This document shows, in pieces, positions 1 to 47,779 of a DNA stretch of 47,779 nucleotides. The notes under the pieces were generated by a model. The model had not been told where the DNA came from. It saw only the letters and a program-made list of their open reading frames with translations, and searched no databases. Made by a program: the position numbers and the translations under genes. The DNA comes from Magnetospirillum sp. WYHS-4 (lineage in GTDB: Bacteria; Pseudomonadota; Alphaproteobacteria; Rhodospirillales; GLO-3). The stretch lies in NCBI GenBank assembly GCA_039908345.1, contig JAMOBD010000031.1, positions 1 through 47,779 of the forward strand, read 5' to 3'. Each line of letters opens with the position of its first letter. Position 1 is the first letter of the stretch.

Positions 1-255
1 CCATCTGCCGGCGGCGTCACCGTGGTCGTCCAGCCCACCGTCACCAACACGGTGCCCAACACCCAGGCCCGCACCGAGACCCGGCGCGGCCCGGCCGGCG
101 AGGTGATGATCGACGTCTTGTCCGCTTCGCGTTCCCTTCGGTCCGTCGACCGGATGGAAATGCTGATGAGCCGCAAGATCGGACGCGGCGAGGGCCTCGC
201 CCCCACCCTGGAACGCCGCTACGGCCTCAACCCGGCGGCGGGGGCCTATCGATAA
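1..255 (+). CDS. Phage tail tape-measure protein, C-terminal end (partial)
   Basis: The gene is cut by the left edge of the window and is open from base 1. Only the last 84 codons are visible. The end, with a basic stretch, then ALERRYGLN-like residues (LERRYGLNPAAGAYR), resembles the C-terminus of tape-measure proteins of siphovirus-like prophages, which set tail length and are packed in the tail tube. Its place directly before tail, tip and lysis genes agrees. The segment SASRSLRSVD near the middle is encoded by a 31-bp repeat that recurs at 8242-8272, so part of this C-terminus may be inserted sequence. The identification rests on context and the short C-terminal pattern, so it is moderate. 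Confidence 0.55.
   Translation, partial: PSAGGVTVVVQPTVTNTVPNTQARTETRRGPAGEVMIDVLSASRSLRSVDRMEMLMSRKIGRGEGLAPTLERRYGLNPAAGAYR
119..149 (+). repeat. 31-bp interspersed repeat, copy 1 (inside tape-measure gene)
   Basis: This stretch matches the reverse complement of 8242-8272 at about 26 of 31 positions, including two blocks of eight identical bases at the ends. Here it is in frame and encodes roughly LSASRSLRSVD. The other copy spans the 3' end of the holin-like gene. Two such copies 8 kb apart in opposite orientation are unlikely by chance. Confidence 0.6.
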
Positions 256-364
256 CCTGTTTCGCGTGTATTGAAAGTCGCTCCGGAAAATGCCATGCTG
301 AACTTGCGAGCCGGGAGTGGGTTCGGGTCACTGAGCCCCCGCTATCAGAGCCCCGGCTCGCTTT

Positions 365-1159
365 CTATTCCGGGAACCGCTTGGAAAAGGGACCACGTAA
401 TTTGACGCGGTTCCAAAGCTGCATGTTGGCTCGCTGCTTCGCCGACCCGAATTTCGCCAGCCACTCGGGAAAATGCATCGCAGGCGGACGGCGTGTCGGG
501 TCGGTTTCCGCCAGAAACGCGGCCGTTACCGCATCTTCCGTGACCAGGCCTCGATAGGTGACGGCGGCGATCACGTCGGCAAGCTGAATCAGCCGATTGT
601 TCTTGGATTGGACGAAGTGGATCGAGTCCACCACATGTTCGATCCGGGTCGGGCGCCATCCGAAGCGGGTGCTCTCCGTCTTGAATATCTCCAGGTCGTC
701 AATCAGGCTTTGCTCCATATCCTCGTTCTCGTCGGCGACGATGAGGCCGAGGGCGTCCTGGGACTTGAGCCGATCCTCAATTCGCTCCACCAGGAGCAGG
801 AACGCCAACTGGTGGGGATGCAGATTCGCCTTGGATCGCTGCTTGTCGATCGCGACATAGCCGAGCGTCACTTTCTGCCGCTCGATGATATCCAGGATCT
901 CGTTGACGAGCCCGATGCGCTCGTCCGGCTTCATGCCGGCGAAATAGCCGTTGCCGTGGTAGATGTCGTAGCCCCGGAATTCGAACTGGGTGTCTCCCGA
1001 CTTGGCGCCAAAGTACTTGTAGCCCAGGGTACGTAGCTCGTCCTCGACGGGCCGTACCAGCGCCTCGTCCAGCATGACGGCGGCGAGCAGATGGATGGGC
1101 TGCTGTGGGTTGGCCCGGACTCCGGTGGCTCCGGCCTCGTCGATGTAGATCAGCTTCAT
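365..1159 (-). CDS. DUF3800 domain protein, prophage cargo gene
   Basis: A 264-residue protein of the DUF3800 family. It opens with the family's N-terminal YIDEAG motif (residues 4-9) and has the C-terminal QLADVIAAVTYR segment. The conserved acidic residues are thought to belong to an RNase H-like fold, so nuclease activity is possible but not shown. It lies between the tape-measure gene and the next tail gene, on the opposite strand, which is typical of a 'moron' gene carried by a phage. The start at 1159 was chosen because the family motif begins three residues later; a longer reading upstream would run into the divergent tail gene. Its 5' end is 37 bp from the start of that gene, so both promoters must lie in or near this gap. 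Confidence 0.8.
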   Translation of the reverse strand: MKLIYIDEAGATGVRANPQQPIHLLAAVMLDEALVRPVEDELRTLGYKYFGAKSGDTQFEFRGYDIYHGNGYFAGMKPDERIGLVNEILDIIERQKVTLGYVAIDKQRSKANLHPHQLAFLLLVERIEDRLKSQDALGLIVADENEDMEQSLIDDLEIFKTESTRFGWRPTRIEHVVDSIHFVQSKNNRLIQLADVIAAVTYRGLVTEDAVTAAFLAETDPTRRPPAMHFPEWLAKFGSAKQRANMQLWNRVKLRGPFSKRFPE

Positions 1160-1196
1160 TCCGCTCCCCGTTCTTCTTGCCCCGACTGCCAGAGTA

Positions 1197-1715
1197 ATGG
1201 CGGCCGGGAACGATGCAACATCGAAGACAGCGCCCATGCCCCTCTCCTGGCCCCCGACCCTGCCCCTGCCGACGGTGCAGGGATACGGCATCCGTCCAGG
1301 CGAGGCCATCCTGCGCACCGAGATGGAGGCGGGACCGGCCCGACAGCGGAAACGCTTTACCCAGGTGCCGTCCCGGATCGCGGTGCGCTGGCTGATGCGA
1401 CGCGAGCAGTTCGCCCTGTTCGAGGCCTGGTACCGCTGGCGGGCCAAGGAAGGCGGCGAGTGGTTCGAGATTCCCCTCCTGGGCGGGGTGGGACTGGTGG
1501 ACCACGAGGCCCGGTTCACGCGGCAGTTCGAGGCCAGGCTGGTGGGGGGACTCCTGTGGGAGATCGCCTCGGAGCTTGAGGTGCGCGAGCGCCCGACCCT
1601 CTCGGCCGACGCCCTGGCTATCGCGCTGGATTCCGATTTCGCATCCCTGTTCGCCACCGTGGACCGGCTGCACGGCCTCGTCCACGTCACCCTGCCCGTT
1701 TCCCATAGCTGGTAA
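1197..1715 (+). CDS. Phage tail protein
   Basis: A 172-residue protein that opens the block of tail genes after the tape measure. The pattern of an N-terminal proline-rich strand region, then RTEMEAGPARQRKRFT, then a basic helix with paired tryptophans (FEAWYRWR), is shared by small tail-tip or distal tail proteins of alphaproteobacterial prophages. It is followed after 5 bp by the next tail gene, so the two are probably co-translated. An internal ATG at 1236 (MPLSWPP) is an alternative start. No catalytic motif is visible, and its exact place in the tail is inferred from gene order. Confidence 0.6.
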   Translation: MAAGNDATSKTAPMPLSWPPTLPLPTVQGYGIRPGEAILRTEMEAGPARQRKRFTQVPSRIAVRWLMRREQFALFEAWYRWRAKEGGEWFEIPLLGGVGLVDHEARFTRQFEARLVGGLLWEIASELEVRERPTLSADALAIALDSDFASLFATVDRLHGLVHVTLPVSHSW

Positions 1716-1720
1716 CCCCC

Positions 1721-2324
1721 ATGTCCCTGCAAGCCGACCTCCAGGCGGCCGTCGATCGCGCATCGGCGGCCAGCGCCAAGCTGCACGCCGTCGTCCACGG
1801 CGATGGTGCCAGCACCGTTGAGACCGAGAATGGTCCGATCAAGACGGTCGCCAAGGCCATCGCCGACATCGAAGGCAGCCTGGAGGCAGGGCGGGCGGAA
1901 CTGGACGGTAAGGTCGCGACGGCTGCCGCCAGCGAGGATTCCGCCGCCGCTTCCGAGGCCAAGGCCCGGCAATGGGCCGAGGAGACCGAAGACGCGGAGG
2001 TGGAAACGGGTGCCTTCAGCGCCCGCCACCATGCTCTCAAGGCCTCCGCGCACCGGGAGAAGGCCGAGCGTTGGGCGGAAGCCCCGGTGGACCAGGAGGT
2101 GGAGCCGGATCGCTACAGCGCCCGCCATTGGCGAGCAGGCCCGCCTGTTCGCCAATGGCGGCGCGGAATTTCACGGCCTGACGGTCGGGGACGACGGCTC
2201 GCTCATCTGGACCCACGGCACCGCCGGCAGCTTCGCCGTCGCCGACTTCGACGTCTGGTGGCTGGTGCCGCCTGGCGTCTCCCTCTCCATCGACGAACTC
2301 GGACACCTGGAAGCGAGGATCTGA
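1721..2324 (+). pseudogene. Phage tail appendage protein, frameshifted
   Basis: The first 135 or so codons read as an alanine- and glutamate-rich helical protein with two similar units (ETEDAEVETGAFSARHH and VDQEVEPDRYSARHW), a pattern seen in tail-fibre connector proteins. At about 2128-2133 the frame breaks: the sensible continuation (EQARLFANGGAEFHGLTVGDDG, ending HLEARI) lies in another frame and stops at 2322-2324, overlapping the next gene's ATG. The span is 604 bases, i.e. one base too many or two missing. Without the shift the protein would be about 200 residues. In the present sequence ribosomes would instead run through into the fibre gene in frame. A sequencing error is possible. 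Confidence 0.6.
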
Positions 2325-4081
2325 TGGCCACCATCGATCTCGGCAAGATCCGCCTCGCCTGGCGGAGCGACTACGACCCGGAGGCGGCCTATCGCCCCCT
2401 CGACATGGTGCGCTTCGAGCGCGACCTTTTCATCTGCATCAAGGCCCCGGATGCTCCCGGCACCGATCCGACCAGCACCCAGCACTGGGCGCTGATGGTC
2501 GAGCGCAACGGCTTCTTCTGGCGCGGTATCTGGGACGAGGCGACCGCATACAAACGCAACGACGCCGTCTTCCACGGTCGCTCGTCCTATTTCTGCACCG
2601 CCGATGCTCCCGCCGGCACCCTGCCCACCGATCCCGCCCATTGGACCCTGCTGGCCGAGGGCATCTCGATCACCGTCGATCCGGGCGACCTGATCTTCCG
2701 GGACGCGGACGGGGTGGAGAAACCGCTGTCCGTCGGCGCGCCGGGGCAGGCCCTGATCATCCAGGACGATGGTCTGCCGGGCTATGGCGAGATCGATCTG
2801 CGCAAGCGCAGCCAGTTCGCAGCACCCATCACCGCGCCGCCCTTCACCACGCCCACCGCCGGGCAGTTCATCGGCACCCCGAAGTACCGGGCGGCGGTCG
2901 GCACGCCGACGCTCTTCTGGGAATCCCACGGCCATAACTGGCAGTACATCCTGGGCGACCAGACGCGGGAATACGGCACCGGCAACTGGACCTCCTGGCT
3001 CACCAGCAGCGGCAACTACATGCCGACCGACATCCAGAACCTCGGCTGGTCCGGCGGCTACGGCGGTTTCCCGCAGTACGACAACTGGTACTACATGCAT
3101 GGCCCCACCCAGGGCCAGAACCACGGCCAGCGCACCGGCGCCTGGTCCGGCCATTCCGGCTACCGCTACCGGGTGCCGGCGACGCCCGGCATGCACAACC
3201 GGGTCTTCGTCAACTTCTGCACCGGGAACGGCTGGTGGTGGGGTGTCTTCCCGTTCCTGCTCGACCCCCGCAATGGCTACGCCATCGTCAAGCGCCTGCC
3301 GGCCATGCATCCCCAGACCTGGAGCAACAGCTATCCCACCTGCTCGCTCCAGCTGACCCCCTTCGGGCAGATGCAGTACAGCCAGAACACCGGCAACATC
3401 TGGTGCCATTTCGACCTCCGCAAGGATCTGGTCGATCTGTATTCCGACGACGACGGCTACCTGCACTTCGGCGTCGCCATCCACACCAGCTCGACCGACA
3501 GCGGGTACGTCCGCATGGCGGGCGTCGCCTGCACGCCGGTCCACGATCCCGGCATCGTCACCGAGGGCTACGGCATCTACTACGGCCTGAACGGCTGGTG
3601 GCAATCGGAATGGGTCTGGTGGGGCCACGCCGCCAACCAGTTCGCCTGCGTCCAGTGCGAGAGCAACCGCTACCCCGGCAACACGGTGCGCTATCTCTAC
3701 GCCCCGGTGTTCGACCCCACCAAGGATCTGCTGCTCACCCTGATGGCGCTGAACACCAAGAACGCGGCCAGCACCGGCTACCAGAGCTACGGCGAGCCCA
3801 GCCTGCAGATGATCCCCCAGCATCCCAACACCGGCGCCAACAACAGCTACCGCTACATCGCCCGCGCCGGCTGGTTCAAGTCGGGTCCGACCCTGGACCA
3901 GTTGGAGGCCTGGGGTGTCCTGCAGCCCTTCCAGTACGTGATTCCCAAGGAAGTGGTGCAGGAATGCCTGGGCTACGGCGGCCACGGTGTCGATGACGTC
4001 ATCCGGCTCCAGTGCTCCACCTATTGCGGCTCCAGCGGCTTCGTGATGGTGGGCTACTGGGCCCAACCCCTGGAGGCCTGA
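2324..4081 (+). CDS. Phage tail fibre protein with tandem sugar-binding-like repeats
   Basis: A 585-residue protein starting at an ATG that overlaps the previous stop (TGATG), with GAGG just upstream. Residues about 1-50 and 60-115 form two similar units: W, then a YDPEAAYRPLDMV or ATAYKRNDAVFHG segment, then PGTDPTSTQHW or LPTDPAHW. These resemble the aromatic carbohydrate-binding modules found in phage fibres. The rest is rich in Trp, Tyr, Gly and Asn (for example NGWWWGVF and NGWWQSEWVWWG), typical of a receptor-binding surface. It probably recognises the host cell surface. It lies between tail genes and a small chaperone-like gene, as fibre genes often do. The specific fold of the C-terminal 400 residues is not recognised. 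Confidence 0.7.
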   Translation: MATIDLGKIRLAWRSDYDPEAAYRPLDMVRFERDLFICIKAPDAPGTDPTSTQHWALMVERNGFFWRGIWDEATAYKRNDAVFHGRSSYFCTADAPAGTLPTDPAHWTLLAEGISITVDPGDLIFRDADGVEKPLSVGAPGQALIIQDDGLPGYGEIDLRKRSQFAAPITAPPFTTPTAGQFIGTPKYRAAVGTPTLFWESHGHNWQYILGDQTREYGTGNWTSWLTSSGNYMPTDIQNLGWSGGYGGFPQYDNWYYMHGPTQGQNHGQRTGAWSGHSGYRYRVPATPGMHNRVFVNFCTGNGWWWGVFPFLLDPRNGYAIVKRLPAMHPQTWSNSYPTCSLQLTPFGQMQYSQNTGNIWCHFDLRKDLVDLYSDDDGYLHFGVAIHTSSTDSGYVRMAGVACTPVHDPGIVTEGYGIYYGLNGWWQSEWVWWGHAANQFACVQCESNRYPGNTVRYLYAPVFDPTKDLLLTLMALNTKNAASTGYQSYGEPSLQMIPQHPNTGANNSYRYIARAGWFKSGPTLDQLEAWGVLQPFQYVIPKEVVQECLGYGGHGVDDVIRLQCSTYCGSSGFVMVGYWAQPLEA

Positions 4082-4084
4082 GCC

Positions 4085-4522
4085 ATGCCCATCAACATCG
4101 AACGGAAGGTCGCCGAGGCCGTGAAGTTCAAGGTGGCGGCGGCCAGGTCGCCCTTCGACGATCCGGCGGGGTTCAACTTCACCGTCGCGGCTCCGGTCCG
4201 CACGGTCGAGGACAAGGACGTGGTCGAGCCGGAGGTCTCGGTCTGGGCCATCGAGGGCATCGACGCCCCGGACGCCGGGACCCTGAAGTCCTGGCTGGCG
4301 GAATACGAGGCTCATCTGGAGGCCACCGGATACCGTCGCGCCAGGGCCGCCGCCTATCCGGCCCTGGGCGACCAGTTGGACGCCCTCCTGAAAGGCTTCG
4401 CCGAACTGCGGACACAGGGCGCCACCCTGCCGCCCGACCTCGTCGCGGTGATCGACGTCTGGCAGGCGGTCAAGGCGGCCCATCCCAAGCCGCCTAAAAT
4501 GTCGGACGGTGGCAATGCCTGA
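4085..4522 (+). CDS. Small phage protein following the fibre gene, possible fibre-assembly factor
   Basis: A 145-residue protein starting 3 bp after the fibre gene stop. Its C-terminal third (AAYPALGDQLDALLKGF, then LPPDLVAVIDVWQAVKAAHP) resembles a short domain common in phage proteins encoded next to fibres (the YPSxGDQLDAL pattern, XkdW-like). That domain is often annotated as a tail fibre assembly or attached structural protein. The N-terminal half has a beta-rich character. It overlaps the next gene by 8 bases, so translation is probably coupled. Function is inferred from position and this motif only. Confidence 0.5.
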   Translation: MPINIERKVAEAVKFKVAAARSPFDDPAGFNFTVAAPVRTVEDKDVVEPEVSVWAIEGIDAPDAGTLKSWLAEYEAHLEATGYRRARAAAYPALGDQLDALLKGFAELRTQGATLPPDLVAVIDVWQAVKAAHPKPPKMSDGGNA

Positions 4523-5138
4523 TCCCGCCCTCAGCGAGGCCATCCGCGAGGCCTATGCCTCCGCCCCGGCCGATGTCGTCGTCCTGCACACCCTGGAGAT
4601 CTGGCACCCATCCTTCATCGAGGACGGGGCGCCCAGGCCGATCCGGGTGGTCAGAAACTACGAGGACACGGCCACTTGGCTGGGTCTCGGCGGAGCGGAG
4701 GTTCAGGCTGTCCTGGATGCCCTGGACGCGGAGGCACGGCGCAAGGTCGGGCTGGTGGCCCGGATCGAGGCGGGGGCGGCGCGGGACGCCGGCCTGCTGG
4801 TGCCGTTCGTGGCACTGGGCTTCGAGATGGAGTTGCCGCCGGTGGACACCATCCCGGTGCCGGAGATCGTGGTGACGCTGGACAATGTCGGGCGCGAGAT
4901 CACCCGCCACCTGGACGCCGCCGCCGTCAGCCAGGACGCCATCCAGGTCACCTACCGGCCCTATCTCTCGACCGACATCGAGGGGCCGCAGATGGACCCG
5001 CCGCTGACCATGACCCTGTCCGAGGTCGAGGTGGACGTGTTCCGGGTCACTGGCCGGGCGCGGGTGCTCGACATCGGCAACAAGGCCTTCCCCAGCGACA
5101 TCTACACCATCAGGAAATATCCGGGACTGCGACGATGA
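4515..5138 (+). CDS. DUF1833-family phage tail protein
   Basis: A 207-residue protein of the DUF1833 type found in lambda-like minor tail clusters. Features are an acidic N-terminal helix, then VVLHTLEIWHPSF, a central VPFVALGFEMELPP segment, and a C-terminal domain ending in DIYTIRKYPGL. Members sit directly before an NlpC/P60 tail gene, as here, and are thought to form part of the tail tip. A GTG at 4509 in the same frame is an alternative start; neither has a strong ribosome binding site, because the start lies inside the previous gene. The stop overlaps the next start (ATGA). Confidence 0.65.
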   Translation: MPDPALSEAIREAYASAPADVVVLHTLEIWHPSFIEDGAPRPIRVVRNYEDTATWLGLGGAEVQAVLDALDAEARRKVGLVARIEAGAARDAGLLVPFVALGFEMELPPVDTIPVPEIVVTLDNVGREITRHLDAAAVSQDAIQVTYRPYLSTDIEGPQMDPPLTMTLSEVEVDVFRVTGRARVLDIGNKAFPSDIYTIRKYPGLRR

Positions 5139-5584
5139 TTCTTGAATTGGCGCCGGCCGCCCTGAGCCAACCCCGGCGCGGGCATTGGGCATCCGAGTAT
5201 ATCGGCCTGCCGTGGTCCGCCACGGGGGAAGGGCCGGACTCGTTCCATTGCTGGGCGCTGGTGCGCCATGTGCAGCGGCAACGGTTCGGCCGCGACCTGC
5301 CGGCCATCCCCAACCCGGACGACCTGCTCGCCATCGCCAGGGCCTTCCGCGACCACCCGGAGCGCCGACGCTGGGATCTGGTCGAGGTTCCCGAGGAAGG
5401 TGACTGCGTGCTGATGCGACAGGCCCGCTATCCCGTCCATGTCGGCGTCTGGCTGGGCGTGGACGGCGGCAAGGTGCTGCATGTCGTCCGCGACAAGGGC
5501 GTGGTCGCCCAAGCCCGCGACAGCCTCGCCGCCCATGGCTGGCGGATCGAGGGCTTCTACCGCTTCATCGGAGACCGTCCCTGA
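5135..5584 (+). CDS. NlpC/P60-family phage tail assembly protein
   Basis: A 149-residue NlpC/P60-like cysteine peptidase. The catalytic cysteine is in FHCWALVRHV (about residue 39) and the histidine in YPVHVGVWLG (about residue 101), with the usual spacing for this fold. In lambda-like phages the protein K relative acts during tail assembly or peptidoglycan penetration by the tail tip. It overlaps the preceding DUF1833 gene by four bases and is followed 20 bp later by the J-like tip gene, the standard order for this module. Confidence 0.75.
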   Translation: MILELAPAALSQPRRGHWASEYIGLPWSATGEGPDSFHCWALVRHVQRQRFGRDLPAIPNPDDLLAIARAFRDHPERRRWDLVEVPEEGDCVLMRQARYPVHVGVWLGVDGGKVLHVVRDKGVVAQARDSLAAHGWRIEGFYRFIGDRP

Positions 5585-5604
5585 CCCGTCCCGCCACAAT
5601 CGTC

Positions 5605-7920
5605 ATGGTCCACAATGCGCTCAGGCCCGAGCGCGACCGCAGGGTGATGCCGGTGTTGAAGCCGGTCACCATCCGGGGCTGGCTCGACGGCCAGGGGATC
5701 GCCGAGTTCGCCCAGCCGACCATCTGTCTGGTCAACGGCCGCGCCGTCTTGCGGGCCGAATGGTCCGTGCTGGTGATCCGTGCCGGCGACGTGGTCTGTT
5801 TCGTGGCGCTTCCCCACGGTGGTGGTGGCGGAGGCGGGGGCGGCAAGAACCCGCTCCGCACCGTGCTCATGGTCGCCGTCATGGTGGCCGGCATGGCACT
5901 TGGTGCCGCTTATGGCGGGGCTTTGGCCGGGAGCTTCGGCTTCGAGGGCGGGGCGGCGGCCTTCGGCTCGGTCACCTGGGGGCAGGTGTTCGGTGGCGTC
6001 ATCTCGGGCGCGGTCAATCTGGTGGGCGGCGCCCTCATCAACGCCCTGGTTCCGGCTCCCAGCCCCTCGCGGCCCTCGGCCGATTGGGGCCTGGGCAGCA
6101 TCGGCAGCCCGCCCAGCCCGAGCCCGACCTATTCCCTCCAGGCCCAGGGCAACCAGGCCCGGCTTGGCCAGCCCATCCCGGTGATCTACGGCCGCCATCT
6201 GGTCTATCCCGACTTGGCCGCCGAGCCTTGGTACGAGTACGCCGACAACGAGCAGTACCTGCACCAGCTTCATGTCATCGGCCAGGGCCACTACGACCTG
6301 GAGGCCATCCGCGTCGAGGACACCGACATCGGCAACTTCGCCGAGGTCGAGGTCGAGATCGTCGAGCCGGGCGGTGCCGTCACCCTGTTCGATCCAAACG
6401 TCACCTCGGCGCCAGAGGTGGCCGGCCAGGAACTGACCGCGCCCAATGATCTGGGGAGCGGCGAGACCGGCTGGATCGGACCCTTCGTCTCGGCGTCGGC
6501 CGAGACCACCGCCACCCGGATCGGCATCGATATCGTCTTCGCCCGTGGTCTCTACTACGCCAACGATTCCGGAGGGCTGGATACCCGCTCCGCCAGTTGG
6601 GTGGTCGAGGCTAGGCTTATCGACGACGACGGCCTGGCCATCGGCGCCTGGCAGCAGTTGGCCTCGGAAAGCCACTCGGCAGCGACCAACACGCCGATCC
6701 GGCTGAGCTATCATTACGCCGTGGCGCCGGGCCGCCATGAGGTCCGCCTCAGGCGCACCGACAACAAGGACACCTCGTCGCGCGCCGGCCACGAAATCCG
6801 CTGGGCGGGCTTGAGCGCCTGGCTCCAGGACGAACCCGACTATGGGCCGGTGACCCTGCTCGCCATCCGCATGCGGGCGACCGACAACCTGTCCCAGCGC
6901 ACCTCGCGTCTGATCAACTGTGTCGTGACGCGCAAGCTCCCGGTCTGGTCCCAGGCAGGATGGTCGGCACCGCAGCCGACCCGATCCATCGCCTGGGCCT
7001 TCGCCGACGCAGCCCGAGCCGAGTACGGAGCGGAACTGGCCGATGCCCGGATCGATCTGGCCGGGCTGCTGGCTCTTGATGACGTTTGGGAAAACCGGGG
7101 TGACCACTTCGACGGCGTGTTCGACACCTCCATGACGGTATGGGAGGCGCTGACCCGCATCGCCCGTTGCGGCCGGGCCGTGCCCATCCAGCAGGGCGGT
7201 ATCGTGCGGATCGTTCGCGATGGACCGCAGAGCCTGCCGGTCGCCCTGTTCGGGCCGCGCAACATCGCCAAGGGGAGTTTCCGCATCCGCTATGTCATGC
7301 CGGGGGAGGAGACCGCCGACGCGGTGACGGTGGAATACTTCTCGGCCCGCACTTGGCGGCCCGACGAGGTCACCGCCAAGCTGCCGGACTCCGCCGAGGA
7401 GAAACCGGCCCGCCTCCAGCTCACCGGCTGCACGGACAAGGATCACGCCCAGCGCGAAGGCCTCTACATGGCCGCCGCCAACCGCTACCGGCGCAAGCTC
7501 GTCACCTTCCAGACCGAGTTGGAGGGGCTGATCCCCACCTATGGCGACCTGATCGCCATCGTTCATGACATGCCCCGCTGGGGCCAGGGTGGCGAGATCG
7601 TCGGCTGGGACGGGGAGACCCTGACCGCCTCCGAGCCGCTGGAATGGGCGGACGGCCCCCACTACCTGGCGCTCCGCCGGGCCGACGGGGCCATCGCCGG
7701 CCCCTATCCGGTGGTCCCCGGCGAGACCGACTACGCGGCGGTGCCGCAGGCCCCCCTCGACATCGAGCCCTACACCGGCGGCGAGGCCGAACGCACCCAC
7801 TACGCTTTCGGCCCATCGGATGCCTGGAGTCTGTTTGCCCGCGTGCTCGCCATCCGGCCGCGCGGCGAGCGGGTCGAGATCACCGCCGTCGGCGAGCACG
7901 ACGCCGTGCATGTGAACTGA
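5605..7920 (+). CDS. J-like tail tip / host-specificity protein
   Basis: A 771-residue protein matching the host-specificity (J-like) tip proteins of siphoviruses. Near residue 72 there is a run of nine glycines, then a hydrophobic glycine/alanine-rich helix region (about residues 85-160), then the QARLGQPIPVIYGRH segment that marks the start of the tip domain in this family. Later parts include SRLINCVVTRKLPVW and a TSMTVWEALTRIARCGRA segment typical of the phage-tail-3 type fold. It probably forms the tip of the tail and contacts the host. It sits between the NlpC/P60 gene and the holin genes. A start upstream of 5605 is unlikely because no in-frame start lies close by. Confidence 0.75.
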   Translation: MVHNALRPERDRRVMPVLKPVTIRGWLDGQGIAEFAQPTICLVNGRAVLRAEWSVLVIRAGDVVCFVALPHGGGGGGGGGKNPLRTVLMVAVMVAGMALGAAYGGALAGSFGFEGGAAAFGSVTWGQVFGGVISGAVNLVGGALINALVPAPSPSRPSADWGLGSIGSPPSPSPTYSLQAQGNQARLGQPIPVIYGRHLVYPDLAAEPWYEYADNEQYLHQLHVIGQGHYDLEAIRVEDTDIGNFAEVEVEIVEPGGAVTLFDPNVTSAPEVAGQELTAPNDLGSGETGWIGPFVSASAETTATRIGIDIVFARGLYYANDSGGLDTRSASWVVEARLIDDDGLAIGAWQQLASESHSAATNTPIRLSYHYAVAPGRHEVRLRRTDNKDTSSRAGHEIRWAGLSAWLQDEPDYGPVTLLAIRMRATDNLSQRTSRLINCVVTRKLPVWSQAGWSAPQPTRSIAWAFADAARAEYGAELADARIDLAGLLALDDVWENRGDHFDGVFDTSMTVWEALTRIARCGRAVPIQQGGIVRIVRDGPQSLPVALFGPRNIAKGSFRIRYVMPGEETADAVTVEYFSARTWRPDEVTAKLPDSAEEKPARLQLTGCTDKDHAQREGLYMAAANRYRRKLVTFQTELEGLIPTYGDLIAIVHDMPRWGQGGEIVGWDGETLTASEPLEWADGPHYLALRRADGAIAGPYPVVPGETDYAAVPQAPLDIEPYTGGEAERTHYAFGPSDAWSLFARVLAIRPRGERVEITAVGEHDAVHVN

Positions 7921-7931
7921 AGGAGACAGCC

Positions 7932-8258
7932 ATGGTCTGGCGCAATCTGCCCCCCGAGATGCAGCACACCCTGGTCGGGCTGGCCTGGGCCGTGTGGTGG
8001 GCCCTGATCGGGCGCGGCCTCTATCACGCCGACCTGGTCCGCAAGGGACGGCGGCGCTTCTGGTCCCTGCAACTGGCCTGGGAGCTGATGATCGCCATCG
8101 GCATGGGCGTGGTGGCCGGGGGTGCCGCCGAGTACCTGCAACTCGGGGGCATGGCGGCGGCCGGCTTCATCGCCGCAATCTCCTATCTCGGCCCGCGCAC
8201 CATCGAATTCGTACAAGCATGGGCGGAACGCAAGGCCGGCATCGACGGAACGCAGTGA
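7932..8258 (+). CDS. Phage holin-like membrane protein
   Basis: A 108-residue protein with a clear ribosome binding site (AAGGAGACAGCC before the ATG). It has three hydrophobic stretches: around residues 12-28 (VGLAWAVWWALIGRGL), 46-66 (LAWELMIAIGMGVVAGG) and 72-88 (GMAAAGFIAAISYLG). Its charged linkers and size fit a phage holin of the LydA-like kind, which makes holes in the inner membrane so that the endolysin can exit. It follows the tail tip gene and precedes a terminator. Its last codons lie in a 31-bp repeat shared with position 119-149. Confidence 0.6.
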   Translation: MVWRNLPPEMQHTLVGLAWAVWWALIGRGLYHADLVRKGRRRFWSLQLAWELMIAIGMGVVAGGAAEYLQLGGMAAAGFIAAISYLGPRTIEFVQAWAERKAGIDGTQ

Positions 8259-8272
8259 ACGCGTAGCGGACA
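8242..8272 (-). repeat. 31-bp interspersed repeat, copy 2 (3' end of holin-like gene)
   Basis: This is the inverted copy of the 119-149 repeat. It covers the last six codons and the stop of the holin-like gene and runs 14 bp into the spacer. Read on the minus strand it would encode SATRSLRSVDA, almost the same peptide as copy 1 encodes. Confidence 0.6.
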
Positions 8273-8311
8273 TCCCGCCGACTGATCATCCCTGTCATCT
8301 CTGTCCACCAT

Positions 8312-8337
8312 GGCCGCCCCATCTGGGCGGCCTTTTT
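8312..8337 (+). terminator. Rho-independent terminator after first holin gene
   Basis: A perfect 8-bp stem (GGCCGCCC with GGGCGGCC) with a five-base loop is followed at once by five T residues and GTT. It lies 54 bp after the holin-like stop and just before the next gene, so it may reduce read-through from the tail operon into the final lysis genes. Confidence 0.8.
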
Positions 8338-8354
8338 GTTGCGAGGCAATCGAC

Positions 8355-8810
8355 ATGCTGACCTTGCTCGGCTCCGCCCTCGGCTTTCTCACCAGCCTGT
8401 TCCCCGATCTGCTCAAGCTCTTCCGCGAGCACCAGGACCGCAAGCACGAACTGGCCGTCATGGACCGTCAGATGGAAATGCAGCGGGCCGGTCACCAGCA
8501 GCGGCTGGAGGAGATCAACGTCCAGGCTGACATCGCCGAATCCCAGGCACTCTACCGATCCCTGCGCCCGACCGGGGTCAAGTGGGTGGATGCGCTGGCG
8601 GGATCGGTGCGCCCGGTCATCACCTACGCCTTCTTCACCCTGTTCGCCGCCGTGAAGGGCTCTGCCCTCTACCTGCTGATCGCCGTCGAGGGTGTCCTGC
8701 TGGCGCAGGCCTTGCCGCAGATATGGGATCCCGAGACCCAGGCTCTATTCGCCGCCGTGATGAGCTTCTGGTTCGGCGCGAGGTCCCTTGCCAAGTTCAG
8801 GGGGAAGTGA
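8355..8810 (+). CDS. Three-helix holin of the gene-transfer-agent type
   Basis: A 151-residue protein resembling the GTA_holin_3TM family (Pfam PF11351). Pattern: an N-terminal hydrophobic helix (about residues 2-20), a long charged coiled-coil-like helix (residues 22-65, rich in Lys, Glu, Gln, Arg), then the family's GSVRPVITYAFFTLFAAVKG segment and a last membrane helix near FAAVMSFWFGARSL. The start at 8355 is preferred over an in-frame upstream ATG at 8310, because 8310 falls in the terminator hairpin. The product likely releases the endolysin. It precedes the lysozyme gene by 3 bp. Confidence 0.75.
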   Translation: MLTLLGSALGFLTSLFPDLLKLFREHQDRKHELAVMDRQMEMQRAGHQQRLEEINVQADIAESQALYRSLRPTGVKWVDALAGSVRPVITYAFFTLFAAVKGSALYLLIAVEGVLLAQALPQIWDPETQALFAAVMSFWFGARSLAKFRGK

Positions 8811-8813
8811 GCC

Positions 8814-9263
8814 ATGCGCCACGTCACCGACCAGGGGCTGGCGCTGATCAAGCGCTTCGAGGGCTTCAGCGCCACGCCCTACATCTGCCCGGCCGGATGG
8901 TGGACCATCGGCTTCGGCGCCATCCACGGCCTCGATGGCCTGCCCGTCACCGCCACCACCCCGCCGGTTACCGAGGAGGAGGCCGAGACCCTGTTGCGGC
9001 GCGACGTCGCCGTCGCCGAACGGGCCGTCCTGCGGCTGATCACGGTGCCGCTCTCCGACGGGCGATACGATGCGGTCGCCTCCTTCGCCTTCAACCTGGG
9101 CGGTGGGGCGCTGCAGCGCTCGACCCTGCGCCGCAAGGTCAACCGCGACGAGCACGGCGACGTCCCGGACGAGTTCCGTCGCTGGGTTTGGGGCGGAGGC
9201 CGTAAGCTGCCAGGGCTCGTGAGGAGAAGGAAGGCGGAGGCGGAGATGCATCTCGCTGAATGA
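8814..9263 (+). CDS. Phage lysozyme (GH24 endolysin)
   Basis: A 149-residue T4-type lysozyme that cuts peptidoglycan during lysis. The catalytic triad of the family is visible as Glu16, Cys25 and Thr31 (E-8-C-5-T), with Cys in place of the T4 Asp, a substitution known from phage P1 Lyz. WTIGFG follows the active site, and VASFAFNLGGGALQRSTL is the usual C-terminal substrate-binding helix. There is no signal peptide or signal-anchor helix at the N-terminus, so export should depend on the holins encoded just upstream. The overlapping ribosome binding site GGGGAAGTGAGCC lies at the end of the holin gene. Confidence 0.9.
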   Translation: MRHVTDQGLALIKRFEGFSATPYICPAGWWTIGFGAIHGLDGLPVTATTPPVTEEEAETLLRRDVAVAERAVLRLITVPLSDGRYDAVASFAFNLGGGALQRSTLRRKVNRDEHGDVPDEFRRWVWGGGRKLPGLVRRRKAEAEMHLAE

Positions 9264-9290
9264 GGCGGACGGTCACCTGATCTCGATGCC

Positions 9291-9326
9291 GCGGCCGACC
9301 GGGGATATCCTCCCCCGGTCGGCCGC
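9291..9326 (+). terminator. Strong hairpin closing the prophage lysis cassette
   Basis: A perfect 14-bp GC-rich stem (GCGGCCGACCGGGG with its complement) with an 8-base loop lies 27 bp after the lysozyme stop and is followed by TCTT. It lacks a long T run, so it may act as a rho-independent terminator of modest quality or as an RNA-stabilising structure. Confidence 0.5.
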
Positions 9327-9620
9327 TCTTCGCATTTCCGGCCCGCGTATGAGGCAGGCCATTGGCGGGCTCCGAATGGGATCGCCACCATCCCCGCCGC
9401 TGCCCTTGATCCGTCCCCGCCGACGGCGTCTCCGGCACTCCCCGCGCTTCGTCCCATCGGCCGGGTCCGGGTCCCCGTTTTCCTCGATCCATCGTAGCCA
9501 TGGATATCGTCGATGTCTCTCCTGGAAATGGAAACCAAAGTTCCCTCCTTGGACGGTGACATTTTCGGTTCACTACATACGCAGCATCCGGGGCCCACAT
9601 CCAACTCCGCAGTTCTTGAT
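9327..9620. other. Intergenic stretch at the prophage/operon boundary
   Basis: About 290 bases lie between the prophage lysis hairpin and the terminator of the molybdoenzyme operon. I see no protein family in any frame and no copy of the tRNA-Ser 3' end. The right prophage attachment site may lie here, but no direct repeat was found in the window. Confidence 0.4.
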
Positions 9621-9656
9621 AAAAAGACACCCCCCAGGGGAGATTTCTGGGGGGTG
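9621..9656 (-). terminator. Rho-independent terminator of the molybdoenzyme operon
   Basis: Read on the minus strand, a perfect 10-bp stem (CACCCCCCAG with CTGGGGGGTG) with a 9-base loop is followed by TCTTTTTATC. It lies about 90 bp past the gamma-subunit stop and is well placed to end the leftward operon. Confidence 0.85.
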
Positions 9657-9748
9657 AAGTTTGTTCCGCTTCCATCGATTGGACTTGAGGAGGAAGTAGG
9701 CCGGCGGGTGTTTCGATGGAAAAGGGGCACCCGTCGACCCGGGGGAGT

Positions 9749-10471
9749 TCAGAATCTGAGTTCCTGCCATTCCACGGTGACCGCCTTGAAGCCGTCGCGC
9801 TCGCCGTTGCGACCGTTCCAGATGGCGAAGGCGACGGGATAGACAGTGCCCTTGCCGCCCTTGCCGAAGGTGACGGCATCCGTGCCGGCGGGAGCCAGTT
9901 CCCGGCGGATGACCACCGTCCACTGGCCCTTGGCGTAACGGCCGGAGGCCTTGACCGTGGCTGCCGGATTGGGCGTCAGGGTGCCGGTGCCGTTGGCCAG
10001 CAGGTTGGCCCCGCCGTTGGTCGTCGCATTCCAGTGCCAGACGTCGACATGGCGCCCCTCGCCACCCATGAGAATATTCGTTCGGGTATCACCGTCCGAG
10101 GCGAACTGGACGGCGGCGCCATCGACGAACCTGCCCGGACCACGCGCGGCGTCGGCGCCATCGTCCTTCCAGCGCAGCCGGAACAGCAGATCCTTGCCGC
10201 TGCGCGCCGCCTGGACGGTGACGCGCGTGGTGACCGCCTCCCCCTGGATCGCCGGATGGATGGAAGGCGCGGTGGTCAGTTCGATCTCGGTCGCCGGCAC
10301 CTTCGCCCAGGCGGCGGCATCGACATCGCGTTCGCCCAGCGGCTCCTCGACGGTAGCCACTGGGACGCCCGCGGGCTTGGTCTCGGCGGTCAGGGCCGGC
10401 ACCGGCGCCGTCAAGGCGACGAATGCCAGACCGGCCCAAAGAAGGGCAAAGCGGCGAAGCGGGAAGGTCAT
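9749..10471 (-). CDS. Type II molybdoenzyme gamma subunit (haem-binding)
   Basis: A 240-residue secreted protein of the ethylbenzene-dehydrogenase/DMS-dehydrogenase gamma type, which binds one b-type haem and passes electrons from the iron-sulfur subunit. It has a signal peptide (residues about 1-29, FALLWAGLAFVALTAPVPALTAE). Family segments include KDLLFRLRWKDDGAD, the DGAAVQFA strand, VDVWHWNATTNGG and the end-piece VYPVAFAIWNGRNGERDG. The start overlaps the end of the chaperone gene (ATGA). It is the last gene before the terminator. It appears intact, unlike alpha and beta. The substrate cannot be told from this subunit. Confidence 0.85.
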   Translation of the reverse strand: MTFPLRRFALLWAGLAFVALTAPVPALTAETKPAGVPVATVEEPLGERDVDAAAWAKVPATEIELTTAPSIHPAIQGEAVTTRVTVQAARSGKDLLFRLRWKDDGADAARGPGRFVDGAAVQFASDGDTRTNILMGGEGRHVDVWHWNATTNGGANLLANGTGTLTPNPAATVKASGRYAKGQWTVVIRRELAPAGTDAVTFGKGGKGTVYPVAFAIWNGRNGERDGFKAVTVEWQELRF

Positions 10472-11097
10472 GGTCTTGCTCCTTCGACAAGGGCTTCCGC
10501 GGCGACGCCCGGCGGCGATGGCGCGGAACCGAGGGCGGCTTCGAGGTCATCAAGATGGCCGGAAACGAGGCGGTCGAGCCAGCCCGCCAGGCGGCGGTAA
10601 TCCGAGGCCAGGCCCCGCCGGTCCATCCGGGTGCAGAGTTCGGGAACCCAGCGCGCCAGATGGCGGGCCAGGAAATCGCGCTGGGCCAGACGGAACGGCG
10701 AGGCGTCGCGTCCGTCCGCCCGCGCCTTTTCCTCCAGGACTAGCAGATGGCCCATGAATTCCAGTTCGGCGGACAGGTGGTCTGGAAAGTCGCGCGTCTC
10801 GCCGCTCAGGCGCAGGCCGAAGAAATGGTAGAAGCGCAGCAAATCCTCCTGGATACCCTCGCGCCCCTCCTTGTCGAGGCAGAGCCCTTCGTAGAGGGGC
10901 ACGCCCCCGGTCTCGAAGGAGGCCAGGTATTCGGCCTCGCGCTCTTCCGGGGAAAGGCGATCCAGCGTCGCCTCCAGGCGCGCCTGGCCGATGGACGCCC
11001 AGAAGGCCGCTTCCGGGTAATCGAAGGCCCGGGCCAGGATTTGGTAGATCCTGGCCAGCGCCGTCGTGTCCGCCAAGGCTTGCCGCGCGCCGCTCAT
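10468..11097 (-). CDS. TorD-family chaperone (delta subunit) of the molybdoenzyme
   Basis: A 209-residue helical protein of the TorD/NarJ/DdhD group, which helps insert the molybdenum cofactor into the catalytic subunit and is not part of the mature enzyme. Visible family features are ARIYQILARAFDYP at the N-terminus, the YEGLCLDKEGREG segment, and DHLSAELEFMGHLLVLEEKA, which carries the conserved E-F-M core. The start at 11097 overlaps the native stop of the beta gene (ATGA). Because of the frameshift in beta, the present sequence joins beta and this gene in one frame, but the independent start and family boundaries show they are two genes. Confidence 0.8.
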   Translation of the reverse strand: MSGARQALADTTALARIYQILARAFDYPEAAFWASIGQARLEATLDRLSPEEREAEYLASFETGGVPLYEGLCLDKEGREGIQEDLLRFYHFFGLRLSGETRDFPDHLSAELEFMGHLLVLEEKARADGRDASPFRLAQRDFLARHLARWVPELCTRMDRRGLASDYRRLAGWLDRLVSGHLDDLEAALGSAPSPPGVAAEALVEGARP

Positions 11098-12039
11098 ATC
11101 TTGAACCTGTCGGCCGAGGTGTAGCCGATGAGAAGGTCGGTCAATTCCGACGGCTTGGCCTCGCGGCGCTTCTGCATTTCCGTTCCCAGGGTCTTCAGGC
11201 TCGATGGGAATGCGGGGCTTGTCGCCCAGGCGCCCATCCTCCTCGAAAAGCGGCGGCGTGGTGTTGATCGGCGGCACGTAGAAGACATTGGGCTTGGTGC
11301 CGTATTCGGCGTGCAGCGGCAGGGCCACCTTCCATTTGTCGACCAGCTTGTACACCGGGCCGTCCTTGTCATCGCGGTAGCTGACGAAACGGATGCGGCC
11401 GACGCACTGCGCCGAACAAGCCGGGATCGTCCCCTTCTCGACGCGGGGGTAGCAGCCGATGCATTTCTCCGAGGTATTGGTCTTGGTATTGAAGAAGACC
11501 TTGCCGTAGGGACAGGCCTGAACGCAGTACTGATAGCCCCGGCAGCGCTCCTGGTCGACCACCACCAGACCGTCCTCGGGCCGCTTGTAGATGGCTTGGC
11601 GCGGACAGCCGGCCAGACAGGCCGGATTGGAACAGTGGTTGCAGATACGCGGCAGGTAGAAATAGTGATTGTTGGGGAACTCGCCCTGCCCCTCGTCCTC
11701 GTCCCAGTTGGGGCCCCAGGTCGGTTTCTGGTCGGGCACGACGCGATCGCCCTTGCCGTCCAGCAACACCTCCTGGAAGTTATATTCCCATACGCCGCCA
11801 TAGTCTTCCCGGGGCGGTATCCGGCCGTCGGGGCGCAGATTGGCGGCCGCGTCGAAGCCGCCGCCCTTCTGCTCCCAGTTCTTGGGGTAGCCCTTGCCGG
11901 GGCGGGTTTCCACGTTGTTCCAATACATGTACTCGCGGCCGTCGCGGTTGGTCCACAGCTGCTTGCAGGCCATGGTGCAAGTGTGGCAGCCGATGCATTT
12001 GTTGAGGTCGAACACGAAGGCCAGTTGCCGATTCGCCAT
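11094..12039 (-). pseudogene. Type II molybdoenzyme beta subunit (iron-sulfur), frameshifted near C-terminus
   Basis: The reading frame from 12039 encodes a NarH/DdhB-like electron-transfer subunit with four cysteine clusters: CIGCHTCTMAC, CNHCSNPACLAGC, CRGYQYCVQAC and CIGCYP with CSAQC. These hold one 3Fe-4S and three 4Fe-4S centres in the family. At about 11196-11205 the frame breaks after KPRIPIE. The native end (LKTLGTEMQKRREAKPSE, then LLIGYTSADRFKI) is in another frame and stops at 11094-11096, overlapping the chaperone start. The span is 946 bases, one extra or two missing. The ribosome binding site AAGGAG overlaps the alpha stop. Apart from the last 35 or so residues the protein looks complete; a sequencing error cannot be ruled out. 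Confidence 0.75.
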
Positions 12040-12269
12040 GGGACCTACTCCTTGACCTTTTCGATGTCGACCGTCGTCTCATAGAAGATGCGGTTCGGAT
12101 TGAAGCCGCCGGAGGCGTACTTGATGTGGCCGTAGCCGCCCACCAGCTCCAGAGGGTTGATAAGTTCGGCGTTGATCATGTTGTAGTGGGTCATCTTGTT
12201 GTAGAGGTACTGCTCCCAGCCGTGCTCGGAGAAAACCTGGTCCTCCGGCAGCGCCGGCCAGCAGGGGAT

Positions 12270-13285
12270 TCCCAAGGGTGGCGAAATCTGATTCAAGATA
12301 GGGGCTGGTGAAGGAGGCCAGCCTCTATGACAGCACCTCTTTCCAAGGATCTTCGCAAACGGCTGGTGTCTGCGGTCGAGAATGGCCAATCCCGGAGGGC
12401 GGCGGCCGGACGGTTCGGGGTAGCGGTATCGACGGCGGTCAAGTGGGTGAACCAATGGCGCCGGGAGGGTCGTATTGAGGCGAGGCCCCTGGGGGGTGAC
12501 CGGCATTCGCATCGTATGGAGGCCCATGCCGAGGAAATCCTGGCGCTGATAACAGAGACGCCGGATATGACCTTGGCCGAGATCGCCGGCCACCTGGAGA
12601 AAGCTCATGGGCTCCATGTTGCCCAGAGCACGGTCTGGCGCCTTCTGGACCGCCACGACCAGACGTTCAAAAAAAACCGCGCACGCAAGCGAACAGCAAC
12701 GGCCTGACGTCCGGCGGCGGCGCGAAGCCTGGTTCGAACTTCAACCGGATTTTGAGCTCGAGCGCCTTGTGTTCATCGACGAGACCGGCGCCAGCACCAA
12801 GATGGCCCGGCTGCGTGGCCGAGCACCGCGTGGCGAACGCTGCCGCGCCCCCATACCTCACGGCCACTGGAAGACCACCACCTTCGTCGGCGCTCTCCGG
12901 TTGGAGGGCATGACGGCGCCGATGGTCCTGGACGGCGCGATGAACGGCCCCGCCTTCCTGGCATATGTGGAACAGGTTCTGGTGCCGACCCTGTCGCCGG
13001 GCGACATCGTCGTCATGGACAATCTGCCTGCCCACAAACCGACATCCGTGCGCGAGGCCATCGAGGCGGCAGGTGCCGAGCTGCGCTTCCTGCCGCCCTA
13101 CAGCCCCGACTTCAACCCTATCGAGATGGCCTTCTCCAAACTCAAGAGCTTCCTCAAGAAAACGGCCGCCCGAACCAAGGACGATCTATGGGACGCCATC
13201 GGTCGCGGCATCGATACCTTTACCCAGGCCGAGTGCCAAGCCTACTTCGCTGCTGCCGGTTATGATCGCGATTGAGCGGAAAATG
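12270..13285 (+). mobile_element. IS630-family insertion sequence
   Basis: The element interrupts the alpha-subunit gene and carries one DDE transposase read in two frames. The two flanks read as the same alpha gene on the minus strand. Imperfect inverted repeats can be aligned at 12281-12295 and 13263-13277 (9 of 15 matching). The exact ends and the TA target duplication expected of IS630 could not be confirmed, so the borders are good only to about 15 bases. Confidence 0.75.
12327..13275 (+). CDS. IS630-family transposase, two overlapping frames joined at an A8 tract
   Basis: The N-terminal frame (12327-12707) has a helix-turn-helix of the IS630 type ([20 protein letters not shown]) and a second DNA-binding part. 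The C-terminal frame ends at 13275 and has the DDE catalytic core: Asp in [10 protein letters not shown], Asp in [10 protein letters not shown] and Glu in [11 protein letters not shown]. The frames meet at eight A residues (12669-12676). Adding one A by transcriptional slippage, or a +1 shift, gives [13 protein letters not shown], the usual joint in the family. This is a known expression control in IS elements, so the gene may be functional. AAGGAGG precedes the start by 8 bases. Confidence 0.85.
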
Positions 13286-15080
13286 CTCTCGCCGATGTCA
13301 TTGAAGATCCGCACCATGTCGCCGTCCTTGATGCCCTTCTTCGCCATCGCCTTCGGATTGAGGCAGACATCCGGCTCGCCGCGCTGATGGCGCAGCAGCC
13401 ATTTCTCGTTGCGGCACCATGAATGGATGCCCCAGCGGGTGTGCGGCGAGTTGGTCTTGAAGGGGAAGCGCTTCGGGCCGATGTGGCCACCCTTGACCTG
13501 GGGCTTCGGGACCGTCGCATCGAAGCGCTGGAACCAATCATGATCCACGTAGAACTGCAGCCGCCCGGTCAAGGTTCCGTAAGGCTTCTTGTCGGAGACG
13601 TTCATCGTGAAGGGACGGTAGGGCTTGTCCTTGGGCACCGGCCCCGTCTTGCCGGCCTCCGGGCCGACGGCGACGAAGCCACTCTTCATCACTTCCTCGT
13701 AGGTGCCGGGACCGAGCGCCTTGGATTTCTCCATGACGAAGCGCAACGCGGCCTCGTCCGATTCGACGGCGCCGTTCATGGTGAAGTCGTCGTAGATGGT
13801 GTTGAAGTCGATGGCGCTCTTGATCTCCGGATCCTCGACCCGGGTGACGCCGCGCGCCCTGGCCCGCTCCTGGATCTTCTTGGCCAGCGCCACGTTGATC
13901 TGCCAGTCCGTCTTGCGCTCGTACATCGGCTTGACCGGCTGCCCGAAAGCGTGGATGAAGCGCGTCACCGATGTCTCGCGGATGTCCAGCTTCTGCTGCT
14001 CGGGTGCGGCGGGCAGCACGATGTCGGCGTACATGGCGCCTGAATTGAGGCGGAAATCCACCACCACCAGCAGCTCGCAGCGCTTGAGGAAGTTCTCCGC
14101 CAAGTGCTGGTAGCCGACGGAGGTGGCGAAGAGGTTGATGCCGCCGTTGATGTAGACCACCGGGTCCTTGATGGATTGCCACTTGGGCATCCAGCCCTTG
14201 GCCTCGGACTCCTTGCGCAAGGTCTCCATGTCGTCGACGCCGAAGCCGATCTGCTCCTTCAGCTGGGTGTCGTCGTAATAGGCCTTGGTGCGCCGGTACT
14301 GCTCTCCCCAAACCCACTGGGCCAGCACCATGGAGACGCTGCGGCCGGGGTTGTCCTTCACCCGGCCCAGTTCGGCGTTGCCCTCCAGCCGCCAGCCCTC
14401 GTAGGTGGTGTCGATGGAGCCGGTGGTGCCGTGGTGGCCGATCAGGGTGAGGATCAGGATCTTCAGCCGTCCGCACTGGAAGCCGTCCATGTGCTTCTGG
14501 TTGTTATAGCCGTCGAGGATGCGCAAGGCCTTGCATTCGGCGATCCAGCCGGCCAGCTTGCGCACCACGGAGGGATGCACGCCGGTGGCCGCCTGTGTGG
14601 CCTCGGGCGTGTAGGGAGCGATGGCGGCCTTGAGCCGCTCGAAGACGGTGGTGACCTTGACGCCCTCGGCGTCGAAGGTACCTTCCAGGGCGGGATCGAC
14701 CTCGCCCAGCTTCAGGGTCTTGTCCTTGGAACCCATGCTGCCCGGCGCCGGCACCGCCTTGCCGGTCTTGGTGTCCCACACATAGAAGACCTGATCGTTG
14801 CCGTCCGCCTTGAAGTCCTTCTCGCGCAGGAACTTGCCGTTGTCGAGGCGCACCAGGAAGGGTAGATCCGTCTGCTCCTTGAGGTAATCCGCCTTGTAGT
14901 GCCTGCCGGCGATCAGCAGGTTGACGATTGCCGCCGCAAGATGGGAGTCGGTGCCCATCTTCACCGGCACGAACAGGTCTGCATGGACCGACGACGGATT
15001 GTAGTCGGCGGAGAGCCGTCGCCGAATCCAGCACCGTGGTGGCCGAACGATTCATGACCTCCCCCGCCATATCGGTCGCC

Positions 15081-15118
15081 TTATTCAACATTTTCATTGA
15101 ATAACGGCGGCGCGTCAA
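15081..15118 (-). promoter_or_regulatory. Promoter with overlapping inverted repeat upstream of the alpha gene
   Basis: A perfect inverted repeat, TTATTCAA-N8-TTGAATAA (15081-15104), lies in a locally AT-rich gap between the ArsR-rhodanese gene and the alpha start. On the minus strand TTGACG (15118-15113) and GAAAAT (15095-15090), 17 bases apart, could be the -35 and -10 boxes, so the -10 sits between the arms. The ATTC/GAAT ends recall operators of ArsR-family sulfur sensors, though the spacing differs. Binding by the neighbouring regulator is inferred. Confidence 0.6.
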
Positions 15119-15185
15119 TAGCGCACTACGAGGCGGCGCGAAAAAAGCCTTCGCGCATGGAATATTGTTTAATGATGACATATGG

Positions 15186-15851
15186 TTACGGCGTGACCTC
15201 GACCGGCAACCCCTGGGATCGCCATTCCGGGAAGCCCTGCTCCAGGCGGCGTGCGCGGTAGCCCTTCTTGCGCAACAAGGCGACCGCGTCGTAGGCGAAC
15301 AGGCAGTATTCGCCCCGGCAATAGGCGACGATCTCCACGTTCTTCGGCAGGTCCTTGAGCCGGCGCATCAGCGCCCGGATCGGCAGGTTGACGGCCCCCG
15401 CGATGTGGCCGGACTGGAATTCGTCCTCGGGACGGACATCGAGGACCAGCACCTCATGGTCCCGCATGCGCTGCATCAGTTCCAGGCGGGATACCGGCTC
15501 CATGCCGTCGCGGTCCTTGAGATAGCCGTCGACGAGGTTCTGGATCTCCTGGCGGTGGCGTCGCCCCGTCACTCGCAACGCCTCCATCAGGGGGAGGATA
15601 TCCTCGCCCGACAGTCGATAGAGAATCTGGGTGCCGTTGCGCCGCGTCGAAACCATGCCGGCTTGGCGCAGGTGCTGGAGATGTTGCGACGCGCTGGCCA
15701 CGGACATGGAGGCCGCCTCCGCCAGGCGCTCGACGCTTCGCTCGCCCTGGGCCAAGATATCGAGAAGATAGACCCGGTGAGGGCTCGCCAGCGCCTTGCC
15801 GACGGCCGCGAACTCATCCAGCAGGATCTGCTTCTCGCGCGAACGGGCCAT
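15186..15851 (-). CDS. ArsR-family transcriptional regulator fused to a rhodanese domain
   Basis: A 221-residue two-domain regulator. Residues about 10-95 are an ArsR winged helix: ASPHRVYLLDILAQGERSV, then the recognition helix MSVASASQHLQHLRQAGMV and the wing NGTQILYRL. Residues about 115-215 are a rhodanese domain with the DVRPEDEFQSGHIAGAVNLP core and an active loop CRGEYC whose first cysteine could form a persulfide. Fusions of this type are thought to sense sulfur species or act with sulfur transfer. The gene is co-directional with the molybdoenzyme operon, about 130 bp upstream of the alpha start, with an inverted repeat in between. It appears intact. Confidence 0.85.
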   Translation of the reverse strand: MARSREKQILLDEFAAVGKALASPHRVYLLDILAQGERSVERLAEAASMSVASASQHLQHLRQAGMVSTRRNGTQILYRLSGEDILPLMEALRVTGRRHRQEIQNLVDGYLKDRDGMEPVSRLELMQRMRDHEVLVLDVRPEDEFQSGHIAGAVNLPIRALMRRLKDLPKNVEIVAYCRGEYCLFAYDAVALLRKKGYRARRLEQGFPEWRSQGLPVEVTP

Positions 15852-15916
15852 GTCCGGATGCCCACCACTCTCCCGCCGGACGGTCTCCGGCGCTCACGTC
15901 GCCCGCGATAGCATAT

Positions 15917-15954
15917 CCGCCGCCGGATCGTGAAGAGGAAAAATCCGGCGGCGG
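15917..15954 (-). terminator. Hairpin downstream of the FecR/PKD gene
   Basis: A perfect 12-bp stem (CCGCCGCCGGAT with ATCCGGCGGCGG) with a 14-base loop begins 7 bp past the stop of the leftward FecR/PKD gene. No T run follows, so it is only a likely transcript end. Confidence 0.45.
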
Positions 15955-15961
15955 TTCACCC

Positions 15962-16894
15962 TCAGCAGCCGCAATCGGCCTCTACCGAGATGCCGATCTG
16001 CGCCGAGGCCTTCTCGCCATTCTGGTCCTCGATTCGCAGGATGACCACGTAGACACCCTGGGTGAAGGTGTGCTCCGCCTCGCGGGAGGTGGCGCTTTCC
16101 CCGTCGCCGAAATCCCAGGTGATGGACTTGATCTTGCCGCTGCCGCCGGAAATCCGGGCCTTGAAATTCACGGCGTAGGGGGTATTGCCGCGCCGCCCCT
16201 TCAGGCCGCCGATCTTGACGGTCAACTTGCCGCCGGTGGCCGCCGTCTCCTCTTCGACGAGCAAGCTGCCGCCCAGATCCTTGGACACCTTCTTCAGGGA
16301 TTGCTGGATGTTGTCCGGGGTCGGGATCACGTCCGGCTTGGCGTTCGCCCGAAGGGTGCCCTGCTGTCCATCGTCGATGCGGATGCGCTCGGTACCAACG
16401 TCGGAAACCAGGCGCCCCAGCAGCGACCAGGCGGTGGCGCTGGTGGCGGCCGGATCGTACTTCACCCCGTATTCCGCGCCCTGGGCCCGCAGGTTCAAGC
16501 TGCCCATGCGGACCTTGAAATCGGCGAACAGGTTCTCGGGAACCTGGGCCTTCACGAACAGACGCCCTTTCTCCAGGTCGAGGACCGTCTTCTCCATCTT
16601 GCGTTCCAGATCGAAGGTCACGCCAGCCAACATCAGCTCGGCCTCCGGGTAGACCTTGACCATGCTGCCGTTCGACCAGATGAGCAGCGCGCCCGACTTC
16701 TCCGCCGTCCGCAGGCGCTCGCCCTGCCCCAGAATGTCGCCTTCCTTGGCCGGCCGCCAGGGCTGTTCTCCCTTGCGGATATCGACGGTGCCGTCGCTCT
16801 GGGTGAGCCGGACCGTCGTCTCCTGCGCCTTGGCGTATCCGGCCCAGCCCAGGAGGGATACCGCGACAAGGGCCTTCAGCAGTTGATTGCGCAT
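15962..16894 (-). CDS. Secreted FecR-domain protein with a C-terminal PKD domain
   Basis: A 310-residue exported protein: signal peptide at residues 1-23 (LLGWAGYAKAQ), then a FecR-like beta domain at about residues 28-170 (WRPAKEGDILGQGERLRTAEKSG and GRLFVKAQ). A PKD domain follows at about residues 220-305, with the hallmark ITWDFGDGESATS and VYVVILRIEDQNG. Unlike true FecR it has no inner-membrane helix, so it probably works in the periplasm or at the outer membrane. It ends in DCGC, an unusual cysteine pair. It lies 25 bp after the stop of a truncated outer-membrane protein gene, with GAGGAAAATC before its ATG, so the two were once one operon. The partner and substrate are unknown. Confidence 0.75.
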   Translation of the reverse strand: MRNQLLKALVAVSLLGWAGYAKAQETTVRLTQSDGTVDIRKGEQPWRPAKEGDILGQGERLRTAEKSGALLIWSNGSMVKVYPEAELMLAGVTFDLERKMEKTVLDLEKGRLFVKAQVPENLFADFKVRMGSLNLRAQGAEYGVKYDPAATSATAWSLLGRLVSDVGTERIRIDDGQQGTLRANAKPDVIPTPDNIQQSLKKVSKDLGGSLLVEEETAATGGKLTVKIGGLKGRRGNTPYAVNFKARISGGSGKIKSITWDFGDGESATSREAEHTFTQGVYVVILRIEDQNGEKASAQIGISVEADCGC

Positions 16895-16919
16895 GATTTT
16901 CCTCTTGTTCTTGCTTCCA

Positions 16920-17137
16920 TCAGAACTTGAATTCGCCGCCGATCACCAGTTCGAAGGCATTGCTGCCGTCGCCGCCGTTGGACTGGGCGTAGACATCGCC
17001 GGGCATGAAGTAGCCGACGTTCATGAACAGATCGAGGTTCTTCATGAGGGGATAGGTCATGTTGAGATCGACCTCCCAGCCGATGTCGTTGGTCGTCTCC
17101 AGGCTGGTGGAGGTGCCTCGGCTCCAGTCGCCGACTG
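16920..17137 (-). pseudogene. Outer-membrane beta-barrel protein, C-terminal fragment
   Basis: The last 70 or so codons of an outer-membrane protein remain: GDWSRGTSTSLETTNDIGW, an amphipathic strand VDLNMTYPLMKNLDLFMNVGY, and the end FELVIGGEFKF. Alternating residues and a terminal Phe are the signature recognised by the BAM machinery. Upstream of about 17137 the similarity stops, and the sequence becomes a rightward cysteine-desulfurase remnant. No start codon or signal peptide can belong to the fragment, so it is not a functional gene. Confidence 0.65.
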
Positions 17138-17144
17138 GTCCTCG

Positions 17145-17310
17145 CCCCCGATGGCCCTCGGCGGTCCTGACCGCCATGGGACTGGCGGAGGAGGAGGCGC
17201 TCGGCGCCGTCCGCCTGTCGCTGGGACGCAGGACCAGCCGGCAGGCACCGCCGCCGCCCACCGCTGCTCGGTGGAAACGGGTCCTGGCTGGGCTGATCCC
17301 CGGCCGGTGA
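17145..17310 (+). pseudogene. Cysteine desulfurase (NifS/IscS-like), C-terminal remnant
   Basis: About 50 codons match the very end of NifS/IscS-type cysteine desulfurases: SAVLTAMGLAEEEALGAVRLSLGR corresponds to the family's SHVLxAMGxxxxxAxGxxRxSLGR helix, and RWKRVLAGL to the last helix. The residues in between (SRQAPPPPTAA) do not fit, so a small frameshift is likely. The active-site part is missing because the fragment abuts the truncated outer-membrane gene at about 17137-17150. This appears to be a dead remnant left by recombination. Confidence 0.55.
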
Positions 17311-17404
17311 AGCTTCTCCCCTTGCAGGCCCTTTGCGGCCCGTCAGGGGCCGCGCCGCAGGGCGCACAGGGCGGGGCGCAGCCCCGTGTGCGACCGAGGA
17401 TGCC

Positions 17405-17422
17405 GGCGCCCACATGGGCGCC
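17405..17422. repeat. Palindrome between desulfurase remnant and integrase
   Basis: GGCGCCCA-CA-TGGGCGCC is a near-perfect 18-bp dyad in the 169-bp gap between the desulfurase remnant and the integrase stop. It might be part of the integrase transcript end or a protein-binding site. Nothing else is recognised in the gap 17311-17479. Confidence 0.4.
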
Positions 17423-17479
17423 GTGACGTGCCGGCGAGGGATCGAGCCGGCGCCGCATCCTGGGTGTGAAGCGACGGGC

Positions 17480-18475
17480 CTATCCGAGCCGATCCGCCAG
17501 CTTCTCCGCCTCGAAATGGGTGTAGCGCTTGAGCATCTGCAGGGTCTTGTGTCCCGTGACCGAGGCCACTTCCATGATACCCCAGCCGCGCTCAAAGAGG
17601 CGGCTGGTGGCCTCGTGCCGGAGATCGTGGAACCGTAGCCCCTCGATCTTTGCCCGCCTTGTGGCGGCCCGGAAGGCCGTCACGACGCCATCCTGCCGGA
17701 CGGGGAACACCCGCCCGTCGAGGGAGCGCGGAAGTTCGTCCAGCGCCGCCCGAGCGCGGCTGGACAGCGGCACATCGCGGCTCGTGCCGTTCTTCGAGTC
17801 GGGCAGATGCGCGACCCGTCCCCGGACGTTCGGCCACTGCAGGGCGAGCAGTTCGCCCTGCCGCATGGCCGTTTCAAGGGCGAGGATCACCATGGGCGCC
17901 AGCCAGTAGGAACCGCTGTTCCGGCAGGCGGCGAGGAGGCGTTCCTCCTCGTCGTCGGCAAGCCGGCGATCCCGCCCTTGGCGGAGGCTCGGCATCCGGA
18001 CGCCGAGGATGGGATTATGCAGTCCCTCCATGTTCCATTCGCACCGGGCGGTCTCGTAGACTTGGCTGATGATGGAGGCGAGGTTCCGGATGGTGGTCGG
18101 CGCCTTCCCGGCTTCCACGAGTTCGTTCCGCCATTCGGCGACATCGGCGCTCCGGAGGTTGGCGAGGGAGTATTTTGCCAGTTGCGATCCTCGAAGCCGG
18201 AGGATGCGCGAGGCTTCCTGGCGTGCCCCCTTCTTGCTCGGGGTCACCTCTTCGCCGTAGCGCTTCAGGGCTTCCCCGAGGGTGGTGGCTTCCGCCTCGG
18301 TGCGGGACACGAAGGTGCCGCGCTTCATCTGGGTCTCGATATCGGTGGCCCACTCCTTCGCAGCGCTCTTCGTGTCGAAAACCCGTGACTGGCCGGGGAA
18401 CCCTTTGATCCGGACCTTGGCCTGCCAGCCGATCAACTTGCCTTCGCGATTGGTCCTCGGGGTGATCGTCGCCAT
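17480..18475 (-). CDS. Tyrosine site-specific integrase next to tRNA-Ser
   Basis: A 331-residue phage-type integrase with an N-terminal arm-binding part, a SAM-like core-binding domain (about residues 65-150) and a catalytic domain. Catalytic residues are visible: Arg in ALETAMRQGELLALQW, H-x-x-R in FHDLRHEATS, His in TGHKTLQMLKRY and the nucleophile Tyr in the same segment. Its start at 18475 was chosen because MATITPRTNREGKL matches the usual N-terminus, while the longer reading runs over the tRNA. The gene starts 117 bp from the 3' end of tRNA-Ser and points away from it, the classic layout for integration into a tRNA 3' end. It appears intact, but the borders of its element were not found. 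Confidence 0.9.
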   Translation of the reverse strand: MATITPRTNREGKLIGWQAKVRIKGFPGQSRVFDTKSAAKEWATDIETQMKRGTFVSRTEAEATTLGEALKRYGEEVTPSKKGARQEASRILRLRGSQLAKYSLANLRSADVAEWRNELVEAGKAPTTIRNLASIISQVYETARCEWNMEGLHNPILGVRMPSLRQGRDRRLADDEEERLLAACRNSGSYWLAPMVILALETAMRQGELLALQWPNVRGRVAHLPDSKNGTSRDVPLSSRARAALDELPRSLDGRVFPVRQDGVVTAFRAATRRAKIEGLRFHDLRHEATSRLFERGWGIMEVASVTGHKTLQMLKRYTHFEAEKLADRLG

Positions 18476-18591
18476 GGCCAAATCCTCCGGATTTCGGGCC
18501 GAAACTATCCCCCAAGTGTCCCGCAATTGTCCCGCAAAATCAAGAAGCCGCCCGAGAGGGGCGGCCCTGATTGCGGCTAAGCCATTGAAAT

Positions 18592-18683
<92 letters not shown>

Positions 18684-18766
18684 GCAGAGGCAGCGCGTGC
18701 CAAGTGGCAAGGGGTGTCTTGTACAGACCGCAAGGGGGGCCTGTCAACGGAACCTCACCCTTCGCC

Positions 18767-19390
18767 TCAAGAAGGCACCTGCATTCCCTTCATGACCGTC
18801 GGCCGTAACGCGATGGCGTCGTGCCAGCGCTTGACGCTGGGGAATTCGGCCAGATCCACTTGATGCACCGGATGGCGGGCCACCCAGGGGAAGGTCGCGA
18901 TGTCGGCGATGGTATAGGTCGGCCCGGCCAGGAAGGTCGTCTCGGTAAGGCGGCGATCCATCACGCCGTAGAGCCGCCGGGTTTCCTTGCCGTAGCGGTC
19001 CTTGGCGTAGGGGACATTTTCGGGGGCGAACTTCAGGAAATGGTGTGCTTGGCCGAACATGGGCCCGACGCCGCCCATCTGAAACATCAGCCATTGCAGC
19101 GTCGCGTAACGGGCGCGCGGTTCGCTGGGCAGCAAGGGGCTTTGGGCCTTCTCCGCAAGATAGATCAGGATGGCGCCGGATTCGAAGACCGCGATGGGCT
19201 GGCCGTCCGGTCCTTCCTCATCGACGATGGCCGGGATCTTGCCGTTCGGATTGATCGCCAGGTACTCGGGCTTGAACTGGTCGCCCTTCATGATGTCGAT
19301 AGGGGTCACCCGGTAGGGCAGTCCCACCTCTTCCAGCATCACCGAGGCCTTCTTGCCGTTCGGCGTGGCGAATGTATAAAGGTCGATCAT
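18767..19390 (-). CDS. Glutathione S-transferase, Nu-class/YghU-YfcG type
   Basis: A 207-residue glutathione transferase. The N-terminal thioredoxin-like domain opens with LYTFATPNGKKASVMLEE, where the Thr/Asn after TP are the glutathione-contacting residues of the disulfide-bond oxidoreductase (YfcG/YghU) branch. NPNGKIPAIVD and VFESGAILIYLAEK complete the glutathione site. The C-terminal helical domain has the TYTIADIATFPWV N-capping box. Such enzymes reduce disulfides or peroxides with glutathione. It follows the epimerase gene by 4 bp on the same strand and is probably co-transcribed, though the two have no obvious functional link. Confidence 0.9.
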   Translation of the reverse strand: MIDLYTFATPNGKKASVMLEEVGLPYRVTPIDIMKGDQFKPEYLAINPNGKIPAIVDEEGPDGQPIAVFESGAILIYLAEKAQSPLLPSEPRARYATLQWLMFQMGGVGPMFGQAHHFLKFAPENVPYAKDRYGKETRRLYGVMDRRLTETTFLAGPTYTIADIATFPWVARHPVHQVDLAEFPSVKRWHDAIALRPTVMKGMQVPS

Positions 19391-19394
19391 CGCT

Positions 19395-20375
19395 TCAGAC
19401 TCCGAAGTAGTCCTTGTACCAAGCGACGAAGTGGCCGATTCCCTCGGACAGCGGCGTTCGCGGCCGATAGCCGAAGTCGCGTCGCATGGGCTCGATATCG
19501 GCGAAGGTTTCCTTCACGTCGCCCGGCTGCATGGGCAGCAGTTCGCGGACCGCGGTCCGGCCCAGCGCCGCCTCGAGGGCGGCGATGAACTCCAGCAGGG
19601 CCACCGGCGTGTTGTTGCCGATGTTGTAGATACGGTGCGGCGGGGTTTCGCCGCGGTCGGCCGGTGGGGAGTCCAGGCAGGCGATCGTCCCCGCGACGAT
19701 GTCGTCGACATAGGTGAAATCGCGCCGCATGTCGCCCTGGTTGAAGATCTGGATGGGCTCTCCGGCAAGGATCTTGCGGGTGAAGATCATCGGCGCCATG
19801 TCCGGCCGGCCCCAGGGACCGTAGACCGTGAAGTAGCGTAGTCCCGTCTGGGGCAGGCGATAGAGATGGGCGTAGGTCCGGCTCATCAATTCCGCCGACT
19901 TCTTGGTGGCGGCATAGAGCGAGATGGGGGAATCGGTGCGCTGCTCCACCGCGAGCGGCATGTCGGGGCTCAGGCCGTAGACCGAGGACGACGAGGCATA
20001 GACCAGATGCCGCGGCTGGGGCAGGCGGCGGCAGAGTTCCAGGACGCAAAGGTGGCCATCCACGTTGGTGTGCACATAGGCATATGGATTGACCAGCGAA
20101 TAGCGCACCCCCGGCTGGGCCGCCAGGGAAACCACGTCCGTGACGTCCGGGTGGCGATCGGCCAGCGACTCCATGGCGACGCGGTCGGCGATGTCCAGGC
20201 GTTCGAATGCGAATCCCGGATGGTCGCGCAACCGGGCCAGCCGCGCTTCCTTGAGGCCGACGTCGTAATAGTCGTTCAGGTTGTCAACGCCGACCACCCG
20301 GTCCCCGCGCGCCAGCAAGGTCCGCACCAAGTGGAAGCCGATGAAGCCGGCCGCGCCAGTTACCAGGATGGTCAT
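19395..20375 (-). CDS. UDP-glucuronate 4-epimerase (SDR family)
   Basis: A 326-residue extended short-chain dehydrogenase. TGAAGFIGFHL (residues 6-16) is the NAD-binding glycine motif, VDNLNDYYD the acidic residue binding adenosine ribose, and YAATKKSAE (about residue 150) holds the catalytic Tyr-x-x-x-Lys; Ser/Thr of SSSSVYG precedes it. The YYD segment and overall pattern match UDP-glucuronate 4-epimerases (LspL/CapI type), which make UDP-galacturonate for polysaccharide or lipid A and core sugars. It is followed by a GST gene and lies 87 bp downstream of a glycosyltransferase gene on the same strand, in line with a role in surface sugar synthesis. Confidence 0.85.
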   Translation of the reverse strand: MTILVTGAAGFIGFHLVRTLLARGDRVVGVDNLNDYYDVGLKEARLARLRDHPGFAFERLDIADRVAMESLADRHPDVTDVVSLAAQPGVRYSLVNPYAYVHTNVDGHLCVLELCRRLPQPRHLVYASSSSVYGLSPDMPLAVEQRTDSPISLYAATKKSAELMSRTYAHLYRLPQTGLRYFTVYGPWGRPDMAPMIFTRKILAGEPIQIFNQGDMRRDFTYVDDIVAGTIACLDSPPADRGETPPHRIYNIGNNTPVALLEFIAALEAALGRTAVRELLPMQPGDVKETFADIEPMRRDFGYRPRTPLSEGIGHFVAWYKDYFGV

Positions 20376-20462
20376 GAAAAGGCCGTCGATCCCTGCCAGT
20401 TGGTCCCGGTATACCGGCTGGAATCCGGGATGGCAATGGCACCGCGCGCGGCGGCGAGGTTT

Positions 20463-22007
20463 TCACTCGCCGATCAGTTCCGGATGCCGTTCCAGGTAGC
20501 GCCGTCCCACCCGGGCGGGAAGCCCGACCTGGTAGGGATCGGCCAGGCGGCGGAACTGGGCCATGCGGCGCTCGTCTTCATCCATGTAGGCGAGCCGCCC
20601 GTCCAGGCGGTCGAGCATTTCCTCGACCGCCTCGCGAATTTCGTCTGCCGAACAATCGACGATCTCCAGGCCGAATTCCTCGTAGATCGCAGGCGGGTGG
20701 CCGCGGAAGCGGGGCGGCGCGAGGGATTCGGCGATGGAAAGGCAGCGGCCATCGGCAATCCGCCGCAGCCGCTTCGGAATGAAGATGTTGCGTCCGGAGC
20801 GCGGCCAAGTGCCCAGCGGGAACCAGTCGGTCCCGACGACGGGAACATGGAAGAGCTGCGACACTTCGACGGGCCCCGAATATTGACCGAAGAAGAACCG
20901 ACAAGCCCCCAGGCAGAACACATCCAGCCACGGCGTGTAGGCGGGATGGGTGGCGAGGTCAAGGGTGCGCGGCATTGCGGGCAGGGGCGGCATCATCCGG
21001 TCGCCCATGCGGACCACCCAGCCCCCGCGCGCCGTTACGCTCTCGATGGCGGGGAGGTAGTTTTCCAGATAGGCGTTGCGGTACTTGTTCTGGCTCCAGG
21101 GGACGTGCTCCTGGTAGGTTTCCGCGCTACGCACGTGCAACGCGGCGAACCACGCGTCTCGCGGCAGACCGAGCCGGGACAATTCGTCGCGGCCGCGTCT
21201 CTGCTCGTCCTCGCTCAATTCCAGCACGGCCGGCCGGCCTTGGCGATCCCATTCCACCTGGGCGGACTGCAGGGCCAAATCCCGGTGCAGGACTTGTCCC
21301 GAGGGGTGCGGAATGTAGTCGAGATGACATTCGGTTCCGCCGAAGCGGCGCTCCAGTTCGGCGATGGCGCCGGGATCGGACACGACTTCCGCATAGCCGC
21401 TCCAGCGCCGGATCAACTCCGGGTTGGAGACCTGGGCCTCGGGAGCCAGGAGGACCGGCCGGAACCCCCCGATCCATCCCAACCCCCAGGCACGGGCGAA
21501 GACGTCCAATTTGGAGGCCGCCTCGCCGTAGGCCCGGCAGACGATCGGCGCGGGAAACAGCGGGCGCCGGCCGCTGTTGTCGCCCTGCAGGGTGCAGGCT
21601 CCCCGCCATTTGGCTTCGAGGATATTCAGCCCGCGTGCGTAGTGGACCGACGCCCCCTTCGGGTCGCCCTGGTAATAGCGGCAGTCCCCGATGTCGAAAT
21701 GGTATTGCGGATGCGTGGGCATCAGGTCGCGGGCCAGGCCATAGAACCTTTCCGCCAAGTCATGCCGTCCCTTCAGGCTGTTGATGTGCCCGAGGCCATG
21801 CAGGATGGCCCGGGTCTCCTCGCCGTCGCGCAGCCGACCCAACCTGAGAGCCGCCAGGAGCGGTTCCTCGCCCATCAACACGAGATTGCGCTTGCCCAGG
21901 CAATAGAGCCCGACGTCGCGGTTGGCCGCGTAGCTGTCCGGTTCCGCATCCAGGCGGGCCCAGAGACGGGCCCGCAGTTCGACTTCTGTTTCGGCCGAAT
22001 GCATCAT
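20463..22007 (-). CDS. TIGR04372-like glycosyltransferase with TPR-like N-terminus
   Basis: A 514-residue protein. The N-terminal 140 residues look like degenerate TPR helices (AERFYGLARDLMPTHPQYHFDIGDCRYYQGDPKGA). The C-terminal part, with FAALHVRSAETYQEHVPWSQNKYRNAYLE, GGWVVRMGDRMMP and FFFGQYSGPVEVSQLFHVPVVGTDW, resembles the TIGR04372 family of putative glycosyltransferases and the GT-B fold's nucleotide-sugar domain. It probably transfers a sugar onto a surface polysaccharide, helped by the downstream UDP-glucuronate epimerase. Acceptor and donor are not known. The first ATG at 22007 was taken; a second lies directly after it. The upstream gene on the other strand is divergent. Confidence 0.7.
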   Translation of the reverse strand: MMHSAETEVELRARLWARLDAEPDSYAANRDVGLYCLGKRNLVLMGEEPLLAALRLGRLRDGEETRAILHGLGHINSLKGRHDLAERFYGLARDLMPTHPQYHFDIGDCRYYQGDPKGASVHYARGLNILEAKWRGACTLQGDNSGRRPLFPAPIVCRAYGEAASKLDVFARAWGLGWIGGFRPVLLAPEAQVSNPELIRRWSGYAEVVSDPGAIAELERRFGGTECHLDYIPHPSGQVLHRDLALQSAQVEWDRQGRPAVLELSEDEQRRGRDELSRLGLPRDAWFAALHVRSAETYQEHVPWSQNKYRNAYLENYLPAIESVTARGGWVVRMGDRMMPPLPAMPRTLDLATHPAYTPWLDVFCLGACRFFFGQYSGPVEVSQLFHVPVVGTDWFPLGTWPRSGRNIFIPKRLRRIADGRCLSIAESLAPPRFRGHPPAIYEEFGLEIVDCSADEIREAVEEMLDRLDGRLAYMDEDERRMAQFRRLADPYQVGLPARVGRRYLERHPELIGE

Positions 22008-22085
22008 GGGCGCAATCTAGCAAAAGACGCCGTGCCGCGCGACCCGTTCCCCCGCGCCTCCGGCTGGTGTATTCAGGAAGCTGTC

Positions 22086-22622
22086 ATGTCCCGTGGAAGC
22101 CCCAAGGCCCTGCACCAGATTTCCATGCGCTACTCGCCCGTCGAGGATCGCGTGCTGCTGATCTTTACCGCCGGCGACGGCAGTACCTTCCGGTTCTGGA
22201 TGACGCGGCGATTCGTGGATCTGCTGTGGCAGGGACTGATCAAGGTGCTGGCCAGCTATCCGGCCTTGAAGGGGCTGGTCGATTCGCGGGTGCGCGAAGC
22301 CGTCCTGTCCATGCGCCATGCGGAAGCCGTCCAGGGATCCGACTTCAAGACGCCCCTCCGGGGGGCCGGCACGCCTCCGGCCGACGATCCGGCCGCCCCC
22401 CTGTTCACCGGCGTCACCGGCACGCCCAAGCCCGACGGCACCACCCGCTTCCTGTTCCAGACCAAGGAGGGCGAGCCTTTCCAATGCTCGCTGAACGAAC
22501 AGCTCCTGCATGCCTTCTGCCACCTGCTGATCGACGTCACGGCCAAGGCCGGATGGGACCTGGAACTCAGGGTCGGGGACGGCAACTTGGTGCTGCCCGG
22601 CCCCGGTGCGAAGATCCATTGA
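22086..22622 (+). CDS. Conserved hypothetical protein
   Basis: A 178-residue cytoplasmic protein with no family I can name. The N-terminal half (residues 10-60, YSPVEDRVLLIFTAGDGSTF followed by FWMTRRFVDLLWQGLIKVL) alternates beta strands and an amphipathic helix. A proline-rich linker at about residues 90-115 leads to a second similar module (TRFLFQTKEGEPFQCSLNEQ, LLHAFCHLLIDVT), so the protein looks like an internal duplication of a strand-strand-helix unit. It has no signal peptide. It is transcribed away from the glycosyltransferase, 78 bp apart, and ends 97 bp before dedA. Function is unknown. Confidence 0.6.
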   Translation: MSRGSPKALHQISMRYSPVEDRVLLIFTAGDGSTFRFWMTRRFVDLLWQGLIKVLASYPALKGLVDSRVREAVLSMRHAEAVQGSDFKTPLRGAGTPPADDPAAPLFTGVTGTPKPDGTTRFLFQTKEGEPFQCSLNEQLLHAFCHLLIDVTAKAGWDLELRVGDGNLVLPGPGAKIH

Positions 22623-22719
22623 CTGCGGTCATGGGACTGTCGCGGACGGCTGGTAAAAAAGCCTGAACAACGCTATCGTCGCCCGCCAAACCACTTTCCG
22701 GCCCCCAGGAAAAGACATC

Positions 22720-23352
22720 ATGGAAGAAATCGCCCGGCTGGTTCAGGAATACGGAGACCTGATCTATGTCGGGTCCTTTCTCTGGACTTTCTTCGAGGGC
22801 GAGACCTTCGTCCTGTTCGGCGGCTACGCCGCCCATGCCGGCATCGTCGACCCGTGGCTGCTGCTGATCTCCGCCTGGACCGGCACCTTCCTGGGCGACC
22901 AGACTTGGTTTCTGCTCGGGCGGCGGTACGGGCCGGCCTTGCTGCGGCGTTTTCCCAAGTGGGAGCCGGGCATCGAGGTCGCCCTCGACATGCTGCATCG
23001 CTACGACATCTGGTTCATCCTGTCGTTCCGCTTCATCTACGGCATCCGCAACGTCAGTTCGGTGGCCTGCGGCTTGTCCAAGCTGACATGGCCCCGCTTC
23101 GCTTTCCTCAACTTCGTCGCCGGCGGAGTCTGGGCTTCGACCTTCGTCGGCATCGGCTATGGCTTCGGCCAGCTTTCCGAGGCCGTCCTGGGCAAGACCG
23201 CCAAGGCCATCGGGTTGGGCGCCTTGGCCATCTTCGCCGTGGTGGTCATGCTGCTGGTCAGAAAGCACCAGAAGCAACTGAAGAAGAAGGTCGTTGCCGC
23301 GGGCCGCCATATCGAGGCGATCCCGGCCGAGGCGAACAAGCCTCAGGGGTAG
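22720..23352 (+). CDS. DedA-family membrane protein
   Basis: A 210-residue DedA/SNARE-associated family membrane protein. The re-entrant-loop signature is spread over FFEGETFVLFGGYAAHAG (about residues 25-42), GTFLGDQTWFLLGRRYG and FILSFRFIYGIRNVSSVACG (residues 100-119), where the Arg is conserved; two later helices follow. DedA proteins are lipid scramblase or flippase-like transporters needed for envelope integrity. The ribosome binding site is AGGAAAAGACATC. It is convergent with the lipid kinase gene, overlapping its stop by 10 bp. Confidence 0.9.
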   Translation: MEEIARLVQEYGDLIYVGSFLWTFFEGETFVLFGGYAAHAGIVDPWLLLISAWTGTFLGDQTWFLLGRRYGPALLRRFPKWEPGIEVALDMLHRYDIWFILSFRFIYGIRNVSSVACGLSKLTWPRFAFLNFVAGGVWASTFVGIGYGFGQLSEAVLGKTAKAIGLGALAIFAVVVMLLVRKHQKQLKKKVVAAGRHIEAIPAEANKPQG

Positions 23353-24212
23353 ATCAGCGCCAAGGGCTCGTCGCGGACTTCAATGGTCAGAGGCAGGGTG
23401 GTCAGCAAGTCGCCGTCGCCCTGGACCGGTTCACCCGTCGGGCCCTCGATGCGCAGACGCCGTCCTCGGACCACGCGGACGTCGGATAGCCGGTGGACGG
23501 CGCCGAGCCCGAAAGCCGTCAGGTACCGCAGGAAATTCAAGATCCCCGTCCGCGGAAGGAGACAGACCTCGAGGGTGCCCGCTTCCAGGCGGGCGCCGGG
23601 GCAGAAGACGAAGCGGCCGCCGTAGAAGTGCCCTTTGGCGACGATCGCCGATGCTGCCTCGAAGGTCTTCCCGTCCACTTCGATCCGGCAGGTGGCGAAG
23701 GGACGCGCCAGGACCTTGAGCACGGCCAGGATATATGCCGCCTTCCCCAATCGCCGCTTGAGCGGCAGGCTGACCGCCGCCACCGCATGGGCATCGAAGC
23801 CGATGCCCGCCATCTGCAGGAACAGGCGGCCGTTGGCGATGCCGGGATAAACCGGACGGGGGGTTCCCGTCGCCAGAACGCGGGCGATTCCGTCGGCGTC
23901 GAAGGGCATGCCGATCTCGTGGGCCAGCACGTTGGCGGTGCCCAGCGGCACGACGGCCAAGGGCAGGCCCGACCCCGAAGCCGCCAAGCCGTTGGCCGCC
24001 TCGCTGAGGGTGCCGTCGCCGCCCGCCACCGCGACCAGATCGAAATCGGCGGACGTCGCCGCCCGGGAAAGAGCTTCCGCATCGCCGCGCGCCGCGGTGT
24101 CCCTGACCGTCACCCGGCAGCCTAGCCCTTCCAGCCGCTTCAGGACGGAAGCGAATCGCCGCGCGCGCCACCCCCCTGCCGTCGGGTTGCGGATTAGCAG
24201 GATGCGCCGCAA
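23343..24212 (-). CDS. Diacylglycerol kinase-like lipid kinase
   Basis: A 289-residue protein of the YegS/BmrU lipid-kinase family. The start of the catalytic domain is RILLIRNPTAGG (NPxAG motif), followed by VAVAGGDGTLSEAANGL, the GGDGT nucleotide site, and PLGTANVLAHEIG. A C-terminal beta domain (GARLEAGTLEVCLL to VQGDGDLL) completes the fold. It phosphorylates diacylglycerol or a related lipid. The TTG at 24212 is chosen because homology starts there; other in-frame starts upstream (GTG, TTG) exist and the divergent gene limits extension, so the exact start is uncertain. The convergent dedA and the divergent LpxH-like gene suggest a membrane-lipid locus. Confidence 0.85.
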   Translation of the reverse strand: MRRILLIRNPTAGGWRARRFASVLKRLEGLGCRVTVRDTAARGDAEALSRAATSADFDLVAVAGGDGTLSEAANGLAASGSGLPLAVVPLGTANVLAHEIGMPFDADGIARVLATGTPRPVYPGIANGRLFLQMAGIGFDAHAVAAVSLPLKRRLGKAAYILAVLKVLARPFATCRIEVDGKTFEAASAIVAKGHFYGGRFVFCPGARLEAGTLEVCLLPRTGILNFLRYLTAFGLGAVHRLSDVRVVRGRRLRIEGPTGEPVQGDGDLLTTLPLTIEVRDEPLALIYP

Positions 24213-24414
24213 GTCCGCCTGGGAAAGGGCGATTTCGCCGCCAATATTACAGTGTTGTTGCAGCAAGATGACCGCACCTGGATTAAAGACGTGAATTTTG
24301 CATGAACCCACTTGAATGGAATTCACGGAATACCTCAAATCGACTAGACGGGCAAACGACAATTTCAACAGCCGGTCCTGTCCGATGTTCGATCGCCCCG
24401 CCAGCATATCTTCG

Positions 24415-25221
24415 ATGGACAAGCTGAGATTCAGAGCCATCTGGATTTCCGACGTCCATCTCGGGACGCGCGGCTGCCAAGCCGAAATGCTGCTCGATTT
24501 CCTGAAGAACACGGAATCGCAGTACCTCTACCTGGTGGGCGACATCATCGACGGTTGGCGGATGCGGCGATCCTGGTACTGGCGCCAGGCCCACAACGAC
24601 GTGGTGCAGAAAATCCTGCGCAAGGCCCGCAAGGGAACCCGTGTGGTCTATATCCCCGGCAACCACGACGAGGACTTCCGCGACTTCGCCCGCCATCGCT
24701 TCGGACGGGTGGCGGTGATGCTGGAAGCCATGCACACCACGGCCGACGGCAAGCGCCTGTGGGTGCTGCACGGCGATGCCTTCGACGGCGTGGTCAAGCA
24801 TGCCAAGTGGCTGGCGGTGCTGGGCGACGGGGCTTACACGGCGGCTTTGGCGCTGAACACCGGCTTCAACAACCTGCGCCGGCACATGGGCTTTTCCTAC
24901 TGGTCGCTGTCGGCCTACCTGAAGCACAAGGTCAAGAACGCGGTAGAATACATCAGCCGGTTCGAACATGCCGTGATCGCCGAGGCGCGCAAACGGCGTG
25001 CCGACGGCGTGGTTTGCGGCCACATCCATCATGCGGAAATCCGTCCCGTCGACGGCTTTCTCTACTGCAACGACGGCGACTGGGTCGAAAGCTGCACCGC
25101 CCTGGTGGAACATTTCGACGGTCGCCTGGAAATCCTGCGCTGGGCCGAACTGCGCGGCCTTTCCCCCCTGGAGATGCAATGCGAATCCTCATCGTCAGCG
25201 ACGCCTGGTTCCCCCAGGTAA
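24415..25221 (+). CDS. UDP-2,3-diacylglucosamine diphosphatase-like metallophosphoesterase
   Basis: A 268-residue calcineurin-like phosphoesterase. The metal-binding motifs are visible in order: DVHLG (about residue 13), GDIIDGW (residue 45), GNHDEDF (residue 85), LHGDAFD and GHIHHAE. The ending GDWVESCTALVEH is typical of the LpxH-like group. LpxH cleaves UDP-diacylglucosamine in lipid A synthesis; this alphaproteobacterial branch may act on another lipid-linked diphosphate. The ATG at 24415 (MDKLRFRAIWISDVHLG) fits homologues best, but ATGs at 24385 and 24316 are in frame. It overlaps the next glycosyltransferase by 43 bp, showing translational coupling. Confidence 0.8.
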   Translation: MDKLRFRAIWISDVHLGTRGCQAEMLLDFLKNTESQYLYLVGDIIDGWRMRRSWYWRQAHNDVVQKILRKARKGTRVVYIPGNHDEDFRDFARHRFGRVAVMLEAMHTTADGKRLWVLHGDAFDGVVKHAKWLAVLGDGAYTAALALNTGFNNLRRHMGFSYWSLSAYLKHKVKNAVEYISRFEHAVIAEARKRRADGVVCGHIHHAEIRPVDGFLYCNDGDWVESCTALVEHFDGRLEILRWAELRGLSPLEMQCESSSSATPGSPR

Positions 25222-26177
25222 ACGGAGTCGTCCGTACCCTCGCCACGCTCCGCGACGGACTGATCGAGCTGGGTCACGCGGTCGAAACCATCACGCCCGA
25301 CCGGTTCCGGACCGTCCCCTGCCCGTCCTATCCGGAAATCCGCCTCGCGCTGACGCGCATGGGAACGGTGGGCCGGATGATCGACGCCGCCCAGCCCTGC
25401 GCCATCCATATCGCCACCGAGGGTCCCCTGGGCATCGCCGCCCGACGCCATTGCGTGAAGAAGGGGATACCCTTCACGACGGCCTACCACACCCGCTTCC
25501 CCGAGTACGTGGAGACGCGCTGGAAGGTTCCCCTTTCCTGGACCTACGCCTTCATGCGCTGGTTCCACGGCCCGGCGGCCACCGTGATGGTGGCGACCCA
25601 GACCATCGAGGACGCCCTGAAGGCGCGCGGCATCGGCAACATCCGGCGCTGGTCGCGCGGCGTCGACGTGGAAATGTTCAAGCCCGGCGACAAGTCCTTC
25701 CTGGACCTGCCCCGGCCGATCAGCCTCTATGTGGGGCGGGTGGCGGTGGAAAAGGGCATCGAGGACTTCCTGCGCCTCGATTTGCCCGGAACCAAGGTGG
25801 TGGTGGGCGACGGGCCGCAGTTGGCCGACCTGAAGCGGAAGTTCCCGGACGTCCACTTCGCCGGGCGGCGGAGCGACAACGACCTGGCCCGCTACTACGC
25901 GGCGGCGGACGTATTCGTCTTCCCCAGCCGCACCGACACCTTCGGGCTGGTGTTGCTGGAAGCCCTGGCCTCGGGCCTGCCGGTGGCGGCCTATCCGGTG
26001 CCGGGGCCGCTGGACGTGATCGACGGCTCGGGGGCCGGCGTGCTGGACGAGGACCTGGGGGTCGCGGTGCGCAAGGCCCTGGACATCCCGCCCGCCGCCT
26101 GCCGCGACCACGCCCTGCGCTTTTCCTGGGACGCCTGCCTGCAGCAGTTCGTCGGCAACCTGGAGGTCTTTGCCTAG
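25179..26177 (+). CDS. GT4-family glycosyltransferase (MgtA/PimB-like)
   Basis: A 332-residue GT-B glycosyltransferase. MRILIVSDAWFPQVNGVVR is the classic N-terminus of the GDP-mannose or UDP-sugar lipid glycosyltransferase group, and TAYHTRFPEYVETR follows. The donor site includes SLYVGRVAVEKGIEDFL, VVGDGPQLADL and the E-x7-E-like FPSRTDTFGLVLLEALASG. Proteins of this type glycosylate membrane lipids such as diacylglycerol. Its start lies within the LpxH-like gene, so both are made together. With the divergent lipid kinase they form a probable glycolipid-synthesis cluster. The substrate is inferred only. Confidence 0.85.
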   Translation: MRILIVSDAWFPQVNGVVRTLATLRDGLIELGHAVETITPDRFRTVPCPSYPEIRLALTRMGTVGRMIDAAQPCAIHIATEGPLGIAARRHCVKKGIPFTTAYHTRFPEYVETRWKVPLSWTYAFMRWFHGPAATVMVATQTIEDALKARGIGNIRRWSRGVDVEMFKPGDKSFLDLPRPISLYVGRVAVEKGIEDFLRLDLPGTKVVVGDGPQLADLKRKFPDVHFAGRRSDNDLARYYAAADVFVFPSRTDTFGLVLLEALASGLPVAAYPVPGPLDVIDGSGAGVLDEDLGVAVRKALDIPPAACRDHALRFSWDACLQQFVGNLEVFA

Positions 26178-26203
26178 GTACGGCCTCATGCTATTGAGGC
26201 ACC

Positions 26204-26998
26204 ATGAAGGCTTATCTGGATCTGATGCGCCACGTGCGCGACCACGGGGTGACCAAGACCGACCGCACCGGGGTGGGGACGCGTAGCGTTTTCGGCTGGC
26301 AGATGCGCTTCGACCTGGCCCAGGGCTTTCCCTGTCTGACCACCAAGAAGCTGCACCTGCGGTCCATCATCCACGAGCTTCTGTGGTTCCTGAAGGGCGA
26401 GACCAACATCCGCTACCTGAAGGAGAACGGCGTTTCCATCTGGGACGAGTGGGCCGACGAAAGCGGCGAACTGGGACCGGTCTACGGCTACCAGTGGCGC
26501 TCCTGGCCGGCGCCCGACGGCCGGGCCATCGACCAGATTTCCGGGTTGCTGGACCAGATCCGTCGCAATCCGGATTCGCGGCGCCTGATCGTATCGGCAT
26601 GGAATCCGGCTGACGTGGACCGTATGGCCCTGCCGCCCTGCCATTGCCTGTTCCAGTTCTATGTGGCCGAGGGCCGCCTGTCCTGCCAGCTTTATCAGCG
26701 CAGCGCCGACATCTTCCTGGGCGTGCCCTTCAACATCGCCTCCTATGCCCTGTTGACCCTGATGGTCGCCCAGGTGACCGGCCTCGCGCCCGGCGAGTTC
26801 GTCCATACCTTCGGCGACGCCCACCTCTACCTGAACCACTTGGCGCAGGTGGAAACCCAACTGGCCCGCGAGCCCCGGCCGCTGCCGATGCTCCGGATCG
26901 ATCCCCAGGTGGCCGACCTGTTCGCCTTTCGCTTCGAGGACTTCGAGTTGGTGGGCTACGACCCCCATCCCCACATCAAGGCGGAAGTGGCGGTCTGA
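26204..26998 (+). CDS. thyA: Thymidylate synthase
   Basis: A 264-residue protein, the same length as E. coli ThyA. It makes dTMP from dUMP with methylenetetrahydrofolate. Motifs include [13 protein letters not shown] (phosphate site), [19 protein letters not shown], the active-site PPCHCLFQF (Cys), and the dUMP-binding [14 protein letters not shown] and [12 protein letters not shown]. It overlaps folA by one codon-and-a-half (TGATG), so thymidylate and folate recycling genes are co-translated, as in many bacteria. Confidence 0.97.
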
Positions 26999-27489
26999 TG
27001 CGCGTCGTTCTGATCGCCGCGGTGGCGGACAACGGCGTCATCGGCAGCCGGGGCAGCCTGCCCTGGCGCCTGCCGGGCGACCTGAAACGGTTCAAGGCCC
27101 TGACCCTGGGCAGGCCGGTGGTCATGGGCCGCAAGACTTTCGTTTCCATCGGCAAGCCCTTGCCGGGCCGGCTGAACATCGTGATTACCCGAGACCGTTC
27201 GGCCGCCTTCGACGGCGTCCGGCTGGCCCATTCCCTGCCTGAGGCCCTGGCGGCGGCCGCGGACTCGGGGGCGGAAGAGGCCATGGTGATCGGCGGGGCG
27301 GAAATCTACGCCTTGGCCCTGCCCCTGGCCCGCCGCCTGGAGCTGACCGAGGTGGCCGCCGCCCCCGAGGGCGATGCCTTCTTTCCGGTCTTCGACCGCT
27401 CGGAATGGCGGGAAGAGGCGCGCGAGGTCCTGCCCGCCGCCGGCCCCGACAGCCCGGCGCATGCCTTCGTGACCCTGGTGCGCCGGTAG
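26998..27489 (+). CDS. folA: Dihydrofolate reductase
   Basis: A 163-residue protein reducing dihydrofolate with NADPH, which replaces the folate consumed by ThyA encoded directly upstream. N-terminal [26 protein letters not shown] contains the Trp and acidic residue of the active site. [18 protein letters not shown] is the NADPH-binding stretch, and [14 protein letters not shown] the second nucleotide motif. The start ATG overlaps the thyA stop. Confidence 0.95.
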
Positions 27490-27497
27490 GCTATACT
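27469..27497 (+). promoter_or_regulatory. Candidate promoter of nadK, possibly giving a leaderless mRNA
   Basis: GTGACC (27469-27474) and TATACT (27492-27497), 17 bases apart, fit -35 and -10 boxes. The -10 ends eight bases before the nadK ATG at 27506, so transcription would start at or next to the A of the ATG. No ribosome binding site precedes the ATG, as expected for a leaderless transcript. Confidence 0.5.
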
Positions 27498-27505
27498 CGC
27501 CCCCC

Positions 27506-28273
27506 ATGCAGTTCCGGCATCTCGCCTTCGTCGCCGCCCCTCAGGAAGAAGCCCAGGATGCCCTGCGGCGCCTGCAGGCGCTCTATCCTCACGTGGCGGC
27601 CGAACAGGCCGATCTGGTGGTGGCCCTGGGCGGCGACGGCTTCATGCTGCGGACCCTGCACCAGTTCATGGAAAAAGGGGTGCCGATCTACGGCATGAAT
27701 CGGGGCACGGTCGGCTTTTTGATGAACGAGTACCGCGAGGAAGACTTGCCGGACCGCCTGAAGCGGGCGCGCGCCATCCGGCTCCGGCCTCTGCGCATGG
27801 TGGCCCAGGACATCCATGGACGCACCCACCAGGCGGTGGCGGTGAACGAAGTATCCCTGCTGCGTGAAACCCGTCAGGCGGCCAAGATCCGCATCCTGGT
27901 CGACGGGGTGGAACGCATGGAGGAACTGGTCTGCGACGGCGCCCTGGTCGCCACCCCGGCGGGCAGCACGGCCTACAACAACGCGGTGCACGGCACCATC
28001 CTGCCCCTGGAGGCGCAACTGGTGGCTCTTACCCCCATCAGCGCCTTCCGGCCGCGCCGTTGGCGGGGTGCCCTGCTGCCCCACGGGGTGACGGTGGTGT
28101 TCGAGATCCTTCATGCCGAGGAACGCCGGGTCAGCGCGGTAGCCGACCATGTGGAGGTGCGCGACGTGGCCCGCGTCGAGGTACGGGAGGACGCCGGACT
28201 TGCCACCACGCTGCTGTTCGATCCCGAACACAGCCTGGAGGAACGCATCCTCAAGGAACAGTTCCTGCCTTAG
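27506..28273 (+). CDS. nadK: NAD kinase
   Basis: A 255-residue NAD kinase, which makes NADP from NAD and ATP or polyphosphate. [15 protein letters not shown] (about residues 34-48) is the GGDG motif, [14 protein letters not shown] the substrate loop, NEVSLLR the catalytic NE region, and [17 protein letters not shown] the GDG/ATP site. The length fits the short proteobacterial type. It follows folA by 16 bp with a possible promoter of its own. It is convergent with pyrD and overlaps its stop by a few bases. Confidence 0.95.
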
Positions 28274-29322
28274 CGGTGGTCCGCCCCGACCGCGTCGGCC
28301 ACCCTGGCGAAGCCGTCGGCCTTCAGCAAGGCCGACAGGTCCCGCTTGATGCGGTTCACCAGGCCGGGGCCCTGATAGACCAGGGCCGAATAGAGCTGCA
28401 CCAGGGAAGCGCCGGCCCGGATCTTGGCGTAGGCATCCCGCCCCGAGGCGACGCCGCCCACCCCCACCAGAGGCAGCCTGCCGCCGGTCAGGCGGTACAT
28501 CGCGGACAGCACGCGGGTGGAAGGCTCGAACAGCGGCCGACCGCTCAGGCCCCCCATTTCCCCGCGCCTGGCATCGCGCAGACCGGGCGGCCGGTCGATG
28601 GTGGTGTTGGTGGCGATCAGGCCGTCGATGCCCACATCCAGCACCACTTGGGCGATATCCTCGCGATCCTCATCCGTCAGGTCGGGGGCGATCTTGAGCA
28701 GCAGCGGCGGACGCCGGCCGGCGGGCAGGGCGTCGCGCGCCGCCATGGCCGCCGCCAGCAAGGCCGCCAAGGGCTCGCGGCCCTGCAGGGCGCGCAGGCC
28801 CGGCGTGTTGGGCGACGAGACGTTGACCACCAGATAGTCGGCCAACGGCCCCAGGGTTTCGATGCCCAGCACGTAGTCGGCGATGGCGTCTTCGGAATCC
28901 TTGTTCTTGCCCAGGTTGACGCCGATCAGGCCCGTCCGGGGGCTCTTTAGGCGGGCGGCCATGGGGGCGGCACCTTCGTTGTTGAAGCCCATGCGGTTGA
29001 TGACGCCACCGTCCGCCGACAGGCGGAACAGCCGGGGCTTGGGATTTCCGGGCTGCGGGCGGGGGGTGACGGTGCCCACCTCGACGAAGCCGAACCCCTG
29101 GGCCAGCAAGGGCCCCGGCACTTCGGCATTCTTGTCGAAGCCGGCGCCCAGGCCGACCGGATTGGGAAAATCCAGGCCCCAGACGGTGGTGCGCAGGCAG
29201 GCGTCGTCGAACGGGGGCGGCGGCGGAACCAGCCCGGTCCGCAGAGCCTTGATCGCCAGCCCGTGAGCTGTTTCGGCATCCAGGAGTCGGATGGCCGGCC
29301 CGATAACGCAATAGAAATCCAT
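28270..29322 (-). CDS. pyrD: Dihydroorotate dehydrogenase, class 2
   Basis: A 350-residue quinone-dependent enzyme of pyrimidine synthesis that oxidises dihydroorotate to orotate using FMN. The N-terminal helix ([18 protein letters not shown]) binds the membrane and quinone, the class 2 mark. [44 protein letters not shown] and [15 protein letters not shown] (catalytic Ser) follow. Late FMN motifs are [29 protein letters not shown] and [13 protein letters not shown]. It is complete and of normal length. Confidence 0.95.
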
Positions 29323-29447
29323 GGTCGTCGTACCCCCGAAATTTGGCAGGCAGATTAGCCCATGGATCGAGCATGGTCAGCCCCCTGGAAACGCACCGCC
29401 GGGATACATATATGCAATTCAGTATTAAACGATTGAAGGAGGATTCG

Positions 29448-29903
29448 ATGTCGAGCCTGTTTCCCGGTCTGTCCGAACTCGGGGTGGTCACCGTGAACCG
29501 GGTTGTCCTCAGGCCGCAATACGACGTCGATGAGTTGCAGGAACGCGTGGCCTTGCTGTGCGAGAACGTCAAGACCTACCATTCCGGGACGGGCTTCATC
29601 GGCGGCATGGTGGTGCTGAACAGCGGCGAGGTTTCCAACGAAGGCTCGACGGTCGGCCAAGCGGTGGAAAGTCCGCTCAAGGACCGGGAGGCGCTGATCA
29701 TCACCTTCTGGCGTAGCTTCGAGGAGCACGAGGCCTCCCACCGCAGCGCGACCTTCCAGCCCCTGTTCCGAAGAGTCTTGGATCTTTGCGAAAACGGCAA
29801 CGAGGAAACGGCCTATACGTTGCTGTGGTCTGGCAAGGCCTATTCGGCCAAGGACGCGGAAGCGGCCCAATTGGCGAAACGGGCCTTCGGCCATGCGGCG
29901 TAG
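29448..29903 (+). CDS. Small protein resembling the dimeric alpha-beta-barrel (ABM) fold
   Basis: A 151-residue protein. The start at 29448 is fixed by a strong ribosome binding site GAAGGAGG seven bases upstream; in-frame ATGs further up lack one. Predicted strands (GVVTVNRVVLRP, IGGMVVLNSGEV) and the segment EALIITFWRSFEEHEASHRSATF look like an antibiotic-biosynthesis-monooxygenase type dimeric barrel, whose members include small oxygenases and haem-degrading enzymes. No catalytic residue is certain, so function is not assigned. It lies in a gap between pyrD and cheR, convergent with cheR. Sequence before it includes an AT-rich stretch (TACATATATGC) that could hold its promoter. Confidence 0.6.
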   Translation: MSSLFPGLSELGVVTVNRVVLRPQYDVDELQERVALLCENVKTYHSGTGFIGGMVVLNSGEVSNEGSTVGQAVESPLKDREALIITFWRSFEEHEASHRSATFQPLFRRVLDLCENGNEETAYTLLWSGKAYSAKDAEAAQLAKRAFGHAA

Positions 29904-29909
29904 CGGCGA

Positions 29910-30755
29910 TCAGCTACCCATCTGCTTGACCGACGAGGCCTCGGCCCTGGTCAGGCCGTAGACGCCGCGGTGGCCCTGGAGGGGCTTGAACTTTTCCGAA
30001 ATGCCGAGCACCGTCTCGGCACCCCCCAGAAATAGCAGGCCGTCGTCGGGCATCTGGTCGGCGATCTGGTCGAGCACGCGCTTCTTGGTCGGCTGGTCGA
30101 AATAGATCAGCACGTTGCGGCAAAACACGACGTCGAACTGGCCCAAGGCCTTCAGGTTATCCAGAAGGTTATATTCCCGATACTGGACCATGTTGCGCAG
30201 GTCCTCGTTGGCCTGCCACATGTCGTCCTTCTTCTTGAAGTACTTGACCAGCATCTGGATCGGCAGGCCGCGTTGCACCTCGAATTGGGAATAGAGCCCG
30301 GCCCGGGCCTTCGTCAGCATTTCGGTCGAGATGTCGGTGCCCAGGATCTCGTGGCGCCAGCCGGCCAGCTTGGCCGCTTCCTCCTTGAGGATCATGGCCA
30401 GGGTATAAGGTTCCTGGCCGCTGGACGCCGCCGAACACCAAATCCTGAATTGCCTCCTGGTGGCCCGCGACTGGATCAGGTGCGGCAGCACATTCTGGCG
30501 AAACAGATCGAACGGCTTGATGTCGCGGAAAAAGAACGACTCGTTGGTCGTCATCGCTTCCGTGACTTCCTTGAGCAGGGCCTCCTCCGGACGGGTTCGC
30601 ATGGCCAGGACCAGATCGTCCAGGCCCTTCATGCCCCGCTTGCGCGCCACCGGCATCAGCCGGCTTTCCAGCAAGTAGGCCTTGTCCTTGGTGAGGACGA
30701 GACCGGAACGGTCCTTGACCAACTTGCTGACGAAATCGAAATCCTCGGGCTTCAT
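29910..30755 (-). CDS. cheR: CheR-type chemoreceptor methyltransferase
   Basis: A 281-residue protein methylating glutamates of chemoreceptors with S-adenosylmethionine. The N-terminal helical domain ends in TTNESFFFRD. The methyltransferase core carries RIWCSAASSGQEPYTLAM (SAM-binding motif I), ILGTDISTEML, and FDVVFCRNVLIYFD, a strongly conserved stretch. The ATG at 30755 overlaps the cheB stop (TGATG); an in-frame GTG precedes it by one codon. It is the last gene of the run cheA-cheY-cheB-cheR and ends 6 bp from a convergent gene. Confidence 0.93.
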   Translation of the reverse strand: MKPEDFDFVSKLVKDRSGLVLTKDKAYLLESRLMPVARKRGMKGLDDLVLAMRTRPEEALLKEVTEAMTTNESFFFRDIKPFDLFRQNVLPHLIQSRATRRQFRIWCSAASSGQEPYTLAMILKEEAAKLAGWRHEILGTDISTEMLTKARAGLYSQFEVQRGLPIQMLVKYFKKKDDMWQANEDLRNMVQYREYNLLDNLKALGQFDVVFCRNVLIYFDQPTKKRVLDQIADQMPDDGLLFLGGAETVLGISEKFKPLQGHRGVYGLTRAEASSVKQMGS

Positions 30756-31924
30756 CACAGGCCCCTACTGGCAAACTTGGTTATATAGGATCCCAATTCC
30801 CGCAACGGCAGTACCGCGCTGCAGATCCCCGACATGGCTGCCGCTCCGGGCATGCCCCAAACGACGCTGGAGCCTTCGTCCTGTGCCACCACGGTGCCGC
30901 CGGAATCCACGACGACCTTGCCGCCCCTGGCCCCGTCCGAGCCCATGCCGGTCAGGATCACGGCCAGCACCCGGTCGCCGTAGGCCTTCGATACGCTGCG
31001 GAACATCGGATCGACCGCCGGGCGACAGAAGTTTTCCGGGGCTTCCTTGTTGAGGCGGATCACCTTCTGGACACCCTTGGTCTCGACGAGCATGTGGAAA
31101 TCGCCCGGAGCCAGAAAAATCTGGCCAGCGGTAATGACGTCGCCTTCCTGGGCTTCCTTGCAGGGCCAACCGGTCATTCGGTTGATATGGTCGGCCAGGA
31201 TGGTGGTGAAGGTCGGCGGCATGTGCTGCGTGATGACGATGGGCAGCTTGAGCTGTCCCGCGTGCAGGTCCTTCAGCAGGGCGAACAGAGCCTGCGGCCC
31301 GCCGGTAGAACTGCCGATGGCGAGAATGTCGGGTTTCGACCTGCCGGGCTGACGCAGGGTCACCGGCCCGTGGGGCATGGCCGACGGCTTAGGTGTCGCC
31401 GGCCGGGCCATCGGCGCCGGAGCCGGGCGCTGCAATCCGGCCCGGGCGGCCGGGCGCTGGTGGCGTCGGATGTTGCCCAGCGTCTTGACCTTGTCCGTCA
31501 GGTCGCGCTTGAACTCGTCGCCGGCCGAAAGGTCGCGGGCCGAAGAGGGCTTGGGAACGTAGTCGGCGGCCCCGGCCTGCAGGGCGCGGATGCTGATCTC
31601 AGCATTCCGTAGCGTCAAGGTCGAGGCCATGATGACCTTGATCGACGGATCGATCTGCAGAAGCTTGGGCAGTGCGGTCAGGCCATCCATGACCGGCATT
31701 TCGATATCGAGGACCACCACGTCGACATCGGTCCGTTGCAGATTGCTGACGGCAAGCTGACCGTTCCCGACCGACGCCACCACATGGAGGGCCGGGTCGG
31801 ATTCCAGCATCCGTACAATCAAGCCTCGCACGACGGCAGAATCGTCCACCACCATGACATTGATCTTGTCGGAGGTGGAATCCGCCGTCTGGCGCGCGGC
31901 ACCGTTGTCGCCGGTGATCGACAC
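30755..31924 (-). CDS. cheB: CheB-type chemoreceptor methylesterase
   Basis: A 389-residue response regulator with a C-terminal esterase. The receiver at about residues 20-140 has VMVVDDSAVVRG, phospho-acceptor Asp in DVVVLDIEMPVMDG and VPKPSS. A proline-rich linker of about 60 residues precedes the catalytic domain, which has Ser in AIGSSTGGPQAL, His in VITQHMPPTFT and Asp in TGMGSDGA. It removes methyl groups added by CheR. The stop overlaps cheR and the start is 18 bp after cheY. Confidence 0.95.
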   Translation of the reverse strand: MSITGDNGAARQTADSTSDKINVMVVDDSAVVRGLIVRMLESDPALHVVASVGNGQLAVSNLQRTDVDVVVLDIEMPVMDGLTALPKLLQIDPSIKVIMASTLTLRNAEISIRALQAGAADYVPKPSSARDLSAGDEFKRDLTDKVKTLGNIRRHQRPAARAGLQRPAPAPMARPATPKPSAMPHGPVTLRQPGRSKPDILAIGSSTGGPQALFALLKDLHAGQLKLPIVITQHMPPTFTTILADHINRMTGWPCKEAQEGDVITAGQIFLAPGDFHMLVETKGVQKVIRLNKEAPENFCRPAVDPMFRSVSKAYGDRVLAVILTGMGSDGARGGKVVVDSGGTVVAQDEGSSVVWGMPGAAAMSGICSAVLPLRELGSYITKFASRGL

Positions 31925-31942
31925 GAGATCCCCCGTGGGCGG

Positions 31943-32308
31943 TTACAGCAGTCCGACCTGCGAAAATTTTGCCTGGATGATTTCGCTGTCGAATGGCTTC
32001 ATGATGTATTCGTTGGCCCCGGCTTCGATGGCCTCCTGGATATGCTCGATATCGTTTTCCGTTGTACAGAAAACGACGATCGGGTGATCCCCGCCAGGCA
32101 GGCGGCGCAACTCGCGCAGGAATTCGATGCCGCTCATCACCGGCATGTTCCAGTCGAGCAACACGGCGTCCGGCATCTTGCCCTTGCAGGATTCAAGGGC
32201 ATCTCTGCCGTCCGCAGCCTCTGCGGTCTCGAATTCGAGCTCCTGGAGAATCTTCCGAGCTACCATCCGAATGACCTTGGAGTCGTCAACGATTAGACAG
32301 GACTTCAT
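31943..32308 (-). CDS. cheY: CheY-like single-domain response regulator
   Basis: A 121-residue receiver domain. CLIVDDSKVIR carries the acidic pair, LLDWNMPVMSG the phosphorylated Asp, and VVFCTTENDIEHIQEAI, then YIMKPFDSE, the conserved Thr and Lys. The Trp and Asn around the Asp are typical of the CheY group in alphaproteobacteria, so it is likely the output of this pathway, controlling flagellar or type IV pilus motors or other outputs. The start at 32308 follows GAAGGGTGG; longer in-frame readings upstream have no better site. It lies between cheA and cheB. Confidence 0.9.
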   Translation of the reverse strand: MKSCLIVDDSKVIRMVARKILQELEFETAEAADGRDALESCKGKMPDAVLLDWNMPVMSGIEFLRELRRLPGGDHPIVVFCTTENDIEHIQEAIEAGANEYIMKPFDSEIIQAKFSQVGLL

Positions 32309-32426
32309 GCCACCCTTCATTCTCTCAAGTTGTTTCCGATCCGTCATCTTGCGACGACGGATCAACGAAATCGGAATTCCCGCCCCGCGTCAAGCGGTTC
32401 TGACGGAAGCCCCCCAAGGCCCCTTC

Positions 32427-35237
32427 CTATTGCGCGTGGCGCGCAAGGGAAAGGGTTTGAGACAAGGTGCTGACCAGGGCATCGCGATCGAACTTGGCCA
32501 CGTAGTCGTTGAAGCCGACCGCGCGTCCCCGTTCGAAGTCCTTTTCTGTCGCATGCGACGAGAGCGCGACCATCGGCAGCTTGCCCCATCGCGAATCCCC
32601 ACGCACGTTCGCCGCGAACTCGAAGCCGTTCATTCCCGGCATCTCGATGTCGCTGACGATGGCATCGAACTCGTAGCCTTGCTCCCGCAGCTTCAGCGCG
32701 TCGTCGGCGCTTTCCACCGAGGTGACGGAATAGCCCGCGACCGACAGTAGCGGCGTGAGCAGATTGCGGAAGAAGGGACTGTCGTCGACCAGAAGCACCC
32801 GTGTCCGGTTGCCCGACGGCCCATCGAAGGACTCCTTCTGATGGGCGCTGCCGAACCAGTCGGCGAAGGCTTGGGTCAGGTAGTGGCCAGCGTCGATGAC
32901 GTCCGTCGCCTTGCTATTGATGATGGCGCTTCCGATCAGGCCCGCTTGGTCGGAAGAAAGCTCGATCTTCAGGCGATCTTCGACGATGTCGACGATTTCT
33001 TCCACCACCAAACCCATGGACCGCTCGCCTTCGGTGAAGACCAGGATCGGCTGGCGCCCCTCGGTGCGCCACTTATGGCCGGGATTGAAGGGAACCAGCG
33101 GCATGAGGTGGCCGCGATACTGGACCACGAACTGCCCACGGGAGCTTTCGACGGTCGCCATCTCGATTTCCTCGAGACGGGCCACCAGAGCCAGGGGGAC
33201 GGCCTTGAGCTCCTCGCCGCCGGCGCGGAAGATGAGCAGGGTCGTCTTTTCCTCGTCGTGGGACATCGCTTCCACCGCGGCGGTTTCGCTGGCTCCACCC
33301 ATGCCCTGGCCGGTGGCCGAGACGATGCCGTTGGGGTCAAGGATCATGATTACGCTGCCGTCGCCCAGAATGGTGTTCCCCGAATAGAAGGGGATATCGC
33401 GCAAGATCGGCGCCACCGGCTTGACCACGATTTCCTCGGTGTCGAACACCCGATCGACGATGATGCCGAAGGAATAGGTGCCCACCTGCGCGACCACGAT
33501 GAACAACTCGTCGTCGGAAGAGTCGTCGACACGGCTGAGCTTCAACAGATCACGCAGATGCACCAGGGGGAGCAAGCGGTTGCGCAGGCGAAGCACCGGC
33601 GATTCGTTGATCATCTCGATGGCGTTCTCGGATTCGGCCGAAGCGCGCACCAGTTCCAGAACACTGATCTGCGGAATGGCGAAACGCTCCTTGCCGCACT
33701 CGACGATCAGGGCGGAAACGATGGCCAACGTCAGCGGAATCTTGATGGTGAAGGTGGAACCCTTGCTGGGAACCGACTTCAGTTCGATGGTGCCGCCGAT
33801 CTTCTCGATGTTGGTCCGGACCACGTCCATGCCGACGCCACGGCCCGACACGCTGGTCACCTTCTCGGCGGTGGAGAAGCCGGCCTTGAAGATGAACTGG
33901 TAGATCTGCTGGTCGGCCATGCCTTCCAGTTCGGCGGCGGTGGCCAGCTTGTTCTCGATGGCTTTCTTCTTGATGCGATCCAGGTTGAGGCCGCGGCCGT
34001 CGTCCTTGATCTCGATGATGATATGGCCGCCTTCGTGGTAGGCGTTCAGGGTGATGGTCCCGACCTTGGTCTTGCCGGCCGCCTCGCGCAGGTCGGGCGT
34101 CTCCAGGCCGTGGTCGGCCGAATTGCGCACCATGTGGGTCAGCGGGTCCTTGATCAACTCCAGAACCTGGCGATCCAACTCGGTTTCCGCGCCCAGCATC
34201 TGCAGTTCGATCTTCTTGCCGGTTTCCAGAGACAAATCGCGGACGATACGCGGCAGTTTGGCCCAGGCATTGCCGATGGGCTGCATGCGGGTCTTCATCA
34301 CCCCTTCCTGCAGGTCGGTCGTGATGTGCGACAGGCGCTGCAGGGGCACGGTGAATTCGCTGTCGTCGTGGCCGCGCACCATCTGGAGCAACTGGTTGCG
34401 GGTCAGCACCAGTTCGCTGACCAGGGTCATCAGGTTTTCCAGCAATTCCACGTTGACGCGGATGGACTGGGCCGCCACCGAGGATTCCTTCGGCTCGGAC
34501 GCGGCCTTGCCCCCCTCGCTCCGTGCTGCGGGAAGCTTGGCGGCAGGGACCGGAGCCAGGGCCACACCCGCTTCGTCCGCGTCGTCATCCGCCGCGGCTG
34601 CGGCGGAAACCGGGGCCGGGGCTTCTTCCGTGGCCACCTCGGCGGCCGCCTCGGCCGCGATCTCGGCATCGGTCGCGGCGCGCTTCCCGGCCGCCATGGC
34701 GGCCTCGACCTCGGCCAGCAGATCTGCCGCCACCGGGGCGCCAAATTCGTTGACCGGGGCTCCGCCGGAAGCGGGAGACGGCGCGGGGGCCGGGGCCGGG
34801 GCGGCCTTCGGCGCTGCCTTCGGTGCGGCCTTCGGCGCAGCGGGCCCAAGCGCCACGAGCTTGCCTTCGGCCATGGCGTTGAGCGCGGCGATCAATTCCT
34901 TGTCGTTTCCTGCCGGCTCCTTCCCGGTCTCCTCAAGGTCCGACAGCAGGCCCTTGATGGTGTCGATGGACCGCAGGATCAGGGTCACGGCATCGGGGGT
35001 GACCTCCAGCTCGCCATCGCGGAACTTGCCCAGGACGTTCTCACCGGCATGAGCCACCGATTCCAGGCGCGGCAGGCCAAGGAAGCCGCAGGTGCCCTTG
35101 ATGGTGTGAACCAGGCGGAAAATGTTCTGGAGTATCTCGCCGTCGTTGGGATTCTGCTCGAACTTGACCAGTTCGAGATCGATCACCGAGAGACTTTCCG
35201 AAGTCTCGGTCAGGAATTCGTTCAACAAGTCGTCCAT
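32427..35237 (-). CDS. cheA: CheA-type hybrid histidine kinase with two CheW-like domains and a receiver
   Basis: A 936-residue kinase. HPt with phospho-His at residue 44 (FRLVHTIKGTCGF); a long Pro/Ala/Glu-rich linker (about residues 140-260); a dimerisation helix pair (LLENLMTLVSELVLTRNQLL). Then comes the ATPase with DPLTHMVRNSADHGLE (N box), IIIEIKDDGRGLN (G1), GFSTAEKVTSVSGRGVGMDVV (G2), and a CheW-like regulatory domain (KERFAIPQISVLELV). A second CheW-like region follows (LLIFRAGGEELKAVPLALV), then a C-terminal receiver with Asp in AIVSDIEMPGMNG. It therefore has extra parts relative to E. coli CheA and no visible P2 domain. It probably signals to CheY and CheB encoded next to it. Confidence 0.93.
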   Translation of the reverse strand: MDDLLNEFLTETSESLSVIDLELVKFEQNPNDGEILQNIFRLVHTIKGTCGFLGLPRLESVAHAGENVLGKFRDGELEVTPDAVTLILRSIDTIKGLLSDLEETGKEPAGNDKELIAALNAMAEGKLVALGPAAPKAAPKAAPKAAPAPAPAPSPASGGAPVNEFGAPVAADLLAEVEAAMAAGKRAATDAEIAAEAAAEVATEEAPAPVSAAAAADDDADEAGVALAPVPAAKLPAARSEGGKAASEPKESSVAAQSIRVNVELLENLMTLVSELVLTRNQLLQMVRGHDDSEFTVPLQRLSHITTDLQEGVMKTRMQPIGNAWAKLPRIVRDLSLETGKKIELQMLGAETELDRQVLELIKDPLTHMVRNSADHGLETPDLREAAGKTKVGTITLNAYHEGGHIIIEIKDDGRGLNLDRIKKKAIENKLATAAELEGMADQQIYQFIFKAGFSTAEKVTSVSGRGVGMDVVRTNIEKIGGTIELKSVPSKGSTFTIKIPLTLAIVSALIVECGKERFAIPQISVLELVRASAESENAIEMINESPVLRLRNRLLPLVHLRDLLKLSRVDDSSDDELFIVVAQVGTYSFGIIVDRVFDTEEIVVKPVAPILRDIPFYSGNTILGDGSVIMILDPNGIVSATGQGMGGASETAAVEAMSHDEEKTTLLIFRAGGEELKAVPLALVARLEEIEMATVESSRGQFVVQYRGHLMPLVPFNPGHKWRTEGRQPILVFTEGERSMGLVVEEIVDIVEDRLKIELSSDQAGLIGSAIINSKATDVIDAGHYLTQAFADWFGSAHQKESFDGPSGNRTRVLLVDDSPFFRNLLTPLLSVAGYSVTSVESADDALKLREQGYEFDAIVSDIEMPGMNGFEFAANVRGDSRWGKLPMVALSSHATEKDFERGRAVGFNDYVAKFDRDALVSTLSQTLSLARHAQ

Positions 35238-35427
35238 TGCCAGCTTCCCACCTGTTGCGCGACCCATTACGGACGGCGCTTGAGTCCCTCCGGGCGTTTC
35301 CGCTTCCGGGCCGGACCGCTGCAGGTTCCCAAAGTTCGCTCGACAATGGCCCGAGGCAAGGCGATCCAGCCTTCTCCGGTCAATACATAGCACAGGAGAA
35401 CGGCGGGCGTCTCCCCCAATTCACGCG

Positions 35428-36084
35428 TTAACCACGTTCGCCGGGCAGCAGGACGGCCAGGCGGACCTCGCCCGGAACGTCCTCCAGGACCTCGATTCCC
35501 GCTCCCATATCCTCGGCCAGGCAGGCCGCGTAATGGCCGTGGACGTTGCGGGCGGTCAGGGCATCGCCGGAAACCTGGGACACCAGGACTTCCCGAACGT
35601 CGGCCCGGAAACGGGCGCCGGGGCCGGCGGCCACCAGGGCGACGCCCAGGCCGTCGGGCAGGTTGGCCACGTGGATGGCCAAGCGCCCGCCGCGCGGCAG
35701 GCATTCGGAACCCAGCAGAGCCAAGTTAAGCAGCAGCTTGGCCGCTGCGGGACCGAGCGACGCTTCCGCCTCGTCCGGCCAATCGAGGGCGATATTGCCG
35801 CCCGACAGGAAATCGGCGGTCAGCTTGCGGGCCTCGGCCAGGGTAGCGCCTGAAGCGGCGCCGCCGCCCAGGCCGAAAGCGCTCCGGAGGAAGGCCAGGC
35901 GCTTGGCGATTTCGCCGGAACTGCGTTTGACCAACTCCAGGGCCCCGTCGGCCCCGTCGGCCCCATAGGGCCCGGAAGCCTCGGCGAGCAGCTCCAGCCC
36001 GGCCCCAATGGCGCCCACCGGTCCGACCAAGTCGTGGCAGAGCCGTGAACACAACAGTTGTGCCGCCCTTATGTCGACCAGCAT
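35428..36084 (-). CDS. chpT: ChpT-like histidine phosphotransferase
   Basis: A 218-residue protein of the DUF2328/ChpT family, known only from alphaproteobacteria. The phospho-His lies in LLCSRLCHDLVGPVGAIG near residue 17, in the same context as in Caulobacter ChpT. The C-terminal part is a degenerate ATPase-like fold (AAKLLLNLALLGSECLPRGG). ChpT carries phosphate from CckA to CtrA and CpdR, controlling the cell cycle or motility. The start at 36084 (MLVDIRAAQLLC) matches homologues; an upstream in-frame extension is unlikely. It is located 52 bp after wecC and 190 bp before cheA, same strand, so it may be transcribed with the chemotaxis genes. Confidence 0.85.
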   Translation of the reverse strand: MLVDIRAAQLLCSRLCHDLVGPVGAIGAGLELLAEASGPYGADGADGALELVKRSSGEIAKRLAFLRSAFGLGGGAASGATLAEARKLTADFLSGGNIALDWPDEAEASLGPAAAKLLLNLALLGSECLPRGGRLAIHVANLPDGLGVALVAAGPGARFRADVREVLVSQVSGDALTARNVHGHYAACLAEDMGAGIEVLEDVPGEVRLAVLLPGERG

Positions 36085-36136
36085 GCCCAAACACCCCCAA
36101 TTCCGCCTGGGGTTGCACAATAGCGCCGGAACCGCA

Positions 36137-37387
36137 TCAACGCCAGATGCCACGCGTGTCGATCACCGCCTTGCCGGCCAGACGGCCGGGCTCGATTCGC
36201 CGGAAAGCCTGATGATCGACCAGCAGTACCACCACGTCGGCCGTCGCCAGCGCTTCCTCCAGGGAGGCGAGCCGCAAGTCGGCCCGGCCGGCGAGGTCGC
36301 TGGGCAATTCGTCCACATGAGGTTCGACGACCAGCAACGTCCCGGCCTTGCGTTCGGCTAGCAGGCGCACGATGTCGACCGCCGGACTTTCCCGCAGATC
36401 GTCGATGTCGGCTTTGTAGGCCAGACCCAGGCAGGCGATCCTGCAATCCGCTCGTCGGCCCGCCGCGGCCAGGACCCGGTCGGCGACGAAACGGGGCTTG
36501 CCGTCATTGACCTGCCGGGCGGCCTGGATCAGCGGCGTGCGGTCGGGCGCCGAATCGACGATGAACCAGGGATCGACGGCGATGCAGTGGCCGCCGACTC
36601 CGGGCCCCGGTTTCAGGATGTCGACCCGCGGGTGGTGGTTGGCCAGTTCGACCACTTTCCAGACGTCGATGTCGAGCCGGTCGCAGACCAGGGATAATTC
36701 GTTGGCGAAGGCGATGTTGACGTCGCGATAGGCGTTTTCCGCCAGCTTGACCAGTTCGGCCGTGCGGGCGGTGGTCAGCAGACATTTGCCCGACACCGCG
36801 AGAGCATAGAGAGCGGCGGTCCGCTCGGCGCAGCGGGGGCTCATGCCGCCGACCACCCGGTCGTTGGTCACCAACTCCAGCAGCACCCGGCCGGGCAGGA
36901 CCCGTTCGGGGCTGTGGGCGACCTGGATGTCCGCCGCAGTGCCCGCCGTATCGGGCAGGCTCAGGTCGGGCCGACGCTCGGCCAGCCAGCGGCAGATGGC
37001 CTCGGTGGTTCCCACCGGCGACGTGGACTCGAGCACCACCAGATCGCCCTTCTTCAGAACCGGGGCGAGCGAGACCGTGGCAGCCTCGACATAGCTGATG
37101 TCCGGCTTGTGGCCGGCGGCGAAGGGCGTGGGAACGGCGATGACGAAGGCATCGGCCGGTTCGGGGGACGTCGTGGCGCGCAGGGTTCCGGCGGTCACGG
37201 CGGCGTGGACCATGATGTCCAGGTCCGGTTCGACGATATGGATGCGGCCGTTGTTGATCAGGTCCACCGCCTGGCGGTTGACGTCCACGCCGACCACCTG
37301 GACGCCGCGGCTGGCGAAGACGGCCGCTGTGGGCAGTCCGACGTAGCCGAGGCCGATCACGCAGATCTTCTCAAAGGCTGGCTTCAC
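36137..37387 (-). CDS. wecC: UDP-N-acetyl-D-mannosamine dehydrogenase
   Basis: A 416-residue UDP-sugar dehydrogenase, oxidising UDP-ManNAc to UDP-ManNAcA. N-terminal [18 protein letters not shown] is the NAD-binding motif. [14 protein letters not shown] and [10 protein letters not shown] follow, then [20 protein letters not shown] with the catalytic Lys and Asn. [15 protein letters not shown] includes the catalytic Cys, and [17 protein letters not shown] the C-terminal substrate site. The product is a precursor of surface polysaccharides. The GTG start at 37387 overlaps the end of wecB by 17 bp, so wecB and wecC are translationally coupled. Confidence 0.93.
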
Positions 37388-38495
37388 GCAGGATCTCCTT
37401 GACGATGCGTTCGGCCGCGCGGCCGTCGCCGTAGGGGTTGTGGGCCCGACCCATGGCGTCGTAGGCGGTCCGGTCGTCGAGCAGCCGGACGCTTTCGGCG
37501 ACGATGGCCGCACTGTCCGTTCCCACCAGGCGGACGGTGCCGGCCTCCACCGCCTCCGGCCTTTCGGTCACTTCGCGCATGACCAATACCGGTTTGCCGA
37601 GCGATGGGGCTTCCTCCTGGATTCCCCCGGAGTCCGTGACGATGAGGTGGGCCCGCTCCATGAGATAGACGAAAGGCAGGTAGTCCAACGGCTCCAGAAG
37701 ATGGATGTTGGGATGTTTGTGCAGGATGCGCTCCACCGGCTCGCGGACGTTGGGATTGAGGTGGACGGGATAGACGATCTGGATGTCCGGGCGTTCCGCC
37801 AGGCAGGCCAGGGCCTTGCAAATGCGCTCGAAGCCTTCGCCGAAATTCTCGCGCCGGTGTCCGGTCACCAGGACCAGGCGCCGGTCGGAATTCAGGAAGG
37901 GAAACAGGCCTTCCAGCCGGTCGCGCAAATGGCGGTCGTCGCGCAGCATGCCCACCACATGCTGCAAGGCGTCGATGACCGTGTTGCCGGTCACCAGGAT
38001 GCGGTCGGCCGGTCGGTTTTCCGCCCGCAGGTTTTCCGCCGCCCTCTCGGTGGGGGCGAAATAAAGATCGGCGATGGAATCCGCCAGGCGACGGTTCATT
38101 TCCTCGGGCCAGGGGGCATGGACGTTGCCGGTGCGCAATCCGGCTTCCACATGGCCGACCGGAACCTTTTGGTAGAAGGAGGCCAGGGCGGCGGCGAAGG
38201 TGGTGGTCGTGTCGCCGTGCACCAGCACGCGGTCGGGCCGGAACTGGGCGAGGACCTTTTCCATGCCGGTCAGCACGGCGGTGGTGATATGGCCGAGCCC
38301 CTGGTTGGCCTGCATGATGTCCAGGTCGTAGTCGGGGCGGATGCCGAACAGGGTCAGGACCTGATCCAGCATGCCCCGGTGCTGGCCGGTGACGCAAACC
38401 GCGGCATCGATTCCCGGCGTCCGGGCGAGGGCCAGCACGACGGGGGCCATCTTGATGGCCTCGGGCCGCGTTCCGAAAACGGTAAGCACGCGCAT
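37371..38495 (-). CDS. wecB: UDP-N-acetylglucosamine 2-epimerase (non-hydrolysing)
   Basis: A 374-residue epimerase forming UDP-ManNAc from UDP-GlcNAc, the substrate for WecC encoded next. [18 protein letters not shown] (residues 5-22) is the N-terminal hallmark. [42 protein letters not shown] and [22 protein letters not shown] follow, covering the active-site His and Glu. It is complete, the same length as E. coli WecB within a couple of residues. It begins the leftward run that continues through chpT and the che genes. Divergent gene EipB starts 122 bp away. Confidence 0.95.
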
Positions 38496-38617
38496 GGGCG
38501 GGAATCCCGACCGTGAAGGGTGGCGAAGGGATATCGCGGACCTTCGGTTTCCGCAAGGATTGCCTTGCCTTGATTCGGCAACCGCCTATAGGCTAGCGGC
38601 GTCAGGGGAGGCTTCCG

Positions 38618-39421
38618 ATGCCGTTGCGCCCGTTTTTCCTCGCGCTGCTTGGACTGGGATGGACGCTTGCCGTCGCGGGGGGCGGAGCGGCGGCGGCTGC
38701 CGATCTCGCTTCCTACAAGGCGTCCTATACGGTGAAGACCGCGACCATTCGCAAGGGCAGTCCCTTCGTCGCGGTGACCGGGGCCATGACCTATGCCACC
38801 GAGAAGGCCTGCGACGGCTGGGTCACCCACCAGGAAATGACCCTGTCGATGGCGGCCGTGGACGGGAGCGTCGTCCAGCAGGACTTCTCCCTGTCCAGTT
38901 GGGAGTCCTTCGACGGCGGCCGCTACCGCTTCGTGGTGCGCAGCCGCGTCGACGACGAAGAGGAAACCTTTCGTGGCCGTGCCCTGCTGAGCGGCCCCGC
39001 CGGTGGCGGCGAGGCCATCTACTCGGAGCCGGAAAACCATACCTTCCCGTTGCCGGCCAACACCCTTTTCCCCATGCGCCAGACCGCCATGATCATCGAT
39101 CGGGCGGGCAAGGAGCGCGGCCATGTGCCGCACGTCACCTTCGACGGCACCGACGGCGGCGGCGTGCACGAGGCCGTGGTTTATATCGGCCAGCGCATCG
39201 AGGCTCTTCCCGAGGTGGCGGACCCGCTGCTCGCCCGGCCGGGATGGCTCGTGCGCCTCTCTTATTATTCTCCGGACGAACCGGCCCTGGCGCCGGAATA
39301 CGAGGTGGAGGCGCTGCAACTCGACAACGGTCTCGCCCCGCGCCTGATCTTGGACTATCAAGATTTTTCGGCGCAGATGATTCTGGAAAAGCTGGAGCCT
39401 TTGCCCGAACCGCATTGCTGA
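38618..39421 (+). CDS. EipB-like periplasmic protein (DUF1849)
   Basis: A 267-residue secreted protein of the DUF1849/EipB family, needed for envelope integrity in Brucella. It has a signal peptide at residues 1-28 (FFLALLGLGWTLAVAGGG). YKASYTVKTATIRKG, DGWVTHQEMTLSM and SWESFDGGRYRFVVRSR are early strands of the beta-spiral fold, and ENHTFPLPANTLFPMRQT is strongly conserved. It has the paired cysteines (Cys in EKACDGW and the last residue) that form a disulfide in EipB. It overlaps the PDZ gene (ATGA), suggesting joint work in envelope quality control. Confidence 0.85.
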   Translation: MPLRPFFLALLGLGWTLAVAGGGAAAAADLASYKASYTVKTATIRKGSPFVAVTGAMTYATEKACDGWVTHQEMTLSMAAVDGSVVQQDFSLSSWESFDGGRYRFVVRSRVDDEEETFRGRALLSGPAGGGEAIYSEPENHTFPLPANTLFPMRQTAMIIDRAGKERGHVPHVTFDGTDGGGVHEAVVYIGQRIEALPEVADPLLARPGWLVRLSYYSPDEPALAPEYEVEALQLDNGLAPRLILDYQDFSAQMILEKLEPLPEPHC

Positions 39422-40128
39422 TGGAGCGCGTGAGCATGGGGAGCGTTCGTTTGGCCCTTGCGGCCATGGGGGTGGCTTGCTTGGCCAGTGGATCGACCGC
39501 GGCCGGAGAAGCCGGATTCGTCGGCATGCAGATCCAGGGCAGTTCGGCGCCCGTCGCACAGGCCCTGGGCTTACCTCAGCCCAAGGGGGTCCTGGTGCGC
39601 GACGTGGCCCTGGGGGGGCCGGCCGCCGAAGCCGGCTTTCGCCGCGGCGACCTGATTCTCCGCTTCGACAATCGCGAGGTTTCCACCTTTGAAGGGCTCC
39701 TGGCCCTGGTCAGGGAAACCCGGGTTGGCGTCCAGGTTCCGGTAACGGTCCTGCGGGGCGGGCAGACCGTCGACCTGACCTTGAGGACCGGCGAATGGCC
39801 GGCCGCCTGGAAGGTTGTCCAGAACGCCGTTGCGACCTTGCCCCACATGGGGGTGACGCTGGCGTCCCTTACGCAGAAGACCCGCGAGGCCTTCGAACTC
39901 CGCTGGGGAACGACGGGCGTGGTGGTCTCCCTGCTGGACCCCGACAAAGAAGGGGCCAAGGTACTGCGGCGCGGCGAGGTCGTCTTGCAGGTCAATCAGG
40001 AAGACGTCTGGTTGCCCGAGCAGGTCCTGGCCCAGGTGGAAAAGGCAAAGGCCGCCGGCCGCCCGAACCTTCTGATCCTGGTCGAGGGGCGCGACGGCTT
40101 CCGCTATTCGCTGCTTCCCGTCAAGTAG
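39421..40128 (+). CDS. Periplasmic PDZ-domain protein
   Basis: A 235-residue secreted protein with a signal peptide (about residues 1-28, LAAMGVACLASGSTAAG) and two PDZ-like regions. The first (about residues 35-125) has GVLVRDVALGGPAAEAGFRRGDLILRF, with the PAAEAG turn and GDLI of HtrA-type PDZ domains. The second (about residues 145-230) is weaker: GVVVSLLDPDKEGAKVLRRGEVVLQV. There is no protease domain, so it may be an adaptor or substrate sensor for the neighbouring envelope proteins. Its start overlaps the EipB stop. It ends one base from a convergent rubrerythrin-like gene. Confidence 0.75.
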   Translation: MERVSMGSVRLALAAMGVACLASGSTAAGEAGFVGMQIQGSSAPVAQALGLPQPKGVLVRDVALGGPAAEAGFRRGDLILRFDNREVSTFEGLLALVRETRVGVQVPVTVLRGGQTVDLTLRTGEWPAAWKVVQNAVATLPHMGVTLASLTQKTREAFELRWGTTGVVVSLLDPDKEGAKVLRRGEVVLQVNQEDVWLPEQVLAQVEKAKAAGRPNLLILVEGRDGFRYSLLPVK

Positions 40129-40129
40129 C

Positions 40130-40669
40130 CTATTCCGGCATGCCGGGGGGATCGGGGTCTTCGTCCCAGCCGTCTTCCGGCTTGGGGAAGCGGGCCATCC
40201 ACTCCTCGAGCATCACCACGTGGCCGGCTTCCTCCTCGGCGAATTCCGCCGCCATGCCCTTGACTTCGGCGTTGCCGGTCGCGGCAGCCACCGAGGCATA
40301 GAAATCGTGCGCCCCCATTTCCGCCCGATGGGCCAAACGCAGGGCCTGGTATGGGTTCATCAGATAATGGGCATCGGTCATCGAGGCCGCTTCCGGCGCC
40401 GTGCCGTTCCGCCACTTGAGATTCCATGGGGCGATCCGGGGAATTCGCAGGCCCCGCGACCGTTCCTCGATCTCCGCGGCATGCTTCAGCGAATAGGTCT
40501 GGAGTTGCCGGAACAGGCCGGCGACCTCGAGGTTGTTGTGGACCTCCATGGCATCGCCCATCTCGGCGTAGCCGGCGGCAGCCTCTTCCTCCAGCACCTT
40601 GCCGTGGGCCAGTAGTTCCTCGATGGTCTCGATGGCCGGCACCGCCGGCCGGTCCTTGTCGTGCGTCAT
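40130..40669 (-). CDS. Rubrerythrin/ferritin-like diiron protein
   Basis: A 179-residue helical protein of the ferritin-like group. Metal-ligand patterns are visible: EEEAAAGYAEMGDAM (helix 1), QTYSLKHAAEIEERS (ExxH-like), AHRAEMGAHDFYASVA and FAEEEAGHVVMLEEWM, which holds the second ExxH. There is no rubredoxin domain at either end. Such proteins detoxify peroxide or store iron. The ATG at 40669 is preferred because GGGGAGAAG lies four bases upstream; an in-frame ATG at 40684 has no site. It is probably a single gene, with the DsbA-like gene 110 bp upstream on the same strand. Confidence 0.8.
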   Translation of the reverse strand: MTHDKDRPAVPAIETIEELLAHGKVLEEEAAAGYAEMGDAMEVHNNLEVAGLFRQLQTYSLKHAAEIEERSRGLRIPRIAPWNLKWRNGTAPEAASMTDAHYLMNPYQALRLAHRAEMGAHDFYASVAAATGNAEVKGMAAEFAEEEAGHVVMLEEWMARFPKPEDGWDEDPDPPGMPE

Positions 40670-40779
40670 AGTGCTTCTCCCCATCTGTCGCGCCCGTTGG
40701 CCGGGTCTTCGGTGCGTCCTGCGGCCGGTCCGTTGATCGGCCTTCGGTCCAGACTAGCAAAATTCGGGAAACGCCGCGA

Positions 40780-41532
40780 TCACTTCTTCCGGGTGGAGGC
40801 CACCGCGTCCTGGAGAACGGGTTTGGGCAGGGCGCCCGGAATCACGGCATTGCCGATGACGAAGGTCGGGGTGCCGGTGATTCCCAATTCCTTGCCCAGG
40901 GCACGGGTCTTCGCGATGGCCTTGTCGACCGCGGGGTCTTCCATGGCCTTCCGCAGCTTCGCGACGTCGATTCCCGACTCGCCGGCGGTGGCGAAGATTC
41001 TTTCCTCGGTCAAGGGCCCCTTGGCCGACATCAGCGCCGTATGGAAAGCCAGGTACTTGCCCTTTTCCATGCGCGAAGCGGCGATGGCCGCCCTGGCCGC
41101 GACCAGGGATGCGGGGCCGAGTACGGGGTATTCCTTGAAGACCAGGCGAATCTTCGGGTCTTCCTTCAGATAGTCCTGCAGCATGGCGACCACGCGCTTA
41201 CAGTAGCCGCAGTTGTAGTCGAAGAACTCGACGATGGTCACGTCGCCCTTGGGGTTGCCGGCTTCCGGAGAATCGGGGTCGTTCTCCAGATCGGACCGGC
41301 GTTCCACCACTGCCTTCTTGACCCGCTCCTCTTCTTCGGCCTCCTGCTTGGCCTTGAAGGTCTCCACCGCCTCGATGATGATCTCGGGGTTCTCCATCAG
41401 GTACTTGCGGACGATCTCGCGGACCGCCTTTTCCTGAGCCGGGTTGAAAGCCGGATCGGCGGCCGGGGCTGGCTGCGCCGCGGCCAGGATCAGCAGGGCG
41501 CCAAGGGCGCCAAGGACGCGAGAAATCGACAT
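40780..41532 (-). CDS. DsbA-family thiol oxidoreductase (Com1/DsbG-like)
   Basis: A 250-residue secreted disulfide oxidoreductase. It has a signal peptide at residues 1-24 (LGALGALLILAAAQPAPAAD), an N-terminal helical dimerisation stretch with charged residues (AEEEERVKKAVVERRSD), then a thioredoxin fold with the active-site FFDYNCGYCKRV (CGYC, about residue 110) and cis-proline in ITGTPTFVIG. The helical region before the fold is found in the Com1-like/BdbD group. It is likely to form or shuffle disulfides in envelope proteins such as those encoded nearby. Confidence 0.9.
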   Translation of the reverse strand: MSISRVLGALGALLILAAAQPAPAADPAFNPAQEKAVREIVRKYLMENPEIIIEAVETFKAKQEAEEEERVKKAVVERRSDLENDPDSPEAGNPKGDVTIVEFFDYNCGYCKRVVAMLQDYLKEDPKIRLVFKEYPVLGPASLVAARAAIAASRMEKGKYLAFHTALMSAKGPLTEERIFATAGESGIDVAKLRKAMEDPAVDKAIAKTRALGKELGITGTPTFVIGNAVIPGALPKPVLQDAVASTRKK

Positions 41533-41596
41533 CGACAAATCTCCGGATGAACAAGGGCGCGGCATCATGCTCCATGCCCTCTTGCCGCGCAAGCCG

Positions 41597-42289
41597 TCAG
41601 CGCGACAAGCCAATGCCCGAAAAGCGGACGGACCCGGCCGGTTGTCCCTCCGCTGCCCCGAAGCCGATGAAGGCGACGTGAACATCGTTGCGATCGTCGC
41701 CCGGCCACGCCCGCGCATGAAGGACCTGCAGATCGACGGTCTCCCGCCACCAGATGCCGGCCTGCTCCCGCCCGCCACGGGCGGTATAGCGCGCCGAACC
41801 GTCTCTCTCCGCGACCTGGAGGGACCCGCGCTGCAACGCCGATCCTCCCCAAGAAATGACGAGCAGCCGGTCGTGGTCCGGAAGATCGCCGCCGGACCAG
41901 GGCCCACCGCGCAAACTTCCACCGTTCCGCCCTCCCCGGAATCCGACCAGCAAATGGACCGCATGGCCCTGGAGACCGTGGGGTTCGGCGTTCCAGGCCC
42001 AAGTCAGGTAGGGGGAGGCGGGCAAAATGGCCTTGATTGGCCGCACGATGGCAAAGCCGTCGTCGCCGTTGGTGACGCGCAAGGCGGAAAAGCCGTCGAA
42101 GTCGGATCGGGACACTCCCTTTGCCGTCGGGCCCTGGCGTCGCCAACTCTCGCCCGGTGCGGCAAGGACGTCCCAGGGATCGGTACCCAGGATGGAGATG
42201 GAGCCTTCGGGCCCCACGGCCATGCGTTCGGTCTGGCAGGCCCCAGCCAAGGCCAGAACGGCCGTGGCGATGGCGGCAAGCCGCGGCAT
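41597..42289 (-). CDS. DUF3047 lipoprotein
   Basis: A 230-residue protein with a lipoprotein signal: residues 1-18 ending ALAGAC, so Cys18 could be lipidated. The rest resembles DUF3047, with VSRSDFDGFSALRV, YLTWAWNAE, LLVGFRGGR and the late GDDRNDVHVAFIGFGAAE. This domain is a beta-sandwich of unknown role. The start ATG overlaps the M48 protease stop (TGATG), so the two are co-translated. It may assist or be a substrate of that protease, but this is only suggested by position. Confidence 0.75.
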   Translation of the reverse strand: MPRLAAIATAVLALAGACQTERMAVGPEGSISILGTDPWDVLAAPGESWRRQGPTAKGVSRSDFDGFSALRVTNGDDGFAIVRPIKAILPASPYLTWAWNAEPHGLQGHAVHLLVGFRGGRNGGSLRGGPWSGGDLPDHDRLLVISWGGSALQRGSLQVAERDGSARYTARGGREQAGIWWRETVDLQVLHARAWPGDDRNDVHVAFIGFGAAEGQPAGSVRFSGIGLSR

Positions 42290-43650
42290 CAGCGGTCCTT
42301 GGCCTTGGCCTTCTCGTCGGCGGCCTGGAGGACGTCCTGGGCCTGCAGCCAAGCGCGCGAGCCATGGGGCAGGAGCTTCTCCGCCTTGACCGCCTGGAAC
42401 TTCGCGATGTCCGGCTTGTTCTGCAACAAGGCTTCTTCGCCCAGGGCCAGGGCGCTCATGCCCTCGTCACCCTTGCGGCCATAGGCGATGGCGAGGCGGC
42501 GCCAATTGGAAGGATCGTCCTTGTCGAAGGACAGGGCCATCTGCAGATTGGCGATAGCCTCGTCCAACTGCTTGGGATCTTCGAGTTCCAGTTGCACCTT
42601 GGCCAAGTCGGCCCGCAGCAGGGGCGAGGACGGCATCAACTTGACCGCCATCCGGTAGGGGGCGAGCGACTCGGCGACCTGGCCCTTCTCGAACAGCATC
42701 TGGCCCTTCAACTCGTGGAAATAGGGGTCGCCGGGATTCTCGGCGATCAGCCCGTCGATCATCTGGTGGGCCTTGTCGAGTTCCAGCTTGCGATAATAGG
42801 CCACGGTGCGGGCGTAGCGGGATTCCAGGCTGTTGTCCGTTTCCTTGTACAGCCGAAGGGCGGTTCCCGGCGTTTCCATGAAGGCGACCAGCTTGGCCCG
42901 CATGCGGCGGTGCCGGACATCGAAATCCTTGGGGAAGGCGGCCTTGGTGAAGGGGGATTTCTGAATGTGCTCGGCGACCCGGTCGATGCGCTCGCGGGTC
43001 AGCGGGTGGGTCCGCATGTAGGGGTCCTGGCGATCCGTGCTCAGGAGGTCCTGGCCCTCCAGGACCCTGAAGAACTCCTGCAGTCCCACCGCCGACCATC
43101 CGTTGTCGTCGAGGAACTTCATGCCGGCGTGGTCGGCCGAGGATTCCTGGGTGCGGCTATACTGGAAAAAGGACCGCATGCCAGCCGACTGCCCTCCCAG
43201 GATGGCAGCGCCCACACCATCTCCATGTCCGGCGCCCGCCGCCGCGATGCCGCCCAGGATCATGGCGACGATCTGGGTCGCGGTGGCGTTGGCCACGGCC
43301 TCGCGGGTGCGTACCAGATGACCGCCGGCGATATGGCCGGTTTCGTGGGCGATGACGCCGATCAACTGTCCCGGATGTTCGGTGCGGATGATGAGGCCCG
43401 TGTTGACGAACAGCCTCTGTCCGCCCGCCACGAAGGCATTGAGGGCGCGATCGTTGACCAAGTAGATATGGACCGCCGAGGGTTCGAGGCCCGCCGCCAG
43501 GAAGAGTGGCGAAGCGAAGACGCGGATGGTATCCTCGATTTCAGCGTCGCGGATAAAGGAGATGCGCGACGCCTCGGCGGGACGCACCCAAGCCGACGCC
43601 AAGAGAGCAAGCATCGCCGCGAATCGAAAAAGGGGTCGAAGATTTGCCAT
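42289..43650 (-). CDS. M48 metalloprotease with TPR repeats (BepA/YfgC-like)
   Basis: A 453-residue periplasmic zinc protease. Signal peptide at residues 1-27. Zinc site HETGH within LIGVIAHETGHIAGGH, with the third ligand in ESSADHAGMKFL. The C-terminal 200 residues form TPR helices (ENPGDPYFHELKGQMLFEKG, LMPSSPLLRADLAKVQLEL). The family (BepA) degrades or chaperones misassembled outer-membrane proteins such as LptD. It overlaps the DUF3047 gene. Its start codon shares bases with the start of a divergent gene (43648-43651, CATG), so its promoter must lie inside that gene. Confidence 0.92.
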   Translation of the reverse strand: MANLRPLFRFAAMLALLASAWVRPAEASRISFIRDAEIEDTIRVFASPLFLAAGLEPSAVHIYLVNDRALNAFVAGGQRLFVNTGLIIRTEHPGQLIGVIAHETGHIAGGHLVRTREAVANATATQIVAMILGGIAAAGAGHGDGVGAAILGGQSAGMRSFFQYSRTQESSADHAGMKFLDDNGWSAVGLQEFFRVLEGQDLLSTDRQDPYMRTHPLTRERIDRVAEHIQKSPFTKAAFPKDFDVRHRRMRAKLVAFMETPGTALRLYKETDNSLESRYARTVAYYRKLELDKAHQMIDGLIAENPGDPYFHELKGQMLFEKGQVAESLAPYRMAVKLMPSSPLLRADLAKVQLELEDPKQLDEAIANLQMALSFDKDDPSNWRRLAIAYGRKGDEGMSALALGEEALLQNKPDIAKFQAVKAEKLLPHGSRAWLQAQDVLQAADEKAKAKDR

Positions 43651-45337
43651 GAGGCATCAGGTTAGTTTCCAATGCGGGTTCCGTCAATCCGTAGCGCTGC
43701 TGGCCTTTTTCGGCCTGACGGCCTGCGGCTCCACCGATGAGGCCAAGCGGGGCATGATCGGTTATGTCGAGGGCTTCCTTGGGGGGGTCGTCGCCGACGA
43801 ACCGCAGGCCGCCCTGATCGGGCGCGATATCCTGTCGGCCGGTGGATCGGCGGCCGATGCGGCGGTGGCGACCTATTTCGCCTTGTCCGTGACCTTGCCA
43901 TCGGCGGCCAGCCTGGGCGGTGGCGGCGTCTGTGTCGTCCATGACGGACGGGAAGCGACGCGCAAGAAGATGCGCAAGACCCTGGACATGAAGCTCGACA
44001 CCACGGAAGTCCTGGAGTTCCTCCCTTCATCGCCCGCCACCCTTTCCGCCCGCGCCAGCCGGCCTTCCGCGATTCCAGGAAACCCCCGTGGTTTCTATAC
44101 TTTGCATGCGAAGTATGGTCGCCTGCCCTGGGCGCAGCTCGTCGGACCGGCGGAGCAGTTGGCCCGCTTCGGATTCCAGGTTCCCCGCACCCTGGCGCGC
44201 GAAATCGCCGCGGTTGCGCCGGCGCTGCTGGAGGACCCGGAAGCGCGACGCATCTTTGGCCGCAAGGATGGCGGCAGCCTTGCGGAACGGGATTTCCTGA
44301 CCCAGGTCGATCTGGCGGGGACGCTTGGTACGCTCCGATCCAAAGGGCCCGGCGCTTTCTACAACGGCCCTCTGGCGAAGCAGGTGGCGGACGCGGCCAC
44401 CGCCGCCGGCGGGACCCTTACCATCGACGATCTGCGAACCTACACGCCGCAATGGCAAGAGACCGTCAAAGTTCCATTCGGCAACCTCGTCGCTCACTTT
44501 TCGCCTCCGCCCGCTTCGGCGGGGACGGCGCTCGGGCAGATCTGGTCCGTCCTTCTCAAGCGGGACGAATTCGCGGGTGCCGACGAAGCGGGCCGGCACC
44601 ACGAAGTGGCGGAGATTGCCATGCGGGTAATGGCGGACCGGGGGCGCTGGATGGGCGTGGCCGGCGATTCGTCGGATACCGTCAGCCAACTGATGTCTCC
44701 GGCCCGCCTCCAGGCTTTGGGGGAAGGCATCCGCCGCGAAGCCCATACCGCGGCCGCCAGCCTGCCGACGCCACCGGTCGAGCGGCCGGAAAATCCCGCC
44801 GCCTCGGGCTTCGTGGTCGTCGACAGCGACGGCTCGGCGGTGGCGTGCACGGTGACCTTGAACAACCTGTTCGGAACCGGCCGGGTGGCCCGAGGGACCG
44901 GTATCGTCCTGGCCGCGGCGCCCGATACCGGGGGGCGGGGCTATTCCGCTCTCACGCCGATGCTGGCCATCAACCACCACGTCAACCAGTTCCACTGGGG
45001 GGCGACTGCCACGGGTGGAGCCTCGGCGCCGGCCGTCCTGGCCGGCGTGGCGGCCCGGACCCTGCTGGGCAAGGAGGATCTGGAGCGGGCCGTGGCCACA
45101 CCCCGGAGCTATCATGGCGGGGCCTCGGACGTGCTGTACCACGAACCGACCCTCCCGGCGGCTGTCCAGCAGCAACTGGCGGCCCGCGGTCACCGGTTGG
45201 CGCCGACCCCGGTTCTGGGGTTGGTCAACGCCATTTCCTGTTCCGAAGGCTTGCCCGACGTTCCCAAGAGTTGTTCCGCCCGGCAGGACCCCCGGGGTTT
45301 CGGCTTGGCCTCCAGCGCCGACGAACAGAGACGATGA
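43649..45337 (+). CDS. Gamma-glutamyltransferase homologue lacking the catalytic threonine
   Basis: A 562-residue lipoprotein candidate: residues about 1-28 form a signal ending FGLTAC, so the Cys could be lipidated. The GGT fold is clear: GRDILSAGGSAADAAVATYFA, the SLGGGGVCVVHDG motif and the late GATATGGASAPAVLAGVAARTLLG. Where active GGT has TTHxSVVD, with the first Thr as nucleophile and autocleavage residue, this protein has ASGFVVVD in NPAASGFVVVDSDG, so Ala replaces the nucleophile. The arginine that binds the gamma-glutamyl carboxylate is also absent. The fold is kept but catalysis should be lost. It overlaps an aminotransferase gene (ATGA). Confidence 0.8.
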   Translation: MRHQVSFQCGFRQSVALLAFFGLTACGSTDEAKRGMIGYVEGFLGGVVADEPQAALIGRDILSAGGSAADAAVATYFALSVTLPSAASLGGGGVCVVHDGREATRKKMRKTLDMKLDTTEVLEFLPSSPATLSARASRPSAIPGNPRGFYTLHAKYGRLPWAQLVGPAEQLARFGFQVPRTLAREIAAVAPALLEDPEARRIFGRKDGGSLAERDFLTQVDLAGTLGTLRSKGPGAFYNGPLAKQVADAATAAGGTLTIDDLRTYTPQWQETVKVPFGNLVAHFSPPPASAGTALGQIWSVLLKRDEFAGADEAGRHHEVAEIAMRVMADRGRWMGVAGDSSDTVSQLMSPARLQALGEGIRREAHTAAASLPTPPVERPENPAASGFVVVDSDGSAVACTVTLNNLFGTGRVARGTGIVLAAAPDTGGRGYSALTPMLAINHHVNQFHWGATATGGASAPAVLAGVAARTLLGKEDLERAVATPRSYHGGASDVLYHEPTLPAAVQQQLAARGHRLAPTPVLGLVNAISCSEGLPDVPKSCSARQDPRGFGLASSADEQRR

Positions 45338-46506
45338 CTCTCAAGGCTTCGGGACGGGGGGCCATCGCGCCCTTCATCGTCATGGACGTGATGCGGGCCG
45401 CCAACCGGCGGGCCGCAGAAGGGGGGGACGTCCTTCATCTCGAGGTCGGCCAGCCCGCCGCCCTACCGCCCAGGCCTGTCCTCGATGCCGCCCAGGCCGC
45501 CATCGACGGGGAGCGTCTGGGCTATACGGAAGCTTTCGGCCTGCCGGCCCTGCGGCAACGGATCGCCGGCTATTACCGGGATCGATACGGCGTCGATGTC
45601 GATCCTCGCCGCATCGTCGCCACCACTGGGTCGTCGGGGGGATTCATCCTCGCTTTCCTCGCCGCTTTCGATGCCGGCGACCGGGTGGCCCTGGCCTGTC
45701 CCGGCTATCCGGCCTATCGCAATATCCTCAAGGCCCTGGACATGGAGCCGGTCGAGGTCTTCGTCGGGCCGGAAACCAACTTCCAGCCGACGCCCGAACT
45801 CCTGGACCGCTTGCCCGGCCGGCTGGACGGGCTGATGGTGGCCAGCCCTTCCAATCCTACCGGGACCATGGTCGGGCACCGTGAGATGCGGGCGCTCGCG
45901 GACTATTGCCGGGACCGGGGCATCCGGCTGGTCTCGGACGAAATCTATCACGGCATCACCTATGGCGATCCGGCATGTTCGGCCCTCGCCTTCGACGGCC
46001 AGGCCCTGGTGATCAACAGCTTTTCCAAATACTTCTGCATGACCGGCTGGCGCCTGGGCTGGATGGTGGTGCCCGATATGCTGCTGCGTTCCGTGGAATG
46101 CCTGGGGCAAAATCTTTTCATCTCGCCCCCCACGCTGTCCCAGCATGCCGCCATCGCTGTCTTCAATTGCCTGGACGAGCTGGATGCCAACGTCGCCGTC
46201 TATGCCCGTAACCGGGCGCTGCTGTTGGACCGCCTGCCCGCCGCCGGCCTGACGCGGCTCGCCTCGGCGGACGGGGCCTTCTATATCTATGCCGACGTCT
46301 CCCACCTGACCGGCGACACCGACGCCTTCTGCCGTCGCATGCTTCTGGAAACCGGGGTCGCCACCACTCCTGGAATCGACTTCGACCCTCATCGAGGCAA
46401 CCGTTCGATACGGTTTTGCTTCGCCGGCGCCGAAGCGGATATGGCCGAGGCAGCCCGACGCTTGGCGGCCTGGTCCGGAATTGCCAGGACGCCTGTCCGC
46501 AAATAA
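45334..46506 (+). CDS. PLP-dependent aminotransferase, class I/II
   Basis: A 390-residue fold-type I aminotransferase. LHLEVGQPA is the N-terminal substrate strand. Then come TTGSSGGFILAFLA with the phosphate-binding Ser-Gly, VASPSNPTGTMV with the conserved Asn-Pro-x-Gly and VSDEIYHGITYG with the Asp that binds the pyridine. NSFSKYFCMTGWRLGW carries the Schiff-base Lys, and RNRSIRFCFAGAE the substrate Arg region. The group is close to aspartate and branched-chain aminotransferases, but the donor is not fixed by sequence. Its start overlaps the GGT-like gene, so they are translated together. It ends just before a small inverted repeat. Confidence 0.9.
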   Translation: MTLKASGRGAIAPFIVMDVMRAANRRAAEGGDVLHLEVGQPAALPPRPVLDAAQAAIDGERLGYTEAFGLPALRQRIAGYYRDRYGVDVDPRRIVATTGSSGGFILAFLAAFDAGDRVALACPGYPAYRNILKALDMEPVEVFVGPETNFQPTPELLDRLPGRLDGLMVASPSNPTGTMVGHREMRALADYCRDRGIRLVSDEIYHGITYGDPACSALAFDGQALVINSFSKYFCMTGWRLGWMVVPDMLLRSVECLGQNLFISPPTLSQHAAIAVFNCLDELDANVAVYARNRALLLDRLPAAGLTRLASADGAFYIYADVSHLTGDTDAFCRRMLLETGVATTPGIDFDPHRGNRSIRFCFAGAEADMAEAARRLAAWSGIARTPVRK

Positions 46507-46522
46507 GATCACGGTCGTGATC
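46507..46522. promoter_or_regulatory. Inverted repeat after the aminotransferase stop
   Basis: GATCACG-GT-CGTGATC starts at the base after the stop codon and lies 232 bp before the adhesin start. The two-base spacer is too short for a strong hairpin loop, so a protein-binding site is more likely than a terminator. No regulator is known. Confidence 0.35.
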
Positions 46523-46707
46523 CTATATGGCAGGGAGTGGCGATTCGAATTGCTTCTCTTGCCTTCCGCGCCGTACTCTCGAAGAACGTAGGGAAAGCCT
46601 GAACCGGGGATATCCATCCCGCCGTTCCGGCTGTCTCTCCTTTCGGCCGGGACAAGGCCAAGGGTAAGCCGTTCGGTACGGTCGAACAAAGGCCGGTCGG
46701 GCGTGAG

Positions 46708-46736
46708 ACGGGAAGTAGACCTTCCCGTGGGTTTTT
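46708..46736 (+). terminator. Intrinsic terminator in the adhesin leader
   Basis: A perfect 8-bp stem (ACGGGAAG with CTTCCCGT) with loop TAGAC is followed by GGG and five T residues, 18 bases before the adhesin ATG. It may end the aminotransferase transcript or act as an attenuator if the adhesin promoter lies upstream (46507-46700). Confidence 0.7.
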
Positions 46737-46754
46737 GGCGGTGGAGGGAAGGCG

Positions 46755-47779
46755 ATGGCTGACAAGGTCGAACGTTCGGGCTCGGACCAACAAGAGCAAC
46801 AAATTCTGGACGACTTGACGGTGCTGTCGGGGGATGGGGGGCGATCCCCGGTCCGGGCAGCGGTCGAACAGGCCGACCTCGGCAATGTCGAGACCGAGAA
46901 TCTCGCCGATCTCTCCAACATTCACTTCGGTTCCACGACCGCCGACTCGACGATGGCGAGGACGACGGCGGAAGGATCTCTCTTCAATGAAGGCACGCCG
47001 CCGCAGTTCGGCGAGGATTCCGTCGTTTCCGCCGGAGGCGGGCAGCAGACCGCGGCAGGCGATGCGCCGCGCAGTCCGGTGGGCGCGGGCGTCGCGGCCG
47101 AGGGCGGCCATGGGGCCGGAAATGCGCCGATACTCAACGTCGAACACGATCCCCTACTGACGGCGGACGATGCGGTTCCCCAGGCGGCTTCTCCCGCGGT
47201 TGTCGAGACGCCCACCGGTAGCGTTGCCGCCGACGAAGCTCTTCCCATTGCCGGGACGGACCAAGTCCCGCCGGACGATGCCGAAGCCCAGGTCGTCGAG
47301 GACGACGCCGCGACTTCCACGGTGGCGCGCGATGTCGCGGCCGAGGCTCCCGAACTCGATGTCCAGGGGGCCAGCGGCGCCGAGGACACGGCGATTGCGT
47401 TGGATATCGACGCCGTCCTCACCGATCTTGACGGTTCCGAAAGCCTGAGCGTCACCATTTCCGGGATTCCCGAAGGGGCATCCCTCAGTGCCGGCACGGA
47501 CAACGGGGACGGGTCCTGGACTCTGACCCCCAACCAGCTCGAAGGCCTGACCATTACGCCGCCCGCCGATTCCAGCGCGGACTTCGATCTGACCATCACG
47601 GCGACGTCCCGCGAAAGCGCGAGCGGGGATGAAACTTCCGTCACCCGGACTCTGACCGTGGACGTGGCGGCGGTGGCCGATGCGGCCGAACTTACCGTGG
47701 CGGATGCCGCGGGCAGCGAGGATGGCGCCATCGCGCTCGATATCGGCGCTTCCGTCTCCGGGACCGAAGGCGTGGCTTC
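46755..47779 (+). CDS. Giant repetitive surface adhesin, N-terminal part (partial)
   Basis: The frame is open to the right edge of the window; 341 codons are visible. GGAGGGAAGGCG lies before the ATG at 46755. The first 200 residues are acidic, poorly structured and without a classical signal peptide, as in RTX-type adhesins exported by type I secretion. From about residue 205 a cadherin/VCBS-like repeat begins: SGAEDTAIALDIDAVLTDLDG, then ESLSVTISGIPEGASLSAG, NGDGSWTLTPNQLEGLTI, followed by a second unit starting SEDGAIALDIGASVSG about 105 residues later. Such proteins tether the cell to surfaces or other cells. The rest of the gene is beyond the window. Confidence 0.75.
   Translation, partial: MADKVERSGSDQQEQQILDDLTVLSGDGGRSPVRAAVEQADLGNVETENLADLSNIHFGSTTADSTMARTTAEGSLFNEGTPPQFGEDSVVSAGGGQQTAAGDAPRSPVGAGVAAEGGHGAGNAPILNVEHDPLLTADDAVPQAASPAVVETPTGSVAADEALPIAGTDQVPPDDAEAQVVEDDAATSTVARDVAAEAPELDVQGASGAEDTAIALDIDAVLTDLDGSESLSVTISGIPEGASLSAGTDNGDGSWTLTPNQLEGLTITPPADSSADFDLTITATSRESASGDETSVTRTLTVDVAAVADAAELTVADAAGSEDGAIALDIGASVSGTEGVA

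Follow-up and report, generated by a model that had tools for sequence, protein, structure and literature searches.

The stretch of DNA analysed, referred to here as the window, comprises 47,779 nucleotides of contig JAMOBD010000031.1 from Magnetospirillum sp. WYHS-4. On its minus strand, an intact ORF at 15186–15851 encodes a 221 aa regulator in which an ArsR-type domain is fused to a rhodanese domain. Pfam HTH_5 (PF01022) was matched at residues 23–68 (38.3 bits, cut-off 22) and Pfam Rhodanese (PF00581) at residues 124–212 (68.7 bits, cut-off 22.2), and the NCBIfam model HTH_metalloreg (NF033788) scored 74.1 bits against a cut-off of 55, placing the protein in the ArsR/SmtB family. The best PDB match of the ArsR half (residues 3–101) was 2kko/3gw2 (E 8e-22), which we take to be the ArsR domain of the mycobacterial ArsR-rhodanese protein Rv0324. 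A collection scan with the regulator protein returned one weak match, to residues 14–92 only. The rhodanese loop, C178-R-G-E-Y-C183 (CRGEYC, residues 178–183), is encoded at 15303–15320 on the minus strand and contains the sole cysteines of the protein. The first of these, C178, is presumably the catalytic rhodanese cysteine, as judged from the fold. The rhodanese domain accordingly retains its active-site-loop Cys, with sulfurtransferase activity and persulfide formation being putative properties.

The regulator was examined within a set of 68 full-length ArsR-rhodanese genes, made up of 41 genes in 35 of 199 genomes (order sample), those of 11 further genomes (class sample, 289) and 16 from plasmids. 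A hold-out set of 27 regulator genes was obtained from a phylum-wide search of 398 genomes. Both C178 and C183 were invariant (68/68), and the pair was present with identical spacing in 27/27 hold-out proteins. No cysteine beyond the loop pair was present in 45 of the 68 proteins, so that any sensing cysteine would be one of the rhodanese pair. The window regulator retained 50 of 52 near-invariant family positions, the exceptions being 53 and 66; residue 53 is S, compared with N in 64/68 proteins. The genome contains a second full-length ArsR-rhodanese gene, a paralog on contig C51 that is 50% identical to the window regulator.

Downstream of the regulator gene, a perfect inverted repeat, TTATTCAA-N8-TTGAATAA (in full TTATTCAACATTTTCATTGAATAA), was located at 15081–15104 with arms matching at 8/8 positions; it has no strand of its own and is the proposed operator. 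An earlier note had described such a repeat beside an ArsR-rhodanese gene, and this was borne out. The core ATTCAA-N8-TTGAAT, which is the proposed operator pattern of the family, occurs exactly at 15083–15102. As the regulator and enzyme genes both lie on the minus strand, the repeat is 3' of the former and 5' of the latter. The exact full repeat was a single copy in the 3,654,842-base genome, and at ≤3 mismatches one copy was found in the window, where dinucleotide-preserving shuffles gave 0.01 on average. No operator copy was seen in the 400 bp preceding the window regulator, the best match there having 4 mismatches.

A putative sigma70-like promoter, TTGACG (15118–15113), 17 bp, GAAAAT (15095–15090), spans 15090–15118 on the minus strand and matches the consensus at 9/12 positions. 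It was the sole promoter match within 14900–16000 (shuffle mean 0.2) and reads toward the molybdoenzyme genes. The same note had described the repeat as overlapping a likely -35/-10 pair ahead of the molybdoenzyme operon, which was confirmed: the repeat covers the -10, in the operator centre, and part of the spacer, while the -35 lies outside. No terminator was called within 14900–16000, and an Rfam scan of 14800–16100 at the gathering threshold gave no RNA family. An FNR/CRP box (TTGAT-N4-ATCAA, the consensus given in the available text of PMC7349173) was considered for the repeat and rejected, its half-site and spacing being different by eye. Separately, a perfect 12-bp inverted repeat, CCGCCGCCGGAT-N14-ATCCGGCGGCGG, was seen at 15917–15954 between a FecR gene and the regulator, with no terminator called there.

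Downstream of the repeat, on the minus strand, lie the remains of a ClrA/SerA-like type II DMSO reductase operon. The alpha relic at 13288–15015 covers residues 265–840 (numbering of the ortholog in genome G464), and a C-terminal piece at 12054–12263 covers residues 847–916; between them is a plus-strand ORF of an IS630-family transposase (12607–13275; profile positions 111–298 of 299). Alpha residues 1–264 were not found. The beta subunit (10468–12039) has a frame change near 11200 and reads on into the delta (chaperone) subunit, and the gamma (heme b) subunit at 9749–10471 is an intact ORF (TIGR03477, 178.2 bits, cut-off 169.85). All four subunits of a ClrABDC/SerABDC-type enzyme were thus recognised, alpha being incomplete and split and beta frameshifted, and the operon is a relic of a ClrA/SerA-like enzyme. 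The regulator has outlived the broken enzyme, with its ORF intact and its near-invariant positions kept as above.

Over the matched parts, identity to the Ideonella dechloratans proteins was 83% for the relic alpha (against ClrA) and 79% for beta. The available text of PMC12724226 gives 83.6% identity between ClrA and the Thauera selenatis protein SerA, and on that figure a chlorate and a selenate reductase are indistinguishable for the window enzyme. Two further type II alpha subunits are encoded in the genome on contig C5. On contig C79 (L152, 3390–7798), a chlorite-dismutase-family gene adjoins type II-like alpha and beta genes with open ORFs, a possible (per)chlorate locus. On contig C123 (L078, 4589–4708), a 40-residue piece is 82.5% identical to the C-terminus of the window gamma subunit and represents a second copy or a fragment.

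Directly upstream of the regulator, 15962–16894 encodes a FecR/PKD-domain protein whose start resembles a signal peptide, followed by a truncated-looking ORF (~16920–17261) and a phage-type integrase ORF (17480–18733) beside a tRNA-Ser(GCT) gene (18592–18683). This pairing of integrase and tRNA gene suggests that an integrated element contains or adjoins the regulator and relic operon. A run of phage-tail-like ORFs (by eye) at 1721–8266 adjoins the relic operon.

The best match to ATTCAA-N8-TTGAAT was then scored in the 400 bp upstream of each regulator gene. Among the 68 genes, 29 had an exact core, 50 a core at ≤1 mismatch and 57 at ≤2 mismatches, compared with 0, 0.02 and 0.54 in shuffles; the hold-out set gave 10, 16 and 23 of 27 genes (shuffles 0, 0.01 and 0.4). 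Related loci are included in both sets, and the counts are therefore not independent. Spacers of 2–16 other than 8 gave no exact match and at most 4/68 at 1 mismatch, and in the hold-out set spacers of 4–12 other than 8 gave none exact and at most 1/27 at 1 mismatch. With 2 mismatches allowed, 21, 17, 14 and 11 of the 68 genes were matched at spacers 3, 4, 16 and 12, respectively, compared with 57 at spacer 8. A site at ≤1 mismatch was missing from the 400 bp upstream of 18/68 genes, the window regulator included, and of 11/27 hold-out genes. Of the four plasmid copies from actinobacteria, three (L137, L138 and L139) had a best upstream match with 4 mismatches. In Deinococcus (L136), the regulator has no directly upstream site, and an exact site heads the metallo-beta-lactamase and MFS genes that precede it.

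Within the genome of WYHS-4, two sites were found at ≤1 mismatch (reversed control 0), each adjoining one of the two full-length ArsR-rhodanese genes. The second, with 1 mismatch, is centred ~33 bp upstream of the paralogous gene. At 2 mismatches there were 21 sites, compared with 5 for the reversed pattern. Across the order sample, an exact site was present in 25 of the 35 genomes that carry a full-length regulator and in 49 of the 164 that lack one (Fisher p 1e-5, hand count); the total was 108 exact sites versus 19 for the reversed control pattern (control hand-counted). Of 66 upstream sites, 32 were overlapped by a sigma70-like promoter on either strand, compared with 4.8 with shuffled flanks, and 34 by none. 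The -10 of these promoters frequently touches or falls inside the site, which fits a polymerase-blocking repressor.

The earlier note had named absence of the repeat beside orthologous regulators as the outcome that would count against it. The repeat was present at ≤1 mismatch upstream of 50/68 and 16/27 genes, and the order regulator, operator, molybdoenzyme recurred at three more loci, so the repeat behaves as the operator of the regulator family. Taken as a pattern in sequence, these data strongly suggest that ATTCAA-N8-TTGAAT is the operator of the ArsR-rhodanese family, with binding as the predicted consequence.

The first of the three loci, in genome G464 of the same order, comprises a regulator 62% identical to that of the window, a 1-mismatch site, a Crp-like gene, a transposase fragment and open alpha, beta, delta and gamma genes, the alpha being 82% identical. 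In genomes G371 and G347, a regulator and a 1-mismatch site are followed by two small secreted-looking ORFs, a thioredoxin-like gene, a two-domain rhodanese and type II alpha, beta and gamma genes; these alpha subunits are of a different type II kind, 39% and 37% identical, respectively, to the window alpha. The run of secreted-looking ORFs, thioredoxin-like, rhodanese and type II genes occupies 5247–12407 in L147 and 5052–11968 in L148, and the gamma ORF ends cytochrome c-like (by eye). The substrate of the L147/L148 molybdoenzyme is possibly a sulfur compound.

Type II subunits were searched for in 95 regulator loci, whose fetched extents were 2.2–47.8 kb, many with ~1.5 kb per side. As far as these loci were fetched, such subunits were found at the window, L081, L147 and L148; a more distant molybdoenzyme (25–36% identity) was seen at L085. 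A site lay ≤250 bp 3' of the regulator stop for 5/95 genes, including all 4 that precede type II molybdoenzyme genes, and 4/95 loci end sooner. The fifth 3' site, in genome G289, precedes hydroxylase-like, flavoprotein-like and DsrE-like ORFs (by eye).

An alpha matching that of the window (E ≤ 1e-60) was present in 9 of the 199 order-sample genomes, 4 of which have the regulator close upstream. The chance of this 4/9 co-location was ~1e-7 under a crude random-placement model that assumes independence, the genomes forming two related pairs. In the phylum-wide set, the alpha model at E ≤ 1e-100 matched 1/398 genomes, the window's own. A tree grouped the window with G464 (100/97) and G371 with G347 (100/96). 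As these two pairs stand apart in the tree, two recruitments to type II molybdoenzymes fit best. It had also been proposed that the fused domain senses the substrate or product of the lost enzyme. As stated, that idea found no support: the regulator occurs in 35/199 genomes and the alpha in 9/199, with both together in 4, so that most order-sample regulators are apart from this enzyme.

Predicted ORFs starting near operators, 78 in total, were assigned to families. FA_hydroxylase was the commonest (26), followed by TauE (7), metallo-beta-lactamase (6), MFS (5), DsrE (4) and rhodanese (4); the alpha relic of the window is counted among the 78, as are antisense ORFs that are unlikely to be genes. 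Among the best 25 of 40 families there was no arsenic or cadmium efflux family. Ten of the ORFs were scanned singly, and two carried VTT with rhodanese domains. A single reading frame linked to an operator (L087, 8136–10025) fuses FA_hydroxylase, VTT and rhodanese domains, which hints that the FA_hydroxylase-type membrane protein belongs to sulfur handling. We know of no established sulfur role for FA_hydroxylase, and its place as the commonest neighbour is the weakest point of the sulfur-signal reading. According to the available text of PMC12423496, targets of sulfane-sulfur-responsive ArsR proteins are TauE, persulfide dioxygenase, rhodanese and SQR genes. From the invariant loop Cys and the TauE- and rhodanese-type neighbours, we infer that sulfane sulfur on C178 would lower DNA affinity. 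The ArsR-rhodanese switch probably controls sulfur-handling genes, and these patterns make sulfur the likely signal. Sulfur control through the rhodanese loop, suggested in the earlier note, thus gains indirect support from both cysteines being invariant and from several sulfur-handling families near operators.

The regulators BigR, SqrR, SoxR and sHdrR share the ArsR fold with the window regulator. TauE and rhodanese, which are among the targets of such regulators (PMC12423496, available text), account for 7 and 4 of the 78 operator-near ORFs, beside 26 for FA_hydroxylase. In BigR/SqrR, the Cys pair comes from helix alpha2 and from alpha5/C-terminal extension of the ArsR fold (PMC8960804, available text), whereas the ArsR domain of the window regulator contains no Cys. 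Membership of the BigR/SqrR group was rejected on this feature and on a score of 55.1 against a cut-off of 155 for the BigR equivalog NF040642. The window regulator may work like BigR/SqrR without belonging to them. The SqrR operator is ATTC-N8-GAAT, a spacing of 8, whereas ATTC and GAAT are 12 apart in the window. RexT, a redox-sensing ArsR regulator, also combines ArsR-family membership and Cys-based sensing, the latter predicted for the window regulator, with an inverted repeat starting ATTC; its operator, given as ATTCG-N15-CGAAT in the available text of PMC8960804, differs from ATTCAA-N8-TTGAAT. Rv0324 has been reported for bedaquiline tolerance (PMC9480834, available text), and no sulfur ligand or operator was found for it in the literature accessible to the search. 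Like the window locus, the chlorate-reduction transposon of I. dechloratans (clrABDC, cld, arsR) carries an ArsR-family gene, and its cld is FNR-activated, as described in the available text of PMC7349173. The annotated Ideonella arsR is an unfused gene of 128 codons downstream of clrABDC, whereas the window regulator is fused to rhodanese. The 16.6-kb Ideonella stretch held no operator at ≤1 mismatch and one at 2.

ArsR-type repressors act as dimers, and the symmetry of the site fits this. With an intact fusion, an operator beside relatives, a promoter-like overlap, loop cysteines and recurrence at molybdoenzyme loci all observed by computation, we consider it probable that the window regulator is a promoter-blocking repressor released when its rhodanese cysteine takes up sulfane sulfur, both DNA binding and ligand being predictions. 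An ArsR-type dimer would bind ATTCAA-N8-TTGAAT across the -10 of the ClrA/SerA-like operon promoter, and the bound repressor would exclude RNA polymerase from the molybdoenzyme genes; repression rather than activation is the presumed mode. Sulfane sulfur from polysulfide, thiosulfate or a low-molecular-weight persulfide would then pass to C178 of the fused rhodanese domain, and C178 and C183 would together form a persulfide or a Cys-Sn-Cys bridge. Either product would lower DNA affinity, and the promoter would open. As the controlled enzyme is broken in this genome, the switch would be a leftover, or would act at the second site, which adjoins the paralogous regulator gene.

The two invariant loop cysteines could instead serve a thiol redox sensor. 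Oxidants, for example chlorite or hypochlorous acid arising close to a chlorate reductase, would then join C178 to C183 in a simple disulfide, and no sulfur would be transferred. Enzymes related to the broken one are chlorate or selenate reductases, and a thioredoxin-like gene lies downstream in G371, both in keeping with such a sensor. It is nevertheless unlikely, as the loop sits in a rhodanese domain well over the Pfam cut-off (68.7 vs 22.2 bits), TauE, DsrE and metallo-beta-lactamase families are among the operator-near ORFs and most order-sample regulators do not adjoin such an enzyme.

The repeat might also be bound by another protein, either the C51-encoded paralog or an ArsR lacking the fusion, rather than by the product of the adjacent gene. 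Cross-binding is plausible given the 1-mismatch site of the 50% identical paralog, and S53 of the window regulator departs from the N of 64/68 proteins. Against this, the site adjoins ArsR-rhodanese genes in many genomes and lies between regulator and operon in three others, and we rate a different binder as slightly less likely still than the redox sensor.

Selenium was considered in place of sulfur, with the rhodanese cysteine taking selenium from selenite or selenide and so coupling selenate reduction to expression. The 83% identity of the alpha to ClrA and the 83.6% between SerA and ClrA (PMC12724226, available text) make a selenate reductase possible, and genome G464 gave no chlorite-dismutase match. 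However, most order-sample regulators do not adjoin such an enzyme, and the operator-near ORFs indicate sulfur over selenium, leaving this sensor improbable.

A classical ArsR/SmtB metal or metalloid sensor with a non-sensing rhodanese tail would agree with the HTH_metalloreg score, with the annotation of plasmid copies as 'metalloregulator' and with some metal-related neighbours, namely a copper P-type ATPase (Roseibium), a heavy-metal-associated protein (Agrobacterium) and MerT (Methylobacterium). The metal-sensing members ArsR, CadC, SmtB and CmtR have ligand cysteines in the ArsR domain, although not all metal-sensing ArsR proteins use Cys. No such cysteine ligands are present in the ArsR domain of the window protein, its CmtR equivalog score was 39 against a cut-off of 150, and arsenic and cadmium efflux were absent from the best 25 of 40 operator-near families; a metal sensor is accordingly very improbable. 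Finally, a chance repeat or functionless insertion scar, which the neighbouring pseudogene with a transposase inside might suggest, is scarcely credible in light of the shuffle mean of 0.01, the two own-genome sites each beside a regulator and the 50/68 relatives, and the hold-out result (16/27) makes chance very unlikely.

Returning to release of the repressor by sulfane sulfur, we give roughly even weight to the broader proposal of a distinct class of sulfur-responsive repressors, made up of the ArsR-rhodanese proteins and extending across phyla. Its sensor would be a sulfurtransferase active site, CRGxYC, and most members would read ATTCAA-N8-TTGAAT. On at least two occasions, members of the class would have come to place type II molybdoenzymes under sulfur control: once those of the chlorate/selenate-reductase type, and once another type accompanied by thioredoxin-like and rhodanese genes of its own. 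A literature search that reached few subscription papers yielded no publication describing an operator or a ligand for ArsR-rhodanese proteins. Proteins that commonly carry the functionally vague label 'metalloregulator ArsR/SmtB family transcription factor', plus a rhodanese tail, gain from this analysis a defined operator and a predicted signal, and the operator motif would allow the targets of the regulator to be read from sequence. A link is suggested between sulfur state and the expression of chlorate/selenate-type respiratory molybdoenzymes.
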